A DNA stretch of 64,000 nucleotides. It comes from Tenacibaculum sp. 190130A14a (GTDB lineage Bacteria; Bacteroidota; Bacteroidia; Flavobacteriales; Flavobacteriaceae). The translations under genes and the position numbers were made by a program. The notes below the pieces were generated by a model. The model saw only the letters and a program-made list of their open reading frames with translations. It did no database searches and was not told the DNA's origin. This document shows positions 1 through 64,000 of the stretch, in pieces. Every line of letters begins with the position of its first letter. Positions within the stretch are counted from its first letter, which is position 1. The stretch lies in assembly GCF_964048965.1 (NCBI RefSeq), contig NZ_OZ040189.1:1612001-1676000 (forward strand). The letters run 5' to 3'.

Positions 1-493
1 TTGTGTTTTCCCAATAGCTTTTTCCATCAACATGTACCCAAGTAGCAGAACCTTCATAACGAGGACTATCATCTACTTGATAAACTTTTTGAGTCCATTG
101 TTTTTTGACTGCTGCTTTTGGCTTTTTAACAAATAACCAATTATTATCTCCATTAAACATATAGAAGTCTTGGTTTTGATATACCCAATCTTGTCGCCAA
201 TGTTTTACAATATGTGGACTAGCTGGATTACCAACTTGTAATAAATGTTGAATTGATATTTTATTTTTATCGTCTTCAATTAATTGTGCCCACTCCAAAC
301 CTCTAGAAACCTTATTCTTTGATGGTTTATAAGTGCTGTCTTTTGAGTGGTTAAAAGTTTCTGCAAAGTTGAAAGTAACTTCGAAGCAACCGCACATTTT
401 TTTTATGGCTTCTCTGTCTTTAGTCTTCTTACTTTGAGCATTTAGAGTAAACGCTGAAAAAAGAACCAAACCTCCTAAAAATATTTTTTTCAT
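1..493 (-). CDS. DUF6607 family secreted protein, partial (3' end outside window)
   Basis: Reading the minus strand from an ATG at 491-493 gives an open frame of 164 codons that runs off the left edge. It begins with a signal peptide (MKKIFLGGLVLFSAFTLNAQ, cut after NAQ), then MCGCFEVTFNFAETF, the cysteine- and aromatic-rich start I associate with the DUF6607 family of Bacteroidota. The rest is rich in Trp and Tyr. The function of the family is not established. It is divergent from the heme receptor/HmuY operon with about 100 bp between, which suggests a shared role in heme or iron uptake; that is inference. The family name is from memory of the motif. Confidence 0.75.
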   Translation of the reverse strand, partial: MKKIFLGGLVLFSAFTLNAQSKKTKDREAIKKMCGCFEVTFNFAETFNHSKDSTYKPSKNKVSRGLEWAQLIEDDKNKISIQHLLQVGNPASPHIVKHWRQDWVYQNQDFYMFNGDNNWLFVKKPKAAVKKQWTQKVYQVDDSPRYEGSATWVHVDGKSYWENT

Positions 494-528
494 TATATCT
501 ATATATTTTATGTTTTGAAAATTTTTGA

Positions 529-536
529 CAAAAATA
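529..536 (-). promoter_or_regulatory. Predicted -7 element for the DUF6607 gene
   Basis: On the minus strand this reads TATTTTTG, matching the Bacteroidota -7 consensus TAnnTTTG. It lies 36 bp upstream of the start codon at 493. It is back to back with the promoter of the TonB receptor. No clear -33 element is visible. Confidence 0.4.
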
Positions 537-570
537 TAAATTTTATTTAGACTGATTTAAAATAAGTGTA

Positions 571-578
571 TATATTTG
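571..578 (+). promoter_or_regulatory. Predicted -7 element for the heme uptake operon
   Basis: TATATTTG is a perfect TAnnTTTG match 17 bp before the ATG at 595. It implies a short leader of about 10 nt. I saw no Fur-like palindrome nearby. Confidence 0.4.
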
Positions 579-594
579 CCGAAAATTATTAAGA

Positions 595-2697
595 ATGTTT
601 CTAAATAGAGTTTTAGTTTTTAGTTTTTTGTTTGCAAGTGTTGCGATGTTTTCTCAAGAGGAACAAAAGAAAGACACTATAAAAGTGAATGATTTAGATG
701 AAGTTGTAGTTACTGCTACAAGGACTAAAAGACAATTATCTTCTTTACCAATGCCAGTTACTTTAATATCAAAAAAGCAATTGCAACAATCGGGTTCAGT
801 TAGATTGAGAGATATCTTGTTAGAACAAATTGGTATTGTAATGGTATCTGACTTCGGTAACTCTGAAGGGGTTCATTTACAGGGAGTTGCTGCAGACTAT
901 ACATTAGTATTAATTGATGGGGTGCCGGTAGTTGGAAGAACAGCAGGAAACATTGATTTACGAAGATTAACAGTTAATAATATAAAGCAAATAGAAATAG
1001 TAAAGGGTCCCTCATCGTCTTTATATGGTTCTGAAGCTTTAGGTGGTGTAATCAATATTATAACTGAAAATCCAAAACGAAATAGTTTTAAGGGTTCGTT
1101 ACAGCTTTTTACTAGAGAAGGAGCAAGAAATGAACTAGATATTAATGCGAATGTTGTAACGAAAAAGGAAAAAGTGAGTGTTGTGGCTGGCGTTAACTTG
1201 AATTCTAGCAAGGGATTTGATTTATCGCCAGATAACACTAGTTCAGTTACGGCTTATCCGCATCAGAATTTTACAGGAAACTTACAAGTAGGATATGATT
1301 TTTCTGATAAGTTCAAGACATTGGTTTCAGGTAGATTTTATCAACAAGAGCAAAACACACCGACATCAGATAATACACAAACTGATTGGAATATTAATAC
1401 GAGGCTTACACATCAAATTTCTGATGTATGGGAAGTTGAATATTTATTCTACGGAACTCGTTTTAAAACAGAAAGTCTTTTTAACGGAGATGAAGCTATA
1501 TTTAATAGAAGTTTATGGAGGCCAGAAATTAAAGCAAAGGTGTCTTTAGGAGATAAAAGTACCATAATAGCAGGTGTAGGAGCAAACTTTGATGCTTTAG
1601 ATCGAAGTGCTTTTGATGGAGAGAAAAGATACGAAGCCCAATATGTGTTTGGACAATATGATTTTAATCCCATTAAAAATGTAAATGTTGTATTAGGAGC
1701 AAGGTTTGATAGTCATAATAAGTATCAATCAGCATTTTCTCCAAAACTATCAGCAAGTTATAAGGTTAATGATTGGATTACTACAAAAGGTTCTGTTGGG
1801 TATGGTTTTAAAGCTCCAGATTTTCGTCAGTTGTATTATAATTTTAGAAATACAGCCGGTGGGTATGCTGTTTTTGGAACACAAACAATACATGAGTTTT
1901 TTGCAGGAGAAGTTGGACTTAACCATATAGAGAGAGAATTAAAACCTGAAAGTTCTATAGGATATAATTTTGGTTTTCAATTAAAACCACTATCAAATTT
2001 AAAATTGAATATCAATTTGTTTAGAAATGATATTCAAGATTTAATAGACACTTTTGATGTTAACTTTTATTTAATAAATGATGTAAAGGTCGCTGAGCTA
2101 AATCCTCAAACAGCCGGGTTAGGAGATAATACTAGACTTTTTTCTTACCGAAATATAAATGAAGTATATACGCAAGGAGTAGAAGTAGAGGTTGATTATA
2201 GAATTAATCAGAACTTTAGATTATTAGCAGGGTACCAATTTTTAGACACCGGTGATAAAGAACAAGAAGCTAAGATAAAGGAAGGAACAGTTTTCTTTGA
2301 TCATAGTAATGGAGGAGAAGGAAGAATAACACTTTCAAATTATTTTGGATTGCCGAATAGATCTACGCATTCTGCAAATGCCAAGCTTTTTTATGAAAAT
2401 TTTGAGCATAGATTTTCGGCAAATATTAGAGCCTTATACCGAAGTAAATATGCTTTGTCAGATACTAATAATAGTCAAGGAATTATTGATAATTTCGATG
2501 AGTTTGTTGATAGTAACGTACAAATAAACACTGCTATAGAAAAAGAATTATTCAGTCTATTAAAAGTTCAATTTGGTATAGACAATTTATTTAATGAGAG
2601 AGGGACTTCCAATGCAAATAACCCAGCTTTTCAAAACAATGATGCTGTTTTATTATTAGGAAGAACCTTCTACGGACGTGTAATTATTAATTTTTAA
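595..2697 (+). CDS. TonB-dependent outer membrane receptor, probably for heme
   Basis: A 700-aa protein with a signal peptide (residues 1-20, cut after MFSQ), a plug domain starting near residue 34 (DEVVVTATRTKRQLSSLPMP), a conserved GPSSSLYGSEALGGVINII segment near 140, and a long C-terminal beta-barrel ending in aromatic residues (GRVIINF). Such receptors import iron complexes with energy from TonB-ExbBD. The length suits a HmuR/BtuB-type receptor rather than a SusC protein (usually about 1000 aa). The HmuY-like lipoprotein gene follows after 26 bp in the same direction, which makes heme the likely substrate. The receptor class is clear; the ligand is inferred from context. Confidence 0.88.
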   Translation: MFLNRVLVFSFLFASVAMFSQEEQKKDTIKVNDLDEVVVTATRTKRQLSSLPMPVTLISKKQLQQSGSVRLRDILLEQIGIVMVSDFGNSEGVHLQGVAADYTLVLIDGVPVVGRTAGNIDLRRLTVNNIKQIEIVKGPSSSLYGSEALGGVINIITENPKRNSFKGSLQLFTREGARNELDINANVVTKKEKVSVVAGVNLNSSKGFDLSPDNTSSVTAYPHQNFTGNLQVGYDFSDKFKTLVSGRFYQQEQNTPTSDNTQTDWNINTRLTHQISDVWEVEYLFYGTRFKTESLFNGDEAIFNRSLWRPEIKAKVSLGDKSTIIAGVGANFDALDRSAFDGEKRYEAQYVFGQYDFNPIKNVNVVLGARFDSHNKYQSAFSPKLSASYKVNDWITTKGSVGYGFKAPDFRQLYYNFRNTAGGYAVFGTQTIHEFFAGEVGLNHIERELKPESSIGYNFGFQLKPLSNLKLNINLFRNDIQDLIDTFDVNFYLINDVKVAELNPQTAGLGDNTRLFSYRNINEVYTQGVEVEVDYRINQNFRLLAGYQFLDTGDKEQEAKIKEGTVFFDHSNGGEGRITLSNYFGLPNRSTHSANAKLFYENFEHRFSANIRALYRSKYALSDTNNSQGIIDNFDEFVDSNVQINTAIEKELFSLLKVQFGIDNLFNERGTSNANNPAFQNNDAVLLLGRTFYGRVIINF

Positions 2698-2723
2698 ATA
2701 TAAATTTCAAAATAGGAAACAAA

Positions 2724-3341
2724 ATGAAAAAAATAATTTTATTAATGGCAGCGGTATCTACTTTAGTTTTTACTTCATGTAGTGATAGTGATGGAGAAGT
2801 TTCGCAACCGGTACAAGCAGTAACGATAACTGATTTTTATGCTCCTCAAAATGCTGATTATACAGTGACTCCTCCAGTAATTTCAGGAGACTTTGCTAAA
2901 TTTAGTTTTAAAGAGGGTAAAAAGGTAACTGGAGACAATTGGGATATTGCTATTAGAGGAACTAGAATTTTAGTTAACGGAGGAAGTGTAATTGGTTTAA
3001 CCGATGAACCAGCTAGAACAGGAAGTGCTTCTTTAGCTGTAGTAAGCAACACTTTTGCTGAAGTAAAAACGGCTCCAGCTGATAGTGAATTTAAGCAAGA
3101 TGCAGCCGGTGTTTACGCGTTACCTCATGGTTCTGGAAATGGATGGTATACCTATGCTGGTGGTGTAGTTACTCGAATTGCTGGAAAGGTTTTTGTTGTG
3201 AAAACAATTGATGGGAACTATGCTAAAATGAGCATTAAGAGTTACTATAAAAATGATGATTCATCAAATATTGCGAATGCAAGATATTATAGATTCGAAT
3301 ACGTTTATAACCCAAACGTAGGAGACAAGAGTTTTCAATAG
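2724..3341 (+). CDS. hmuY: HmuY family heme-binding lipoprotein
   Basis: A 205-aa lipoprotein: the signal peptide ends in VFTSC, so Cys19 would be lipidated. The body holds GDNWDIAIRGTRILVNGG (about residues 72-89), the typical HmuY stretch in which a WDIA-type strand is followed by a Gly/Asn turn, and later the GWYTY region. HmuY of Porphyromonas gingivalis binds heme at the cell surface and hands it to the TonB receptor HmuR, and here the receptor gene is directly upstream. The ligand is inferred from the family; I cannot tell which residues would coordinate heme. Confidence 0.85.
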   Translation: MKKIILLMAAVSTLVFTSCSDSDGEVSQPVQAVTITDFYAPQNADYTVTPPVISGDFAKFSFKEGKKVTGDNWDIAIRGTRILVNGGSVIGLTDEPARTGSASLAVVSNTFAEVKTAPADSEFKQDAAGVYALPHGSGNGWYTYAGGVVTRIAGKVFVVKTIDGNYAKMSIKSYYKNDDSSNIANARYYRFEYVYNPNVGDKSFQ

Positions 3342-3376
3342 AATATATTGAATTTTGTTAGTTTTTGTTACATTTG

Positions 3377-3417
3377 AGAATCGTTGAAGCAGCAATGTTT
3401 TGGCGATTCTTTTTTTA
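3377..3417 (+). terminator. Rho-independent terminator after hmuY
   Basis: AGAATCG (3377-3383) pairs with CGATTCT (3404-3410), with a 20-nt loop and a run of seven T in total at its end. It lies between convergent hmuY and uvrA. Confidence 0.6.
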
Positions 3418-6204
3418 TTACAACTTCTCAGCTAAATAAGAAGCGGTATAAGATTCTTTATTTTTAGCTAATTCCTCTGGGGTTCCTGTAAAAATTAAAT
3501 TACCTCCATTTTTTCCACCTTCTGCACCCAAGTCAATAATATAATCTGCACATTTTATCAGTTCAATATTATGTTCAATTACAATAATAGAATGGCCTTT
3601 TTCTATTAAGGCATTAAAAGAGGCTAATAGCTTTTTGATATCATGAAAATGTAATCCAGTAGTAGGTTCGTCAAAAATAAATAGAGCCTTATCTTTTGTA
3701 TTACCTTTAATTAAGAATGAAGCCAGCTTAATACGTTGTGCTTCACCTCCAGATAGGGTAGAAGATGACTGCCCTAATTGTACATAACCTAAACCAACAT
3801 CTTGTAAAGGTTTTAGTTTTGAGGCTACTTTTTTCTGATCGTATTTCATAAAGAAATCAACCGCATCATCAATTGTTAAATTAAGAATATCATCAATATT
3901 CTTACCTTCAAAATTAACTTCTAAAACTTCTTTTTTAAATCGTTTACCATTACATGTTTCACATTTTAAATGAACATCTGCCATGAACTGCATTTCAATC
4001 GTAACTTCTCCTTCACCTTTACAAACCTCACAACGACCTCCATCTACATTGAAAGAAAAATGTTTAGGTTGGTAGTTTCTTATTTTAGATAGTTTTTGAT
4101 TGGATAACAACTTTCTAATATCATCATAGGCTTTGATATAAGTAACAGGGTTAGAACGTGAAGAACGCCCTATAGGGTTTTGATCAATAAATTCAACATG
4201 CTTTAAGGTTTCAAAACTACCTTTTACATCAGTATGTTGTCCTATTTTATTTCCGTATCCTATCAATTGTTTTTGCATGGCAGGATAAAGAATTTTTTTA
4301 ACCAATGTACTTTTTCCACTTCCTGATACTCCCGTAATAACGGTTAAATTATTTAAAGGAAAAGATACATCAATGTTTTTAAGATTATTTTCTCTTGCAC
4401 CTACAATATCAATGGTGTTTTTAGAGTTTCTTCGTTGGTTTGGAACTTCAATTTTTAAATCTTCAGATAGGTATTTTGCTGTAAGCGTATCTGATTTCAT
4501 AATGTCTTTAAAAGTTCCTTCAGCAACAACATTTCCCCCATAAGTACCTGCTTCTGGACCAATATCAATAATATAATCTGCCTCTTTCATGATATCTTCA
4601 TCATGTTCAACAACAATCACAGTATTTCCTAGATCGCGAAGGTTTTTTAAAACATTAATTAGACGTTCTGTATCTTTCGGGTGTAACCCAATACTTGGTT
4701 CATCTAAAATGTACATAGACCCTACTAATGAACTACCTAAAGATGTAGCTAAGTTAATACGTTGACTTTCTCCTCCAGAGAGTGTATTAGAGGTTCTATT
4801 TAATGTTAAATAACTTAATCCAACATCTTGTAAAAATTGTAATCGATTATTAATCTCAGTTAACAAACGTTTTCCAATTTTTTCTTCATATTTATTCAGT
4901 TGAATCCCGTTAAAGAAATCGGCTAGTTCATCTAAAGGCATGGTCACCAAATCAGAGATTACTTTACCATATACCTGAACGTAATCAGCTTCTTTACGAA
5001 GACGTTTTCCATTACAGTCGGTACATTTGGTTTTTCCTCTATAACGAGAAAGCATTACTCTGTTTTGAATCTTATAGCTTTTTTCTTCTAATTTTTTAAA
5101 TAAGTGATTGATTCCTTTAAATTTCTTAGTTCCATTCCAAACCAATTCTTGTTGTTCTTGAGTTAATTCGAACCAAGGTTTATGAATTGATATTCCGAAT
5201 TCTTCAGCATTTAAAATTAAATCGTTCTTATATTTTTTATAAGAATCTGTTTTAAAAGGGAAAATAGCATTTTCATAAATAGATAACCCAGTGTTTGGAA
5301 TGACTAAGTCTTCATCAATTCCAATAACACTCCCGTACCCTTCACAAGTTGGACAAGCACCATAAGGATTATTAAAACTAAATAAATGTGTATTAGGTTC
5401 TAAAAAACTAATGCCATCCAGTTCAAATTTATTACTAAATTCTGTAGTCGAATTATCCGTTAAGTTTTCAATAAAGCAAATTCCTTTACCTTCAAAAAAA
5501 GCAGTTTGAATGGCATCTGCTAAACGATTGTAAAAATCTTCTTCTTCTTTTACAACAATTCGATCAACAACTAACAAAAGTTCATTTCCTTTAAATTCCC
5601 CAATAGGAAATTCATCAATTCTATAAACAGTATCGTTGTATTTTAAACGAGCGTATCCCTGTTGAGTAAGTACTTGAAGAACCGTTTTAAGATCTCTATT
5701 TTTGTTAATAGCTATTGGAGCTAACAACAACATTTTTGTGCGTTCTTCAAAGGCTTTTACATGATTGATAACGTCAGTTACCGTATGTTTTTTTACTTCT
5801 TTACCAGAAATTGGAGAATAGGTTTTACCAATTCGTGCAAAAAGTAATTTAATATAATCATAAATTTCTGTTGAGGTACCTACAGTAGATCTTGGGTTGG
5901 TAGAGTTTACTTTTTGTTCAATAGCAATTGCAGGAGCAATCCCTTTAATATAGTCAACTTTAGGCTTATGTAATTTTCCTAAAAATTGACGTGCATAGGA
6001 AGATAAACTTTCTACATATCTTCGTTGTCCTTCTGCATATAAGGTATCAAAAGCTAATGAAGATTTTCCAGATCCAGAAAGCCCAGTAATAACCACTAAT
6101 TTATTTCGAGGTATGACTACATCAATATCTTTTAAATTATGGAGTTTAGCTCCTTTAATAATGATGTTTTCTTTAGGGTTTACAGTAGAAATGTCTTTTT
6201 TCAT
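3418..6204 (-). CDS. uvrA: Excinuclease ABC subunit A (UvrA)
   Basis: UvrA recognises DNA lesions as a dimer and loads UvrB in nucleotide excision repair. The protein has two ABC ATPase modules: Walker A GLSGSGKSSLAFDTLYAEG near the N-terminus with signature LSGGESQRINLA, and a second Walker A GVSGSGKSTL with signature LSGGEAQRIKLA. Zinc-binding cysteine pairs are present (CPTCEGYG with CTDCNGKR; CEVCKGEG with CETCNGKRF). The length (928 aa) is normal. I chose the ATG at 6204, MKKDISTVN, rather than an upstream ATG at 6234 whose ten extra residues (MYFYCLFFKQ) are not UvrA-like. It is a single-gene unit convergent with hmuY. Confidence 0.97.
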   Translation of the reverse strand: MKKDISTVNPKENIIIKGAKLHNLKDIDVVIPRNKLVVITGLSGSGKSSLAFDTLYAEGQRRYVESLSSYARQFLGKLHKPKVDYIKGIAPAIAIEQKVNSTNPRSTVGTSTEIYDYIKLLFARIGKTYSPISGKEVKKHTVTDVINHVKAFEERTKMLLLAPIAINKNRDLKTVLQVLTQQGYARLKYNDTVYRIDEFPIGEFKGNELLLVVDRIVVKEEEDFYNRLADAIQTAFFEGKGICFIENLTDNSTTEFSNKFELDGISFLEPNTHLFSFNNPYGACPTCEGYGSVIGIDEDLVIPNTGLSIYENAIFPFKTDSYKKYKNDLILNAEEFGISIHKPWFELTQEQQELVWNGTKKFKGINHLFKKLEEKSYKIQNRVMLSRYRGKTKCTDCNGKRLRKEADYVQVYGKVISDLVTMPLDELADFFNGIQLNKYEEKIGKRLLTEINNRLQFLQDVGLSYLTLNRTSNTLSGGESQRINLATSLGSSLVGSMYILDEPSIGLHPKDTERLINVLKNLRDLGNTVIVVEHDEDIMKEADYIIDIGPEAGTYGGNVVAEGTFKDIMKSDTLTAKYLSEDLKIEVPNQRRNSKNTIDIVGARENNLKNIDVSFPLNNLTVITGVSGSGKSTLVKKILYPAMQKQLIGYGNKIGQHTDVKGSFETLKHVEFIDQNPIGRSSRSNPVTYIKAYDDIRKLLSNQKLSKIRNYQPKHFSFNVDGGRCEVCKGEGEVTIEMQFMADVHLKCETCNGKRFKKEVLEVNFEGKNIDDILNLTIDDAVDFFMKYDQKKVASKLKPLQDVGLGYVQLGQSSSTLSGGEAQRIKLASFLIKGNTKDKALFIFDEPTTGLHFHDIKKLLASFNALIEKGHSIIVIEHNIELIKCADYIIDLGAEGGKNGGNLIFTGTPEELAKNKESYTASYLAEKL

Positions 6205-6281
6205 TTGCTTAAAAAATAAGCAGTAAAAGTACAATTTTCTGAGTTAGGAATAAAATAAGAGAATCTTGAAATTTAAATAAT

Positions 6282-6309
6282 AAAAGAGCTCTTCATTAAG
6301 AGCTCTTTT
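6282..6309 (-). terminator. Strong terminator after the amide hydrolase gene
   Basis: A perfect 12-bp inverted repeat, AAAAGAGCTCTT and AAGAGCTCTTTT, encloses a 4-nt loop; on the minus strand it ends in a T tract followed by ATT. It closes the unit 8583 to 6345 and separates it from uvrA. Confidence 0.8.
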
Positions 6310-6344
6310 CCATATATCTCATATGATGGTTACAAGTAAATTAA

Positions 6345-7409
6345 CTAAACTAATACAGCTTTAGATATAAATGGATCGGTCGCTTCCTTAAAGTTTTTGT
6401 TTTGTAAGCCGGTTAATTCATGGTTAATAAATACATTGTCTTTTTCTGAAACAACAATCAAATTAGAAACATTAGAAGGAAACAAATTAATTTGTTTTAA
6501 ATCAACTTGGATACTACTCATTGTTCTTGCGTTTGTAAAGTAGTATGTAAGTTCATTATGACTTGAAATAGAAGTCCATAAAGTTTGTGCGATGTTTGGA
6601 TAGTCATCTAATGTTGATTTGAAATTTACAGGAACAGAAGCATTCATTACTACCGATTGAGATTGTGTTAAAGAATCTTCGGTGCTTTTAGCTTCGTACA
6701 AATGATTTAAATAATAAGAAGCTCTTGCAAACCTATCAGAAGGAAAAGGACCTCCTGGTAGCGTATTACTAGGAAAATTATTTTCATTATTCCATTGCCA
6801 TCTCCAAAATTGGTTTAATTCAATTTGTTTGGCATACGATGGTTCATTGGTCATAACCCTGAAATTCTCATTATCATAAATGATGAACTCTCCATTATGG
6901 ACTTCGATGATAGCAGATTTTCCAAGTATATCAGATACAGATAAATGTAGCGATGCTTCTTTTGTTGATCCGGGAACAATACCTCCAATTAATTGAATTT
7001 GAGTAGGAGCGTCTTTACTAAAAGCGTCTTTTACCTCTTGAACAGAACAGCAAGTGTCTAATACAAATTGTACCCATCTTAAAACATCTAGGTTTTTGCA
7101 TGAACTTCCATCTGCTCTATGATAGGTAGCATTACTATCATATAATAGATTTGCAACCAATCCTTCAGAGTTTATTCCGTCGGATGCACCAAATGGAGCT
7201 TCAGTTCCCACCATGGTAACAACACTATTATATCTAGGAATCCAGGTTAAAGAATGTTCATTTTCAGATGCTGTTCCTGATTTAATAGTATCCTCTTTAG
7301 AGTCTACTTTAAAAGCAAAAATAGTAGTTGGCATTTGAGTAGCCCAGTCCATATTTCTAGCTGTGGTCAAATATCTTTTATTGTAATTGTTGAATACTCT
7401 AGTACACAT
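6345..7409 (-). CDS. Linear amide C-N hydrolase of the choloylglycine hydrolase/penicillin V acylase family
   Basis: A 354-aa Ntn hydrolase. After removal of Met1 the nucleophile would be Cys2 (MCTRVFNNYN). The other family residues are at the expected places: Arg18 and Asp21 in ARNMDW, Asn80 in GINSEGL, Asn188 in MTNEP and Arg226 in SDRFARA. These enzymes cleave amide bonds of bile salts, penicillin V or N-acyl homoserine lactones. There is no signal peptide, so the protein should be cytoplasmic. It follows the pore-former-like gene after 37 bp in the same direction and is probably co-transcribed with it. The substrate cannot be told from sequence; quorum-signal or lipid amide hydrolysis would fit a marine bacterium better than bile salts. 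Confidence 0.88.
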   Translation of the reverse strand: MCTRVFNNYNKRYLTTARNMDWATQMPTTIFAFKVDSKEDTIKSGTASENEHSLTWIPRYNSVVTMVGTEAPFGASDGINSEGLVANLLYDSNATYHRADGSSCKNLDVLRWVQFVLDTCCSVQEVKDAFSKDAPTQIQLIGGIVPGSTKEASLHLSVSDILGKSAIIEVHNGEFIIYDNENFRVMTNEPSYAKQIELNQFWRWQWNNENNFPSNTLPGGPFPSDRFARASYYLNHLYEAKSTEDSLTQSQSVVMNASVPVNFKSTLDDYPNIAQTLWTSISSHNELTYYFTNARTMSSIQVDLKQINLFPSNVSNLIVVSEKDNVFINHELTGLQNKNFKEATDPFISKAVLV

Positions 7410-7446
7410 GATTATTTGTTTTTATGATGATTAAAATAGTTTGCTT

Positions 7447-8583
7447 CTAAGTCAAAGAAGTATCTGTAATTGTAGCAAGAATTAGTCCCTGTTGTCCATG
7501 TTTACTATTAATAGCAGCAGTTAATTCATGGTTATTACTTGTTTGCGAAACATATTCTTTACGTTTGTCATATAAACGATCATTTAGGCTTTTAATAGAA
7601 GTACTATCATCATCAAGTAGTTCAATATTTGTTCCGTTCGAAGCAGAATATGGTACTGCAAATTGATGCGCAAAGCTTAAAGGGTGTTTTTTAGAATCAT
7701 TCGTAAAAACTATAGTTCCTTCGGTACCATAATATCCTAAACCGAGAGAGGTGTTTTTACTAGCAACATAAGTTCCAGCAAAGACCATATATTCAAATTC
7801 ATCGGTATCTGAAATATCTTGACGCTTCATAATTTGAACATCTGGTGAAGACAGTAATATTCCATCATGATCGGCCATGAATTCATCTAATTTACCATGC
7901 TTTAAGTATAAATCAGAATCTTTCGCATTGTGGTTTTCCCAGTTTTTAACTATGAAATTATGATCGGTTCCATTAATAACCATGCCTGATATGATAGATG
8001 GTCTAAGACCTATAGCCCAAATAACTCCACCAATAATTGCACTTGAAACATAATTGATAAATTTTCCTGGAACAGCTTCTATTCCTTTTATAATTGAACC
8101 AATTAAAGGAATTTCATCAAGTAAAGCATTTGCTGTAGTTAGAGAAGCAATGTTACTAATGTTAAAAAGTCCTGCTCCTTCAATGTTTTTAGCCATTGCT
8201 TTTTTTGAAGATTGTTGAACTAGTTGGGAAAAATGATCTCCCTGATCTTTGTAGTATTGTTCAATTTCTTTGCCTTTATAACCAGCTAAGGTTTTTAAGT
8301 TTGCCATTGGCATAGATAAGTTAACAGATGTCATTACTGGATCACTGCCATCTGAAAGTAATTCGGTAAATCCAATATTTTTGTTTCTTCGGTCTATTCC
8401 AGATATTAATTCTTGAGTAGCACGTTTTTTAATTTGAAGGTAGTCTTCATCATTTGAAGATAAAATAGAAATCAAATCAATATCAAAAGCTTTTTCTAAT
8501 TCAGAGATTTTTTTATAACCCCATGCTTCTAATCCATAATTTCTATATGTTTCCGTAGTAATTTCTTGTGTTAATTGTTCCAT
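7447..8583 (-). CDS. Uncharacterised protein with an actinoporin-like C-terminal region
   Basis: A 378-aa protein with no signal peptide. Residues 1-150 are helical and polar; 155-205 form a hydrophobic, Gly/Ile-rich stretch (IIGGVIWAIGL); 200-340 are beta-rich. In the last part GYYGTEGTIVF followed by PLSFAHQFAVPYSASNGTNI (301-320) resembles the actinoporin core, where a G..G strand is followed by LAVLFSVPYDYNWYSNWW. Actinoporins are sea-anemone pore-forming toxins with relatives in bacteria and fungi. The match is by eye and the aromatic lipid-binding cluster is weak here, so pore formation is a hypothesis. It heads a two-gene unit with the Ntn hydrolase and is preceded by the 79-bp repeat element at 8702. 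Confidence 0.5.
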   Translation of the reverse strand: MEQLTQEITTETYRNYGLEAWGYKKISELEKAFDIDLISILSSNDEDYLQIKKRATQELISGIDRRNKNIGFTELLSDGSDPVMTSVNLSMPMANLKTLAGYKGKEIEQYYKDQGDHFSQLVQQSSKKAMAKNIEGAGLFNISNIASLTTANALLDEIPLIGSIIKGIEAVPGKFINYVSSAIIGGVIWAIGLRPSIISGMVINGTDHNFIVKNWENHNAKDSDLYLKHGKLDEFMADHDGILLSSPDVQIMKRQDISDTDEFEYMVFAGTYVASKNTSLGLGYYGTEGTIVFTNDSKKHPLSFAHQFAVPYSASNGTNIELLDDDSTSIKSLNDRLYDKRKEYVSQTSNNHELTAAINSKHGQQGLILATITDTSLT

Positions 8584-8701
8584 TGTTATAAGTAGTTAAT
8601 TTCTTACTCATCAGGCTTTTCAGATTCCGCCTCGTTTTTTATTGTAGTTTCTGAACTCTACGTTTGGTTAATTTGAAAACTTAGATAGCGCTACAGTTGT
8701 T

Positions 8702-8780
8702 TTCTGATATGAAATTACTTTCAAATCAGTTACATTCTGAGATAGATGTTGCGAAACGGAGATTTTATGTTGTGAAACCG
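8702..8780. repeat. 79-bp duplicated upstream element, copy A (predicted LytTR operator)
   Basis: Identical in 66 of 79 positions, without gaps, to copy B at 10832-10910. Read on the minus strand it contains GTTTCACAACAT and GTTTCGCAACAT whose starts are 21 bp apart, that is two helical turns, the layout used by LytTR response regulators. It ends 118 bp before the start of the pore-former-like gene at 8583, in the same orientation as copy B has to the FAD oxidase gene. Confidence 0.75.
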
Positions 8781-8787
8781 TTTTTTA

Positions 8788-8801
8788 CGTTTTTAAAAAC
8801 G
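8788..8801. repeat. 14-bp perfect palindrome beside copy A
   Basis: CGTTTTTAAAAACG is self-complementary and lies between the FAD oxidase terminator and repeat copy A. It could be a protein-binding site or chance in AT-rich DNA. Confidence 0.25.
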
Positions 8802-8847
8802 ACCAGCAGAAATACTATTAACTAAAGATGAACAACAGGTGCTTAAT

Positions 8848-8877
8848 AAAAATCCCCTTCGTATGAAGAGGATTTTT
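8848..8877 (-). terminator. Terminator after the FAD oxidase gene
   Basis: AAAAATCC (8848-8855) pairs with GGATTTTT (8870-8877), and CTTC with GAAG inside, around a GTAT loop with one mismatch. It lies directly after the stop codon of the minus-strand FAD oxidase gene. Confidence 0.75.
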
Positions 8878-8879
8878 AT

Positions 8880-10643
8880 TTATATAATTGTTTTTCTAGT
8901 TCTAAAATGATTAAATGGATCTTTAGAGTATTTTTCTTTAACCCTAATAAGTTCCTCATAATTTTGAGCAAAATAGGTTTTTGTAGGAATGGAACTGTCT
9001 TTAAAACTTATAAAAGCACCAGAAGTGTTAGGAATATCAAAGTCTCTACAAACTTCAATCCAATCTAAAGCTCTGTTGGTATAATCATATAATGTATTGT
9101 CTTGGAAGTTTTTTATTTTTTCTTCGATATACTTTTTCATTTCGGGATCCATATTAGCATCTAAAGCTTCCCACCAACATTGATATTGAATAGTATATTG
9201 CTTATCGTTATAAGGAAAAGCACTTTCAGTTTCAGGATTGTTTTTATAAAAGTAACCTGTAATAGCTCCTAGTGTAATATAAGAAGTGATGGTGTTTTTT
9301 CTATTATGTTCGTTTAATAGAGGAGAGCATAAACTTTCAATTAACTTTTGATGTCCTTTTTTTCCTAAACCTACTTGATCAACCAATCTTGAAGTTATTT
9401 TATGCGGAGCTGGAAGATCTAAATCTGGTTGTAAAGGAGTACCGGTTAATAGATGATTATCCAATAAAGCCGCTCTAATTTCATTAAAAGATTCTCTATC
9501 CCAAGAACTCATTAAGTTTTCTCCGTAATTACTTTTGTGTTTAAAGTCCGCTCCTGTTGCTGGCTCAATACAAAGCATTTCTTCTGATACGGTAAGTATT
9601 CCTTTAAAGTTTTCGTTAACAAATGCTCTTAAGCTATCTTCATTACCTTCCCAATAACCGTTAAACTGACAATTAAGATTGAGGGTTTTATAAGGAACTG
9701 GAGTATTTTGATCCCAAGATCTTGCACTCATTTTAAGGTTAGTTCCTATGAGTTGAGGTGAATTGTTAGGTTGAATAAGCTCTTCCCATTTTTCTAATAC
9801 ATAAAGTGCAGGAACATTTCCTACAATTTCATCGGGGTTTGTTATGCTATATGGATTCCAAACAATGTTAAAGCGATGTAATACTTTTGGTAATTCAAAT
9901 GTTGCAATTTGAAATTCAGTTACAATACCATAACTCATTCCACCACCACCTCTAAGTGCCCAAAGTAAATCATGTCTTCCAGAGCTTTCAGAAATTAAAC
10001 GTATTATTTCGCCTTCTTTATTTAGCTCATATGTTCTATGAATAGAGCCTTCTTGTTCTATTTTTTGAATAGTACCATCTCCTAAAATAATAGTAGCACC
10101 GACTAACCTTTCACAACACATACCGTATTTTCGGGTCCAAGGTCCCCAGCCACCCCCCATGGTGAATCCAGCAATACCAACTGTGGCACAAGTACCGTGA
10201 GGTATCATTACATCTTTATCGGCTAATTGAGATGTTAAATCTTTAAAGCGAATACCAGGCTGTATATGAGCAATTGTATCTATTACTTGAACCTTATTCA
10301 TTTTTGAAACATCTATCAATACAACATTAGTTCCTGTACATTCACCTTCATGATCATGTCCTCCAGCCCTTACGCGAAAAGGGAGTTTATTGTTTTTAGC
10401 AGCATTAAAGGTTTCATATACGTCAGATAAGCTCATGCAATACACAATAACAAAGGGGTTGAACTGTAGTCTTCTGTTAAAAATTTGACTGTTTTGGTAA
10501 TGTTGATAAACATTGTCTAAGCTTCCCCAGTTGGTAGAAACTTGCTCTTTTGAAATAGAGGAATTATCTAATTCTATTAAAAAGTTGTCTATGTTTTTTT
10601 TTAGTAATTTATTAATGTTGTCTTGAATTGTGGGGGTTTCCAT
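8880..10643 (-). CDS. FAD-linked oxidase of the berberine bridge enzyme (BBE) type
   Basis: A 587-aa flavoprotein. The FAD_binding_4 domain (about 55-250) has RVRAGGHDHEG, where His96 is the expected 8-alpha-histidyl FAD ligand, and HGTCATVGIAGFTMGGGWG, where Cys152 is the expected 6-S-cysteinyl ligand, so the flavin is probably bicovalently bound. The C-terminal BBE domain is seen in the final residues (YFAQNYEELIRVKEKYSKDP). The family oxidises sugars, alcohols or alkaloid-like substrates with O2 and makes H2O2. No signal peptide is visible. The gene stands alone between repeat copy B and its own terminator. At 587 aa it is somewhat longer than typical members (450-550). Substrate unknown. 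Confidence 0.88.
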   Translation of the reverse strand: METPTIQDNINKLLKKNIDNFLIELDNSSISKEQVSTNWGSLDNVYQHYQNSQIFNRRLQFNPFVIVYCMSLSDVYETFNAAKNNKLPFRVRAGGHDHEGECTGTNVVLIDVSKMNKVQVIDTIAHIQPGIRFKDLTSQLADKDVMIPHGTCATVGIAGFTMGGGWGPWTRKYGMCCERLVGATIILGDGTIQKIEQEGSIHRTYELNKEGEIIRLISESSGRHDLLWALRGGGGMSYGIVTEFQIATFELPKVLHRFNIVWNPYSITNPDEIVGNVPALYVLEKWEELIQPNNSPQLIGTNLKMSARSWDQNTPVPYKTLNLNCQFNGYWEGNEDSLRAFVNENFKGILTVSEEMLCIEPATGADFKHKSNYGENLMSSWDRESFNEIRAALLDNHLLTGTPLQPDLDLPAPHKITSRLVDQVGLGKKGHQKLIESLCSPLLNEHNRKNTITSYITLGAITGYFYKNNPETESAFPYNDKQYTIQYQCWWEALDANMDPEMKKYIEEKIKNFQDNTLYDYTNRALDWIEVCRDFDIPNTSGAFISFKDSSIPTKTYFAQNYEELIRVKEKYSKDPFNHFRTRKTII

Positions 10644-10963
10644 AATAAAATAGTTTTAAGTTAAAGATTAAAAATATTGACTAGTTAAATATGACTTAGA
10701 AAGTATTCTCTAAGCGATTAATTTTTGAATATATAATGGGATAAAAGCAGTATAAGAGAGAAATTTGTCTGTTTAAAAAGAAGTTAAATAAAATCTTTTG
10801 ATAGATCTTCTCTTATTAGTAATTATCATTATTCTGATGTGAAATTAGCTTCAAACTAGTTACATTATAAGTTAGATGATGTAAAACGGAGATTTTATGT
10901 TGTGAAATTGGAATTTTGTTACCAAGTACTTTAAGGTAGCTTTTTGAGACAAAAAAATAGAGT
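10644..10963. other. 320-bp intergenic region upstream of the FAD oxidase
   Basis: It holds repeat copy B (10832-10910) and otherwise AT-rich sequence. I found no open frame with codon use like its neighbours, no RNA gene, and no clear TAnnTTTG promoter on the minus strand. It separates the two-component operon from its presumed target gene. Confidence 0.6.
10832..10910. repeat. 79-bp duplicated upstream element, copy B (predicted LytTR operator)
   Basis: 66 of 79 positions match copy A at 8702-8780. On the minus strand it reads ATTTCACAACAT, then 21 bp from that start GTTTTACATCAT, so the direct-repeat layout is kept although the second half-site has drifted. The stretch AAACGGAGATTTTATGTTGTGAAA in its right part is identical in both copies. 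It lies 188 bp upstream of the FAD oxidase start. Confidence 0.75.
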
Positions 10964-11710
10964 TTACTTTAAAATGGAAAAACTCTTAATAATGTTCTTG
11001 TATTTGTCACTAAAAGAAATATGATGATTGTTTTTTAATAATAAAAGGCTTTCCGAAACCATAATTTCTTCTATGGCATGAATGTTTACAATATATTTTC
11101 TATGTACCTGTTGAAATTGCTCTTTGTTTAAATAGGTATGTATCTTGCTAAGTGATATTTGAATAACAAATTTTTCATGAGAGGTTATAATGTTACAATA
11201 TCGATTCTCAACTTCTATAAATATGATATCTTGTAGCTTGACCTTTTTAAGTGTGTTTCTCTTTTTAATGAATAAATATTCATGAGCGATTACTGTATCT
11301 TCAGTGTTACTAGCAAAAACATTGATTTGATTGTAAAATTTTTCAATGGCCATTTCTATGGCATATATTAACTCTAGTTCGTTAAAAGGCTTCAATAAAA
11401 ATCGGAAGGGATTTGTGAGTTTTGCTCTTTCAAATATTTGTCGATCTTTAGATGAAGTTAAGAAAAGAAATGGTTTTCTAGCGTTTGGAATGGTAGAAAT
11501 AGTTTCCGCAAAATTGATTCCTTCTGGGTTTTCCCCTAGAAAGATATCGATGATTATTAAATCTATATTGAATTGATAAAATTGAGTAATAGCTTCTTTA
11601 TAATTTTTGGCGGTACCTACAACCTTATAATTATAACGTTCTAAAATTTCTGTAATATCATCTGCAAATTCTTGCTGATCTTCTATGATAAGAATGTTTA
11701 GTTTTTCCAT
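10964..11710 (-). CDS. LytTR family response regulator
   Basis: A 248-aa two-component regulator. The receiver domain (1-125) has the acidic pair Glu10-Asp11, phosphoacceptor Asp55 (LIIIDIFLGE), the switch Thr in FLFLTSS and the conserved Lys in FLLKPFNE. The LytTR DNA-binding domain (about 140-248) has FIEVENRYCNI and QVHRKYIVN, both typical. LytTR proteins bind direct repeats spaced about two helical turns apart. The kinase gene ends 7 bp upstream, so the pair is one operon. The nearest candidate targets are the two repeat elements at 10832 and 8702. Confidence 0.93.
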   Translation of the reverse strand: MEKLNILIIEDQQEFADDITEILERYNYKVVGTAKNYKEAITQFYQFNIDLIIIDIFLGENPEGINFAETISTIPNARKPFLFLTSSKDRQIFERAKLTNPFRFLLKPFNELELIYAIEMAIEKFYNQINVFASNTEDTVIAHEYLFIKKRNTLKKVKLQDIIFIEVENRYCNIITSHEKFVIQISLSKIHTYLNKEQFQQVHRKYIVNIHAIEEIMVSESLLLLKNNHHISFSDKYKNIIKSFSILK

Positions 11711-11717
11711 TGTTTAT

Positions 11718-13436
11718 TTAAGGTTTAGGGAATTTTAAAATAATTTTAGTGCCAATGTTAACTTTACTTTCAATATGAAAAGAAGCATTGTTTTTAGCAG
11801 TAAGTGTTTTGCATAACTGTATCCCCAAACCCGTTCCAATTTCTTGTTGGTTTTTCTTTTTATGTAGAAGAGGAGTTTCTTTAAGAAGATTAGCCACAGT
11901 AGTATTGTCCATGCCAATACCTGTATCTTCTATAATGAAATAAATATTGTTTTGAAATAGGTAGGATGTGCATGTAATAATTCCTTTATGAGGGGTGAAT
12001 TTTATAGCATTATCGAGTACATTTCTAATAATAATTTTCAGAGAGTCTATATCAACTGTTATAAAACTTGGCTGTATGATTTTGTTTGAAAAATAAATTT
12101 TTTTATGATCAAACAAAGGTTGATAGTTATAAGCTACTTGTTGCACGATTTGATAAAGGTCAACTTGCTCCATATGAAAATATAATTGCTCGGTTTGTAA
12201 AGTTGCCCAGTTTAATGAATTTTCAAGAAGGTTATAGGTAGATCTAGCGATAGAAACATTTTTGGAAGCGATTCGATTTAAGGTTTCATAGTTTTCATTT
12301 TCAATGTTTTTTAACAATTTGGAATTACTTTGTTGCATTAAGTTCACAGAAGAACGTAAATCATGACTAACCACAGAGAACAATTTATCTTTCGTTTTAT
12401 TTAATAGGGTGAGTTCTTTCTTTTGCGAGTTTATAATTTGATGACTTTTACTTTTTTGAATGTAAAAAACACTTCCTAAAACCAAAAGGAGCACTAAGAA
12501 AAGAGAAGATATAATGAGGTTATTTCTTTGACTAGATTTTAACCTGTTTTCTGCTTCTAAAATATTAATCTGTTTTTCTTTCTCAGAGAGAGCTAGTTTT
12601 TTCTCGAATTGAGCAATATTCCATATATTTTGTTGGTTATTAATAGCGTCTTTCCATTTCTCATATTCTTTTCGATAAATTAATGATTTTGCAAGGTCTT
12701 TTCGGTTTTCTTCAACAATTGCCATGTTTAAAGAAGCCTTTCTTTTTACCTCAAAATTATTTGTCTTTTTAGATAGATCATATGCCTTTTTAAAAAAAGG
12801 TATAGCTATATTATCTTTGTATTGTTCGTAATACACATTGGCAATATCCATATAAGAACCAATTAACCGAATCGTATCCTTATTTTCTTCCTGTAGTTGC
12901 AATGCTTTGTTCAAATACTCAGTAGCCTTGGTATAATTAGATAAATGAAAATAAGCAATACCAATGTCGTGAATAACTGAGCTTTTATGAATGTTTTTTG
13001 AGAAGAAGTTAGATTTTCTTACTCTTTCAAAATATAAAATAGCTTTTTGATAAGCCTCTTGTTCTAGTGAAATACCTCCTAAGTTTTTAAGAATGTGATA
13101 ATAAAAAGGAAAAGTAGAATCTACCTTTTGATAAGTGTTTATAGTTTCAGTGTAGATTTTTTTCTTCATAAAACTATAGCCTCTCATGTAATTTAAGTAA
13201 TTAAGAATGTCTTTGTTATTATGGACTAAGAGTGCTTTAGAGGTTGATACAATGACAGAATCCCAATTCTTTTTTAAAAAGAATTGGGAGGACTTAAGGA
13301 AGTTTACTTCTTTTACTTGGAGTTGGTTAATTTGTTTTTCAAACTGATCAAATTGATTGTTTTTATTTCCTTGTGAAAAAGTTTGAGTACAAAAGAATAG
13401 AAACGTAATGTAAAATAACGTTTGTTTCAAATTCAT
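11718..13436 (-). CDS. Sensor histidine kinase with periplasmic TPR repeats
   Basis: A 572-aa kinase. Residues 1-21 are a signal peptide or first TM; 45-270 hold tetratricopeptide-like helices (for example AIPFFKKAYDLSKKTNNFEV); 270-302 are coiled coil; 306-326 are a transmembrane helix (NLIISSLFLVLLLVLGSVFYI). The HisKA domain has His358 in FSVVSHDLR. The ATPase domain shows IIRNVLDNAIKFTP (N box), EDTGIGM (G1) and GTGLGIQLCK (G2). This is the usual flavobacterial TPR sensor layout, with a HisKA kinase driving a LytTR regulator. The signal is unknown. Confidence 0.92.
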   Translation of the reverse strand: MNLKQTLFYITFLFFCTQTFSQGNKNNQFDQFEKQINQLQVKEVNFLKSSQFFLKKNWDSVIVSTSKALLVHNNKDILNYLNYMRGYSFMKKKIYTETINTYQKVDSTFPFYYHILKNLGGISLEQEAYQKAILYFERVRKSNFFSKNIHKSSVIHDIGIAYFHLSNYTKATEYLNKALQLQEENKDTIRLIGSYMDIANVYYEQYKDNIAIPFFKKAYDLSKKTNNFEVKRKASLNMAIVEENRKDLAKSLIYRKEYEKWKDAINNQQNIWNIAQFEKKLALSEKEKQINILEAENRLKSSQRNNLIISSLFLVLLLVLGSVFYIQKSKSHQIINSQKKELTLLNKTKDKLFSVVSHDLRSSVNLMQQSNSKLLKNIENENYETLNRIASKNVSIARSTYNLLENSLNWATLQTEQLYFHMEQVDLYQIVQQVAYNYQPLFDHKKIYFSNKIIQPSFITVDIDSLKIIIRNVLDNAIKFTPHKGIITCTSYLFQNNIYFIIEDTGIGMDNTTVANLLKETPLLHKKKNQQEIGTGLGIQLCKTLTAKNNASFHIESKVNIGTKIILKFPKP

Positions 13437-13457
13437 TGATGAAAATTATCCAGGTTA

Positions 13458-13949
13458 TTAATCGGTAGTCTGAACTGTTGTTTCAGTTCCTCTAGACGTT
13501 TTAGGATCAATATCCCATACAAAGGTTTGTACAACTTTTATATCACACATATCGATGTGTTCAGGAAATCCTTCAGTTAATCGGGTCGTGAATTCGGCAG
13601 TATAAGCTTGGTACTCAAATCCACTAGGAGCATCTTTTAAAAGTTGCGCCTGCGCTTCATCGGCACAGGATAAAAAGAATTGTAACTTACCATGACCAAA
13701 ATTACTGATAGAAAACAATTGATGAACACTTACCGAGGTTAATTCTTGATAAGAATTCACAAAGAATAAAACGTTTACCGTTATTGATTTTTCAATATCG
13801 TCATAAGAAGCTTCTACTAAAGAAGGTAATGGCTTATCGAAATTATTATTAAAAATAATATTTCCTGATTCAATAACTTTTACTTGATTATCAATTTCAA
13901 TTCCAGGAGGGAAGATGATTGATTCGGGCGAATTTACATTAATGTTCAT
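13458..13949 (-). CDS. Uncharacterised 163-aa protein heading the two-component operon
   Basis: I do not recognise this protein. It has no signal peptide or TM segment. It begins MNINVNSPESIIFPPGIEID, is beta-rich and acidic, and ends in a Thr-rich tail (GTETTVQTTD). It precedes the kinase gene by 21 bp in the same direction, so it is probably made together with the sensor pair. It may be a ligand, an effector of the pathway, or a small structural protein; nothing in the sequence decides between these. Confidence 0.75.
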   Translation of the reverse strand: MNINVNSPESIIFPPGIEIDNQVKVIESGNIIFNNNFDKPLPSLVEASYDDIEKSITVNVLFFVNSYQELTSVSVHQLFSISNFGHGKLQFFLSCADEAQAQLLKDAPSGFEYQAYTAEFTTRLTEGFPEHIDMCDIKVVQTFVWDIDPKTSRGTETTVQTTD

Positions 13950-14173
13950 GACTTCGGGGGTTATAATTTATGTAGTAAATATAAGAAAGTTTATGTACTT
14001 AATAAAGAAAAGTATGAATTGCTTTAACGAAAAAACGGTACAGAGTTTGTAAGTGAAAAGATATGAGTAGTTACATTTTTTTATCAAAATTTTATAATAA
14101 TATTTGTATTTCTGTATAAAAAAATACATATTTGTAACTCGTTATTAATCAATGCTAAAGCCTATAGAATACA

Positions 14174-14237
14174 ATTACTATTTAAAATAATTTCCCTTAA
14201 CCCCGCAAAAGCCTGGAGCTTTTGTATAAATAGTAAT
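14174..14237 (+). promoter_or_regulatory. Nested hairpin in the leader of the sigma factor gene
   Basis: ATTACTATTTA (14174-14184) is the exact reverse complement of TAAATAGTAAT (14227-14237), an 11-bp outer stem ending 5 nt before the ATG at 14243. Inside lies a second stem, CAAAAGC (14206-14212) with GCTTTTG (14218-14224), loop CTGGA. The segment between them, TTTCCCTTAACCCCG, would be a single-stranded internal loop. Such a structure next to the start codon could control translation. It is not followed by a T run, so it is not a terminator. I recognise no known riboswitch class. Confidence 0.55.
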
Positions 14238-14242
14238 GTATT

Positions 14243-14830
14243 ATGACACATCGAGATTTTGTAAGTGATAGCGCTTTAGTAAAAGATTATATCAATGGAA
14301 AAGAAATTGCTATAGAAATTCTTATCAAACGTCATCAAAATAGGTTGTATAGTTTTATATACAGTAAAATTCAAGACCGAGACACCACCGAAGATATTTT
14401 TCAAGACACTTTTATCAAAGTTATTCGTACGCTTAAAAGAGGAAGCTACAACGAAGAAGGTAAGTTTTTACCATGGGTAATGCGTATTTCTCATAATTTG
14501 ATTATTGATTATTTTAGAAAAAATAACCGTATGCCTACTTTTAATAATACGGATGAATTTGATATTTTTTCAGTTTTGAGTGATGGAAGTTTAAATGCTG
14601 AAAATAAAATCATTAAGGAGCAAATTTTAAACGATGTAAAAGAGTTGATTAATGAACTTCCAGAAGAGCAAAAAGAAGTATTGGTAATGAGGATGTATAA
14701 TGATATGAGCTTTAATGAAATATCTGAAAATACAGGAGTTAGTATTAACACTGCCTTAGGAAGAATGCGCTATGCATTAATCAATTTAAGGAAGATTGTA
14801 GATAAAAATAAAATTATTTTGGTCAACTAA
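14243..14830 (+). CDS. ECF-type RNA polymerase sigma factor
   Basis: A 195-aa sigma-70 family protein. Region 2 is seen at about 25-95 (LIKRHQNRLYSFIYSKIQD, then DIFQDTFIKV and FLPWVMRISHNLIIDYFR); region 4 at about 130-185 (LPEEQKEVLVMRMYNDMSF, EISENTGVSINTALGRMRYA). The presence of only these two regions makes it an extracytoplasmic-function type. No anti-sigma gene is adjacent; instead a 47-codon ORF follows. The leader carries a nested hairpin, which suggests control of translation. The target genes are unknown. Confidence 0.93.
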   Translation: MTHRDFVSDSALVKDYINGKEIAIEILIKRHQNRLYSFIYSKIQDRDTTEDIFQDTFIKVIRTLKRGSYNEEGKFLPWVMRISHNLIIDYFRKNNRMPTFNNTDEFDIFSVLSDGSLNAENKIIKEQILNDVKELINELPEEQKEVLVMRMYNDMSFNEISENTGVSINTALGRMRYALINLRKIVDKNKIILVN

Positions 14831-14886
14831 ACAATATAATTGTAAAGTTGACGTTAAATATTTGATAATAAGGGAAAAATATTTAT

Positions 14887-15030
14887 ATGATGCAACTTTA
14901 CTCAGAAAAATCATCTGATTTTCAGATGAGACCTAAAAAAGAAACAATTCAATTTTTGATTAATTACTCGAAAACGCTGAAAGTAGTGAAAACCAAATCA
15001 AACTATCTCATTGAATTGAATTTGAATTAA
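14887..15030 (+). CDS. Small conserved-looking protein downstream of the sigma factor (47 aa)
   Basis: A short frame begins MMQLYSEKSSDFQMRPKKET and ends at TAA 15028-15030. It is basic and has normal codon use for the window. It is 56 bp behind the sigma factor gene and before a shared terminator, so it is probably on the same transcript. I recall similar short proteins with a SSxFQMRPxKETIQFLxNYSK core behind sigma factors in other Flavobacteriaceae. It could modulate the sigma factor, but its function is unknown. The second ATG at 14890 is an equally good start. Confidence 0.65.
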   Translation: MMQLYSEKSSDFQMRPKKETIQFLINYSKTLKVVKTKSNYLIELNLN

Positions 15031-15036
15031 GAGTGG

Positions 15037-15068
15037 AAAAAGCTTTAACTTGTGTTAAGGCTTTTTTT
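15037..15068. terminator. Bidirectional terminator between the sigma unit and nth
   Basis: AAAAAGCTTTAAC (15037-15049) pairs with GTTAAGGCTTTTT with one G-T pair and a 4-nt loop; T runs follow on both strands. It serves the convergent sigma/small ORF unit and the nth gene, whose stop codon overlaps it. Confidence 0.75.
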
Positions 15069-15723
15069 ATTTTTTAGATTTATGGTAATCGTCAATCACA
15101 GTTTTTCGACCTATTGTGGTAGTAATAATGTCATTTTCTAATTTCCATCCGCGTGCTGGAGAATATTCTCTTCCGTAATAAATTATTTGTAAGTGTAGTT
15201 TATTCCATAGTTCTTTAGGAAATAAACGCTTGGCATCTTTTTCAGTTTGCGTAACATTTTTACCATTGGTTAAATTCCAACGATACATCAATCGATGAAT
15301 ATGAGTATCTACAGGAAAGGCAGGTATGTTAAAGGCTTGTGCCATTACTACACTGGCAGTTTTATGACCTACTGCAGGAAGGGCTTCTAAAGCCTCCATA
15401 TCAACGGGGACTTTTCCATCGTGTTTCTCTATTAAGATTTGAGATAAACCATGAATCCCTTTAGATTTCATGGGTGACAATCCCACAGGCTTAATAATCT
15501 CTCTAATTTCATCTACCGAAAGTTTGACCATATCATAAGGATTGTTTGCACGTTCGAACAATAAAGGAGTTATGGTATTAACACGAGCGTCTGTACTTTG
15601 TGCCGACATTAAAACAGCAATTAATAAAGTATAAGGGTCTGTATGATCTAATGGAATAGGAGTTTCAGGATATAAGTTTTCAAGGGTGTCTATTACAAAT
15701 TGAACTTTGTCGGCTTTGGTCAT
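15067..15723 (-). CDS. nth: Endonuclease III-like DNA glycosylase lacking the iron-sulfur cysteines
   Basis: The enzyme removes oxidised pyrimidines and nicks abasic sites in base excision repair. The helix-hairpin-helix motif LPAVGHKTASVVM holds the catalytic Lys, and VDTHIHRL holds the catalytic Asp. In classical Nth four C-terminal cysteines bind a 4Fe-4S cluster; here that region reads YYGREYSPARGWKLENDIIT and the whole protein has no cysteine at all. I chose ATG 15723 (MTKADKVQF); a more upstream ATG at 15744 would reach into the divergent peroxiredoxin leader. The intergenic space to that gene is 34 bp. Confidence 0.9.
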   Translation of the reverse strand: MTKADKVQFVIDTLENLYPETPIPLDHTDPYTLLIAVLMSAQSTDARVNTITPLLFERANNPYDMVKLSVDEIREIIKPVGLSPMKSKGIHGLSQILIEKHDGKVPVDMEALEALPAVGHKTASVVMAQAFNIPAFPVDTHIHRLMYRWNLTNGKNVTQTEKDAKRLFPKELWNKLHLQIIYYGREYSPARGWKLENDIITTTIGRKTVIDDYHKSKK

Positions 15724-15757
15724 TTTCAGTATCTTTATATCCACAAAAATACAAATT

Positions 15758-16210
15758 ATGACAACATTAAAAACAGGAGATGCAGCACCTAGTTTTGAAG
15801 CTAAAGATGAAAAAGGGACAGTTAGAAAACTGTCTGATTATAAAGGTAAAAAATTAGTATTGTTTTTTTATCCTAAAGCAAGTACACCAGGTTGTACAGC
15901 AGAAGCTTGTAATTTAAGAGATAATTACGAATCGTTTTTGGCACAGGGGTATGAGATATTAGGAGTAAGTGCTGATTCTGCAAAACGTCAACAAAATTGG
16001 ATTAATAAGCATGAGTTACCCTTTCCTTTATTGGCAGACGAAGAAAAAGAAGTAATCAATGCATTTGGAGTATGGGGTCCTAAAAAGTTCATGGGAAAAG
16101 AATATGATGGTATTCACCGTACAACGTTTGTAATTGATGAGAATGGTACTATTAAAGATGTTATTGCTAAGGTAAAAACCAAAGAGCATACTGCTCAGAT
16201 ATTAAAATAA
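15758..16210 (+). CDS. bcp: Thioredoxin-dependent thiol peroxidase (Bcp/PrxQ peroxiredoxin)
   Basis: A 150-aa AhpC/TSA family peroxidase that reduces H2O2 and organic hydroperoxides. Peroxidatic Cys46 and resolving Cys51 lie in ASTPGCTAEACNLRD, the atypical 2-Cys PrxQ pattern, after the usual LVLFFYPK strand. I chose the ATG at 15758 (MTTLKTGDAAPSF); an upstream ATG at 15707 lies inside the divergent nth gene. It faces nth across 34 bp, so oxidative DNA repair and peroxide removal may share control. Confidence 0.95.
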   Translation: MTTLKTGDAAPSFEAKDEKGTVRKLSDYKGKKLVLFFYPKASTPGCTAEACNLRDNYESFLAQGYEILGVSADSAKRQQNWINKHELPFPLLADEEKEVINAFGVWGPKKFMGKEYDGIHRTTFVIDENGTIKDVIAKVKTKEHTAQILK

Positions 16211-16238
16211 AAAAACGAGCTAAATGCTCGTTTTTTTT
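16209..16238. terminator. Bidirectional terminator between bcp and the hydroxylase gene
   Basis: AAAAAAACGAGC and GCTCGTTTTTTT form a perfect 12-bp stem with loop TAAAT. It overlaps both stop codons of the convergent genes. Confidence 0.85.
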
Positions 16239-17196
16239 ATGCGGCTTTTGTAGCCTTATTTTGTAGTTGCTCTCGCAATTCTTTTTGTAATTGTTTACTT
16301 GTTTTGGAACTTCCATCATGGCTCCAGCCAGGAGGCATAAATACATACTTTAATCTTGTTCCTAATGGTAGGTGCTTTTTATTATGGAAAAAGTCTTTAA
16401 ATATGTCTTTCCATTCATGAAAAATTATATTAATAGGACCTTTATCTTCTAAAGGTTTAGTCAAACCGAATTTTAATTTTTCATAATCTTCCTCGTCCTC
16501 TTCAGCTTGAAAGGTACCAAACATCCTATCCCAAATAATTAAAAACATACCCATGTTTTTATCTAAATATTTTATGTTAGATGCATGGTGAACACGATGG
16601 TGAGAAGGTGTTACGAATATATATTCCCAAATATTTAACAAGAATCCTACAAACCCTTTACGTTTATTTTTTTTAATAAAGTTAGTATGACATAAAGTAC
16701 CATAATTTTGATTCATGGCATAAGCAAACATAATATGCAAAGGAGCAATTCCTATAAGGATTAAAGGAATTAAAAACATGAAACGATAAAAAGGTTGTAA
16801 TACTGGTGAACGAAATCCAGTTGATATATTGTAATATTCTGAATTGTGATGGGTTACATGTACCGCCCAGAAAAACCTTGAATGATGATCAACATAATGA
16901 TGAATATAATACAAAAAGTCTTGGCCAACAAAAGCCAATACCCAATATAAAACACCTGTATTTTCCCAATCAATAATTCTGTAGCTATAAAAGAAGTTCA
17001 TCACAATAAAGGATACCCCATACATTAAAGCGTCTAAAAGAACATTGGTTAGAGCAAAATATACATTTGTAGAAACATCTTTAAACTCGTAGTTTTTAGC
17101 TTTTCTTTTGTAACTAAAATACATTTCTACGGCAATGGCTAGAGCACAAACAGGAATAAACCATCGATAAGCATTTTCGTGAGTGAAAATATCCAT
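16237..17196 (-). CDS. Sterol desaturase/fatty acid hydroxylase family membrane protein
   Basis: A 319-aa integral membrane di-iron enzyme with four or more TM segments. The histidine clusters are HHYVDHH, VHVTHHNSEYYN and SHHRVHHASN, the HxxxH/HxxHH pattern of the fatty acid hydroxylase superfamily. Such proteins oxidise long aliphatic chains of lipids with O2. It has a paralog at 42436-43422 with the same motifs. The C-terminus is a cytosolic, charged tail. It is a single gene; substrate unknown. Confidence 0.9.
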   Translation of the reverse strand: MDIFTHENAYRWFIPVCALAIAVEMYFSYKRKAKNYEFKDVSTNVYFALTNVLLDALMYGVSFIVMNFFYSYRIIDWENTGVLYWVLAFVGQDFLYYIHHYVDHHSRFFWAVHVTHHNSEYYNISTGFRSPVLQPFYRFMFLIPLILIGIAPLHIMFAYAMNQNYGTLCHTNFIKKNKRKGFVGFLLNIWEYIFVTPSHHRVHHASNIKYLDKNMGMFLIIWDRMFGTFQAEEDEEDYEKLKFGLTKPLEDKGPINIIFHEWKDIFKDFFHNKKHLPLGTRLKYVFMPPGWSHDGSSKTSKQLQKELREQLQNKATKAA

Positions 17197-17254
17197 ACTA
17201 CACTATAATTTTGGGTGCAAAGATAGGAGATATTTAAAATTTATATAAGGCTAA

Positions 17255-17899
17255 CTATAACTTTAACCTTTTTACAATCCAATCTTTAAAACTGTAAAAG
17301 TTTTGTGGAGCAACTCCATGTCCAACAGGATACTCCGAGTATTCACTTTTTAAATGGTAACTATTTAATATTAAAGGAGCTTTTCTAGCCCAATCTACAG
17401 GTAATACTTGGTCTACTGTTCCATGTGATATGTAATAATCTGTAGTTATTTCTGAAGAAACATTTTTAGGAAGTAATTCTTCATTAATGTATCCACTTAA
17501 GGCAATTACATGTTGTACTTTATTAGGGTATTGTAAACTAGTAGCATAACTTAAAATAGCTCCTTGACTAAAACCTAGTAAAAACGTTTTATCAGGATTT
17601 GTGTTATATTTTTCTTTTAGTTCATCAATAAAAGAAGCAATCATTTCAATTGATTCTTGCGCTTGTTTTAAATCAGAAAACTTTCCATTAATAGCGTCAA
17701 AGTTAATAGCATACCAGGCATAAGAACCAAATCCCATACTGTGAGGAGCTTGTGCACTTACAATTAAAAACTCATCTGGAAGTTCTTCGGCAAAAGAAAA
17801 TAAATCACGTTCATTACTTCCGTAACCATGTAGTAATACTAATAAAGGAGGGTTTGTACTTGTTGTTTTCGGTTCTCTAATTAAATAATGTAAACTCAT
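17255..17899 (-). CDS. Alpha/beta hydrolase (phospholipase/carboxylesterase family)
   Basis: A 214-aa serine hydrolase with the oxyanion-loop LHGYGSNERDLFSF, nucleophile elbow GFSQG, a likely acid at Asp in HGTVDQVLP and the catalytic His in VGHGVAPQ. This is the Abhydrolase_2 family, whose members are carboxylesterases or acyl-protein thioesterases. There is no signal peptide. It is followed on the same strand by other short-gap genes and is probably part of an operon running 21433 to 17255. Confidence 0.9.
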   Translation of the reverse strand: MSLHYLIREPKTTSTNPPLLVLLHGYGSNERDLFSFAEELPDEFLIVSAQAPHSMGFGSYAWYAINFDAINGKFSDLKQAQESIEMIASFIDELKEKYNTNPDKTFLLGFSQGAILSYATSLQYPNKVQHVIALSGYINEELLPKNVSSEITTDYYISHGTVDQVLPVDWARKAPLILNSYHLKSEYSEYPVGHGVAPQNFYSFKDWIVKRLKL

Positions 17900-17908
17900 C
17901 GATGATAG

Positions 17909-18238
17909 TTATAATGATTTAAACCAATCTTGGAAATATTCTCCTACGATAGGTAACGGTTTTTCTTCTTCTTTTGAGGCATATACAATTCCGATTACTA
18001 ATAATGCAATACCAATGATTGTTATGATGCTTTTGGTGTCTAAAAACAAGATATAGATTCGCGGAATGTATTTATTGATAATTAATATCAAGTGGATTCC
18101 TAAAGCTTGTCTAAGATGAAATTTAGTAAAGTAATTGTCTTTATCTTTATTCAAAAACAAAGCAATTAACCAACCAATAATAGTAAAGTAACTTACAATT
18201 GCAAGTGTTTTACCATCTTGCGCAGATAGGTTTTTCAT
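17909..18238 (-). CDS. Small integral membrane protein, DUF4870/Tic20-like
   Basis: A 109-aa protein with three hydrophobic segments (about 10-28, 45-62, 70-87). The opening GKTLAIVSYFTIIGWLIALF and the amphipathic FTKFHLRQALGIHLI between the first two helices are the pattern of DUF4870 proteins. The function of the family is unknown. Only 1 bp lies between its start and the stop of the dihydroorotase-like gene upstream, so they are cotranscribed. Family assignment is by eye. Confidence 0.7.
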   Translation of the reverse strand: MKNLSAQDGKTLAIVSYFTIIGWLIALFLNKDKDNYFTKFHLRQALGIHLILIINKYIPRIYILFLDTKSIITIIGIALLVIGIVYASKEEEKPLPIVGEYFQDWFKSL

Positions 18239-18239
18239 T

Positions 18240-19496
18240 TTAAGATAAAACTGTTATGTTATTGTTGATACTACCGTAAACGGTACCTTTTAATTCTTTT
18301 TGTAGGAAAATACTATTCTTAGAAGTAGATAGTACATGCTTCTCAGTAAACGTATAACTTCCTTCAGGATTAAATAGAGTTAAGTCAGCTTTTTGATTTT
18401 CTTGAACGGAATTAGTTACTAATCCAAATCGCTTTTTTGGATTTTCGCTTAAACATTTAACAATAGTTTCGGTATCTAAAATTGTATTTAAAGCTGTATA
18501 TGCACTTTCCAATCCTATGGTTCCGTTTTTAGCAATGGCAAATTCAACTTTTTTATATTCTACATCGATAGGATTATGATCAGAGGTAATAATATCGATA
18601 GTACCATCTTTTATACCCTCAATAAGGGCCTTGGTATCTGTTTGAGTTCTTAATGGTGGAGAAACTTTAGTATTGGCATCAAACCCAAATAATTCTTCAT
18701 CATTTAATACTAAGTTATGTACGGCAGTACTACAAGAAACATCTAACCCTTTAGCTTTCGCTTGCCTTATTAACTCAACCGATTTTTTAGTTGAAATAGT
18801 TGGAATGTGTAATTTTCCGCCAGTATATTCCAATAAAAATAAATCACGAGCTACCTGAATTTCTTCCGCTAAAGCAGGAATTCCTTTCAACCCTAATCTT
18901 GTAGCATTAACACCTTCATTGGCAATTCCTTCTCCGGCGATACTTTTGTTTTTTGGGAAACTCATAATCAAACCGTTGAAGTTTTGAGCATAGAGTAAGG
19001 CTATTTTAAGCAAATTGTCATTACTTATCGGTTTATTATAGTCACCAAAAGCGATAGCTCCTGATTGTTGCATATCGAAAAGTTCAGCCATTTCAATGCC
19101 TTCACTTTTTTGTGTTAAGGCTCCAATCGGATATACATTTGTAGCAGTATTGAAAGCTTTATTGATAATAAACTCCACAGCTGATTTATTATCAACTATT
19201 GGGTTAGTGTTAGGATTTACAGCTACAGCAGTAAACCCGCTTTTACTAGCTACATTAAGACCATTAACAATTGTTTCTCTTTCTTCATATCCAGGTTCTC
19301 CAAAAGATACACTGGTATCAAACCAACCTGATGAAACATGTAAATTATCAAGTTCAATAATTTGTGTGTCTTTTTCAGGAGTGATGGTATTGTCAATTTG
19401 TGTAATAATACCATTTTCAATTAAAATGTCTTTTTGTTGTTGGTGATACGGACTTGAAGCGTCAATTATGGTTGCCGATTTTAGCAGCGTTGTCAT
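18240..19496 (-). CDS. pyrC: Dihydroorotase-like amidohydrolase lacking the HxH motif
   Basis: Dihydroorotase makes dihydroorotate in pyrimidine synthesis. The 418-aa protein has the family frame: EPGYEERETI, NPNTNPIVDN, TAVHNLVLND, KVSPPLRT and TSDHNP. The first metal motif, DxHxH in active type I enzymes, reads FDTSVSFGEPG here, so both histidines of the HxH are missing. It may be an inactive partner of aspartate transcarbamoylase, or active with altered metal binding. I chose ATG 19496 (MTTLLKSATIID); it overlaps the stop of the upstream BatA-like gene in an ATGA, which implies coupled translation. An upstream ATG at 19574 would add residues that are not family-like. Confidence 0.85.
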   Translation of the reverse strand: MTTLLKSATIIDASSPYHQQQKDILIENGIITQIDNTITPEKDTQIIELDNLHVSSGWFDTSVSFGEPGYEERETIVNGLNVASKSGFTAVAVNPNTNPIVDNKSAVEFIINKAFNTATNVYPIGALTQKSEGIEMAELFDMQQSGAIAFGDYNKPISNDNLLKIALLYAQNFNGLIMSFPKNKSIAGEGIANEGVNATRLGLKGIPALAEEIQVARDLFLLEYTGGKLHIPTISTKKSVELIRQAKAKGLDVSCSTAVHNLVLNDEELFGFDANTKVSPPLRTQTDTKALIEGIKDGTIDIITSDHNPIDVEYKKVEFAIAKNGTIGLESAYTALNTILDTETIVKCLSENPKKRFGLVTNSVQENQKADLTLFNPEGSYTFTEKHVLSTSKNSIFLQKELKGTVYGSINNNITVLS

Positions 19497-21433
19497 GATT
19501 TGAAGAATTTTAAAATCAAAATTTCTAAAAGCAAAGATACAATGGCCAAGGTTAAAAACCATTTCCAAAGCCAATGAACTTTATTTTTATTGTTAATTTT
19601 TTTTAAGGTATCAGATAAAGAGGTAGATATATTAACATCTTTATGTGTTTCTGCTAATTGATTGATATTAAAAAAGGATAAATTACTTTCTTCTTTAATA
19701 TAATTAAAAGCAGTGTTTTTAATACTAATTTGATTGTGTTCTACATTATAGAAATCAGCAATAATAGGTTGTTCGTTCGTGGTGATTTTAACCTTGTTTT
19801 GAAAAGCTTGTTGTAATGGAATGAATGAAGTTTCTTTATTACTAATTGATAGAATTTCATCTTTTCCTAATTGCTTTGATACTTCAATTGTATTTTCTTC
19901 TCCAATTCTATAAAAAAGTTTAGGATGTTGTAAACTCAATAATCCAATGTTATAAAAGGTTGGAACAACTAATGGGGAGTTAGTAAAATTGGTTATTTCT
20001 GAGTTCAATGGAGAAGCTACCCAAAATATCTTTGAGTTTGATGTACTAGTTTGTTGAATAAAACCTTCATTGTTTTCAAAGCTAACTAAAGTAGAAGCAT
20101 TCGAAAGAGTGGTTTGGTAACGTACTGTAGCGTTTGGATATTGAAAATTAGTTACTTTTTTTTCAAATACTCCCTTAAAAATGGGATGTTCGTAGTTAAT
20201 AGATGTAATTTTTAAAGTATCTTTTTTTTGTTGTGTAATATTTCCTATGCTGGTGTTTTTAAAGAATTGATTGTATGAATTTAGATCAATTTCAGTACTT
20301 GGAATGATTACAATATTACCACCATCATTGCTGTACTTTATAAGAGTGTTTAGTAAGCCATTAGGAATACTTTCAAGCTCATTTAATATGATTAACTGTT
20401 GTTTGTCTATGGTATTATAGTTTACGGCATTTAATGGAGAACTTTCAAAATTAAATTCGGTAAGTGTATAAATTCTCTTTAAGAAATCCGTATTATTTCC
20501 TATGGCAAGTACATTTGTTTTATTTGACGAATCAATTACAAATCGGAAGGTATTATCAAAAGCATATGTATCATTTACATTGATACTAACTTTCCCTATA
20601 AATTTTTCAGCTTTTTGAATTTGAAAAGATACTTTTAGGGTATTGTTGTTAGTAATATCAAAGGTTTGTTTATTAATAAGTGTAGTATTATTAAAAATAC
20701 TAATAGGAACATTTTCTTTAGCACTCCCTTCATTTTTTACGAATACATCTACCTGTAAATTATTGGTGTTTTCAGAGTTTACAGATACACTATCAATACT
20801 AAGATTGCTTTGAAGTTCTGGAATCAACTGTGTAAAGGAGGTAACAGGTTGTAAATTTTGAAAGTCAGATTTAGAAACATTTTGAAAATCGGAAATAATA
20901 ATATTTTGTGCCTTATTATTTTTATTGTAATCATTAATTTTCAAAAGAGTGTTTTTCAAGTTTGAAACACTTCCAGTTGCTTTTATATTTAAGAGTAATT
21001 CACGAAATCTAGCAGCCGTAATATTTTTATGAAAGTTATCATTAGTTAATAGAGTATACTCTGCATCATTGTGCAAGTTTTCAATGATATCTTGACTAGC
21101 AACAGGTAATAAATCACCTTTGGTTCCTTTTGCTGTTAAACTTAATGAATTATCAAGATAAATGAGAAACGATTTTTTTTCTTGAATGTTTTGGTTGCTA
21201 AAATATGGTTGAGCAAAAGCAATTATTAATCCAGCAAGCAATAATAAGCGACATGCTAAGATTAACCATTTTTTAAGTTGAGAGCTTTTGCGTGTTTGTA
21301 AAACCAATTTTTGTAAAAAGGCGACATTGGTAAAAGGCACTTTTACAAAGCGCTGCAATTGAAATAAATGAACTAATACAGGAATAATTAAAAGCCCTAA
21401 GAAGTATAAAATTTCAGGATGTTTAAATTGCAT
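19493..21433 (-). CDS. BatA domain protein (aerotolerance-operon type, von Willebrand A-like)
   Basis: A 646-aa membrane protein. The N-terminus MQFKHPEILYFLGLLIIPVL is the BatA signature: two TM helices with a short loop (LVHLFQLQRFVKVPFTNVAF). A large periplasmic region follows, with a degenerate vWA start (FLIYLDNSLSL), and a last TM at 625-645 (WLWKWFLTLAIVSLLLEILI). Bat proteins were linked to aerotolerance in Bacteroides; the role of this stand-alone type is unclear. It is the first gene of the operon with the dihydroorotase-like gene. Confidence 0.85.
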   Translation of the reverse strand: MQFKHPEILYFLGLLIIPVLVHLFQLQRFVKVPFTNVAFLQKLVLQTRKSSQLKKWLILACRLLLLAGLIIAFAQPYFSNQNIQEKKSFLIYLDNSLSLTAKGTKGDLLPVASQDIIENLHNDAEYTLLTNDNFHKNITAARFRELLLNIKATGSVSNLKNTLLKINDYNKNNKAQNIIISDFQNVSKSDFQNLQPVTSFTQLIPELQSNLSIDSVSVNSENTNNLQVDVFVKNEGSAKENVPISIFNNTTLINKQTFDITNNNTLKVSFQIQKAEKFIGKVSINVNDTYAFDNTFRFVIDSSNKTNVLAIGNNTDFLKRIYTLTEFNFESSPLNAVNYNTIDKQQLIILNELESIPNGLLNTLIKYSNDGGNIVIIPSTEIDLNSYNQFFKNTSIGNITQQKKDTLKITSINYEHPIFKGVFEKKVTNFQYPNATVRYQTTLSNASTLVSFENNEGFIQQTSTSNSKIFWVASPLNSEITNFTNSPLVVPTFYNIGLLSLQHPKLFYRIGEENTIEVSKQLGKDEILSISNKETSFIPLQQAFQNKVKITTNEQPIIADFYNVEHNQISIKNTAFNYIKEESNLSFFNINQLAETHKDVNISTSLSDTLKKINNKNKVHWLWKWFLTLAIVSLLLEILILKFFKS

Positions 21434-21555
21434 AGTTATTTTTTAACTAATTGTAAAAATAGATAAAAAGACGATTAAAAAAAGAAACTAGTTAAAAATC
21501 TGTTAGAAGATTGTTATAACTACGACAGAGAATCAAATTTTACTATTTTTGAACT

Positions 21556-22218
21556 ATGACTACAAAAGAGAATGATTGTACGATTCCAGAAACTATTAAT
21601 TATAAAGATCACTGGAATACAGCATATACCAAAAATACTACAGAAAAGTTAGGTTGGTACGAAGAGAGTTCAAAAGAAACCATCGATTTAATTAAAGAGA
21701 CTAATCTTGATAAAAACGCAAGAATATTAAGCGTAGGAGTTGGGTCGTCGTTATTGATAGATGAATTACTTCACGATGGATATTCACAATTGATAGCAAA
21801 TGATTTGTCTGAAAAGGCATTGAATGATATAAAGGAGCGTTTAAAAGATCAAGCGAATCAGGTTACTTTTATACCCGACAATTTGGTTGAACCGAAAGTA
21901 TTAGGTGATATTGAGAAAGTTGATATTTGGAATGATAGAGCAGTATTACACTTTTTTTTAACGGAAGAAGAAAAAACGGCTTACTTCAATTTATTAAAGA
22001 AAATTGTAAAGGTAAATGGATATGTAATAATAGCTGTATTTGCATTGGATGGGGCAGAGAAATGCTGTGGATTAAATTTACAGCGATATAATACCGAGAT
22101 GTTACAAGAAAGATTAGGTCATGATTTTTCACTGGAGAAAAGTTTTAACCACACTTTTGTAAATCCTTATGGAGGAGAGCGCCCTTATGTTTATACACTA
22201 TTTAAAAGGAGAAGTTAA
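21556..22218 (+). CDS. Class I SAM-dependent methyltransferase
   Basis: A 220-aa methyltransferase with the SAM motif ILSVGVGSSLLIDELL near residue 57 and an acidic strand end (LIANDLSEKAL). The N-terminal HWNTAYTKNTTEKLGWYEE is typical of a group often annotated as thiopurine or generic methyltransferases. Substrate unknown. Its stop codon abuts the ATG of bshC, so the two are cotranscribed and the enzyme may act in thiol or small-molecule metabolism; that is inference. Confidence 0.9.
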   Translation: MTTKENDCTIPETINYKDHWNTAYTKNTTEKLGWYEESSKETIDLIKETNLDKNARILSVGVGSSLLIDELLHDGYSQLIANDLSEKALNDIKERLKDQANQVTFIPDNLVEPKVLGDIEKVDIWNDRAVLHFFLTEEEKTAYFNLLKKIVKVNGYVIIAVFALDGAEKCCGLNLQRYNTEMLQERLGHDFSLEKSFNHTFVNPYGGERPYVYTLFKRRS

Positions 22219-23811
22219 ATGGAAGTAAAACAATTACCTTTTAAAGAGACTGGTTTTTTCTCAAAAACCATGATTGATTACTTAGAGCAATCATCAAAAT
22301 TGGGTCCTTTCTACAATGAATTTCCTAATTTGGAGGGATTTAAAAAACAACTTAGTAATAAGGAAACTTCTTTTACAAAAGAAACAAGAGAGGTTTTAGT
22401 AGCAAGCTTAGAAAAACAATATAAAGACTTTCAAACAACAGATTTAACTCAAGAAAATATTCAGTTGTTAAAGAAGTCTAATACATTCACAATTACTACA
22501 GGACATCAATTAAACCTATTCACAGGTCCGTTATATTTTCTTTATAAAATTGTATCGGTTATTAATTTATGTGAAGAGTTAAGGATACAATTTCCAGATA
22601 AAAATTTTGTTCCCGTTTATTGGATGGCAACAGAAGATCATGATTTTGATGAAATCAATTATTTTAATTTCAAAGGGAAAAAAGTTCAATGGAATTCTGA
22701 GCAAACAGGTGGAGTAGGACGTTTTTCTACGGAAGGATTGCAAGAGGTGTTGGAGGTGTTTTCTGATCATTTAGGAACATCAAAGAATGCAACATATCTA
22801 AAAGAGTTGTTTTCAAAAGCCTATATAGCACATAATAATCTTGCAGACGCAACACGTTTTATAGCCAATGAGTTATTTGGAACCTATGGTTTAGTGGTAA
22901 TTGATGCAGATGATAGGGAGTTAAAGCGTCAGTTTATCCCGTTTGTAAAACGAGAATTAGTGGAACAAATTTCCTTCAAAGCGGTTTCTGAAACCATTGA
23001 GGAATTTGGAAAGGATTATAAAGTTCAGGTGAACCCTAGAGAAATTAACTTATTTTACTTAACCGATTCTTTAAGAGAACGAATCATTTTGGAAAACGGA
23101 GTTTATAAAGTTAACAATACCGATATTCAATGGACTAAAGAAGCATTGATAGAGGAAGTCGAAAATGCTCCAGAACATTTTTCTCCAAATGTAATCATGC
23201 GTCCGTTGTATCAAGAAGTTATCCTACCAAATTTATGTTATATTGGAGGAGGAGGAGAGATGGCATATTGGTTGGAGTTGAAGAAGTATTTTGAAACTGT
23301 TGCGATACCATTTCCAATTCTTTTGTTACGAAATTCAGTACAAGTAATCTCTGAAAAGCAATCGAAAAAGCTAGAAAAACTTCAAGTTTCTACTAAAGAG
23401 TTATTTTTAAAGCAAAATGATTTGTTGGCAAAAAAAGTATTGGAGAATACTGAGGTTACTGTTGATTTTACCAATCAAAAGAAGTTTTTGCAAGATCAGT
23501 TTGATAACTTACGTGAAGTTGCGGTACAAACAGATGTTTCTTTTGTGGGAGCTGTAAATGCTCAGGAAAAAAAACAATTAAAAGGATTAGAAAATTTAGA
23601 GAAACGTTTGTTAAGAGCTGAAAAACGCAAACAACAAGATTTGGTTACTAGAATTACAGAAATACAAAATGAGATGTTACCAAATCAAAGTTTAGAGGAG
23701 CGTCAGCGAAACTTTTCTGAATATTATTTAGAATATGGAGCTCGTTTTATAACTGTGTTAAAAGATAATTTGCAACCTTTGCAGTTAGAATTTACAATAC
23801 TAACACTTTAA
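22219..23811 (+). CDS. bshC: Bacillithiol biosynthesis cysteine-adding enzyme BshC
   Basis: A 530-aa protein with the family landmarks TITTGHQLNLFTGPLYFLYK (about 93-112), VYWMATEDHDFDEINYFNF, the YIGGGGEMAYWLELK segment near 350 and a C-terminal coiled coil (about 375-500). BshC is the putative ligase that adds cysteine to glucosaminyl malate in bacillithiol synthesis, the main low-molecular-weight thiol of many Bacteroidota and Firmicutes. The length is normal (about 530-540). bshA and bshB are not in the window. Its stop overlaps the start of rlmF by 1 nt. Confidence 0.96.
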   Translation: MEVKQLPFKETGFFSKTMIDYLEQSSKLGPFYNEFPNLEGFKKQLSNKETSFTKETREVLVASLEKQYKDFQTTDLTQENIQLLKKSNTFTITTGHQLNLFTGPLYFLYKIVSVINLCEELRIQFPDKNFVPVYWMATEDHDFDEINYFNFKGKKVQWNSEQTGGVGRFSTEGLQEVLEVFSDHLGTSKNATYLKELFSKAYIAHNNLADATRFIANELFGTYGLVVIDADDRELKRQFIPFVKRELVEQISFKAVSETIEEFGKDYKVQVNPREINLFYLTDSLRERIILENGVYKVNNTDIQWTKEALIEEVENAPEHFSPNVIMRPLYQEVILPNLCYIGGGGEMAYWLELKKYFETVAIPFPILLLRNSVQVISEKQSKKLEKLQVSTKELFLKQNDLLAKKVLENTEVTVDFTNQKKFLQDQFDNLREVAVQTDVSFVGAVNAQEKKQLKGLENLEKRLLRAEKRKQQDLVTRITEIQNEMLPNQSLEERQRNFSEYYLEYGARFITVLKDNLQPLQLEFTILTL

Positions 23812-24665
23812 TGAGCAAGCAAAAAAGTTTACATCTTCAAAATATACATAATAACGGATATGATTTTGAAATTCTAGTTTCAAAATATTCGAAACTTGAA
23901 AAATTTGTCATTGAAAAGTTTGGGAAAAAGACTATCGATTTTTCAAACCCAGTTGCGGTAAAGGAGTTTAATAAGGCTTTATTATTTGCTTACTACGGAA
24001 TTACGTACTGGGAATTCCCAGATGAGAACTTATGTCCGCCTATACCTGGAAGAGTAGATTATATCCATCATTTAGCTGATTTATTAGAGGGGAAGGAGAA
24101 TGTAAAAGTCTTAGATATAGGTACTGGTGCGACTTGTATTTATCCATTACTCGGAAATTCGGTACATAATTGGGATTTTGTTGCATCTGATATCGATTCG
24201 AAATCTCTTGCAAATGCTCAGGAGATTATTGATAAAAATGAATTGTCTAATCAGATAGAGTTAAGGTTTCAAAAAGATGAAAACCATATTTTAAAAGGAA
24301 TTGTAAATAAGGAGGATCAATTTACGGTTACTATGTGTAATCCTCCGTTTTACAAATCAGCAGAAGAGGCTAGGGGAGCGAATAGAAGAAAATCTAGAAA
24401 CTTAGGAAACAACGCTGTACGTAATTTTGCAGGAAATGCTAATGAGCTTTGGTATATCGGTGGAGAAAAAGCCTTTTTACATACTTACTTATATGAAAGC
24501 TCTCAATTACCTAAAGCTAGTACATGGTTTACAAGTTTGGTTTCAAAAAAGGAAAATGTAGAGAGTTTACAAAATTCTGGTAAAAAGTTGGGAGTAAAAG
24601 AATTTAAAGTAATTCCTATGAGTCAAGGAAATAAAGTTACTAGGATTGTTTGTTGGAGGTTTTAG
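23811..24665 (+). CDS. rlmF: 23S rRNA (adenine(1618)-N6)-methyltransferase RlmF
   Basis: A 284-aa N6-adenine methyltransferase. It has the SAM loop VLDIGTGATCIYPLLG and the catalytic NPPF motif in MCNPPFYKSAEEA, and the RlmF-specific RGANRRKSRNLGNN and WYIGGEKAFL. It methylates A1618 in 23S rRNA. The length is normal. It ends a three-gene unit with the methyltransferase and bshC. Confidence 0.94.
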   Translation: MSKQKSLHLQNIHNNGYDFEILVSKYSKLEKFVIEKFGKKTIDFSNPVAVKEFNKALLFAYYGITYWEFPDENLCPPIPGRVDYIHHLADLLEGKENVKVLDIGTGATCIYPLLGNSVHNWDFVASDIDSKSLANAQEIIDKNELSNQIELRFQKDENHILKGIVNKEDQFTVTMCNPPFYKSAEEARGANRRKSRNLGNNAVRNFAGNANELWYIGGEKAFLHTYLYESSQLPKASTWFTSLVSKKENVESLQNSGKKLGVKEFKVIPMSQGNKVTRIVCWRF

Positions 24666-24675
24666 ATAAAATCTA

Positions 24676-25386
24676 TTAACCTCTATAGCCAGTGTTTTCT
24701 TTTCTTGGTAGGTATTGGTTACATAGATAGGTCTCTAGAACCTGTATTATTTCATTATTGGCCATAACTTCGAATAAGCCTAGTTTATCATGAACTTTTG
24801 AATACTTTTCTTTTAAGTGTTTAAAACACATCATATCTCCAAAGGAAGCTCTTCCATATGGGCTGTAATCTGAATATTTACATCCATAGCAGTTTTTTAG
24901 AAGGTAACTATCCTTTATTTTATTTTTTAAATTATCTAAAAGCTTTTCAAAAGAGTCTCCTGTTACTTCAATATTTGAGTTATTAATAATTGTTTTGATT
25001 TTAATAATTGAATTATCAATGGGAGAGAATCTTCCCAGACTAATAATTATTGTACCATCTATTGATTCAGAAGCTAAAGATTGTGTGTTTATTAAGTTTA
25101 AACTTACATCAAAAGTAATCATACAATCAGTAAGTTCTTTAACAAAGTTGTTAGAATGAAAGATTTGAGTTTTATTGAAGGAAAACCTTTCTAATTCTTT
25201 TTCTTGATTATTCTGCTCTTGTAGTTCTAATCCATCAAAAGTGTCTCCTTTAAAGAAAGTATTATTAAGTTTTAACTCTAATAAATAGTTGTCATGTGAG
25301 TTTTTTTCTGTAAAAGTATTTGTAATCATTCCACTGATTACCCCATATTTATCTTGATATATAGCATTATATTTTCTTTTTAACAT
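24676..25386 (-). CDS. Uncharacterised protein with a cysteine-containing C-terminus (236 aa)
   Basis: I do not recognise this protein with confidence. It has no signal peptide or TM segment. The first 150 residues look like a beta-sandwich. From about residue 165 it has NCYGCKYSDYSPYGRASFGD followed by MMCFKHLKEKY and a last Cys in YLCNQYLP, so four cysteines could form a metal site. It is convergent with rlmF, 10 bp apart, and 38 bp downstream of the pseudouridine synthase gene. Confidence 0.7.
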   Translation of the reverse strand: MLKRKYNAIYQDKYGVISGMITNTFTEKNSHDNYLLELKLNNTFFKGDTFDGLELQEQNNQEKELERFSFNKTQIFHSNNFVKELTDCMITFDVSLNLINTQSLASESIDGTIIISLGRFSPIDNSIIKIKTIINNSNIEVTGDSFEKLLDNLKNKIKDSYLLKNCYGCKYSDYSPYGRASFGDMMCFKHLKEKYSKVHDKLGLFEVMANNEIIQVLETYLCNQYLPRKENTGYRG

Positions 25387-25424
25387 AGGTCTTAGTTTAT
25401 GAACAATTATAGGTAATTTAAAAA

Positions 25425-27095
25425 TTAAAACTCACTCTTCACCATAAATTCAATTTGTTTCTTTGTTTTAGGATGGATAAAAGCAATGTATTCTGCATGT
25501 AAATGAAGTCTATTTGTCTTTTTTCCATATAAATCATCACCTACAATTGGGGTATTCAATCCTAAGTGATGCGCAGCGTGCATTCGTAATTGGTGAGTTC
25601 TACCAGTAATTGGATAGAAGTAAACTTTAGTTTTACCATTAATAACTTCGACAGTTTTCCATTTCGTCAGTGCTTTTTTTCCTTTATCAAAGCATACCAT
25701 TTGTTTGGGTCTATAATGAAAATCTACTTTTAATGGAAGCGAAATCTCTCCTTTTTTTTCTGAGAGAACTCCGTCTAGTAGTGCTACATAGCGCTTTTGA
25801 ATGGTTTTATCTTTAAACTGATCTTGTAAGAAATGATGTGCTTCTTTTGTCTTGGCAATTAGTAGAATTCCAGAAGTAGACATGTCCAAACGATGTACAA
25901 TAAGAGGTCCAGTAGCATTTGGATATCTTTTTTTCATTCGAGTGTACACAGAGTCTTCAATCTCAGTTCCAGAAACAGAAAGTAGATCAACAGGTTTGTT
26001 GATAACTGCTAAGGTATCATCTTCATAAATAATTTCAATTTCTTTTGCTGCTTTTAACTCAACGTAAATAGGGTTTTCTTCAACATGCAATCCTTCCAGC
26101 ATATGGGATAGGATAGGTTTGCATTTTCCTACACAAGCAGGGTAAAAATAACCATGTTTTCTTACAGAGCTAATTAAAGGCTTTCCCCACCAAAACTCAG
26201 CCATACAAATAGGGGTGAGGTTGTTTAAAAAAGCATATTGTAATAACTTAGGAGCACTACAATCACCTGCACCAGCTGGAATATTTTGTTTGGTGTTAGA
26301 AAAAATATCAAGAAGGTTTTTTTCTTCTGATGATGTGTTTAAAAAAGAATAGTTCTTAAAGATTTCTTGTTGTACCCAAGCGGATTTTTGAGCACGTTCC
26401 TTTTTAAGAAATTCTATTCGAGATTTAAACGAATCTAATTCAGTTTTTAAGGGATATAATTTATCGTTCAAATAAACTTCATACTCTCTTAAATAAAAAC
26501 TTTCATTTATTTTAAGCTGATTGAGCTTGTTTTGATAACTTGTTATTTCTTCCTCCGATAAGCTCTGTTGTAATGCTTTATAAGTTTGTTTTCGAGTTTT
26601 TTGTCTGGTTTTTATATGTTGTTTTTCAGTAGCTAAAAGGGAATTGTGTTTTTGATATTGCAACTCGAAGTTTCGTTTGATGTTGATGTACTTACTATTA
26701 TTTTCAATACTTTCTATCTCTTTATTGATCTTATTTAGTTCATTTTCGGTAGTACGATAAAAGCCATCTTTTACAAGTATGTCATAAATAGGAGGTACAA
26801 AAAAAGAATGTTGGGTACTTTCGGCTAATTTTCCTGAGAAAGCAGCTAGATATCCTAATTTGCCATCACAATCCTTAACTACTAAAACCCCAAACATTTT
26901 ACCTAAAGCATTTTGAGAATTTGGATTATCAATTCCGAAATCATGATTAAAGTCCTTTTGGGTTTCTAAATAGTTCTGTAGTTCCTCTGTAGCAACCTTA
27001 GCCAAGGGATGAGGTGTATAATTAAAAGGAAAAGTAAACTGTTTTGGTAGTTCACAGTTCGAAATATCAGAAGAGAAATAGTGTAATTTATACAT
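25425..27095 (-). CDS. RluA family pseudouridine synthase with long N-terminal extension
   Basis: A 556-aa protein. The C-terminal 200 residues are an RluA-type pseudouridine synthase with the catalytic Asp in HRLDMSTSGILLIAKT (about residue 403) and the GRTHQLRMHAAH motif. The first 340 residues are a family-specific extension with a coiled coil (about 115-250) and WWGKPLISSVRKHGYFYPACVGKC near 305. This layout is usual for one flavobacterial paralog and is annotated as acting on rRNA or tRNA uridines. The exact target site is not known from sequence. Confidence 0.9.
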   Translation of the reverse strand: MYKLHYFSSDISNCELPKQFTFPFNYTPHPLAKVATEELQNYLETQKDFNHDFGIDNPNSQNALGKMFGVLVVKDCDGKLGYLAAFSGKLAESTQHSFFVPPIYDILVKDGFYRTTENELNKINKEIESIENNSKYINIKRNFELQYQKHNSLLATEKQHIKTRQKTRKQTYKALQQSLSEEEITSYQNKLNQLKINESFYLREYEVYLNDKLYPLKTELDSFKSRIEFLKKERAQKSAWVQQEIFKNYSFLNTSSEEKNLLDIFSNTKQNIPAGAGDCSAPKLLQYAFLNNLTPICMAEFWWGKPLISSVRKHGYFYPACVGKCKPILSHMLEGLHVEENPIYVELKAAKEIEIIYEDDTLAVINKPVDLLSVSGTEIEDSVYTRMKKRYPNATGPLIVHRLDMSTSGILLIAKTKEAHHFLQDQFKDKTIQKRYVALLDGVLSEKKGEISLPLKVDFHYRPKQMVCFDKGKKALTKWKTVEVINGKTKVYFYPITGRTHQLRMHAAHHLGLNTPIVGDDLYGKKTNRLHLHAEYIAFIHPKTKKQIEFMVKSEF

Positions 27096-27108
27096 GCTTA
27101 GAGAAAGA

Positions 27109-27134
27109 AAAAGTGCTGCCTCAGCAACACTTTT
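27109..27134 (-). terminator. Terminator after the downstream acyl-CoA ligase gene
   Basis: AAAAGTG (27109-27115) pairs with CACTTTT (27128-27134) and TGC with GCA inside, one mismatch, loop CTCA. On the minus strand a T-rich stretch follows. It separates the acyl-CoA ligases from the pseudouridine synthase. Confidence 0.65.
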
Positions 27135-27140
27135 GATAGA

Positions 27141-28913
27141 TTAACAGTTATAAATTTTATCGTATAAATCTTTATAAATATCTTTTATAATTTTACGTTT
27201 CATTTTCATGGTTGGTGTTAAATGCCCTCCATCAATAGACCATTCATCTGGAGTAAGTTCGAATCGTTTAATTTGCTCCCATTTACCAAACTTCTTGTTG
27301 CAGTTATCTACTTCTTCTTGAATACGTTCAATAACTTTAGGATTTGCTATTACTGAAGCATTGTCTCCTAATTCAAGCTGATGTCTTTCAGCCCATTCTC
27401 TAACAAATTCAAAGTTTGGTTGAATTAAAGCAGCTGGCATTTTTTCTCCTTCACCAACAACCATAATTTGCTCAATAAAACGAGATTGTTTTAATTCTCC
27501 TTCTAACAAAGGGGGAACTACATATTTACCACCTGAAGTCTTGAACATTTCTTTAGTACGTCCAGTAATTTTTAAGAAACCATCTTCACTAATTTCTCCT
27601 TTATCTCCCGTATGGAAATACCCATCTTTTAAAACTTCTGCGGTTTTCTCAGGATCCTTATAATACCCTTGCATTATGTTCGGACCTTTGACTAATATTT
27701 CTCCGGTTTCAGCAAGTTTTACTTCAACACCATCAATTATTCTACCAACAGTTCCAACTCTAAAACCACCATTTCTTACATCATTTACAGAAATAACAGG
27801 TGATGTTTCTGTTAAACCATAACCTTCCATAACAGGCATTCCTGCAGCAGCAAAAACTCTTGTTAAGCGAGATTGTAAGGCAGCAGAACCCGATACCATT
27901 AACTTTAATTCTCCTCCAAGTGCGGCTTGCCATTTAGAGAAAATCAATTTTCGAGCTATGTTTAATTTCTTTTCGTACATCCATCCGTTGGCTCCATAAG
28001 GTTTAAATTGTAACCCTAATTCAATAGCCCAGAAGAATAACTTCTTTTTAATACCAGTTAATTCAGCCCCCTTTGCATAAATTTTATCGTAAATCTTTTC
28101 ATACAATCTAGGAACAGCCGTCATAACATTTGGCTTAATTTCTTGGGCATTTTCACTTAATTTTTCAATAGATTCGGCAAAATAAATGGAAACACCACAA
28201 TATTGATATAAATACAATATCATTCGTTCAAAAATATGACAGACTGGTAAGAAGCTTAATCCCTTTTCGTTACCATAAGTTAACGGAACTCTCTTTTCAC
28301 TGCTTAAAACATTAGCAACAATATTATTATGAGATAACATAACACCTTTTGGCCTTCCTGTAGTACCAGAAGTATAAATTAACGTTGCTAAATCATTAGG
28401 TTTTACGTTGTCCTTTCTATCTTCTACTTCTTGCTGGTTACTGGCATCTTTACCTAATTCTAGTAACTCTTTCCAGTTTTTCTCTCCATCAATATCATCA
28501 AAAGTATAAACAGCTTTGAGTTTCGTTTGATCTTTAATCTGGTTAAGCTTTTCAAGAATAGCTGTATCAGAAACAAAGCAATAAGTTGCTTCAGAATGAT
28601 TTAAAACGTATTGGTAATCTTCTTTAGAAATCGTTGGGTAAATAGGAACGTTTTGCGCACCTACTTGTAAAATACCAATATCACATACATTCCATTCTGT
28701 TCTGTTATTGGTTGAAATTACGGCAATTTTATCATTTGGTTGTACTCCTAATCTTATTAAAGCTCTACTTAAAGTATTAGCTTGATCAATATATTCTTGG
28801 GTAGATAAAGAAATCCACTCATTACCATATTTGGTTGATAAAGATTTTTTTAAGTTGTATTTTTCTAGTTGATAATAAGGAAAGTCAAAAAGACGCGTAA
28901 TTTCAATCGACAT
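27141..28913 (-). CDS. Long-chain fatty acid-CoA ligase (copy 1 of tandem pair)
   Basis: A 590-aa AMP-forming synthetase that activates fatty acids with ATP and CoA. It has the P-loop-like ATLIYTSGTTGRPKGVMLSH, GYGLTETSPVISVND, YFHTGDKGEISEDGFLKITG and the C-terminal Lys-containing TPTMKMKRKIIKD. There is no signal peptide. It lies 72 bp behind a paralog of identical length with the same start (ITRLFDFPYYQLE), so a tandem duplication is clear. The two may differ in chain-length preference. Confidence 0.94.
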   Translation of the reverse strand: MSIEITRLFDFPYYQLEKYNLKKSLSTKYGNEWISLSTQEYIDQANTLSRALIRLGVQPNDKIAVISTNNRTEWNVCDIGILQVGAQNVPIYPTISKEDYQYVLNHSEATYCFVSDTAILEKLNQIKDQTKLKAVYTFDDIDGEKNWKELLELGKDASNQQEVEDRKDNVKPNDLATLIYTSGTTGRPKGVMLSHNNIVANVLSSEKRVPLTYGNEKGLSFLPVCHIFERMILYLYQYCGVSIYFAESIEKLSENAQEIKPNVMTAVPRLYEKIYDKIYAKGAELTGIKKKLFFWAIELGLQFKPYGANGWMYEKKLNIARKLIFSKWQAALGGELKLMVSGSAALQSRLTRVFAAAGMPVMEGYGLTETSPVISVNDVRNGGFRVGTVGRIIDGVEVKLAETGEILVKGPNIMQGYYKDPEKTAEVLKDGYFHTGDKGEISEDGFLKITGRTKEMFKTSGGKYVVPPLLEGELKQSRFIEQIMVVGEGEKMPAALIQPNFEFVREWAERHQLELGDNASVIANPKVIERIQEEVDNCNKKFGKWEQIKRFELTPDEWSIDGGHLTPTMKMKRKIIKDIYKDLYDKIYNC

Positions 28914-28985
28914 AAATTCAAAATTTTGGGCTCTGCAAAGTATGAAAAATACGTCGATTGTACAAGATTTATCTTATTGCTTGAT

Positions 28986-30758
28986 TTATTGTGGATTGTA
29001 TATTTTTTTGTAGAGATTTTGGTATTTTTCTAAAATAATTTTACGTTTCATTTTCAATGTGGGAGTCAAATGTCCGTCTTCAATAGTCCAAACGTCTGGA
29101 GTAATTTCAAAACGTTTAATTTGTTCCCATTTACCAAATTTTCTATTATAAAAGTCAACCTCTTTTTGAATTCTTGCAATGAGTTTTTCATCGGTTGAAA
29201 TGTCATTGATAGTATGATTATGACGACTAGCCCATTCTGTAACAAAATCGGGAGCGAGTTGAACCAAGGCAGCAGGCATTTTTTGTCCTTCACCAACAAC
29301 CATTATTTGTTCAATAAATCGAGATTTCTTTAACTCGCTTTCTAAAACTGCAGGTGCAATATATTTTCCTCCTGAAGTTTTGAAAATCTCTTTTTTTCTA
29401 TCTGTTATTTTTAAAAAGCCCTCTTCATCAATCTTGCCAATATCTCCAGTATGTAGATAACCATTTTGAATGGTTTTTTTGGTCAGCTCATCATTTTTAT
29501 AATATCCTTGCATCACAAGTGATCCTTTTACTAGAATTTCTCCATCATCTGCAATTTTTACATCAACTCCTTCGATAATACGACCAACAGTTCCTATTTT
29601 AAACCCTCGGTTACGCATATCTGAAACTGATACCGCAGGAGATGTTTCTGTCATACCATATCCTTCTAAAATAGGAATGCCTGCAGCGGTAAATACACGA
29701 ATTAAACGTGCCTGAGTTGGTGCACTCCCAGCTACCATAAAATGTAAATGATTGCCAAGTGCTTCTCTCCATTTTTTAAAAACTAATTTTCGAGCAAGCT
29801 TGAGCTGAAATTCATACCACCAACCATTTTCTTTATAAGGTTTATAGTCTTCTCCAAGGTTTAAAGACCAATAAAAGAGCATTTTTTTTATTCCTGTAAG
29901 ATTACTCCCTTTATCTACAATTTTATCAAATACCTTTTCTAAAAGTCTAGGTACAACAGCCATATAATGCGGTTGTATCTCTTTCAAATTATCGCCAATT
30001 TTTTCAATGCTTTCAGCAAAATGAATTTCAAATCCCATTCCTTGACAATAATAGGCAGAAGCTCTTTCGAAAATATGACAAATAGGAAGATAACTAACCA
30101 CTCTTTTCTTATTGTCATGTAAATCGATTCGTTTAGAAACAGCAAAAATATTATCTACAATATTTCGATGACTTAACATAACACCTTTTGGAGTTCCAGT
30201 AGTTCCTGAAGTATAAATAATGGTGGCCAATTCTTCTGGTTGAATAGCTTTTTTCAATGTGTCTATTTCTGAAGAAAAATCACTTTCTGAGCCAATATTT
30301 ATAAAAGTGTTCCAATCATAATCAGTAGCTAAATCTTCAAAAGAAAAAACTTTTTGCAGTTGAGTTTGTGCTTTTACTTTAGTTACTTTTTGATAGAGTT
30401 CATTATCCGACACAAAACAATATACACTATCTGAATGATCTAAAATATATGCGTAATCTTTTTCAGAGAAGGTAGGATAAAGAGGAACGTTGATAGCACC
30501 AATTTGTAAAATTCCAATATCTAGAATGTGCCATTTAGGAGAGTTTTGAGAAACAATCACTGCAATCTTATCTCCTTTTTTTATTCCTAATTTTATTAAA
30601 GAAGCACTTACTTTATTAATTTCCTGTATATAAGACTCGGTAGAAGTACTCACCCATACATCATTGGCTTTATGCACAAGACAATGAGATTGAGGGTAAT
30701 TTTCTAATTGATAATACGGAAAGTCAAATAACCGAGTAATCTTTTGAGAGTTCAGCAT
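28986..30758 (-). CDS. Long-chain fatty acid-CoA ligase (copy 2 of tandem pair)
   Basis: A 590-aa paralog of the neighbouring gene with all the same motifs: ATIIYTSGTTGTPKGVMLSH, GYGMTETSPAVSVSD, YLHTGDIGKIDEEGFLKIT and TPTLKMKRKI. It is the upstream member of the pair. Both belong to the FadD15-like/AMP-binding group. No TetR operator of the type seen at 33318 occurs in front of it. Confidence 0.94.
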   Translation of the reverse strand: MLNSQKITRLFDFPYYQLENYPQSHCLVHKANDVWVSTSTESYIQEINKVSASLIKLGIKKGDKIAVIVSQNSPKWHILDIGILQIGAINVPLYPTFSEKDYAYILDHSDSVYCFVSDNELYQKVTKVKAQTQLQKVFSFEDLATDYDWNTFINIGSESDFSSEIDTLKKAIQPEELATIIYTSGTTGTPKGVMLSHRNIVDNIFAVSKRIDLHDNKKRVVSYLPICHIFERASAYYCQGMGFEIHFAESIEKIGDNLKEIQPHYMAVVPRLLEKVFDKIVDKGSNLTGIKKMLFYWSLNLGEDYKPYKENGWWYEFQLKLARKLVFKKWREALGNHLHFMVAGSAPTQARLIRVFTAAGIPILEGYGMTETSPAVSVSDMRNRGFKIGTVGRIIEGVDVKIADDGEILVKGSLVMQGYYKNDELTKKTIQNGYLHTGDIGKIDEEGFLKITDRKKEIFKTSGGKYIAPAVLESELKKSRFIEQIMVVGEGQKMPAALVQLAPDFVTEWASRHNHTINDISTDEKLIARIQKEVDFYNRKFGKWEQIKRFEITPDVWTIEDGHLTPTLKMKRKIILEKYQNLYKKIYNPQ

Positions 30759-30858
30759 AAATAAAGGTTTTGCTAAAGCTAAGAAAAAGATTTTAATATG
30801 GAGTTTTTTGAATTAATTAAAGGATAGAAATAAACTGCATTAAAATTGAGAAACAATA

Positions 30859-30881
30859 AAAAAAGCCAGCATTAATGCTGG
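30859..30881 (-). terminator. Terminator after the 306-aa secreted protein gene
   Basis: CCAGCATTAATGCTGG (30866-30881) is a perfect 16-bp palindrome; on the minus strand it is followed by CTTTTTTT. It marks the end of the minus-strand unit that begins near 32623. Confidence 0.75.
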
Positions 30882-30900
30882 ATTTTAGGTGTCAAAGTAA

Positions 30901-31821
30901 TTATTGTTTTTGCAAGGTAATAGTTGTCCTATTTCCTTTAGCGAGTTTTTTATTACTAAGGGTTTTGTCTTCTCTACTCCATTTTTTTAACCAAGAAGAT
31001 TGAAAATCTAATTCTGTTAGTACCGTTATTTTTCGATAGCTACTTTTTGGTTTTTGATCTGTGTTATCATTTGGAACCAAGAAAAATAATGAGACTATTT
31101 CTGAAGAAAAAATACCATTAGAATCAATTTCAGAATTCGTTGTTGTTACAAGAGTTTTTAAAGATTGTGTTTTAAGTTTCTTTATGGCGGTTATTCCATC
31201 GGTAGATGTTTCGTGATTAATTTTAAACTCTTCACCAAAAGAATTGAAAATAAAAGCTATTTCGGAATCCATAATGTCTTCCATACTTTTTTTAGAGCTA
31301 TAAGCAACTTGCAATTTGTCTATTGCTCCGCCAATATATGAGTACAACATACTTCCCATTGGAGCCATTTTAGGATCCTTCTTCTTAATATCGCTAAAAA
31401 AGTAGTTTTGAATTTTTTTAGCGGTTTTTTTGTACTCCTTTTTTACATCTTTCCAGTTTAAAAGATTTAAAGAGTAGTCTTTTTTATTAAGGCTATAGGT
31501 ATAATGAAGGTGCTCTAGTTCAGGTAAGACGTTTACTGTGTTTTTATAAATGTAAGTAGCCAATTTATAAGCAGGATTTACAAACTTGATATCTAGCGTA
31601 TAATTTTCTGGAGTTTCGTCTTTTACATCAATAACTGTGGTATAACTCGTTGGGTTATCATAAAAAGCAGTATCCTTTTTTTGAACTACTTTCTGTATTT
31701 CATGTAGATATACTTTATGATCTCCTACAGACCATTTTAAAGGAAAAGTTTTTTTAGTATCCTGTGCTTTTGCTAAGAAGCTTAGCATTAAAACAAGGAT
31801 AAGAGTATTCTTTTTAAACAT
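30901..31821 (-). CDS. Uncharacterised secreted protein (306 aa)
   Basis: I chose ATG 31821, which gives a clear signal peptide (MFKKNTLILVLMLSFLAKAQ, cut after KAQ). A more upstream ATG at 31893 would add 24 polar residues in front of it and overlap the YchJ-like gene. The mature protein is beta-rich and Lys-rich, without a domain I know. The ending of ELDFQSSWLKKWSREDKTL is distinctive. It is probably periplasmic or outer-membrane associated. Confidence 0.75.
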   Translation of the reverse strand: MFKKNTLILVLMLSFLAKAQDTKKTFPLKWSVGDHKVYLHEIQKVVQKKDTAFYDNPTSYTTVIDVKDETPENYTLDIKFVNPAYKLATYIYKNTVNVLPELEHLHYTYSLNKKDYSLNLLNWKDVKKEYKKTAKKIQNYFFSDIKKKDPKMAPMGSMLYSYIGGAIDKLQVAYSSKKSMEDIMDSEIAFIFNSFGEEFKINHETSTDGITAIKKLKTQSLKTLVTTTNSEIDSNGIFSSEIVSLFFLVPNDNTDQKPKSSYRKITVLTELDFQSSWLKKWSREDKTLSNKKLAKGNRTTITLQKQ

Positions 31822-31865
31822 AGGGTTGAGATTTTTTGCTAAAATATAAAAACTAGATGAATCAC

Positions 31866-32264
31866 TTATTTTTTGGCGGTTACATACACCCAATGATTAT
31901 TTTCTTTAGAAAAAGTAGAGTTTTCATGAATAATATCTATTTGACCGTTTTCTATAAAATAAGCTTTAAATTCAACTGTACCGATTATATCATTAGAGCC
32001 TCCTTTAGAGGTGTTTAAAACTTCTAATTTTAACCATTGTACCGATTTGGTCCATTGTAGTATTTCTTTTTTTTCTCTTTTATTAGGTCGAGTAGTAGTG
32101 TGATGGCTTTTTTGAAGATAAGCTATATCTGCCAAAACAAAAGCACTGTACCTCGAGCGCATTAATTGTTCAGCAGTTGTTACATCATCAATATTTGTAT
32201 GTGCAATTTTACAACAATCGATGTATTTTTTATTAGGGTTACATGGGCATTGCATAGAAGACAT
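31866..32264 (-). CDS. YchJ family SEC-C motif protein
   Basis: A 132-aa protein. CPCNPNKKYIDCCKIAH at the N-terminus is the SEC-C zinc-binding motif; TAEQLMRSRYSAFVLADIAY and the following NTF2-like fold with WLKLEVL and VEFKAYF are the YchJ signature. The function of YchJ is not established. The start overlaps the previous gene's stop by 1 nt (TAATG). The Met at residue 4 (32255) is another possible start. Confidence 0.9.
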   Translation of the reverse strand: MSSMQCPCNPNKKYIDCCKIAHTNIDDVTTAEQLMRSRYSAFVLADIAYLQKSHHTTTRPNKREKKEILQWTKSVQWLKLEVLNTSKGGSNDIIGTVEFKAYFIENGQIDIIHENSTFSKENNHWVYVTAKK

Positions 32265-32623
32265 TAGTTTAATAGTTCATTTTCTTCTTTTATTCGGTAG
32301 CAACGTTCTTCTCCAAGAAATAGAGGATTTCCATGTTTTTCTGACCAAAAACCATCTAGTATATCTTTAGTTAAACACTGGTATACCACAACACCTTTGT
32401 AAATTTGATTATCTTCTCCTTGGTAATAGAAATTAATTACTAAAATATTGTTTTTAAAAAAGCCATGACCAAATTGTTCTTGTTCATTATTAATTAACCA
32501 CTTGGCTTGTATTCTATTATTAAAATCTAAAGTTAAATTTAATGTACCACGATAGGTAATAGTATTTTCGTTTTGATTACTCCCAATAATGGTATAGTCT
32601 CCAACTAAATCTTGTATAGTCAT
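32264..32623 (-). CDS. Uncharacterised 119-aa cytoplasmic protein
   Basis: It begins MTIQDLVGDYTIIGSNQNEN and looks like a small beta-barrel (lipocalin-like: GDYTIIGSN, then repeated strands IQAKWLIN, FFKNNILVINFYYQ and GVVVYQCL). No signal peptide. It is directly coupled to the YchJ-like gene by a TAATG overlap. I do not know its function. Confidence 0.75.
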   Translation of the reverse strand: MTIQDLVGDYTIIGSNQNENTITYRGTLNLTLDFNNRIQAKWLINNEQEQFGHGFFKNNILVINFYYQGEDNQIYKGVVVYQCLTKDILDGFWSEKHGNPLFLGEERCYRIKEENELLN

Positions 32624-32670
32624 CTTAGAATAAAAGGGTAAAACTACAACTTTTCTTTGTTTTAGAAGTC

Positions 32671-33306
32671 TTATGAAATCATTGAAAGATATCCATTAGC
32701 GAAAGAATCTTTTCCTTTTTTAGTTAAAGAAGAATGAATCATAGAAAACAGCAGTTTAATATAATAGGTAGATTCTACGGTATCTTTATCCAAAGAATCT
32801 TCATAAAAAACGGCGTAATCAATAATCCAAGAATTAAAAATAATAAGCAATCCATGAATCTTTTTTCGTAATAACTTATCATCATTGGTAGGATGCATGT
32901 ATTCATTTTCCATTAAGAAAATAGCGATTCTATAAATTACGGAATGGTATGCTTTGGAACGTTCTATAGTTTTTGCTTTTATGTTAGGGTAACGGGTAAT
33001 AATATCGTAACTATTTACTAAGAAAAAACGATATTTAAAGGTTAAATCCATCAATTGCTTTAAACTTTGAAGCATAAAATGAAATTCAAAAATTTCACCT
33101 TCTAAATTTTCAAGAGTGTCATCCATTTCATCTAATAAATTTTGATGAAGTCGAAGAACTATATCGTCTTTCTTAGGAAAGTGATAGCATAGGTTACCAT
33201 AACTAATTCCCATTTCTTCACTAATTGTTTTACTAGAAATATTCATGTACCCCTCTTTGTTAAAGAGATTTAGAGCTGCTTCTAAGATGCGATCTTTTGT
33301 ATTCAT
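32671..33306 (-). CDS. TetR family transcriptional regulator
   Basis: The N-terminal HTH (about 1-50) reads RILEAALNLFNKEGYMNIS, then ISEEMGISYGNLCYHFPKK, the TetR signature. The C-terminal ligand pocket is hydrophobic and helical. I chose ATG 33306 (MNTKDRILE): a more upstream ATG at 33324 lies inside operator 1. It is divergent from an acyl-CoA dehydrogenase gene, so it may respond to acyl-CoA in the manner of fatty-acid-degradation TetR repressors; that is inference. Confidence 0.9.
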   Translation of the reverse strand: MNTKDRILEAALNLFNKEGYMNISSKTISEEMGISYGNLCYHFPKKDDIVLRLHQNLLDEMDDTLENLEGEIFEFHFMLQSLKQLMDLTFKYRFFLVNSYDIITRYPNIKAKTIERSKAYHSVIYRIAIFLMENEYMHPTNDDKLLRKKIHGLLIIFNSWIIDYAVFYEDSLDKDTVESTYYIKLLFSMIHSSLTKKGKDSFANGYLSMIS

Positions 33307-33317
33307 AAAATCAAAAT

Positions 33318-33333
33318 TAGGCATTTTTGCCTA
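33318..33333. promoter_or_regulatory. Predicted TetR operator 1
   Basis: TAGGCATTTTTGCCTA has perfect 6-bp inverted arms (TAGGCA/TGCCTA) around TTTT. It is identical to operator 2. It lies just upstream of the regulator's chosen start, where binding would block the regulator's own transcription. Confidence 0.7.
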
Positions 33334-33351
33334 TTGAATGAAATTTATCTA

Positions 33352-33359
33352 TATATTTG
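33352..33359 (+). promoter_or_regulatory. Predicted -7 element for the acyl-CoA dehydrogenase operon
   Basis: TATATTTG is a perfect TAnnTTTG match located between the two operators. The expected start of transcription near 33366 falls inside operator 2. Confidence 0.5.
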
Positions 33360-33361
33360 TC

Positions 33362-33377
33362 TAGGCATTTTTGCCTA
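33362..33377. promoter_or_regulatory. Predicted TetR operator 2
   Basis: The same 16-bp TAGGCATTTTTGCCTA, 44 bp from operator 1. It overlaps the predicted transcription start of the acyl-CoA dehydrogenase gene, a position suited to repression. Confidence 0.7.
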
Positions 33378-33392
33378 ATTAAACAAAGAGAT

Positions 33393-35180
33393 ATGAGTAC
33401 AGAAGCAATAACCTTGAATATTGGAGGTTCATTTTTGGTAAAGGATGAATCACTTGATAATTTTTATACGACAGAGTTAAAATCAGAAGAATCAATAATG
33501 ATTCAAGAAGCAGCGTCGCAATTTTTAGAAACGGAAATAGCACCAAATATGGAGGAATTAGAGTCTATTAATGGAATAGATAAAACTCCAGAATTACTTA
33601 AAAAGTGTGGTGAGTTAGGTTTTCTGAGTTTAGAAGTTTCTGAAGAGTATGATGGAGTCAATTTATCTTTAAAAGATGTACTTCACTTTGTAGAATCAAT
33701 GAGTAAAGGATATTCATTTGGAGGAGCCTTAGGAGTACAAACAAGTATTGGTATTGCTCCAGTGTTATTATATGGAAGTGATTTTTTAAAAGAACATTAT
33801 ATTTCAAAAATGACTGATGGAACGTTTATTTCAGCCTTTGCACTAACAGAACCAAATGCAGGAAGTGATGCGAATGCCGGTAAAACAAAAGCTACGATTA
33901 ATAATAATGGAGACTATATAATCAATGGTCAGAAAGCTTGGATTTCAAATGCAGGAATTGCTAATATGTTTATTGTGTTTGCAAAAATTGAAGACGACAA
34001 GAACTTATCGGCCTTTGTTGTAGATAAAAACTTCGGAGGAATCAGTTTTGGTCCAGAAGAAAAGAAAATGGGATTATCAGGTTGGAGTACAAGGCAAGTA
34101 TTTTTTGAAAATACAATCGTTCCATCAACCCATTTATTAGGAGAACGAAACAAGGGGCTTAAAATAGCCTTAAATACTTTAAACACTGGGCGAATTAAAC
34201 TAGCAGCTTCTTGTTTAGGAATAGGTAAATTGGCATTGGAACACAGTGTAAATTATGCAATAGAAAGAGAACAATTCGGTAAATCAATACTCGAATTTGG
34301 TGCTATGAAAGATAAAATAGCAAAAATGACAAGTAAAATTTTCACCAATGAAGCTATCGTTTATAGAGTAGCCAATGCTATAGATACAAATTGTGAAGTG
34401 CTGTCTAAAACCATGTCTTTTTCAGAAGCAAAAATAGAAGCTTTAAAAGAATTTAGTATTGAGTGTGCCATTGCTAAGGTTTTTGGTTCAGAAATACAAG
34501 ATTTTATTGTAGATGAGAGTATTCAAATATATGGAGGAATGGGGTTCTCTGCAGAATCTCCTGTAGAAAGATTGTACAGAGGAGCACGTATTAGTAGAAT
34601 TTTTGAAGGAACTAATGAAATTAATAGACTTGTTATAATCAAAGAGTTCCTTAAAAAAGGAATGAAGGGAGAAATAGATTTCTTTACACCATATACGCAG
34701 TTAATGTCTGTGCTTTCTGAGCCTATCGATTCTTTTTCAGAAGATAGTATTGAAAGATATGAACAGGTAGTATCCAACTTAAGAAGTTTATGTGTTGTTA
34801 CTACAGGAGTATGTGCGCAGCAATACATGACGCAACTAGCGGAAGAACAAGAAATAGCAATGCTTATTTCTGATATGTTGATTACAATTTACGCTTTAGA
34901 AAGTGTAGTACTTCGTATGAAGAAGCTGAAAGAAATAGGAAAGTTTGATAATTCTATTCATAATGCACTATTAAAAACAATTGGTTTTGATTCATTTAAT
35001 TCACTTGAAAATACGATTAAGAATTTAGTAGTTTCTTTCGATAAAGAAGAAGATGCTGAGGTTATCTTACAAGCATTTGCAAAATATGGGCAAATACCAC
35101 ATAGTAATGTGAAAGAAGCCCGAAGAGAGATTTGCGCTCACATAGAAGAGGCAAAAGGAATATATAACTTGAGTAATTAA
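33393..35180 (+). CDS. Acyl-CoA dehydrogenase (long, C-terminally extended type)
   Basis: A 595-aa FAD enzyme that makes trans-2-enoyl-CoA in fatty acid beta-oxidation. It has FALTEPNAGSDA, QKAWISNA, FFENTIVPSTHLLGE, YGGMGFSAESPVERLYRGAR and IFEGTNEINR, the last region holding the catalytic Glu expected of VLCAD-type enzymes. The extra 200 C-terminal residues are also as in VLCAD-like proteins. I chose ATG 33393 (MSTEAITLN); an earlier ATG at 33357 lies within the promoter/operator. The transglutaminase-like gene follows after 5 bp. Confidence 0.94.
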   Translation: MSTEAITLNIGGSFLVKDESLDNFYTTELKSEESIMIQEAASQFLETEIAPNMEELESINGIDKTPELLKKCGELGFLSLEVSEEYDGVNLSLKDVLHFVESMSKGYSFGGALGVQTSIGIAPVLLYGSDFLKEHYISKMTDGTFISAFALTEPNAGSDANAGKTKATINNNGDYIINGQKAWISNAGIANMFIVFAKIEDDKNLSAFVVDKNFGGISFGPEEKKMGLSGWSTRQVFFENTIVPSTHLLGERNKGLKIALNTLNTGRIKLAASCLGIGKLALEHSVNYAIEREQFGKSILEFGAMKDKIAKMTSKIFTNEAIVYRVANAIDTNCEVLSKTMSFSEAKIEALKEFSIECAIAKVFGSEIQDFIVDESIQIYGGMGFSAESPVERLYRGARISRIFEGTNEINRLVIIKEFLKKGMKGEIDFFTPYTQLMSVLSEPIDSFSEDSIERYEQVVSNLRSLCVVTTGVCAQQYMTQLAEEQEIAMLISDMLITIYALESVVLRMKKLKEIGKFDNSIHNALLKTIGFDSFNSLENTIKNLVVSFDKEEDAEVILQAFAKYGQIPHSNVKEARREICAHIEEAKGIYNLSN

Positions 35181-35185
35181 GACTT

Positions 35186-35839
35186 ATGTATACTGAAGAA
35201 AATTTCTATTTTGATTTTTCACATCAAATAGTTCAAAATGCAATAGAGGATATAACTTTAAAGCATGAAAAGCTTACACCAAATGAATATGCAGTGAAGG
35301 CTTATGAGTATGTGAGAGACACTTGGGAGTATTACCCGTATCATTTTAGTTTAAATGAGAAAGACTGGAAAGCTTCAAGTTTAATGCAAAGAACATCTGG
35401 ACATTGTTTAGAGAAAGCAACCATTTTAATTGCTTTATTAAGGGCAAAAGGTATTCCGAGTCGATTAGGGTTGGCTAAGGTGAAAAACCATTTAGCGGTA
35501 GATAAAATTGTAGAAACTTTGCAAAGTGATGAGTTAGTTCCACACGGATATGTTGAGGTTTATTTAAATAAAAAGTGGGTAAAAGCAACACCAGCCTTTA
35601 ATAAAACATTATGTGACCTATTAGGCGTAAATGTTTTGGAATTTAATGGAGAAGAAGATTCTGTTTTTCACGAATATGATCGTAATGAAGAAAACAAGTT
35701 TATGGAATATTTAGATGATTATGGAACTTTTAATGAAGTTCCGTTAGATTATATGTTCGAGTTAATGAAAATGCATTATCCTATAATTAATGAGAAAAGA
35801 ATTGAAAAAGGAGAAGTTTTAGACTTATCTAATTTATAG
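35186..35839 (+). CDS. Transglutaminase-like domain protein
   Basis: A 217-aa cytoplasmic protein with the transglutaminase core: GHCLEKATILIALLRAKGIP carries the likely catalytic Cys, HGYVEVYLNKKWVKA the His-containing strand, and a following Thr-Pro turn (ATPAFN) replaces the usual Asp position, which I cannot place with certainty. Proteins of this fold are mostly proteases or amidases. It is cotranscribed with the acyl-CoA dehydrogenase gene, but a functional link is not obvious. Confidence 0.8.
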   Translation: MYTEENFYFDFSHQIVQNAIEDITLKHEKLTPNEYAVKAYEYVRDTWEYYPYHFSLNEKDWKASSLMQRTSGHCLEKATILIALLRAKGIPSRLGLAKVKNHLAVDKIVETLQSDELVPHGYVEVYLNKKWVKATPAFNKTLCDLLGVNVLEFNGEEDSVFHEYDRNEENKFMEYLDDYGTFNEVPLDYMFELMKMHYPIINEKRIEKGEVLDLSNL

Positions 35840-35840
35840 T

Positions 35841-35874
35841 AAAAAAGGTTTCATTATATAATGAAACCTTTTTT
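35841..35874. terminator. Terminator after the acyl-CoA dehydrogenase operon
   Basis: A perfectly self-complementary 34-nt segment: AAAAAAGGTTTCAT on the left and ATGAAACCTTTTTT on the right, with more T after it. Confidence 0.85.
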
Positions 35875-35956
35875 ATTTTTTAAAGTAGTTATTATAATTG
35901 CATGATATTTTTAGAATAAAAAAATATAGCTAAATCAATTTGTTTAAATTAGCAAC

Positions 35957-36517
35957 ATGCAAGAGTTTATAGATTATATTAAAGGATTTATTGATGTAAG
36001 TGAAGAAACAGTTGAACATATTTTAAATGTAGCTAATGAAGAAACTTTTGAAAAAGGTCAACAAATTCTTAACATAGGTAAGACGTGTAAATATTTATAT
36101 TTTCTGAAGGAAGGAAGTGTGCGCAGTTTTATATATCAAAAAGGAAAAGATATTACCCATTGGGTTTATGGAGATAAATCGTTATTTACTTCTTGGGGAA
36201 GTTATGTATTACAGCAACCTTCAAATGAATACTTAGAAGCAATTGATGAGTGTAAAGTAATTGCTATATCTTATGATAATTGGCAAAAGTTATATCAAGA
36301 ACATCCAGAATTGGAACGATTTGGTCGCTTAATGATGGAGCAGGAATTGGCTGTCATTGATGAGTTTTATAAAGGATATTATTTTTTGTCTGCCAAAGAG
36401 AAATATGAATTGTTAATTAGTGCTTATCCAAGAATAACACAAATTGCCAACTTAGGTCATATTGCTTCTATGTTGGGAATAAGTCAAGAAACATTAAGTC
36501 GAATTAGAGTAAAATAA
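35957..36517 (+). CDS. Crp/Fnr family transcriptional regulator
   Basis: A 186-aa one-component regulator. A cyclic-nucleotide-binding-like barrel spans about 20-110 (KYLYFLKEGSVRSFI, then VYGDKSLFTSWGSYV); a long dimer helix follows (115-140); the C-terminal HTH is at about 160-185 (HIASMLGISQETLSRIRVK). There are no N-terminal cysteines as in Fnr, so it should not hold a 4Fe-4S cluster of that kind. It sits beside the end of the leftward operon, and is the best candidate to bind the TTGAC-N4-GTCAA boxes in this block. Its own promoter lacks such a box. Confidence 0.92.
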   Translation: MQEFIDYIKGFIDVSEETVEHILNVANEETFEKGQQILNIGKTCKYLYFLKEGSVRSFIYQKGKDITHWVYGDKSLFTSWGSYVLQQPSNEYLEAIDECKVIAISYDNWQKLYQEHPELERFGRLMMEQELAVIDEFYKGYYFLSAKEKYELLISAYPRITQIANLGHIASMLGISQETLSRIRVK

Positions 36518-36547
36518 AAAAGGGCCTTTCCTCAAAGAAAAAGCCCT
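36515..36547 (-). terminator. Terminator of the leftward envelope operon
   Basis: AGGGC (36521-36525) pairs with GCCCT (36543-36547), TTT with AAA inside; on the minus strand the stem is followed by TTTTTTATTTT. It overlaps the end of the Crp/Fnr gene. Confidence 0.6.
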
Positions 36548-36608
36548 AGCGTGAAAAGAGTGGGGGTTATTACCCTTTACAAATTAACACATGAAAAGAA
36601 GTTTGGAT

Positions 36609-37475
36609 TTAAAAAACCCTTACTACATTAAATCCAAAAGAAATATCTCCTTTGCCCCAATCTCCCTGCGCTTTAGTTAAAAAGGCACTGTCGTTACTTC
36701 CTCGAGCATTTGAAAATAATAATTGAAATACATGCCCGCCAGTTTCAATATCTATTCCTAAAGTTAGCGGGTTTTTATAAATGGAATTGCTATCTCTATT
36801 AAAATTATAGGCATAATCTAAATTTACACTCATTCGTTTACTTACTTTTAAACGACCTCCTATCCCCATTAAAAACTGATTGTGATTTCTAGATTTTGTA
36901 GCATTTAAATCTTGTAAGTTTTGACGTACAAAAGAAGGAGCTACTTCTAATGATAAGTTTTTAGATACTCTACGAGAGGCTAAAACTTGAAAAGTATAAC
37001 TCATACGATCACCAAACTTTAAATCAGGGTAATTTGCTTTTTTTAATTCTGAATTAATGTCTGCACTTACATACCCTACAAGATTAAGAGGGAATTTATT
37101 TGATTGTTTTGTGATCGCTATTTTGGCAGTTCCAGAATACGTTTTCTCAAAACTATCTCTACTTAGTCCTAATTGAACACCATCCCAGAAACTATAAACC
37201 AATTGAATTTTAGTGTTGGCTTGGTCCAATCCAAAAAACTCATCAATACCATCTTTTAACGAACCAAAACGGTGAGCAACAATAAGATATAAATCTCCTT
37301 TGTCCGCTATTTTAGTTGATTGTAAGTTTCCTATTTGCATTGCTTTAAATGCGGGTAAGTCGAATAACTTAGTGTTTTTGGTCTCCTTATCAAGTTCATT
37401 TAATAAATCATCTTGAGCATTTACACTCAACGACAAAAAAAGAACGATTAAGAATAAATTTATTTTAGTATACAT
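36609..37475 (-). CDS. DUF5777 family beta-barrel protein
   Basis: A 288-aa outer-membrane-type protein. After a signal peptide (cut after VNAQ) it has FKAMQIGNLQSTKIADKGDL and YLIVAHRFGSLKDGIDEFFG, which I recognise as DUF5777, then amphipathic strands to a terminal VRVF. The function of the family is not established. It is the last gene of a six-gene operon and overlaps the OB-fold gene by 16 bp. Members are often found with cytochromes and YceI proteins, as here. Confidence 0.85.
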   Translation of the reverse strand: MYTKINLFLIVLFLSLSVNAQDDLLNELDKETKNTKLFDLPAFKAMQIGNLQSTKIADKGDLYLIVAHRFGSLKDGIDEFFGLDQANTKIQLVYSFWDGVQLGLSRDSFEKTYSGTAKIAITKQSNKFPLNLVGYVSADINSELKKANYPDLKFGDRMSYTFQVLASRRVSKNLSLEVAPSFVRQNLQDLNATKSRNHNQFLMGIGGRLKVSKRMSVNLDYAYNFNRDSNSIYKNPLTLGIDIETGGHVFQLLFSNARGSNDSAFLTKAQGDWGKGDISFGFNVVRVF

Positions 37476-37843
37476 TGATTTAGTTTTAATTCTTCCAATA
37501 AATCATCATATCCAATGACATGACCCTTTATTGTAATGTTTTGATTTAAGTTTAAAGTTGTTATTAAAGTTGGTGTTTTAAATTGACAGAATATTTGATT
37601 GTTTAAGGTAATTCCCTCACTATCTAATCCTGTAATTTTACCAGTTAGCTCTACTACTTTTGAATTCCATTCGTTAAAATTCGAACTAGCCTTTTCTAAG
37701 AAATCTTCCGAGCTTCCCTTATAACTACTATTTAGTTCTTCAATAGTTTTATGAGGCTTATATACATAGGTATATGCTGTAAATGCTGCTAGCATAATGA
37801 AAATACCTATTACAAAAAGTTTATTTTTTTTCAACCAATTCAT
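37460..37843 (-). CDS. Membrane-anchored OB-fold protein (tRNA_anti-like)
   Basis: A 127-aa protein with one N-terminal TM helix (8-26, LFVIGIFIMLAAFTAYTYV) and a small OB-fold domain at about 55-127 (VVELTGKITGLDSEGITLNN, ITIKGHVIGYDDLLEELKLN). Its fold resembles tRNA_anti-like domain proteins of Bacteroidota, whose role is unknown; nucleic acid binding is unlikely outside the cytoplasm. It overlaps its neighbours by 16 and 23 bp. Confidence 0.75.
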   Translation of the reverse strand: MNWLKKNKLFVIGIFIMLAAFTAYTYVYKPHKTIEELNSSYKGSSEDFLEKASSNFNEWNSKVVELTGKITGLDSEGITLNNQIFCQFKTPTLITTLNLNQNITIKGHVIGYDDLLEELKLNQCILK

Positions 37844-38363
37844 AGTGTATGGTAATATTTATTTGTTCTGCAATTTTCTTACGGACAATACTTGGTATTT
37901 TAATATCGAAATCCTGTGGTTTCACTGAAAAACTAGCCTGTAGTTCTATTGTATTGCCTTGGAGATTAACTTTAGCAATGGTATTTACTTCTTTCTTTTT
38001 TCCTCTTATAGTAAGTATTCCATTTAGAGGGAATTCTTTTTGAGACTTCATTTTTTCTATAGAAAGGGCTGCCAATTTTCCTCTAAAAGTGGCCTTCGGA
38101 TGTGTATCAGAATCCATATAATTTTCATTAAAATGTTCTTGCATCAAGGCAACTTTAAATTGAAAGGCGTTTATAAATAATTGAGCTGCAATATCTCCAG
38201 TATCTACTTTTAATATAGAAGTAGAACTATGGTTTGTTGCTTCAACAGGTTCAAAGGCCTCTACGGATGCTTTGAAATGAGTTGTGCCAGTTCTTGTAAA
38301 GTATTTTTGTGCGGCAATTGATTGTGAAATCAAAACTATGACTAGTATTATTAATTTTCTCAT
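37821..38363 (-). CDS. YceI family periplasmic lipid-binding protein
   Basis: A 180-aa secreted protein with a signal peptide (MRKLIILVIVLISQSIAAQ). The YceI beta-barrel features are FKASVEAFEPVEATNHS, QEHFNENYMDSDTHPKATF and LTIRGKKKEVN. YceI proteins form a lipocalin-like barrel that binds polyisoprenoid or other lipids. In this operon it sits between a cytochrome and an OB-fold protein, so it might carry a quinone- or isoprenoid-like substrate; that is inference. Confidence 0.9.
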   Translation of the reverse strand: MRKLIILVIVLISQSIAAQKYFTRTGTTHFKASVEAFEPVEATNHSSTSILKVDTGDIAAQLFINAFQFKVALMQEHFNENYMDSDTHPKATFRGKLAALSIEKMKSQKEFPLNGILTIRGKKKEVNTIAKVNLQGNTIELQASFSVKPQDFDIKIPSIVRKKIAEQINITIHYELVEKK

Positions 38364-38378
38364 TATAATTTTTTAGGG

Positions 38379-38714
38379 TTAATCAATATATCCGTCGGTC
38401 TTCCATTTATCAAATAAAGCTCTTCTATCTGCAGTTAGAAGCCCATTTTGCGGCATAGGATTGGCAGCATCATTTATACGAGCTATTAGATTTCCATTTT
38501 GAGCTGAATTTTTGACTTGCTGATATGTTTCTAATATCAAACCATTAGCTGGGTTTACGGAACTGTGACAGGTTAAACAATTATTAAAAATTATAGGCTG
38601 GATGTCTTGCTTATAGGTTATAGTTCTGTTTACAGGAGCTCCTGCTAATGGTATTTCAGCAGTCGTACAACCTACGCCTAGTATAATAGTTGCTAAATAA
38701 AATATTCTTTTCAT
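38379..38714 (-). CDS. Mono-heme cytochrome c lipoprotein
   Basis: A 111-aa lipoprotein: the lipobox ends at Cys16 (TIILGVGC). One heme motif CLTCH (Cys46, Cys49, His50) is followed by ANPMPQNG, where Met87 is the likely axial ligand. The closing LFDKWKTDGYID is typical of small cytochromes c. It could pass electrons in the periplasm. I chose ATG 38714 (MKRIFYLAT) rather than an ATG at 38738, which would overlap the previous gene. Confidence 0.88.
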   Translation of the reverse strand: MKRIFYLATIILGVGCTTAEIPLAGAPVNRTITYKQDIQPIIFNNCLTCHSSVNPANGLILETYQQVKNSAQNGNLIARINDAANPMPQNGLLTADRRALFDKWKTDGYID

Positions 38715-38718
38715 TCTT

Positions 38719-39870
38719 TTAATTTTGAACATCAACATTTGTTACATTTTCTATTTTGTTTTCTAATGGAGCTATGGTTACCTTTTTACTTATACTTAAA
38801 ATATCACCTTCTCCTGGAGCGCCATCTCCATTCTTATCGGCAACAACAGTTAAATAATAGTCTCCCGGATGTAAATAGGTGTATAAGAAAGAATTTTCTT
38901 TATTCTCCAGTACTGGAAAATGTAAAAGAGTATCATAAGCACTTGTGTTAGAGGTAAGGAAACCGCTATTATCAGTTAATGGATCTCGTGACAAGTAAAC
39001 GAACAGGTTGGTATCTGTTATTTCACTATTTCTTGTAATATTTGCGGTTAATGTTCCTAATCTTGGGTGATCTGTAATAATGTAAGGATCACCGGATTGC
39101 GGAGCTAATTCATATACATCATTATTAGTTTGTGAGGCTAGGAATGTAGCCGATTTAGCCGGTTGTCCCGCTTGTTCAGTGTATAAATGATCTGGATTAA
39201 ATCCATTAGCAAAATCTAAACCTTCATCAATGGTGTTTTCAGGAAACCCAGTTGCGTTTTGAGCAGCTTGTGCTAATTCTATATGCATCTTTTTTCCTTT
39301 GAAGGTCATGTGTCTAGAAGGTACACGATTCCCTAAATTACTGGTATATGAATTAAAGAAAAGCTCATCATCTTTAAATCGAAGTTCCATGTACATAATT
39401 CCAGTTCCGCCAACGGCATCTACAAGTCTGTAATATTTTCCTTCATCATTTCTGTCTTCAACTTTATCCATAACAAAATAACTTGTACGATAAATACCAT
39501 TTAATAGACCTCCATTACGAGCCATTATCGTTCTTTTTCCTTTGTAATTTGTGACAAAGAATGAGGTAAATAAGTTTCCTAATGATCCTCCTTCGTGTAT
39601 TCCATGTATGTGAGATTTTGAAATAGCTCTATAATCCCAAGCAAACCAAGGGTATTCATCGGCAATTACTTTATTAGTTCCTACCCAATGCCCTTGCATT
39701 TTTTCAAGAAAATCAAATCCATCAATGGTAATATCTATTGGTTTCACTTCTGTATCAGGGGGTGTTGGAGGTGTAGGGTTGGTTCCTCCGGTGATATCTC
39801 TTACGTTGTCTTCACAACCTATTAAAAAAAGAACAAAAAATGTTCCTAAAAGCAAATGTCTTTTTTTCAT
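38719..39870 (-). CDS. Uncharacterised lipoprotein (383 aa)
   Basis: A lipoprotein (lipobox LIGC, Cys19) with a Pro/Thr linker (GGTNPTPPTPPDTEVKP). The main domain reads LEKMQGHWVGTNKVIADEYP and WFAWDYRAISKSHIHGIHEG, then beta-rich segments to near 370, including KNGDGAPGEGD. The fold looks like a secreted beta-barrel plus Ig-like end. I know no function. It is the second gene of the leftward operon, 14 bp behind the first. Confidence 0.8.
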   Translation of the reverse strand: MKKRHLLLGTFFVLFLIGCEDNVRDITGGTNPTPPTPPDTEVKPIDITIDGFDFLEKMQGHWVGTNKVIADEYPWFAWDYRAISKSHIHGIHEGGSLGNLFTSFFVTNYKGKRTIMARNGGLLNGIYRTSYFVMDKVEDRNDEGKYYRLVDAVGGTGIMYMELRFKDDELFFNSYTSNLGNRVPSRHMTFKGKKMHIELAQAAQNATGFPENTIDEGLDFANGFNPDHLYTEQAGQPAKSATFLASQTNNDVYELAPQSGDPYIITDHPRLGTLTANITRNSEITDTNLFVYLSRDPLTDNSGFLTSNTSAYDTLLHFPVLENKENSFLYTYLHPGDYYLTVVADKNGDGAPGEGDILSISKKVTIAPLENKIENVTNVDVQN

Positions 39871-39883
39871 AATTTAGTTTCTG

Positions 39884-40264
39884 TTATTGTTTTCTAGTCC
39901 AAATTTCTATTGAGGGTTTATTTCGTATATGAGTGGTAACCTCTAACGTATCTTTATGTTTTACTTTAATTTGATAATTGCTAGAAGTAGTTTGTGTAGC
40001 TCCAGATACAGCATCTATAAAAAGGCGGTCTTTATACTGTAAGTTTTTGATGAAAATATCTTTATCAGTGCCTGTTTCTCGAAGTATAGTAGTTCCATCG
40101 TTATAGTAAAGAAGTTTACCTACTATATTTTTTCGAACCTTTTCAAACTTATAAGTAGCTTCATAAAATTTACTATTGGTTTTCCAGATTCCAATAATCC
40201 TTTGATCAAAGGATTTGGAGCAACCTAGAAAAAGTATTACGGTTATTAATAAAAAACGTTTCAT
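39884..40264 (-). CDS. Small lipoprotein, lipocalin-like (126 aa)
   Basis: A lipoprotein with lipobox LFLGC (Cys15). The mature part begins RIIGIWKTNSKFYEATYKFE and ends SIEIWTRKQ. The layout GxWK ... EIWxR also appears in the 182-aa protein at 43449 on the rightward operon (GKWK ... TEVWKREN), suggesting a common fold. It is the first gene of the leftward operon and follows Fnr-type box 1. Function unknown. Confidence 0.78.
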   Translation of the reverse strand: MKRFLLITVILFLGCSKSFDQRIIGIWKTNSKFYEATYKFEKVRKNIVGKLLYYNDGTTILRETGTDKDIFIKNLQYKDRLFIDAVSGATQTTSSNYQIKVKHKDTLEVTTHIRNKPSIEIWTRKQ

Positions 40265-40287
40265 GACTTACTTGTTTAAAGCTGAGA

Positions 40288-40295
40288 CAAAAATG
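40288..40295 (-). promoter_or_regulatory. Predicted -7 element of the leftward operon
   Basis: On the minus strand CATTTTTG, seven of eight positions of the window's TAnnTTTG type. The start expected near 40281 would put box 1 at about -43, a class II activator position. Confidence 0.45.
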
Positions 40296-40317
40296 TGAAG
40301 GATGTTAGAAAGTTTTT

Positions 40318-40331
40318 TTGACCTATGTCAA
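40318..40331. promoter_or_regulatory. Crp/Fnr-type box 1
   Basis: TTGACCTATGTCAA: palindromic arms TTGAC/GTCAA with 4-bp core. It and box 2 share TTTTTTTGACCTATGTCAA exactly. It serves the leftward promoter. Confidence 0.8.
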
Positions 40332-40352
40332 AATCATGTTTTAGTGTTTTTT

Positions 40353-40366
40353 TTGACCTATGTCAA
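40353..40366. promoter_or_regulatory. Crp/Fnr-type box 2
   Basis: TTGACCTATGTCAA, identical to box 1 and 35 bp from it. It lies about 43 bp before the start predicted from the -7 element at 40389. Confidence 0.8.
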
Positions 40367-40388
40367 TTTGCATTTATGAATGCAATAG

Positions 40389-40396
40389 TAGTTTTG
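40389..40396 (+). promoter_or_regulatory. Predicted -7 element of the rightward operon
   Basis: TAGTTTTG fits TAnnTTTG fully. Start expected near 40402, ten bases before the first gene's ATG at 40413. Confidence 0.55.
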
Positions 40397-40412
40397 GAGA
40401 AAACTTTTTAAG

Positions 40413-40706
40413 ATGAAAAAATTAATGTTACGTTGGAATATTGATACACCAAAAGATTTGATAATTATATTCTTTGTGTTTTCAATAACGGGGTCTTCTT
40501 CAGTATTAATTGGTAGACCTATTTTGAAGTTTTTAGGAATAACTTTAGAGCATATACATCCTATTATTTACTACCCATTATTTATTATTTCAAGCTTTAT
40601 ATTTTATCAAATATTTTTGGTGATATATGGATGGGTTTTTGGGCAATTCAGCTTTTTTTGGAACATGGAAAAGAAGATGTTAAAGAGGTTTGGAATAACT
40701 ATTTAA
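40413..40706 (+). CDS. Small membrane protein (97 aa), first gene of the rightward operon
   Basis: A protein with two long hydrophobic helices (about 14-38 and 52-78), a Gly-Ser loop (SITGSSSVLIGRPILKFLG) and a basic end (KKMLKRFGI). The opening MLRWNIDTPKDLIIIFFVFS is distinctive; it may be a DUF6787-like domain, which I cannot confirm. It is the first gene behind box 2. Function unknown. Confidence 0.75.
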   Translation: MKKLMLRWNIDTPKDLIIIFFVFSITGSSSVLIGRPILKFLGITLEHIHPIIYYPLFIISSFIFYQIFLVIYGWVFGQFSFFWNMEKKMLKRFGITI

Positions 40707-40728
40707 TATTTCTCTCTATATTTAAGAT

Positions 40729-40989
40729 ATGAAGAGTACAACAAAATGGAGAACTATAATTGCATTAATCTTAATGTACATTGCGATATTTATGAATTGG
40801 GAATGGGCATGGGGAATCCTTTTTTTGTTTTGGGTTATTCCTGATTTATTTTCAGGGGTTACCTATTTTGTTGAGCCCATTTTCAGAAAAGAGAATACTA
40901 TTTTATATTGGGTAATTGTAATTTCCTGGTTATTAATGGCATTATATTCTTTATCAACTTTATTTATAGATATAAATCAATTTTATTAG
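40729..40989 (+). CDS. Small membrane protein, paralog of the 80-aa protein (86 aa)
   Basis: Two or three TM helices. It aligns by eye with the 80-aa protein at 41841: KWRTIIALILMYIAIFMNWE with KWKTIVALVLLVLAVIFEWD, then a Trp-rich turn and a matching LYWVIVISWLLMALYSL with LYWTMISIWTFLALFSI. The two genes flank the ABC-TM gene, which begins 5 bp after this one ends. The pair may assemble with that protein. Confidence 0.78.
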   Translation: MKSTTKWRTIIALILMYIAIFMNWEWAWGILFLFWVIPDLFSGVTYFVEPIFRKENTILYWVIVISWLLMALYSLSTLFIDINQFY

Positions 40990-40994
40990 TAATA

Positions 40995-41840
40995 ATGAAA
41001 GACTTTTCTATTATTTCAATATTTAAAAAATACAAATGGAAAATATCTCTTACTTTTCTATTGTTGGTATTAGAAAATATTGCCAAAGTGTTACAGCCTT
41101 TGATATTGGGAATAGCCATTAATGATTTAATTAATAAGAAAAATGACGGGCTATGGTTATTTTGTATTTTATATGGAATTGGTTTTGTAATTGGAGCCAT
41201 TAGAAGATATTATGATACGAGAGCGTATACCTCAATTTATACAAATGTGGCTACAGAAATTGCAGAAAAGCAGAATGAAAAACAAATTGAAGTTTCGGCT
41301 ATTGCAGCAAGAAGTGCCTTGGTTAAAGAATTAGTAGATTTTTTTGAATATGATGTTACGCAAGCATTTACATCAGCTATTAGTGTAATAGGAGCATTGG
41401 TAATGTTGGCTTTGTTTAATTGGTGGATTTTTGGAGGGTGCTTGTTGGCAATTATCATTATTCTTTTGATTTACACTTTTAGTTCTGAACGAATTTATAA
41501 GTATAACATTGGATTGAATGATGAACTAGAACATCGAATTAACGTCTTAGAAAAACGAGAACATACAGGGATTTTTAATCACTTTAAAAATATAGCCAAC
41601 TGGTTGGTAAAGATGTCAGATTTAGAAACCATTAATTTCTCAATTATTGAGGTAGTATTATTTGCTTTGGCAATTTTTGCACTTTATATCTCTGCAAGTG
41701 CTGTTAATGCTACCGCGGGAAGTATATTTTCTGTGTTAACGTATGTGTTGGAATTTTCAGGAGGTGTGTTTATGCTTCCTATTATATTTCAGCAAATTAT
41801 TAGATTACAAGAAATTAGTGCTAGATTAAAAACAATATAA
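40995..41840 (+). CDS. ABC transporter six-transmembrane domain protein without ATPase
   Basis: A 281-aa protein with the fold of an ABC exporter membrane half: about six helices (VLENIAKVLQPLILGIAIND, ILYGIGFVIGAIRRYY, and later ISVIGALVMLALFNWW). No nucleotide-binding domain follows: the protein ends at RLQEISARLKTI, and the next frames encode small membrane proteins. I chose ATG 40995 (MKDFSIISIFKKYK), 5 bp behind the previous gene. It could pair with an ATPase elsewhere or have lost transport altogether. I recall such ATPase-free ABC-TM proteins being annotated in other Flavobacteriaceae. Confidence 0.85.
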   Translation: MKDFSIISIFKKYKWKISLTFLLLVLENIAKVLQPLILGIAINDLINKKNDGLWLFCILYGIGFVIGAIRRYYDTRAYTSIYTNVATEIAEKQNEKQIEVSAIAARSALVKELVDFFEYDVTQAFTSAISVIGALVMLALFNWWIFGGCLLAIIIILLIYTFSSERIYKYNIGLNDELEHRINVLEKREHTGIFNHFKNIANWLVKMSDLETINFSIIEVVLFALAIFALYISASAVNATAGSIFSVLTYVLEFSGGVFMLPIIFQQIIRLQEISARLKTI

Positions 41841-42083
41841 ATGAAAAAATGGAAAACAATTGTGGCCTTGGTATTATTAGTACTAGCTGTAATCTTTGAA
41901 TGGGATTGGTTTTGGGCATTTTTTATCTTGATGGGATTATTGAATGTTTTAAAGAGTAAAACAATTCATTTTGTAGAGGAAGTGTCTCTTGAAGAAACCC
42001 CAAGGTTGTATTGGACAATGATTTCGATTTGGACGTTTTTGGCGTTGTTTTCTATTTTAAATTATTTAAATATTTTGACTTAG
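41841..42083 (+). CDS. Small membrane protein, paralog of the 86-aa protein (80 aa)
   Basis: Its ATG follows the stop of the ABC-TM gene with no gap, so translation is probably coupled. It has two TM segments and a Trp-rich motif EWDWFWAFF, like NWEWAWG in the 86-aa protein. Its stop codon lies within Fnr-type box 3. Function unknown. Confidence 0.78.
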   Translation: MKKWKTIVALVLLVLAVIFEWDWFWAFFILMGLLNVLKSKTIHFVEEVSLEETPRLYWTMISIWTFLALFSILNYLNILT

Positions 42084-42088
42084 GTCAA
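42075..42088. promoter_or_regulatory. Crp/Fnr-type box 3
   Basis: TTGACTTAGGTCAA keeps both TTGAC/GTCAA arms. It overlaps the stop codon of the 80-aa gene and would serve the 74-aa gene at 42140. A -7-like GAACTTTG lies at 42111-42118. Confidence 0.65.
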
Positions 42089-42139
42089 AGAGTAAATAGG
42101 CTATTGTACAGAACTTTGCAGTAAATAAAATATACAAAA

Positions 42140-42364
42140 ATGAAACTAATTTTAACCTTAGCACTCTCGGTTCTTGCCTATTTTGGAATGGTTTATTACG
42201 GAGTAAGTTCACTTGTTATTTGGATTGTTTTGATAATCCTATGGACTGTTATAGACTATTTTACCTATGATAAACCATTTTCTTGGACAGATTATATTAT
42301 TTTAATAGTAGTACTATCATTAGTAGAAATGGGTTCTTGGTATAATTATTTTGGAGTTTTATAA
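42140..42364 (+). CDS. Small membrane protein (74 aa)
   Basis: Nearly all hydrophobic, with two or three TM helices (LILTLALSVLAYFGMVYYG, then IWIVLIILWTVIDYF and ILIVVLSLVEMGSWY). It lies between Fnr-type boxes 3 and 4, so it is a short unit or part of the rightward operon. No known domain. Confidence 0.72.
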   Translation: MKLILTLALSVLAYFGMVYYGVSSLVIWIVLIILWTVIDYFTYDKPFSWTDYIILIVVLSLVEMGSWYNYFGVL

Positions 42365-42370
42365 TCGATT

Positions 42371-42384
42371 TTGACCTGTGTCAA
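42371..42384. promoter_or_regulatory. Crp/Fnr-type box 4
   Basis: TTGACCTGTGTCAA. A -7-like GATATTTG lies at 42407-42414, so the start near 42421 puts the box at about -43, as with boxes 1 and 2. It serves the hydroxylase gene. Confidence 0.75.
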
Positions 42385-42435
42385 AAGTAAAATAAACTAC
42401 TCTAAGGATATTTGTATTAATTAAAAATTTAAAAA

Positions 42436-43422
42436 ATGAGCAAAACAAGATTAATAATATATAGCCTAGTAATTATTGGAACCATTGTTGGTATACCACA
42501 TTATGTGGCCGACAATTTTAATATAGCTGAATATACGAATGAAACTGTAGATCGTTTCTTTTATATTTTTAACGATTTAAGTGTGCTGTATATCATCGTA
42601 CCATTTTTTGTACTTGAACTTGTTAGATATCTTGTCACAAAAAGGTTAAACAAAGATTTAGCATTAGATTCAGTAGCGAATGTATTAACAGTAGGGTTTT
42701 TTACTGTTATCAATTATATTTTAGGATTTTTATTCGCAACAAAACTATACGTTTGGGCGTGGGAATTTCGTTTTTTCGATGAATTGCCATTGACGTGGGT
42801 AACCATTACATCTTGTATTCTTTTAGCTGATTTTTTATATTATTGGGAACATCGACTAATGCACGAATTAGCAGCAGGATGGGTAACGCATACCGTTCAC
42901 CACAGTTCACCACATTTTAATATGTCAGTAGCGTATAGATTTGGACCTTTAGATGGTTTTTTTCCATTATTTTTTTCGGTACCAGCCGTTATGTTAGGAT
43001 TTAATCCGTTTTTAATGTTAGCAGCAGAATTGTTTGTGCAAACGTTTCAAGCAGTGTTACATACTGAAATTATAGGTAAATTGTTTAAACCAATTGAGTA
43101 TATTTTCAATACACCATCTCACCATCGTGTACATCACGGTTCCAACAGACAGTATTGGGATAAAAACTATGCTGGAATTTTAATTATTTGGGATAGAATG
43201 CTAGGAACTTTTGAGCCTGAAGAGGAAAAGGTAGTGTATGGTATTTCAGAACCTTTGAATAGTGTGAATCCAATTAAAGTTTTTTTTCATGGTATTACAC
43301 GTTTTTATGATAAGTTAAAACATACCAAAGGATTTGGAAATAAGCTACTGTCTTTTGTAAAAAGACCCCATTGGATGCCTAAAGGACAAACTTATCCACC
43401 ACAACAAGTATCTGATAAATAA
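42436..43422 (+). CDS. Sterol desaturase/fatty acid hydroxylase family membrane protein
   Basis: A 328-aa membrane di-iron oxygenase with the histidine motifs EHRLMHE, THTVHHSSPHFN and SHHRVHHGSN, and TM helices at about 8-25, 50-70, 85-110 and 125-145. It is the counterpart of the 16237 gene but is under Fnr-type box 4, so it should be induced with the Rieske oxygenase. Such enzymes hydroxylate lipid acyl chains or carotenoids with O2. Substrate unknown. Confidence 0.92.
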   Translation: MSKTRLIIYSLVIIGTIVGIPHYVADNFNIAEYTNETVDRFFYIFNDLSVLYIIVPFFVLELVRYLVTKRLNKDLALDSVANVLTVGFFTVINYILGFLFATKLYVWAWEFRFFDELPLTWVTITSCILLADFLYYWEHRLMHELAAGWVTHTVHHSSPHFNMSVAYRFGPLDGFFPLFFSVPAVMLGFNPFLMLAAELFVQTFQAVLHTEIIGKLFKPIEYIFNTPSHHRVHHGSNRQYWDKNYAGILIIWDRMLGTFEPEEEKVVYGISEPLNSVNPIKVFFHGITRFYDKLKHTKGFGNKLLSFVKRPHWMPKGQTYPPQQVSDK

Positions 43423-43448
43423 TGTTTAACTTAAAGGAGTTTTAGAAA

Positions 43449-43997
43449 ATGAAGATAGCAAACAGCATATTTAAAGTTTTAGGATATATAATTATTTTAG
43501 GCGGATTAGCAACACTCGTAGTTTATGCATTATATCCATCACCAGATGAATGGGAGTATTACACACAAGAAGGGTCTATTGAAACGCAGTATGTTACTAA
43601 AGACGTAACAGAGGAAAAGACAAAGAAAATAATAACAACTACAAAAAAGAATGTAAAAAATAATAATGTAGTTTCATTGGTAGGGAAATGGAAAGTGGTA
43701 TATAAAAACTTAAATGGATCTGTGATTTACAATATTAAAAAAGAAGGGAAAACATACAATGCTTTTACCTACGAAGTTCAAGATGAAAATGGTTATGGGG
43801 AGAAAGTTCCATCAGTGAAAACCTTAATCGTTAAATATTTCAATGGTAAAAAAGGAAAGGGAATTTATAAAGTAGAGTTTGAAGGAAAAAAATATGATAT
43901 TCCGTGTAAAATTAACTTAAAAGACAATAGTACATTTTTATTAAGTTATGATTATTATGGGTACAAGGACACCGAAGTTTGGAAAAGAGAAAACTAA
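43449..43997 (+). CDS. Uncharacterised membrane-anchored protein (182 aa)
   Basis: One N-terminal TM helix (8-30, KVLGYIIILGGLATLVVYAL), a charged linker with TKKIITTTKKNV, then a beta-rich domain starting LVGKWKVVYKNLNGSVIYN and ending TEVWKREN. The same GKWK/EVW layout appears in the lipoprotein at 39884. Encoded 26 bp behind the hydroxylase and 16 bp before the Rieske gene. Function unknown. Confidence 0.75.
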   Translation: MKIANSIFKVLGYIIILGGLATLVVYALYPSPDEWEYYTQEGSIETQYVTKDVTEEKTKKIITTTKKNVKNNNVVSLVGKWKVVYKNLNGSVIYNIKKEGKTYNAFTYEVQDENGYGEKVPSVKTLIVKYFNGKKGKGIYKVEFEGKKYDIPCKINLKDNSTFLLSYDYYGYKDTEVWKREN

Positions 43998-44013
43998 AAT
44001 GTTGTAAGAGATT

Positions 44014-45246
44014 ATGAGCTCAATATTAAATAATGATAATTTAGCGTCTTCTAAAATGATGCACGCACTTCCAGTTGAAGCATATACTTCACAGGAGTGG
44101 TTTGATTTAGAAATGAAGCATCTTTTCTCTACTACTTGGCAATATGCTGGTTTAGTAGAAGATGTAGCAAATCCTGGAGATTATATTTCTGTGCAAGCGG
44201 GATTGAATAATATATTTATTGTAAAGGGAAGAGATCATCGTTTAAGAGCTTTTCATAATATGTGTCGTCATAGAGGAACACAATTGTTAAGAGCAGTGGG
44301 GAAAAATCAAAAAGCCATTACTTGTCCTTATCACGATTGGACCTATGATTTAGAGGGGAAACTGGTTAGTATTCCTAAAAAAGAACAAGAGTTTCCTGAT
44401 TTAAATGGTAAAGAATTGCATGAGTGTGACTTAAATCTACACGAAGCTTCAGTAGATATTTTTAAAGGAATGCTTTTTGTGCATCCGGAAAAGAATGCTT
44501 CAAGTATTATGGAATTTTTTGGTGAAGTGGAACCTTATTTAGGCCCACACGTAGTTGAAGAATTGGTAGAATGGAGTGAAACAGATGGAGCACCTTTTTA
44601 TGCCAAAGAAATTCAATCTAACTGGAAAATTGTCGTAGAAAATTATATTGATCATTATCATTTAGCACATTTACACGAAGGAACCTTAAATATGTACGAT
44701 CATTCAAAAGCAGAGTTTGGGTGGAAAGGTCCGCACTATTGGTTTTATGAACCTTTGGTTGATGATTATTTACAAGATGTAGATAATGCTGCGCAATTTC
44801 CACTAATTGAAAGCGTGCCTAGAGAAAAAATAGGAGCCTATGTACCTTGGTTATTTCCTAATATTGGTATTACCGAAGGAGAGGCTCAATGGAATACTTT
44901 TCATGCGATTCCATTAGCACCAGATAGGACATTGGTAGTAATTAGGTCTAAAGTTGAAAATAAAAGTGAATGGGAGTTTACCAAACAATATGCAAAGTCT
45001 TCTATGAGTAAAGTTTGGCAGCATTATGGTAATAAAGGAAAGTATGAGGGAGAAAAAGATGATCCAATGGCTTCTGGAGATTTCATGGCTGAAGATATTT
45101 ATGCGTGTGAACAACAACAAAAATCGTTAAGCTCGCCGTATTTTAGTGTTGGTGCCAGAGCAGTTAGAGGAGAATATGCTATAATGCGATTTCAGGAAGA
45201 AGTAAAAAAATGGATGGAAGCTCATGGGGCTTTTGATAAAAAATAA
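44014..45246 (+). CDS. Rieske non-heme iron oxygenase, alpha subunit
   Basis: A 410-aa aromatic-ring-hydroxylating-dioxygenase type protein. The Rieske 2Fe-2S ligands are Cys84, His86, Cys104 and His107 (NMCRHRGTQ, TCPYHDWT). The catalytic iron ligands are His216 and His221, bridged by Asp213 (ENYIDHYHLAHLHEG), with a later Asp in FMAEDIYACEQQ as the third ligand. It takes electrons from the reductase two genes downstream. The nearest named families I can think of are choline, carnitine and glycine-betaine monooxygenases; the substrate is not clear, and an envelope lipid or a quaternary amine are both open. Confidence 0.92.
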   Translation: MSSILNNDNLASSKMMHALPVEAYTSQEWFDLEMKHLFSTTWQYAGLVEDVANPGDYISVQAGLNNIFIVKGRDHRLRAFHNMCRHRGTQLLRAVGKNQKAITCPYHDWTYDLEGKLVSIPKKEQEFPDLNGKELHECDLNLHEASVDIFKGMLFVHPEKNASSIMEFFGEVEPYLGPHVVEELVEWSETDGAPFYAKEIQSNWKIVVENYIDHYHLAHLHEGTLNMYDHSKAEFGWKGPHYWFYEPLVDDYLQDVDNAAQFPLIESVPREKIGAYVPWLFPNIGITEGEAQWNTFHAIPLAPDRTLVVIRSKVENKSEWEFTKQYAKSSMSKVWQHYGNKGKYEGEKDDPMASGDFMAEDIYACEQQQKSLSSPYFSVGARAVRGEYAIMRFQEEVKKWMEAHGAFDKK

Positions 45247-45256
45247 AAGAAATAAG

Positions 45257-45868
45257 ATGAGAAAAATTGTATTAGGGTTAATGATTGTTTTAGCAGCCTG
45301 TAATACTGCACAGAATAAAAAGGACGCTTCACAACCTTCACAAGATAATTTGAATATAGAGAACAAAGAAGTAATTGTATTAAAAGTAAATGCTCAAGAA
45401 GTAGATTGTTACGGAGCTCATGGTAAACAAAAATGTTTACAGATTAAAGAGTTAGGGGTAGATAGTACTTGGAAAAATCAATATGAAGGAATAGAGGGGT
45501 TTAATTATAGTTCAGGGTTTGTATACAATTTACAGGTGGAAAAGATAGCATTAAAAGAAGCACCTCAAGATGCATCCTCAATTTTTTACAAACTCATAGA
45601 AGTGTTGAAAAAAGAAAAACCAATTACAGATGAAGAATTGGCAAAGTTTCCAATTTTAGAAGTTACTGAAATAAGAAATGGAAAAGATGGCTACACGGCT
45701 ATTTTAAAAGACGATAAAGAAGGATTATATACCTGCACGATTAGTATTCCAAATCTAGAAGATAATTATGTGCAATTAAAAGTAGGAGATAAAGTGAGAA
45801 TAGCAGGAGAATATGCCGAAAGTTATCCTGTACAAATCTTTGCAAAACGAATTTTAAAAGAAGAATAA
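45257..45868 (+). CDS. DUF4377-containing lipoprotein
   Basis: A 203-aa lipoprotein with lipobox LAAC (Cys17) from the ATG at 45257. Near residues 50-100 it has VDCYGAHGKQKCLQIKE and IEGFNYSSGFVYNLQV, the DUF4377 pattern with two conserved cysteines, followed by a second small beta domain with YTCTISIPNLEDNYVQLK. An upstream ATG at 45224 lies inside the Rieske gene. It sits between the Rieske oxygenase and its reductase. Function unknown. Confidence 0.82.
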   Translation: MRKIVLGLMIVLAACNTAQNKKDASQPSQDNLNIENKEVIVLKVNAQEVDCYGAHGKQKCLQIKELGVDSTWKNQYEGIEGFNYSSGFVYNLQVEKIALKEAPQDASSIFYKLIEVLKKEKPITDEELAKFPILEVTEIRNGKDGYTAILKDDKEGLYTCTISIPNLEDNYVQLKVGDKVRIAGEYAESYPVQIFAKRILKEE

Positions 45869-45869
45869 G

Positions 45870-46937
45870 ATGTCTAAGTTTCATAAATTAAAAGTACTGG
45901 AAGTAAAGAAAGAAACGAATGATTCCGTTTCGGTATCCTTTGATGTTCCTAATGAACTATATGAAACGTTTAATTTCAAAGCAGGACAATATGTAACTTT
46001 AAAGTTTATATTAAACGGAGAAGAAGCAAGACGCTCTTATTCCTTATGTAGCAGTCCAGTATTGGAAGAACCTTTAAAAGTAGGAGTAAAGCGCGTAAAA
46101 AAAGGATTGGTATCAAATCATATTAATGATAATTTAAATTCAGGAGATATAGTTGAAGTGATGGCTCCTGATGGACGTTTTTTTGCGGATGTTCAAAAAG
46201 AAAACTATAAGACCTACTATTTATTTGCTGCCGGAAGTGGAATTACTCCAATACTTTCTATTTTAAGAACAGTATTACTAACAGAAGAGAATAGCTACGT
46301 AAACATGATTTATGGGAATAGAAACCAAGAGACCATTATGTTTAAAGAAGAACTAGAAGCTTTGAAAAAAGAATTTCCTGAAAGGTTTGCCTTGGTGCAT
46401 ACTTTAAGTAAGCCAAAAAGCAGTTTTTGGTCGTCTAAAAATAAAATGGAGTACCGAAAAGGAAGAGTAGATAAAGAAGCTATAGAGTGGTTTGTTAATG
46501 AATTTCCACCTTATGCACAAAATACCGAATACTTTATTTGTGGGCCAGGTAGTATGATTGAAAATACGCAAAAAATATTACAAAGCATAGATGTTCCTGA
46601 TTCAAGAATTTTTATTGAAAGTTTTGGAGGGGGAACTATTGAAGAAACAATAGAAGCTATAGAGAATGCGCATTTAACTGCTAATTTAGATGGAGAAATA
46701 ATTAAAGTAAGTATTTCGAAAGGGAAGACCATTTTAAGAACATTATTAGATAACAAATATGACCCACCTTATTCATGTGAAGGAGGCGTATGTTCTAGTT
46801 GTATGTGTAAATTGAATAAAGGAGAAGTTTTTATGAAAAAGAACCTTGCTTTATCTGAAGAAGATGTAAAAGAAGGATATATTTTAAGTTGTCAAAGTGT
46901 TCCGTTGACACCAGATATAGAAATTGCATTTGAATAA
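45870..46937 (+). CDS. Flavin/2Fe-2S reductase of the Rieske oxygenase
   Basis: A 355-aa ferredoxin-NADPH reductase type protein. The FAD domain has RRSYSLCSSP; the NAD(P) domain GSGITPILSILRTVL and YFICGPGSMIE; the C-terminal plant-type ferredoxin has Cys303, Cys308, Cys311 and Cys341 (SCEGGVCSSCMCKL, LSCQ). This order (FAD-NAD-2Fe-2S) is that of PaaE-like reductases that supply electrons to oxygenases. It is the last gene of the operon, 1 bp behind the lipoprotein gene. Confidence 0.93.
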   Translation: MSKFHKLKVLEVKKETNDSVSVSFDVPNELYETFNFKAGQYVTLKFILNGEEARRSYSLCSSPVLEEPLKVGVKRVKKGLVSNHINDNLNSGDIVEVMAPDGRFFADVQKENYKTYYLFAAGSGITPILSILRTVLLTEENSYVNMIYGNRNQETIMFKEELEALKKEFPERFALVHTLSKPKSSFWSSKNKMEYRKGRVDKEAIEWFVNEFPPYAQNTEYFICGPGSMIENTQKILQSIDVPDSRIFIESFGGGTIEETIEAIENAHLTANLDGEIIKVSISKGKTILRTLLDNKYDPPYSCEGGVCSSCMCKLNKGEVFMKKNLALSEEDVKEGYILSCQSVPLTPDIEIAFE

Positions 46938-47012
46938 TTGACATGCTAAATCTTTAAGTGTTATTGATTTAATTTGTACATTTAGTGAATAACTTTATCT
47001 CTAAATTACAAA

Positions 47013-49784
47013 TTGAAATTAGTTTTAAAACTCTCATTTTTCTATTGCTTTCTTAGCTGTTTTCATTTCTTTGCTCAAGAATTACCTCCTGTAACTAATT
47101 TTTTTCCTAAAGAATATAAAGGAGAAAAACAGAATTGGGCCATTACTCAAGATAGCGAAAAGACAATATATATAGCCAATAATAAAGGATTGCTAACTTA
47201 TAACGGAGCATCTTGGAAACTATATAATTCTCCTAATGAAACAATAATAAGATCGGTAAAAGTTATCAAGGACAAAGTCTTTACCGGATGTTATATGGAA
47301 TTTGGATATTGGAAAAAAAATGAGTTGGATGAGTTAGAATATACTTCATTATCAGAAACTTTAAAAGATACCTTGATAGAAGACGAACAGTTTTGGAATA
47401 TATTATCTTTTGAAGACAAGGTTGTTTTCCAATCTCTTAACAGAATTTATATATATGACGTCTTAAGTAATGAGTTTAACATATTAGGTTCAAATGAATC
47501 GATAACTAAAACTTATCAAACTAAAAACACGATATACTTTCAAAAGACGAATCTAGGATTGTTTAAGATTGAAAAAGGGAAAGGAGTTTTAGTTTCAGGA
47601 AATATTGTTCTTAAAGAGAATAGAATAATTAATGTGTTTCAAAAGAACGAAGACCTTTTAATATTACTTGAAAATAAAGGGTTTTATTTACTTGCTAAAA
47701 ATGAATTGACAGAATGGAAAACATCTTTAAACTTTACCTTTAATAATGCAAATGTTTATAATGCCATTCAGCTTAAAAATGGGAATTTTGCATTAGGAAC
47801 TATATCAAACGGATTTATCCTTTTAGACTCACAAGGAGAACTCTTGTATCAATTAAATAGAAAAAAGGGATTGAATAACAATACGATACTCTCCCTATAT
47901 GAAGATGTAGATGAGGATATTTGGTTGGGATTAGATAATGGAATTAGCTTGGTTAATGAAGAATCTCCTTTTACAATATTTAATGATTTCATTGGAAACT
48001 TAGGGAGTATATATACATCTACCATTTTTAATGATCATTTGTATTTAGGAACAAATCAAGGTTTGTTTTTTAAAGATTTAAATGGATCAGATGATTTTAA
48101 ACTGGTCAGTGGCACTGAAGGACAAGTTTGGAGTTTAAGAGTAATTGATGAAGTTCTATTCTGTGGACATAATTTAGGAACTTTTACAATAAATGATGGT
48201 ATTGCTAATCAAGTTTCTAATATTGAAGGAACTTGGGATTTTAAAAAGATAAATGACTCGCTAGTATTACAAGGAAATTATGATGGGCTTTATGTATTGA
48301 AAAAAGATAATCAGTTATGGAGTTTGAGAAACAAAATAGAAGGGTTTAATATTTCTTCAAAACAATTTGAAATATTAAAAAATAGACAAGTATTTGTAAA
48401 TCATGAATATAAAGGGGTGTATGAACTTAACATAAATTCAGATTATACTTCAACGAATAAAATACAAAAAGATACGATTAACCTAGGAGTACATTCAAGT
48501 ATTGCTTCATATCAAAATAAACTCTATTTAGCTTATAAAAAAGGAATCTTTGGCTATGAAGAAGATACATCTTCCTTTATAAAAGATACCATTTTGAGTA
48601 AAGTTTATAAGGATGATTTCATTTCAGGTAAACTAGTGATACAAGACAATGAAATGTGGGCGTTTACAAAGTCTAGTTTAGTACAAGTAACACCAAGTAA
48701 ACTTTCTAATGGGATTGAAATTAGAAAAATTCCATTAGATAATATAAAGCGAAATAGTGTGGTTGGTTATGAGAATATTTTAAAAATAGAAAAAGACAAA
48801 TATTTATTATGTTCTTCTTCAGGGTATATAATTATTAACACATCTAAGGTTCCTAAAAAAGAATTTGATATAACTCTGAATAAAGTACTCTTAAAAGATA
48901 ATCAATTAGATATAAAGGTAAAAGGCATTTTTAAAAATCATGAGAATAATTTGACCTTTACTTATAATGTAGCAGAATTTGATAAATTCTTTTTACCTGA
49001 GTATCAATATCAGTTAAAAGGCTTGGAAAATAAATGGAGTCAATGGTCTACCAGTTTTTCAAAAACTTTTGAAAGTTTGCCGTATGGGAGTTATACTTTT
49101 TTGGTAAGAGGTAGAGTAGGAAACAAGATGTCTAAGAATGAGGCTAGTTACTCTTTTGAAATTAAGAAGCCTTGGTACGCGAGTAACTTAATGTTAGTAG
49201 TTTATACAATAACTTTTATCTTGTTTTCCGTAGCCATGCACGTGATGTATAGAAGGTATTATAAAAAACAACAAAGAAGAATTATTCAAGAAAATCAAAA
49301 GGAACTTAAAATAGCTCAAATAGAAAATGAAAAAGAAATCATACGAATTCGAAATGAAAAGTTAAGACAAGATTTCAAAGACAAGAGTAAAGAACTGGCT
49401 TCTTCTATTATGAGTGTTGTAAAGAAAAATGAACTATTAACAGCCATCAAAAATCAAATAGTTAAAGTAGATAACAAAAATTTAAAACCGGTTATCGATT
49501 TGATAGATCAAAGTTTAAAAGATAATGACGATTGGGAGTTTTTCCAAGAAGCATTTAATAATGCTGATAGTGAGTTTTTAAAACGTTTGAAAAGTTTACA
49601 TCCTAATTTATCTCCAAATGATTTAAAACTATGTGCCTATTTGCGTCTAAATTTATCTTCTAAAGAAATAGCTCCACTTTTTAATATATCGGTAAGAAGT
49701 GTAGAGATTAAACGTTACAGATTGCGTAAAAAAATGAATTTACAGCACGAAAATAACCTTGTTGACTATATTTTGAACCTTTAA
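47013..49784 (+). CDS. SusR-like sensor/transcriptional regulator (Y_Y_Y and LuxR-type HTH)
   Basis: A 923-aa membrane regulator with an apparent TTG start and a signal peptide (cut after FFAQ). Residues about 30-630 are beta-propeller repeats of the ligand-sensing kind (for example DEDIWLGLDNGISLV). A Y_Y_Y domain (about 640-720: YQLKGLENKWSQWS) leads to a TM helix (AMHVMYRRYY after LMLVVYTITFILFS), a coiled coil and a LuxR-type HTH (LSPNDLKLCAYLRLNLSSKE, then ISVRSVEIKRYRLRKKMNL). It is the likely glucan sensor that switches on the PUL, which follows immediately. There is no kinase domain, so it is a one-component regulator. Confidence 0.9.
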   Translation: MKLVLKLSFFYCFLSCFHFFAQELPPVTNFFPKEYKGEKQNWAITQDSEKTIYIANNKGLLTYNGASWKLYNSPNETIIRSVKVIKDKVFTGCYMEFGYWKKNELDELEYTSLSETLKDTLIEDEQFWNILSFEDKVVFQSLNRIYIYDVLSNEFNILGSNESITKTYQTKNTIYFQKTNLGLFKIEKGKGVLVSGNIVLKENRIINVFQKNEDLLILLENKGFYLLAKNELTEWKTSLNFTFNNANVYNAIQLKNGNFALGTISNGFILLDSQGELLYQLNRKKGLNNNTILSLYEDVDEDIWLGLDNGISLVNEESPFTIFNDFIGNLGSIYTSTIFNDHLYLGTNQGLFFKDLNGSDDFKLVSGTEGQVWSLRVIDEVLFCGHNLGTFTINDGIANQVSNIEGTWDFKKINDSLVLQGNYDGLYVLKKDNQLWSLRNKIEGFNISSKQFEILKNRQVFVNHEYKGVYELNINSDYTSTNKIQKDTINLGVHSSIASYQNKLYLAYKKGIFGYEEDTSSFIKDTILSKVYKDDFISGKLVIQDNEMWAFTKSSLVQVTPSKLSNGIEIRKIPLDNIKRNSVVGYENILKIEKDKYLLCSSSGYIIINTSKVPKKEFDITLNKVLLKDNQLDIKVKGIFKNHENNLTFTYNVAEFDKFFLPEYQYQLKGLENKWSQWSTSFSKTFESLPYGSYTFLVRGRVGNKMSKNEASYSFEIKKPWYASNLMLVVYTITFILFSVAMHVMYRRYYKKQQRRIIQENQKELKIAQIENEKEIIRIRNEKLRQDFKDKSKELASSIMSVVKKNELLTAIKNQIVKVDNKNLKPVIDLIDQSLKDNDDWEFFQEAFNNADSEFLKRLKSLHPNLSPNDLKLCAYLRLNLSSKEIAPLFNISVRSVEIKRYRLRKKMNLQHENNLVDYILNL

Positions 49785-49794
49785 AAACTTAACA

Positions 49795-49817
49795 CTTCTG
49801 TTTTAAGAAGGTTTTTT
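49795..49817 (+). terminator. Weak terminator after the regulator gene
   Basis: CTTCT (49795-49799) pairs with AGAAG (49806-49810) with a 6-nt loop, then GTTTTTT. The stem is short. Confidence 0.4.
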
Positions 49818-49837
49818 ACCTATACATCACCTATACA
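49818..49837. promoter_or_regulatory. Direct repeat ACCTATACA upstream of the PUL
   Basis: ACCTATACA at 49818-49826 is repeated exactly at 49829-49837, 11 bp apart or about one helical turn. It is in the 298-bp space between the regulator and the first PUL gene (start 50083), and could be the regulator's site. Besides this and a weak terminator I see nothing certain in that space; poly-T stretches follow. Confidence 0.5.
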
Positions 49838-50082
49838 ACCATGTTTTTTACAGTGTTTTTTGTTTAAATAAAAGATTGTGATTTTTGCTGTTTAAATTAG
49901 TTTCTATTGGTTTAACTGTAAAAAAAAACGGTTTTTTTTACTCTGTATATTTTTTGTTGAGGTCTTTTTTGTTAATTCTGTAAATTATAGATGTAAATTT
50001 ATTGAGTAAACATTCAGTTTTACAATTGCTATCAATAGCAGAATGAATAACTATTGTAAAAAGGATAAAAACTCAACATATA

Positions 50083-53000
50083 ATGAAAGTAATTTTAAGA
50101 ATAACATTACTTTTTTTTACATTAAACTTTTATAGTCAAGCTCAAAAAGTAGCTGTTGTAAAAAATAAAGAAGGAATTAAATTGACAGTTAACGATAAGC
50201 CATTTATTATTAATGGTGTCAATTGGGATTATGTTCCTATAGGTACAACTATTACTGACCCTGGAATTTGGAATCAATCTGATGATATCATAAAATCAGC
50301 CCTAGATTCTGAAATGTCTCTTCTAAAAAACATGGGGGTAAATGCTATTAGAACTTATAATTTGAAACCTCGATGGATTACTTATATCTATGATAGGTAT
50401 GGTATCTATACAATGCTCAATATTACTTTTGGAGCATATGGATTAACAATTAATGGTGCCTGGGTACCTGAAACAGATTATGCAGATCCAGCAACTAAGA
50501 AAGTGTTAATGAAGGAGGCTACTGATATGGCCAAAACATATAAGAATACTAGAGGGTTGCTATTATATATGATAGGTAATGAGAATAATTATCATTTAGT
50601 TTGGAAAGGAACCGAAACAGAAGATATTCCAATACCCAAAAGTAAAGGAGAAGAAACTAGAGTTGCTGCAAGAGCACTATACAGAGCTTTTAATGAAGCA
50701 GTAAAAGAGGTAAAGAAGATAGATACGTCTCACCCTGTAGCTATTTGTAATGGAGATCTAGGGTTTTTAGATATCGTTAAGGAAGAATGTACAGATATAG
50801 ATATCTATGGTACCAATATGTATAGAGGGAAAAACTTTACAGATGCTTTTGATCGAGTTAAAAAGGAATTGAACCTTCCAGTTTTATTAGCAGAATTTGG
50901 TTCAGATGCATATAATGCAAGAGATGGGAAAGAAGATCAGGCAATGCAGGCTTTTTATGATGTAGAAAACTGGAAAGATATTTATTCCAATGCAGCTGGT
51001 TTAGGAAAGGCAGGAAATGCCCTTGGTGGATTTACCTTTCAATTTAGTGATGGTTGGTGGAAATATGGTCAAACGAAAAACTTAGATGTTCATGATAACA
51101 ATGCATCTTGGAGTAATGGAGGGTATGCTAGAGATATAGCTAGACCAGGTGATAATAATATGAATGAAGAATGGTTTGGTATCTGTGCAAAAGGACCAAC
51201 CGATGCGCGTGGTTTATATCAATTATACCCGAGAGCCGCTTACTATGCATTACAACAAGTTCATAAGTTGAATCCTTATGATAATGGAATGACTTTAGAT
51301 TTCCTCAATAATTATTTTGAAGGAATTAATGTAATGGATGCTGTTTTGAAAGCAAGAGGAGATCAAGCAGCTTTAAAAGCACAAGAAGGAGGGAAGATTA
51401 AGATAAGTCAATTAAGAGCAGAGTTTACTACTTTTTATACAGGAGGAAGTTTATTAACCACACCAGAAACTCCTGATCCAATACAGAATAGATATCCAAA
51501 TCAAACAGGATTTGACTTTATGCATTCATATTACATTGGTATAGAAGGAAAACCTTCAGATAATATGAGAGCAGAAGTAAACTTTAATGTTATTGGAGAA
51601 GTAGCTGAAAATCCGATAGATGAAATCTTTTACGAAAATAGAGCAAGACCAATAGAAGATGTAAACACAGCTAATGGCAATGTTACGTTGGGAGATGTAA
51701 ATAGAGTAAATGTTTACAATGCCTCATTTGAGTGGAATGCAAAAGATTTTAACCTGAGAGGATTTTATAGAACAGGACATTATCATTGGGGATATGAAGG
51801 AGATTTCTTCGGATTATATCCAGAAGCAAATTACGGACCCAATTTAGATATTTATGGAGGTGAGATATTAGGTGTTGAGATAGACGGAAAAAGATCATTA
51901 AAAGGATTAAAAGTAGCTGCTGGTCCGCAATTATGGTGGGGAGCAAACCCTACAATGCTATTAAAGTATTCAAAGAATGTTGGAGGGATAGATGTCACAG
52001 GGATTTATCATAGAGATATTAATACTGATTTAGAGTTTGATCAAACGGGTAGACGAATTTTAAACAACAATCAAGTTCGAAGTGGTGTTATACCGCCATG
52101 GCCAACAGAAAGAGCCACTTTAGTATTTGAAAAGAAATTTGGAAACATAGGAGTAACCCTAGGGGGAATATGGGCGGGGAGTCCGTTAAATGGAAGTTTA
52201 TTTCAAGATGTTAGAGGAACTTCAGGAAATTACATAGTTTACACAGATAAGATTAACTCAGATGATAATTGGGGAGGTAAAGCTAAAGTAACTTATCAAA
52301 AAGGACGCTTTAACTGGTATGCCCAAGGAAGTATTATGGGATTGGTAGCCAATGGAGGTGCGGATCAAACACAAACATTTACTGGTTGGAAATTAAGGGA
52401 TAATGGAAGTGGAAATCAAACCAACTTTTTATCAGGGTTTACTTATAGTTTCGGAAATTTTCAGGTAGCACCTAACTTCTTATGGCAGAAACCTATTGTA
52501 GATGCAATGCCTAATGATGTAACGGGACCGGGTAGATTGAGAAATGTTATTGATGATCCTTTTGTGGTAAGAGCAAATAGAGAAACTACAGCAGGAGAAA
52601 TACTATTCACTTACGATCCAACACCAGGAACCTGGATGTATCAGTGGGATAATGATAGAAAGGAAGATGCAAAGTTTGCAATGAATCTTGGTTTTGTATA
52701 CAGACATTTACCAACTACGCAAGATGCACATATTGGTTTTTTAGCTGATCGATCGTTTTTTGCTTTCAATAATTCAGCACCAGCCGAGGATTTATGGGAA
52801 GTACACTCAAGAGTGGTCTCTAAAATTAGTCCAGATTTTGGATTGATAGCCAACATTTATGCAGGGAACGGACAGGCAAATGGTGATAGTCAACGTACCA
52901 TAGACCGTTTTGGAACAGATATAAGAGTCATTTATAAAAAAATGAAAATCATTGGAGGTGTGAAGGTTAATGATTGGGGACCATTTGATTATCATAGAGA

Positions 53001-53253
53001 TTTTAATTTGACATTTCCGCTTCAGTTAATGTTAGATTTTTCTACCTCTGTAGGAAAGCAAGATTGGTTTATTCTTCCAAATACTAAAATTGGAATTAGA
53101 GGAACTTGGCGTTCATTAGATGAGTTTTCACCCAGATATGCTCCCAATGAAACACTGCCATTTGCAAACTCACCAATTATAAGTCCAGTAGGATTTGGAA
53201 ACGGAACAGAGTGGGAAATAAGAACATACATTCACATCAACATAGGAAAATAA
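50083..53253 (+). CDS. Clan GH-A glycoside hydrolase fused to a predicted outer-membrane barrel
   Basis: A 1056-aa secreted protein (signal peptide cut near YSQA, residue 20). Residues about 40-420 are a TIM barrel of clan GH-A (GH2-C-like): the acid/base is expected at Glu167 in MIGNENNYH and the nucleophile at Glu271 in LLAEFGSDAY. From about 460 to the end it has long repeated strand pairs (YYIGIEGKPSDNMRAEVNFN, FNLRGFYRTGHYHWGYEGDF, WEIRTYIHINIGK), the pattern of an outer-membrane beta-barrel. The exact GH family is unclear (GH2- or GH158-like are options). It is the first PUL gene and should act on beta-1,3-glucan chains. Confidence 0.75.
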   Translation: MKVILRITLLFFTLNFYSQAQKVAVVKNKEGIKLTVNDKPFIINGVNWDYVPIGTTITDPGIWNQSDDIIKSALDSEMSLLKNMGVNAIRTYNLKPRWITYIYDRYGIYTMLNITFGAYGLTINGAWVPETDYADPATKKVLMKEATDMAKTYKNTRGLLLYMIGNENNYHLVWKGTETEDIPIPKSKGEETRVAARALYRAFNEAVKEVKKIDTSHPVAICNGDLGFLDIVKEECTDIDIYGTNMYRGKNFTDAFDRVKKELNLPVLLAEFGSDAYNARDGKEDQAMQAFYDVENWKDIYSNAAGLGKAGNALGGFTFQFSDGWWKYGQTKNLDVHDNNASWSNGGYARDIARPGDNNMNEEWFGICAKGPTDARGLYQLYPRAAYYALQQVHKLNPYDNGMTLDFLNNYFEGINVMDAVLKARGDQAALKAQEGGKIKISQLRAEFTTFYTGGSLLTTPETPDPIQNRYPNQTGFDFMHSYYIGIEGKPSDNMRAEVNFNVIGEVAENPIDEIFYENRARPIEDVNTANGNVTLGDVNRVNVYNASFEWNAKDFNLRGFYRTGHYHWGYEGDFFGLYPEANYGPNLDIYGGEILGVEIDGKRSLKGLKVAAGPQLWWGANPTMLLKYSKNVGGIDVTGIYHRDINTDLEFDQTGRRILNNNQVRSGVIPPWPTERATLVFEKKFGNIGVTLGGIWAGSPLNGSLFQDVRGTSGNYIVYTDKINSDDNWGGKAKVTYQKGRFNWYAQGSIMGLVANGGADQTQTFTGWKLRDNGSGNQTNFLSGFTYSFGNFQVAPNFLWQKPIVDAMPNDVTGPGRLRNVIDDPFVVRANRETTAGEILFTYDPTPGTWMYQWDNDRKEDAKFAMNLGFVYRHLPTTQDAHIGFLADRSFFAFNNSAPAEDLWEVHSRVVSKISPDFGLIANIYAGNGQANGDSQRTIDRFGTDIRVIYKKMKIIGGVKVNDWGPFDYHRDFNLTFPLQLMLDFSTSVGKQDWFILPNTKIGIRGTWRSLDEFSPRYAPNETLPFANSPIISPVGFGNGTEWEIRTYIHINIGK

Positions 53254-53264
53254 AGAACTATATA

Positions 53265-54692
53265 ATGAAGACAAAGAAAAATTTTTATTCAAAAATAGCC
53301 TGCGTTTTAGGGTTAGTTTTATTCACAACAATGAGCTGTGAAAGAGGTTTGTCGGAAGAAGCTGAGTTTGCAACATATCCAACAAATGGAGGAATCTTTT
53401 TAGATGGATTTGTCGGAGGACTAGATTATTTTCCTTTCGGAGGTTCATTTGCAGAAGCTTTCTCTGTAGATACCAATGAAAAGTATCTAGGTACAGCATC
53501 AATGCGTTTTGATATTCCTGTATTTGGCGTTGGGTTTGGAGGAGCAACTTTTCAAAGCTTAGGACCAAGAGATTTATCAGGATACGATGCATTAACTTTT
53601 TGGGCAAAAGCATCACAAGGAGCAGATATAAATGAAGTTGGATTTGGTATAGATGGAGCAAATGGAAACAAATATCAAGTAACATTGCAAGATTTACAAA
53701 TATCAACTGTATGGAAAAAATATGTCATTCCAATTCCAGATCCATCAAAATTGAATCAAGAAAGAGGAATGTTCTGGTATGCAGAAGGAGCAGAAAATCA
53801 ATTTGATGAAGGAGGATATACCTTTTGGATTGACGAATTACAATTTGAAAAATTAGGTACTATCGCACAACCTCAACCTAAAATTTTCAATGGAGAAGAT
53901 CTTGTACAGGAAACCTTTAATGGATCAACAATACAAATAAATGGAACCCAAACATTTAATTTAGGTTCAGGAGATAATGTTACTACTAACGTGGCTCCTT
54001 CATATTTTAAATTTGAATCATCAAATACTGATGTAGCCATTGTAGATGAATTAGGTAAAATAACGATATTAACTCAAGGAACTTCAGTAATCACGGCTAC
54101 TTTAGGCGGTGTAGCTGCAAAGGGATCTTTAACACTAAACTCTTCTGGTGATTTTATTCCAGCACCAACACCTCCTGCAAGAAATCCTGCTGATGTGGTT
54201 TCAGTATTTAGCAATGCATACGCAAACATAAATATAGATTTTTATAATGGGTTCTTTGGTGGGCAAACGACTGAAGGAGGAGCTATAAACTTAGGAGTAG
54301 AAGATGTTATCAAGTATACAGGACTAAACTTTGTAACTGTTCAATTTAGTAATCCTACAGTAGATGTGTCTCAAATGACAATGCTTCATTTAGACATAAA
54401 AGTAGATGAGACTGTTGCAGGAGGAGATTCAATAACTATAGAATTGGGTGATTTTGGAGCTGATGGAAGTTTTGGCGGAGTTGGATCAGATGATTCGGCA
54501 GGAGCTGCAACACCTATTAGCGGATTCACCAAAGGAGAATGGCTAAGTGTAGATATACCTATAAATAGTTTTACAGGTAATACTGGAGCTGGTTTTACAG
54601 GATTGTCGAATACAAGTAACATGGCTCAAGTCACATTTGTATCAGGTACAATTTCAAACATAACCGTTGATAATATTTACTTCTATAAATAA
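53265..54692 (+). CDS. Surface glucan-binding lipoprotein with CBM-like modules
   Basis: A 475-aa lipoprotein (lipobox TMSC, Cys25), with ATG 53265. It has an N-terminal CBM-like domain (residues about 40-200), a Big_2-like segment (SNTDVAIVDELGKITILTQG) and a C-terminal module after PAPTPPARNPADVVSVFSN that ends ISNITVDNIYFYK. This last module recurs twice in the 55565 protein. It is likely to capture laminarin at the cell surface (SusE/SusF-like role); binding is inferred. Confidence 0.8.
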   Translation: MKTKKNFYSKIACVLGLVLFTTMSCERGLSEEAEFATYPTNGGIFLDGFVGGLDYFPFGGSFAEAFSVDTNEKYLGTASMRFDIPVFGVGFGGATFQSLGPRDLSGYDALTFWAKASQGADINEVGFGIDGANGNKYQVTLQDLQISTVWKKYVIPIPDPSKLNQERGMFWYAEGAENQFDEGGYTFWIDELQFEKLGTIAQPQPKIFNGEDLVQETFNGSTIQINGTQTFNLGSGDNVTTNVAPSYFKFESSNTDVAIVDELGKITILTQGTSVITATLGGVAAKGSLTLNSSGDFIPAPTPPARNPADVVSVFSNAYANINIDFYNGFFGGQTTEGGAINLGVEDVIKYTGLNFVTVQFSNPTVDVSQMTMLHLDIKVDETVAGGDSITIELGDFGADGSFGGVGSDDSAGAATPISGFTKGEWLSVDIPINSFTGNTGAGFTGLSNTSNMAQVTFVSGTISNITVDNIYFYK

Positions 54693-54707
54693 TAAAAAAA
54701 TAAGTAT

Positions 54708-55547
54708 ATGAATAATCATATAAAGTATTCAATAATTAAACGCGTATTACCTAAATATGTATTACTAACGGTGATATTAATGTGCCTTGCATGTAATAAA
54801 AGTGAAGAGCAAACGGTAGCAACATTTTCTAGACTGGTATGGGGTGATGAGTTTAATACAGATGGAGCGTTGAATAGCTCTCTTTGGACCTATGATATTG
54901 GAACAGGTCAAAATGGATGGGGAAATAACGAGTTACAATACTACACTGATAGACCAGAAAATGTAATTGTGCAAAATGGAATACTCATCATAACTGCAAG
55001 AAAAGAAGCATTTAATGGTTCAGGATACACTTCAGCTAGAATAAAAACAGAAGGACTGTTTGAAGAGGCTTACGGAAGGTTTGAAGCAAGAATAAGAGTA
55101 CCCTACGGACAAGGAATGTGGCCAGCGTTTTGGTTATTAGGAAATAACTGTAACGAGCCTGGTTTTACATGGCCCAATTGTGGTGAAATAGATATTATGG
55201 AATTTAGAGGTCAAGAACCTACCAAGATCCATGGAAGTGTTCATGGTCCTGGTTATTCTGCTGGGAATGCTATTACCAAAAGTTATCAATTAACGAATGA
55301 TAGATTTGATACCGGTTTTCATGTTTTTGGTATTGAATGGGCGCCTGATTACGTAAACTTTTATGTAGATGATGTTTTGTATAATCAAATAACTAGAGAA
55401 GATGTTACTGGTACTTGGGTATTAGACCATCCTTTCTATATCATTATAAACTTAGCTGTTGGAGGTGGTTTTGTGGGACCTCCAAACAATGAAACAGTTT
55501 TTCCACAAAGTATGTTGGTAGATTATGTAAGGGTATATAAACAATAA
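54708..55547 (+). CDS. GH16 endo-beta-1,3-glucanase (laminarinase), lipoprotein
   Basis: A 279-aa lipoprotein (Cys29 in MCLACN). The GH16 catalytic motif CGEIDIMEFRGQ holds nucleophile Glu160, Asp162 and acid/base Glu165. YGRFEARIRVPYGQGMWPAF and GFHVFGIEWAPDYVNFYVDD are typical of laminarinases. It cuts beta-1,3-glucan internally and is bound to the outer membrane. It lies between two glucan-binding lipoproteins. Confidence 0.95.
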   Translation: MNNHIKYSIIKRVLPKYVLLTVILMCLACNKSEEQTVATFSRLVWGDEFNTDGALNSSLWTYDIGTGQNGWGNNELQYYTDRPENVIVQNGILIITARKEAFNGSGYTSARIKTEGLFEEAYGRFEARIRVPYGQGMWPAFWLLGNNCNEPGFTWPNCGEIDIMEFRGQEPTKIHGSVHGPGYSAGNAITKSYQLTNDRFDTGFHVFGIEWAPDYVNFYVDDVLYNQITREDVTGTWVLDHPFYIIINLAVGGGFVGPPNNETVFPQSMLVDYVRVYKQ

Positions 55548-55564
55548 TTAAAAAGTCTAAGAAG

Positions 55565-57655
55565 ATGAAACAATTAATTAAAAACATTAAAATATTATCA
55601 ACCTTTATATTGGTTATAAGTTTAATAGGATGTGAAGAAAATGATGCAGTATTACCTAAAGTGAGTGCTGGTTTTACTTATACCGTTAATCAAGATTTGG
55701 GAAAAGTAACATTTATCAATATATCTGAAAATGCAGATAATTATGAATGGAGTTTTGGAGACGGGACTTCTTCAACAGAGATTAATCCAACAAAAATATA
55801 TCCTACAGGAGAATATACGGTGATGTTAAAATCTACCAATATATCTGGAGCTACAGAAACTTTTGAGGATAAAGTTTATATAAATATACCAATTCCGGTA
55901 AGGTTGCCAATCAATTTTGATACAGAAAATGTGAAGTATGGAGATGTTGTAACTTTTCCTGCAGGTAATACATTTCAATTGGTAGAAAATCCAGATCCTT
56001 CAGGTTCAAACACTTCAACTTCAATGGTTGGAGAAATAACGAATAACGGTGTTAATTTTGAAGGTTTCTTTTATGACTTAGATGCACCAATAGATTTAAC
56101 GAATAACAAGACGATAAAGATGAATTTATGGTCAAATGTAGCATTAGACGTATTGTTAAAATTGGAAGAAGGAACATCGGGGCCCACAGAATTACTTGTA
56201 AGTCATGGGGGAACAGGTTGGGAAGAAATGATTTTTACATTTACAGCTTCAAGTGCGAGTTATAATAGGTTAACATTATTTGTAGATGCTTTTGGTACTA
56301 CCGCAGGTAAATTTTATATAGATGATATCGAGCAAGTAGCAACGATTGATGTTACAGCACCAACAATATCGTTGAATGGAGATGCAATGGTTACGGTAAT
56401 TCAAGGGGAAACATTTACAGATCCCGGAGCCACCGCTGTAGATGATTTAGATGGAGACATTTCTGCTAATATTGTTGTGGGTGGAGCTACAGTAGATGTG
56501 AATACTTTAGGTACTTATGTTATCACTTATAATGTAAGCGATGCAGCAGGAAATGCTGCAACTGAAGTAACCCGAACGGTGGAGGTTGTTACTCCTCCTA
56601 CATCACCACCAACTTCTGCACCTGTGCCGCCAGCAAGAGAGGCTGGAGATGTGGTTTCAATTTATGGAGGAAGTTATGCTACGATAGCTGTAGGTAATTA
56701 TGATCCTAATTGGGGACAATGGGGACATATGCAGGTGAATACAGCTTTTGATCCGGGAGATGGAAATTTAGTATTAGCATATCCTAACTTTAACTATCAA
56801 GGAACAGATTTTGGTGCGGCAGGTCCCGTAAACGCTTCTACAATGGAGTTTTTACATGTAGATATATGGGTAGCTTCAACCGTAACGAATAGAATGATAA
56901 AGATAAGTCCGATTAATGCGGGAGGTTCGGCAACAGGCGCTGTAGAGGTATTAATAGAAGTACCTGTAACACCTGGAAAATGGAATAGTGTTGATATTCC
57001 TAAATCAGCATTTACTGGAATGACTTGGGATTCTGTAGTCCAAATGAAATTCGACGGTCAGTTTAACGCAGATGGTTCTGCAAACTTAACAGACCCAATA
57101 GATATTTATTTAGATAATATTTATTTCTATAAATCTCCAAGTTCGGGAGGTGGGGGAAGTTCAGGAAATATAGTTTCTATTTATAACAATGACTTTACGG
57201 ATATTTCAGTAAATGAATGGGGTCCGTTTTGGGGAGATTCTTCTGCGAGAATTGTTGATGGAACTCTTAATGGGAGCCCGGCAAAAGTTATAAACATGGA
57301 AGGAGGTAAGACATTTGCTGGAATTGATTTTTCTTCATCTGCATTTGATGCAACCAATTTTACAACTTTCCATATTGATTATAAAGTAGACGTTTTGTTA
57401 CCAGGTCAAGTGTTTAATATTAAGTTGTCGAACCATGAAGGAGGAAGTGGTGAAACAAGTGCAATTCAGTACACTCACGTACCCACAAGTACAGATATTT
57501 ATTCATTGTCTATTCCTTTAGCAGACTTCGTTGCTGCTAGTGATCCTGAAAATTTAATTAGAAATGCAATCGCACAAATAGTAATTTCTGCAGCTAGAAC
57601 AGATACAACTCAAGGAGTAAATATTACAATAGATAATATTTACTTCAGTGAGTAA
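55565..57655 (+). CDS. Modular glucan-binding lipoprotein (PKD, Ig-like and CBM-like modules)
   Basis: A 696-aa lipoprotein (Cys23, ISLIGC). In order: a PKD domain (about 35-115, YEWSFGDGTSSTEINP), a CBM-like domain (120-255), a bacterial Ig/DUF5011-like domain (265-345, TISLNGDAMVTVIQGETF), and two CBM-like modules (about 360-525 and 540-696). The modules begin with VVSIYGGSYATI or IVSIYNNDFTDI and end with DNIYFYK or DNIYFSE. The Ser/Gly linker SSGGGGSSG separates the last two. No catalytic residues are seen; it should bind laminarin for the enzymes. Confidence 0.8.
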   Translation: MKQLIKNIKILSTFILVISLIGCEENDAVLPKVSAGFTYTVNQDLGKVTFINISENADNYEWSFGDGTSSTEINPTKIYPTGEYTVMLKSTNISGATETFEDKVYINIPIPVRLPINFDTENVKYGDVVTFPAGNTFQLVENPDPSGSNTSTSMVGEITNNGVNFEGFFYDLDAPIDLTNNKTIKMNLWSNVALDVLLKLEEGTSGPTELLVSHGGTGWEEMIFTFTASSASYNRLTLFVDAFGTTAGKFYIDDIEQVATIDVTAPTISLNGDAMVTVIQGETFTDPGATAVDDLDGDISANIVVGGATVDVNTLGTYVITYNVSDAAGNAATEVTRTVEVVTPPTSPPTSAPVPPAREAGDVVSIYGGSYATIAVGNYDPNWGQWGHMQVNTAFDPGDGNLVLAYPNFNYQGTDFGAAGPVNASTMEFLHVDIWVASTVTNRMIKISPINAGGSATGAVEVLIEVPVTPGKWNSVDIPKSAFTGMTWDSVVQMKFDGQFNADGSANLTDPIDIYLDNIYFYKSPSSGGGGSSGNIVSIYNNDFTDISVNEWGPFWGDSSARIVDGTLNGSPAKVINMEGGKTFAGIDFSSSAFDATNFTTFHIDYKVDVLLPGQVFNIKLSNHEGGSGETSAIQYTHVPTSTDIYSLSIPLADFVAASDPENLIRNAIAQIVISAARTDTTQGVNITIDNIYFSE

Positions 57656-57682
57656 TTATAGCACCTCAGTTTGAATTAATAG

Positions 57683-57710
57683 AAAGGTCGAGGTACTACT
57701 CGACCTTTTT
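57683..57710 (+). terminator. Terminator inside the PUL
   Basis: AAAGGTCGAG (57683-57692) and CTCGACCTTT (57699-57708) make a perfect 10-bp stem with a GTACTA loop and following T. It splits the binding proteins from the phosphorylase unit, so the latter may have its own promoter or be read through. Confidence 0.75.
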
Positions 57711-57744
57711 AAACAAAATTATAAGTTACACTAGTTACAATAAA

Positions 57745-60700
57745 ATGAATTTAACTTTAGCACAAGAAGCAGTCAAAGAAGTTAAGTTAGAAAAGGTTTT
57801 TATAGAAGGAGAAGCTTTTTTTAAGATTAGCAATAATGACGAGATGCGTCCTTTTTTTATGAGTATTGTAAGCGCATCCAATCATTGGATATTTATTGCA
57901 AGCAATGGCGGTATTACTGCGGGTAGACAAAACAGTGAGTTTGCTCTATTTCCGTATTATACAGACGATAAAATAACGGAAAGCATTGAGGTTACAGGTA
58001 GTAAATCAATCTTTCAAGTACATAGAGAAGATAGAACATATTTGTGGGAGCCTTTTTCAGAACGAGGAGAAGGAATATTTAACATTACTAGAAATATTTA
58101 TAAAAATAGTTACGGAAATAAAATATTATTTGAAGAGGTTAATCACGATTTAGAAATCACTTTTAGATACGGGTGGAATACGAGTGATAAATATGGATTT
58201 ATACGAAGTAGTAAACTTATAAATAACTCTTTACACTCTGTAAATGTTGACGTTCTTGATGGAATTCAAAACGTGTTACCATATGGAGTTGGTAGTGATT
58301 TACAAAATGCAAGCAGTAACCTTGTAGATGCTTATAAACGAAATGAATTAGATAAGAAATCTGGCTTAGGAATTTTTGCGTTAAGTGCGATTATAGTTGA
58401 TAAAGCAGAACCTAGTGAAGCTTTAAAATCAAATATTGTTTGGAGTTGGGGAATAGAAAATCCTATTTATCTACTTTCTTCAAAACAGTTAAGAAACTTT
58501 AGAAGAAAAGAAACCTTAGTTGAAGAAACAGATATAAAAGGAGAAAAAGGAGCCTATTATATCACAACTAAAATACAGTTAGCTTCAAAAAGTAGTAAAG
58601 AATGGTATATAGTAGCGAATGTTAATCAAAACCATTCAGAAATAATTAAGCTATCTGAAAGTATTCAAAAAGACACGGATTTATTAAAAAAAGTAAAACA
58701 AGATATCAATCTTGGTACAGAGCATTTGGTGCAATTAAATACAGCATCAGATGGTATACAAGTTTCAGCAGATAAATTAAGGAATACGCGTCATTTCTCA
58801 AATGTCCTTTTCAATATCATGAGAGGAGGAATCTTTGATGACAATTATACCATAGAAAAATGGGATTTTAAAACATATATAACAAAAGCAAATAAAAAAG
58901 TAGCTAGAAAGAATGAACTTACTATAGATAATTTACCTGAGAAGTTTATGGTTTCTAAACTAAAAGAGGTTGTTGCAAAAACAACAGATAAGAATTTTAG
59001 AAGATTGTGTTTAGAATACATGCCTTTAAAGTTTAGTCGCCGCCATGGAGATCCTAGTCGACCATGGAACAAGTTTTCTATCAATACACGAAATGAAGAT
59101 GGCTCAAAGAAATTAGATTATGAAGGGAATTGGAGAGATATTTTTCAAAATTGGGAAGCTTTAGCTCATTCTTATCCTGCTTTTATTGAAAGTATGATTC
59201 ATAAGTTTTTGAATGCAACCACATTTGATGGTTATAACCCTTATAGGGTAACCAAAGATGGTTTCGATTGGGAAACGATAGAACCAGATGATCCATGGAG
59301 CTATATAGGATATTGGGGAGATCATCAAATCATTTACTTACTAAAGTTTTTAGAACTTATAGAAAGTTATGAGCCTAAAAAATTGGATAGCTTTTTCAAC
59401 AAAGATTTGTTTGTATATGCAAATGTTCCTTATAGAATTAAGTCTTATCAGGATTTGTTGAAAAACCCTAAAGATACTATTGAATTTGATGAAAACTCTG
59501 ATTTAAGAATAAGACAAGAACGCGATGAGTTAGGTGCTGATGGAGCCCTTCTACGTGATGAAAATAGGTTTATACACAAAGTCAATTTTATAGAAAAAAT
59601 ACTAGCCACAGTACTGGCTAAATTATCCAACTTTATTCCAGAAGCAGGAATATGGATGAATACACAACGACCTGAATGGAATGATGCAAATAATGCCTTG
59701 GTAGGTAATGGAGTATCGTTGGTTACCTTATGTTACTTAAGACGATTTTTAAGTTTCTTTCAGGAAATTTTTGAAGACTCTCAATTAAAATCGGTAGAAG
59801 TTTCAAAAGAGCTAGCGACTTTTTACGAAGAGGTCTTACATACTTTTGAAACATATAAAGATTTCCTTTCAGATAGTTTTACAAACCAACAAAGAAAACA
59901 AGTTTTGGATGGTTTGGGGCAAGTAGCAAGTGAATATAGATTACATATTTACCAAAACTCTTTTTCGGGCAGAAAAACCTCGGTTAGCTTAGAATCATTA
60001 AGAACTTTTATAAATCTAAGTTTAGCTTATCTAGAGCACACGATAAAAGCTAATAAAAGAGCAGACAATTTGTACCATGCCTATAATTTGATGACTGTAG
60101 AAAGTGAAAAATCAGTTTCAATAGCATATTTAGATGAAATGTTAGAAGGACAAGTTGCTGTACTAAGTTCAGGAAGTTTAACTTCATTAGAGGCTTTACA
60201 AGTATTAGATGCCTTAAAGCAGAGTCGTCTTTTTAGAGAAGATCAATACAGTTATTTATTATATCCAAATAAGGAGTTAAAAGGCTTTATAGAAAGAAAC
60301 ACCATTCCTAATGAAGCTTTAGGAAAATCAACTGTATTACAAACCTTAGTTGATGTTGGAGATACTTCTATCATAGAAAAAGATATTCTTGGAGGATTTC
60401 ATTTTAACGGAAATTTTAAAAATGCAAATGATTTGGCTATTGCTATGGATAATTTTTCGTTGGAAATTTCAGAAAAAGATAAAAATGAAGTATTCAAAAT
60501 CTTTGAAGAAGTTTTTAATCACAAAGCATTTACTGGACGTTCAGGAACTTTTTACGGGTACGAAGGTTTAGGGTCTATATATTGGCATATGGTTTCTAAA
60601 TTACTATTAGCGGTTCAAGAATGTTGTTTAAAAGCGATTAAAGAAAAGGAAAGTGAAGAAATTATAGGAAGACTGTTAGAGCATTATTATGAAATTAATG

Positions 60701-61182
60701 AAGGTATTGGAGTACATAAATCACCAACATTGTATGGTGCGTTCCCAACAGACCCTTATTCTCATACACCTGAAGGTAAAGGAGCTCAGCAACCTGGAAT
60801 GACGGGGCAAGTAAAAGAAGATATTTTATGTCGTTTTGGAGAACTAGGAGTATATGCTTCCGAAGGAAAATTACACTTTAACCCGAATTTACTTAGGAAA
60901 AATGAGTTTTTAAAGGAAGCTAAGGAAATTAACTTCTTAGCAGTTTCAGGAGATCAAAGAAGAGTATTACTTCCAATAGAGTCTTTACTGTTTTCTTACT
61001 GTCAAATACCTATTGTATATATCATTTCAAAAAAGGTAGGAATAGAAATTCAATATAGTAATGGAGATTATAGAACTATAGAAGAATTGACTTTGGATGT
61101 TCCAACAAGTTCAGAAATATTTAATAGAACCAACAGTGTAGCACAACTTAATGTGTTTATAACAGAAGAATATTTAAAATAA
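57745..61182 (+). CDS. Beta-1,3-oligoglucan phosphorylase (GH149- or GH161-like)
   Basis: A 1145-aa cytoplasmic protein without a signal peptide. The N-terminal RPFFMSIVSASNHWIFIASN and NSEFALFPYYTDDKITE belong to the GH94-related phosphorylases, and GAFPTDPYSHTPEGKGAQQP followed by GMTGQVKEDILCRFGELG is the C-terminal signature. At more than 1100 aa it has the length of GH149/GH161 enzymes, larger than GH94 (about 800). These split beta-1,3-glucan with phosphate to give glucose-1-phosphate. It fits a laminarin locus well. I cannot decide between GH149 and GH161 by eye. Confidence 0.75.
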   Translation: MNLTLAQEAVKEVKLEKVFIEGEAFFKISNNDEMRPFFMSIVSASNHWIFIASNGGITAGRQNSEFALFPYYTDDKITESIEVTGSKSIFQVHREDRTYLWEPFSERGEGIFNITRNIYKNSYGNKILFEEVNHDLEITFRYGWNTSDKYGFIRSSKLINNSLHSVNVDVLDGIQNVLPYGVGSDLQNASSNLVDAYKRNELDKKSGLGIFALSAIIVDKAEPSEALKSNIVWSWGIENPIYLLSSKQLRNFRRKETLVEETDIKGEKGAYYITTKIQLASKSSKEWYIVANVNQNHSEIIKLSESIQKDTDLLKKVKQDINLGTEHLVQLNTASDGIQVSADKLRNTRHFSNVLFNIMRGGIFDDNYTIEKWDFKTYITKANKKVARKNELTIDNLPEKFMVSKLKEVVAKTTDKNFRRLCLEYMPLKFSRRHGDPSRPWNKFSINTRNEDGSKKLDYEGNWRDIFQNWEALAHSYPAFIESMIHKFLNATTFDGYNPYRVTKDGFDWETIEPDDPWSYIGYWGDHQIIYLLKFLELIESYEPKKLDSFFNKDLFVYANVPYRIKSYQDLLKNPKDTIEFDENSDLRIRQERDELGADGALLRDENRFIHKVNFIEKILATVLAKLSNFIPEAGIWMNTQRPEWNDANNALVGNGVSLVTLCYLRRFLSFFQEIFEDSQLKSVEVSKELATFYEEVLHTFETYKDFLSDSFTNQQRKQVLDGLGQVASEYRLHIYQNSFSGRKTSVSLESLRTFINLSLAYLEHTIKANKRADNLYHAYNLMTVESEKSVSIAYLDEMLEGQVAVLSSGSLTSLEALQVLDALKQSRLFREDQYSYLLYPNKELKGFIERNTIPNEALGKSTVLQTLVDVGDTSIIEKDILGGFHFNGNFKNANDLAIAMDNFSLEISEKDKNEVFKIFEEVFNHKAFTGRSGTFYGYEGLGSIYWHMVSKLLLAVQECCLKAIKEKESEEIIGRLLEHYYEINEGIGVHKSPTLYGAFPTDPYSHTPEGKGAQQPGMTGQVKEDILCRFGELGVYASEGKLHFNPNLLRKNEFLKEAKEINFLAVSGDQRRVLLPIESLLFSYCQIPIVYIISKKVGIEIQYSNGDYRTIEELTLDVPTSSEIFNRTNSVAQLNVFITEEYLK

Positions 61183-61186
61183 TTAT

Positions 61187-62467
61187 ATGAAGTCAAGAAG
61201 TCATATCATATTACTCATTGTCCTCTTGATTTCTTGTGGAAAAGAGAAAACAAATACTAAGCCCTTAAAGAAACCATATAAAGAAGTGAAAGCGAAAGAC
61301 ATACTAGGAAACCCTAATTACCTAGCTATATCTTACGGAGGATATCGTAAGAATACGAGAGAGATACAACCAACAATTGAAGAGTTGAAAGAAGATATGA
61401 AAATTCTTCATGCAATGGGAGTTAAATTATTAAGAACCTATAATGTGCATTTACCGCATGCTTCAAATTTATTGCAAGCAATTAGCGAGTTAAAGAAGGA
61501 AGAAGCAAGCTTTGAAATGTATGTCATGTTAGGTGCTTGGATAGATTGTAAAAACGCATGGACAGGCTTACCAGTAGACCATACACAAGAAAGCGAACAA
61601 AATAAAAAAGAAATAGATGAAGCTGTTAGACTAGCAAATCAATACCCAGATATAGTAAAAATAATAGCCGTTGGTAACGAAGCTATGGTAAAGTGGGCCA
61701 CGAGTTATTATGTACAACCTTGGGTAATTTTAAAATGGGTAAATCATCTTCAAACCTTAAAAAAAGAAGAGGAACTGGATAAAGATTTATGGATTACAAG
61801 TTCAGATAATTTTGCCTCTTGGGGAGGAGGAAGCAATGAATATCATGTAGAGGATTTAAACAAACTGATAGCTGCTGTAGATTTTATTTCTATGCATACC
61901 TATCCGATGCATGATACCCATTATAACCCACGATTTTGGGGTGTAAGTCAAAAAGAAGATACACTTTCTAGCTTAGAAAAAATAAAAGCTGCAATGCTTC
62001 GTGCACGTCGCTATGCAGAATCTCAATACCATGGTGTTGAACGGTATATGAAAAGTATTGGAGTTGATAAACCAATTCATATAGGAGAAACAGGTTGGGC
62101 TAGTTATTCAAATGAGTTTTATGGTAATAAAGGTTCTAAAGCCACAGATGAATATAAAGAAGCACTTTTTTATGAGCATATGAGAGATTGGACAGCTAAA
62201 GAGGGCATGTCGTGTTTCTATTTTGAAGCTTTTGATGAAACTTGGAAAGATGCTCAAAACCCTGAAGGATCAGAAAACTATTTTGGTTTATTTACCGTAG
62301 ATGGAAAAGCAAAATATGCTTTATGGGATTTAGTAGATAAAGGAGTTTTTAAAGGATTAAAACGAGGAGGAAATAAAATAGTTAAAACCTACAACGGAAG
62401 CAAAGAGAATCTTCTGGTAGATGTATTAATGCCTCCTTTAAGAAAGGAACTGGTAATAACACCATAA
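61187..62467 (+). CDS. GH17-like beta-1,3-glucanase lipoprotein
   Basis: A 426-aa lipoprotein (Cys17 in LLISC). It has a TIM barrel with acid/base Glu165 in IIAVGNEAMVKW and nucleophile Glu301 in HIGETGWASY, as in GH17. The pattern FISMHTYPMHDT and SCFYFEAFDETWK follows. It should act on linear beta-1,3-glucan. It follows the phosphorylase after 4 bp and overlaps the GH30 gene in a TAATG. Confidence 0.9.
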   Translation: MKSRSHIILLIVLLISCGKEKTNTKPLKKPYKEVKAKDILGNPNYLAISYGGYRKNTREIQPTIEELKEDMKILHAMGVKLLRTYNVHLPHASNLLQAISELKKEEASFEMYVMLGAWIDCKNAWTGLPVDHTQESEQNKKEIDEAVRLANQYPDIVKIIAVGNEAMVKWATSYYVQPWVILKWVNHLQTLKKEEELDKDLWITSSDNFASWGGGSNEYHVEDLNKLIAAVDFISMHTYPMHDTHYNPRFWGVSQKEDTLSSLEKIKAAMLRARRYAESQYHGVERYMKSIGVDKPIHIGETGWASYSNEFYGNKGSKATDEYKEALFYEHMRDWTAKEGMSCFYFEAFDETWKDAQNPEGSENYFGLFTVDGKAKYALWDLVDKGVFKGLKRGGNKIVKTYNGSKENLLVDVLMPPLRKELVITP

Positions 62468-63963
62468 TGATTATGATACTTATAAAGAGATTAACATTTT
62501 TCGTTCTAATTTTTATAATGATGACTCAATGTAAAAATAATTCAGAATTAAAGCTAGAAGTACTAGAAACATCAGCTAGTGGGAATAAACTAACGCCAAT
62601 ATCTGAATTTTCTATAGAAGGACATTTATCGAAAATAAGTATCAATCCTGAAAAAAAATATCAAACAATTACCGGGTTTGGAGGCTCTTTTACAGAAGCA
62701 TCTGCCTATTTGTTAAACAAACTAAGTAAGAAAAATAGAGATAAAGTATTACAAGCATATTTTGGAAAGGAAGGAGCAAATTATTCCTTAACAAGAACGC
62801 ATATAAGCTCCTGTGATTTTTCATTGAGCAACTATACATATGCTCCAGTAGCTGAAGATATGGAGCTTGAACATTTTAATATAGAAGAGGATAAAGAAGA
62901 TTTGGTACCCATGATAAAAGATGCTATGTCTATTTCTAATGAAGGGTTTAAGATTATAGCATCTCCATGGACCGCTCCACCTTGGATGAAAGATAATAAC
63001 CATTGGGTTGGAGGTAAGCTGTTACCAAAATATAATGATAGCTATGCGCTGTTCTTTTCTAAGTATTTAAAAGCCTATAAAAAAGAAGGAATTGATATAT
63101 GGGGAGTAACAGTTGTCAATGAACCTCATGGAAATGGAAACAATTGGGAGAGTATGCACTTTTCACCGAAAGAGATGACCGATTTTGTACAATATCATTT
63201 AGGCCCAAAACTAGAAAAAGAAGGCTTAGAAAAGGTGAAAATTTTTGGGTATGATCAGAATAGAGATGGTTTAAAGGAATGGGTAGATGAAATGTACAAA
63301 GATGAAAATTCTTCTAAATACTATGCAGGAACTGCAATTCATTGGTATGAGAGTACAGTTGATTATTTTCCAAAGGCATTGCAATATGCACATAAGAAAG
63401 CTCCTAATAAGTATCTAATTCAAACAGAAGCTTGTGTAGATTCAGAAGTTCCTAAATGGAAAGATGATGCTTGGTATTGGAGTAAAGAAGCTACAGATTG
63501 GGGTTGGGATTGGGCACCAGAGCATCAGAAAAGCTGGCATCCTAAGTATGTACCCGTATACCGTTACGCAAGAGATATTATTGGCTGTTTAAATAATTGG
63601 GTAGATGGCTGGGTAGATTGGAATATGGTTTTAAATAAACAAGGAGGCCCTAATTGGTTTAAAAATTGGTGTGTAGCTCCGGTTATAGTAGACGAAGAAG
63701 CAGATGAGGTATACTTAACACCAATTTATTATACACTTGCTCATTTCAGCAAATACATTCGTCCTAAGGCAGTAATCATAGAATCAGAAACAAATGATGC
63801 TCAAGTTATGGTTACCGCAGCACTCAATCCTGATAAGACCATTTCAGTAATATTATTTAATCCTACTCATGAGAAGAAGCAGTTCACAATTGAGTTAAAT
63901 AATAAAACGAAAAACATTTCAATAGGAAAGCAAGCAATACAAACTATCATCATTACTAATTAA
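62467..63963 (+). CDS. GH30 beta-glucosidase/beta-1,6-glucanase lipoprotein
   Basis: A 498-aa lipoprotein (MMTQC, Cys22). GH30 features: YQTITGFGGSFTEASAYLLN, acid/base Glu219 in TVVNEPHG, nucleophile Glu321 in IQTEACVD, and IIASPWTAPPWM. The end forms the beta-sandwich common to GH30. In laminarin loci such enzymes remove beta-1,6-linked glucose branches. The start overlaps the GH17 stop by 1 nt; the Met at residue 3 is an alternative. Confidence 0.92.
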   Translation: MIMILIKRLTFFVLIFIMMTQCKNNSELKLEVLETSASGNKLTPISEFSIEGHLSKISINPEKKYQTITGFGGSFTEASAYLLNKLSKKNRDKVLQAYFGKEGANYSLTRTHISSCDFSLSNYTYAPVAEDMELEHFNIEEDKEDLVPMIKDAMSISNEGFKIIASPWTAPPWMKDNNHWVGGKLLPKYNDSYALFFSKYLKAYKKEGIDIWGVTVVNEPHGNGNNWESMHFSPKEMTDFVQYHLGPKLEKEGLEKVKIFGYDQNRDGLKEWVDEMYKDENSSKYYAGTAIHWYESTVDYFPKALQYAHKKAPNKYLIQTEACVDSEVPKWKDDAWYWSKEATDWGWDWAPEHQKSWHPKYVPVYRYARDIIGCLNNWVDGWVDWNMVLNKQGGPNWFKNWCVAPVIVDEEADEVYLTPIYYTLAHFSKYIRPKAVIIESETNDAQVMVTAALNPDKTISVILFNPTHEKKQFTIELNNKTKNISIGKQAIQTIIITN

Positions 63964-63975
63964 AAGAAACTAACA

Positions 63976-64000
63976 ATGTCACAATCAGTAAAAGTTCCAT
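63976..64000 (+). CDS. Start of the next PUL gene (partial, 8 codons)
   Basis: ATG at 63976-63978, 12 bp after the GH30 stop, opens a frame MSQSVKVP that runs off the right edge. The space and direction fit another gene of the same operon. Too short to identify. Confidence 0.4.

Follow-up and report, generated by a model that had tools for sequence, protein, structure and literature searches.

The window, that is, the whole 64,000-nucleotide stretch of Tenacibaculum sp. 190130A14a DNA that was analyzed, contains a Crp/Fnr-family gene adjoining two divergent gene sets, 6 genes on the left and 10 on the right, that start from a shared 148-bp region (40265-40412). The first-pass annotation had described this divergence and named genes, all of which are in place. 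Outward from the shared region, the left set comprises lipo126, lipo383, a mono-CXXCH cytochrome, YceI, OB127, and DUF5777 (gaps of -23 to +15 nt), and the right set comprises DUF6787, sm86, ABC-TM, sm80, sm74, FAH, m182, Rieske, lipo214, and PaaE-like genes (gaps of -23 to +71 nt). The crp gene and the left operon are transcribed toward each other and are separated by a terminator-like site. The features are as follows.

35957..36517, + strand: Crp/Fnr-family regulator, 186 aa, cNMP-binding fold (PF00027, 44.5 bits), degenerate Crp HTH; match in 25 of 80 related loci; 28-sequence alignment
36521..36547, - strand: hairpin resembling a terminator, where the DUF5777 and crp genes converge; weak (8 such sites versus 5.6 expected in shuffles)
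36609..37475, - strand: DUF5777 outer-membrane beta-barrel (PF19089, 275 bits)
37460..37843, - strand: OB127, 127 aa, N-terminal hydrophobic stretch; no Pfam family over the cutoff, "OB" judged by eye
37821..38363, - strand: YceI-family secreted protein (PF04264, 56 bits)
38379..38738, - strand: lipoprotein-like mono-haem c-type cytochrome (one CLTCH)
38719..39870, - strand: lipo383 lipoprotein, predicted nitrobindin-like barrel (48-196) plus Ig/FnIII-like domain (271-382)
39884..40264, - strand: lipo126 lipoprotein, predicted FABP/lipocalin-like (calycin) fold
40318..40331, no strand: predicted operator TTGACCTATGTCAA for the left operon; CATTTTTG 22 nt away
40353..40366, no strand: predicted operator TTGACCTATGTCAA for the right operon; TAGTTTTG 22 nt away
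40413..40706, + strand: DUF6787 small membrane protein (PF20584, 82.5 bits)
40729..40989, + strand: sm86, small integral membrane protein with hydrophobic stretches, conserved upstream of this Rieske oxygenase (62 of 80 loci)
40995..41840, + strand: ABC-transporter membrane domain without ATPase (PF13748, 169 bits; longer frame 40908-41840)
41841..42083, + strand: sm80, paralogue of sm86
42075..42088, no strand: predicted internal operator TTGACTTAGGTCAA before sm74; GAACTTTG 22 nt away
42140..42364, + strand: sm74 small membrane protein
42371..42384, no strand: predicted internal operator TTGACCTGTGTCAA upstream of FAH; GATATTTG 22 nt away
42436..43422, + strand: FAH membrane diiron hydroxylase, alkylglycerol-monooxygenase (AGMO)-like (PF04116, 93.8 bits; residue test)
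43449..43997, + strand: m182 membrane-anchored protein, no family
44014..45246, + strand: Rieske oxygenase, the sole PF00355 match in this genome
45224..45868, + strand: lipo214, DUF4377 lipoprotein (PF14302, 71 bits)
45870..46937, + strand: PaaE/GbcB-type flavin plus 2Fe-2S NAD(P)H reductase

Pfam detected no ABC ATPase among the cluster proteins scanned, in agreement with the original reading of the ABC-TM protein as ATPase free. Acyl-CoA dehydrogenase and transglutaminase genes upstream and a Y_Y_Y regulator at 47013 were placed outside the module, their positions being kept only in locus L023. In L024, a TetR and acyl-CoA dehydrogenase pair lies ∼4 kb past PaaE.

Two identical palindromes, TTGACCTATGTCAA, lie in the 148-bp region, and two further boxes precede sm74 and FAH. 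All four boxes have a.A..TTTG element exactly 22 nt away; an excerpt of PMC9723704 places the Flavobacterium element TAnnTTTG at -12 to -5. With this spacing to the -7-like element, the palindromes are centered near -41.5 relative to predicted start sites, which predicts class II activation. Twenty related divergent regions contained 38 operator sites, versus a mean of 0.16 in base-shuffled copies, and the.A..TTTG element was exactly 22 nt off on 32 of the 38 box sides. The predicted operators at a constant -41.5-like position lend in silico support to the Crp/Fnr-type control first proposed. The divergent sets stood as annotated, but the internal operators at 42075 and 42371 indicate that the ten right-hand genes probably form at least three transcription units. 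Four of the five sites within one mismatch in this genome fall in the cluster, and the looser TTGAYNTANRTCAA pattern gave 9 sites versus 4 in the control, with only 3 of the 9 in the cluster; in genome G003, box and control counts were equal (8 and 8), with no excess. Four relatives have the genes partly dispersed; of their 48 boxes, 27 adjoin module genes, as do, in G047, all six boxes not wholly within an unrelated coding frame. A private operator was rejected: of 397 Flavobacteriaceae genomes, 90 contain the box with its -7-like element and far fewer have the module. The box is therefore of a general type and also serves other genes of the family. In Flavobacteriaceae genomes that do have the module, the operator can be used as a sequence tag that helps in defining the regulon.

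The regulator motif LG.IAS.LGI.QETLSR.R is at least 90% conserved in the 28-sequence alignment, and the Pfam HTH_Crp_2 match of the regulator falls under the cutoff (E 0.024). The 4Fe-4S cluster of FNR needs four cysteines. This set is absent from the regulator, which has a single cysteine column, filled in 19 of the 28 aligned sequences; thus, an oxygen-sensing FNR identity was rejected, and the response to oxygen or redox state put forward in the first-pass annotation is not supported. The canonical cAMP phosphate-binding motif was not seen in the regulator. A cyclase-like gene (named by eye) occurs in four related loci and adjoins the crp gene of L266, so control by cAMP is still conceivable.

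The core of the module is a trio of Rieske oxygenase, PaaE-type reductase, and sm86. We collected 80 Rieske loci by the peptide patterns TCPYHDW and ENYIDHY; sm86 was present in 62 and was lacking within 3.5 kb upstream in 18, and a PaaE-type reductase lay at most 2.5 kb downstream of Rieske in 74 of 77 loci. sm86 belongs to no Pfam family and has 523 homologues, and no sm86 match was found near 14 other Rieske loci examined. By record title, the trio is found in Bacteroidota, Alphaproteobacteria, cyanobacteria, and other groups, representing several phyla, and the Rieske-PaaE pair is all that L021 and L029 have of this gene set. Five Ruegeria loci also have the ATPase-free ABC membrane protein (PF13748), there encoded between Rieske and PaaE. 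Two Ruegeria records were matched in the plasmid collection.

Residues were counted in 81 unfiltered Rieske sequences, one from the window and 80 from the loci. The Rieske ligands CxH...CxxH and the His-His-Asp iron triad were present in all 81. The equivalent of CntA Tyr203, located by spacing to the iron ligands, was Tyr in 77, Phe in 1, and Asn in 3, a Tyr count that is biased because the search pattern contains this residue. An excerpt of PMC7948474 ties an aromatic residue at this position to carnitine, choline, and benzalkonium oxygenases (clade Va) and describes Asn as the mark of another clade, Vb. At this putative equivalent position, the Rieske enzyme mostly has the aromatic signature residue of one quaternary-ammonium oxygenase clade. 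The Cys-X-X-Cys by the iron site of some group V members was found in 0 of 81, all having Leu at the second position, and the bridging glutamate of CntA (E205) corresponded to Asp in 81 of 81. CntA was the top PDB match of a four-sequence Rieske profile; the window sequence alone matched benzene dioxygenase (113.6 bits), biphenyl dioxygenase (106.5), and CntA (104.6).

In some relatives, the Rieske gene is replaced or joined by genes for a diiron hydroxylase or a BchE/HpnJ-like B12-radical SAM enzyme. FAH is present without Rieske in L158, and the Rieske gene lies elsewhere in the genome in L193, with FAH in the locus, and in L160, with B12-radical SAM in the locus. m182 is directly beside an FAH gene also in L193, L228, L239, and L266. 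All 19 FAH sequences compared (the short L048 sequence was left out) have the nine AGMO histidines, eight at human spacing and the ninth one residue further away. The further six-residue AGMO set listed in PMC7911779 is incomplete: D233, N235, Y236, W243, and D244 have equivalents in 19 of 19, and the Q162 equivalent is Phe in 19 of 19.

On the left side, lipo383 and lipo126 are predicted calycin-type barrels. The lipo383 model has the nitrobindin beta-barrel fold, and its invariant H187, a candidate haem ligand, lies 8 residues before the aligned end, like H158 in Arabidopsis nitrobindin chains. With the whole model, Foldseek placed rhamnogalacturonan lyases (E 6.7e-5) above nitrobindins (5.3e-4), the lyase match being confined to residues 270-381 (VIA); the lipo126 model had no Foldseek match at E ≤ 0.001. 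An assignment of the lipo383 C-terminal domain to DUF2141 was rejected (profile comparison probability of 2.2%; Pfam E of 0.045 in one homologue). The cytochrome is fused to lipo383 in L022, L193, and L195. OB127 is found beside YceI/DUF5777 in other loci, and the cytochrome-YceI-OB-DUF5777 cassette occurs alone elsewhere, also in this genome.

The initial proposal named a lack of conserved gene order in other genomes as a refuting result; gene order is conserved in other genomes, and the recurring gene set and the conserved operator indicate more than chance. Its presence is patchy (7 of 299 genomes). Outside Bacteroidota, lipo383, cytochrome, DUF5777, YceI, and crp were near the trio in 0 of 44 loci; when gene families were clustered, a TetR-type gene was present in 32, and no other non-trio family in more than 9. 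As first noted, no described system with this content was found, here among the PMC papers searched; searches on DUF5777 and on Rieske/Ruegeria/PaaE returned nothing on this system, and the two matches for DUF1800 plus DUF1501 look unrelated.

We propose, with about even confidence for and against, that the locus is a dedicated regulon and encodes a membrane-tethered oxygenase system whose substrate is hydrophobic or amphiphilic. The local Crp/Fnr-type activator is predicted from sequence to bind the TTGAC-N4-GTCAA boxes near -41.5 and would turn on both divergent sets. Family chemistry suggests that in the right set electrons would flow from NAD(P)H through the PaaE-type reductase to the Rieske oxygenase, which sm86, given its conserved synteny, may recruit to the inner membrane; the ATPase-free ABC membrane protein and FAH, as a second membrane oxygenase, would serve the same membrane-embedded substrate. 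The left set could form a periplasm/outer-membrane relay of lipocalin-like lipoproteins, YceI, cytochrome c, and the DUF5777 barrel, which would shuttle hydrophobic substrate or product molecules, and perhaps electrons as well, through the envelope. The membrane-lipid or quinone chemistry suggested at the outset appears plausible, and a lipid or other amphiphile seems the most likely substrate class.

Alternatively, the system might take up and oxidize exogenous quaternary-ammonium amphiphiles (choline- or betaine-headgroup lipids, long-chain quaternary amines), with Rieske attacking the headgroup, FAH an alkyl or ether moiety, and import running through the DUF5777 barrel and lipocalins. This is consistent with the top CntA match of the Rieske profile, the nine histidines and five of six further AGMO residues of FAH, the names of several relatives, taken from algal or animal hosts, and the aromatic CntA-203 equivalent in 78 of 81 sequences (PMC7948474, excerpt), although the Tyr count is biased by the search patterns and the Asn of the other three marks clade Vb in the same excerpt. 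The lack of Cys-X-X-Cys, a bridging Asp instead of Glu, and matches of the window sequence alone to benzene and biphenyl dioxygenases that equal or exceed that to CntA argue against it, and no catabolic pathway recurs in the 44 non-Bacteroidota loci; we regard this reading as unlikely. It also seems improbable that the module serves envelope detoxification, that is, BcnA-LcoA-like repair or removal of oxidized lipids or hydrophobic toxicants in which haem proteins (nitrobindin-like domain, cytochrome, MauG/peroxidase) would be the redox partners. The cytochrome here is a c-type lipoprotein whereas LcoA is a cytochrome b561 of the membrane, O2-dependent oxygenases would be odd repair tools, and the occurrence in 7 of 299 genomes is more suggestive of a niche trait than of a housekeeping defence. 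Such a role would nevertheless fit the pairing of YceI with a cytochrome, the protection that BcnA/LcoA gives against lipid peroxyl radicals (PMC9113575, excerpt), the TetR-type gene in 32 of 44 non-Bacteroidota loci, and the cytochrome-c-peroxidase/MauG-like genes (named by eye; mutual identity of 55 to 58%) that follow the box in L237, L245, L253, and L264.

A module that modifies an isoprenoid quinone, or some other endogenous polyprenyl compound of the membrane, would accord with excerpts reporting that YceI proteins bind ubiquinone-8 or polyprenyls (PMC9113575) and that one protein joins a YceI-like domain with c-type cytochrome domains (PMC8981238). The BchE/HpnJ-like character of the B12-radical SAM enzyme points the same way. 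However, the trio occurs in organisms that presumably have different quinones, no gene for quinone synthesis caught the eye in its vicinity, and we consider this reading very unlikely. Hardly probable either is a loose neighborhood in which the cytochrome-YceI-DUF5777 cassette, the oxygenase pair, and the hydroxylase share only a regulator and no single process: the cassette does occur without oxygenases and the Rieske-PaaE pair alone in L021, but the operator is retained in dispersed units, a full-length lipo383 is present in 6 of the 7 genomes with this Rieske gene or its 50% relative, and lipo383-cytochrome fusions exist.

We tentatively suggest, with more doubt than conviction, that the module is an envelope oxidation system not described before, built on one regulated chassis (regulator, small membrane recruiter, ATPase-free ABC protein, nitrobindin-like/cytochrome lipoproteins, and lipid carriers), with an oxygenase trio that has spread across phyla. 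The chassis would accept three unrelated catalysts, a Rieske oxygenase, a diiron membrane hydroxylase, and a B12-radical SAM enzyme, singly or together, which would modify one membrane-borne substrate in different or equivalent ways. Rieske oxygenases are generally regarded as soluble enzymes acting on soluble substrates; an integral-membrane partner conserved across phyla would place them on membrane lipids. The module also links families of unknown function, namely, sm86, lipo383, DUF5777, DUF6787, m182, and DUF1800/DUF1501.

TTGA-type palindromic boxes are typical of FNR/NNR-type Crp regulators, and such a box occupies a -41.5-like position at this locus, but the regulator lacks their conserved cysteine set for a 4Fe-4S cluster. 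Like BcnA-LcoA, the left set combines a secreted YceI lipocalin and a cytochrome in one operon; unlike it, the cytochrome is a c-type, mono-CXXCH lipoprotein, Pfam scans of the cluster detected no b561 domain, and an outer-membrane barrel, further lipocalin-like proteins, and oxygenases are added. FAH resembles AGMO in its histidines and five further residues and differs in the Phe and the displaced histidine; against OlsE-type membrane diiron hydroxylases, it scores 59.5 versus a cutoff of 475 bits. With group V Rieske oxygenases (CntA-CntB carnitine monooxygenase, choline monooxygenase, OxyBAC), the system shares the Rieske and His-His-Asp ligands, a single reductase with flavin and 2Fe-2S domains, and, within the search bias, the aromatic CntA-203 residue. 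It differs in scoring far under the curated cutoffs used here (GbcA, 135.8 versus 670 bits) and in having a bridging Asp, no Cys pair, and a conserved small membrane partner.

The window spans positions 1612001-1676000 of a one-contig genome of 3.94 Mb, whose nearest named relatives in a scan of species genomes are Tenacibaculum. All the genes named in the first-pass annotation were present, and the six genes of the left operon and the ten of the right stretch indeed diverge from one 148-bp region. The single PF00355 match of the genome lies inside the Rieske gene. Directly after the cluster stands a large two-component-like regulator (Y_Y_Y, LuxR-type HTH; 47013-49784), which among 80 loci adjoins the cluster only in L023. 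Elsewhere in this genome, a second, stand-alone cytochrome-YceI-OB-DUF5777 cassette adjoins a lepA-like gene (G000:C1 ~646520-648680; L153:8521-10681).

The 148-bp region carries the palindrome TTGACCTATGTCAA in two identical copies, 35 bp apart. With at most one mismatch, five sites were found in the genome, four in the cluster and the fifth between an AraC-like gene and hemA (names by eye; L202, G000:C1:1807462). The looser pattern TTGAYNTANRTCAA gave nine sites vs four in the control; three lie in the cluster, and at least four of the other six fall inside coding frames. Internal boxes precede the small-protein gene sm74 and the membrane diiron hydroxylase gene FAH, so the right stretch probably comprises at least three units. 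All four window boxes have a.A..TTTG element 22 nt away, TAGTTTTG alone fitting TAnnTTTG fully. Class II activators bind at -41.5. According to PMC9723704, the TAnnTTTG element of Flavobacterium covers -12 to -5, which would place the box centre at -41.5.

This layout recurs in related loci. Their 20 divergent regions, which include one locus counted twice and several close relatives, contained 38 TTGA-N6-TCAA sites (mean 0.16, maximum 2 in 300 base shuffles). Of the 38 box sides in 19 regions, 32 had the.A..TTTG element at a distance of exactly 22 nt, the lone box of a region being scored for both sides.

The module is patchy, since the Rieske gene and full-length lipo383 occur in few genomes. 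Besides the own genome, close Rieske homologues (75-85% identity) were found in 3 of 58 relatives, one of these three belonging to the 35 genomes of the same genus. At E <= 1e-60, 7 of 299 family genomes, own included, had a Rieske homologue. Full-length lipo383 occurred in 7 of 397 genomes, the other 57 matching genomes giving only partial matches (<=55 bits); six of the seven Rieske genomes had it, and the seventh, G135, was absent from the matching genomes. The loci of the best 80 of 195 relatives from the scan of species genomes were compared. Of the 77 loci that extended far enough, 74 had the PaaE-type reductase gene <=2.5 kb downstream, and 62 of the 80 had an sm86-like small membrane protein <=3.5 kb upstream (by record title, 26/36 in Bacteroidota and 36/44 in others, the latter 36 all immediately upstream). 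In five Ruegeria loci lacking upstream sm86, the ABC membrane protein sits between Rieske and PaaE. No sm86 match was found near other Rieske oxygenases (0/14 loci, flanks of only ~1.5 kb). Database members of the sm86 family number 523, and the 120 listed include none with a Pfam family. Its profile matched three of 296 Bacteroidota genomes: our own, G512, where the match adjoins a Rieske gene of the same kind as the window's, and G439, where the module is truncated. The G439 locus (L116, G439:C15:11000-30000) keeps the whole left operon; on the right, only DUF6787-sm80 is left before large RHS-like genes (by eye) begin. Neither crp nor Rieske was matched within the 19 kb covered, and the locus may be a module remnant. 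A second Rieske gene in G192 (L249:1275-2465; 51% identity) has a box to itself, and a gene beside it is sm86-like (L037:3080-3349).

Judged from gene content, the catalysts of the module (Rieske, FAH and a B12-radical SAM protein) appear interchangeable. G025 has the regulator, the entire left operon, sm86 and FAH, and no Rieske match; G117 has the regulator, the box, the membrane-anchored m182 and FAH within 3 kb. One run in G047 combines the regulator, B12-radical SAM, an sm86-like protein, the ABC membrane protein, lipo126, lipo383, cytochrome and DUF5777, its Rieske-PaaE pair lying elsewhere, and G141 holds all three catalysts in one cluster. The radical SAM protein is BchE/HpnJ-like, far under cut-offs (96.5 vs 481 bits). 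In G316, the left operon and regulator adjoin a Rieske gene of 49% identity, with no PaaE match in the surrounding 18 kb. In Ruegeria (three loci) and Saprospiraceae (two loci), DUF1501/DUF1800-like genes (by eye) stand close to the Rieske-PaaE-sm86 trio or to its Rieske gene, as they do to one G047 box. A cyclase-like gene (by eye) occurs within the right stretch of related clusters, its family in four loci (e.g., L042:6988-8067), and another (by eye; L266:2200-2832) stands next to crp in the minimal module of G117.

Across ten genomes, TTGAYNTANRTCAA gave 84 sites vs 20 for the reversed control, with no excess in G003 of the same genus (8 vs 8). All sites were inspected in four of the ten, with genes assigned partly by tblastn and otherwise by eye. 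Of 13 sites in G047, seven lie wholly within unrelated coding frames; the remaining six all adjoin module genes or their partners:

Neighbors of the six G047 sites
cytochrome-YceI-OB-DUF5777 cassette
outer-membrane protein adjoining crp
B12-radical SAM
lipo126-lipo383
MauG-like gene
DUF1800-DUF1501

Boxes stood at module genes for 8/13 sites in G091, 8/12 in G192 and 5/10 in G316, or 27/48 with G047, leaving out two outer-membrane proteins of doubtful status. The.A..TTTG element was 22 nt away at 22 of 32 dispersed sites, hand-picked for this test. The box is not exclusive to the module, since box plus -7-like element occurred in 90 of 397 Flavobacteriaceae genomes, some targets being unlike the module. 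For the seven genomes encoding a full-length lipo383, 27 of 31 such composite sites were at module genes or within clusters, a partly by-eye count that leaves two G439 sites uninspected. This same operator-promoter layout precedes genes unrelated to the module at L268, L270, L274, L275, L276, L278, L287 and L291, which suggests that Flavobacteriaceae have a group of paralogous Crp regulons. Mutually related cytochrome-c-peroxidase/MauG-like genes follow the operator or lie in the cluster at L237, L245, L253, L264, L034:5830-6898 and L044.

Gene set, operators, conserved synteny, ligands and predicted folds are read from the sequence. We infer that the local Crp protein would activate the operons and that sm86 would tether the oxygenase; the substrate would be hydrophobic or amphiphilic, and the lipocalin-like proteins and barrel may carry it or its product. 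The suggested response to oxygen gains no support from the regulator, because it lacks the FNR cysteine set. Among the PMC papers covered, we found no description of the gene combination, the membrane partner or the regulon. The enzymes belong to superfamilies already known, and there is a fair chance that the system as a whole is new.
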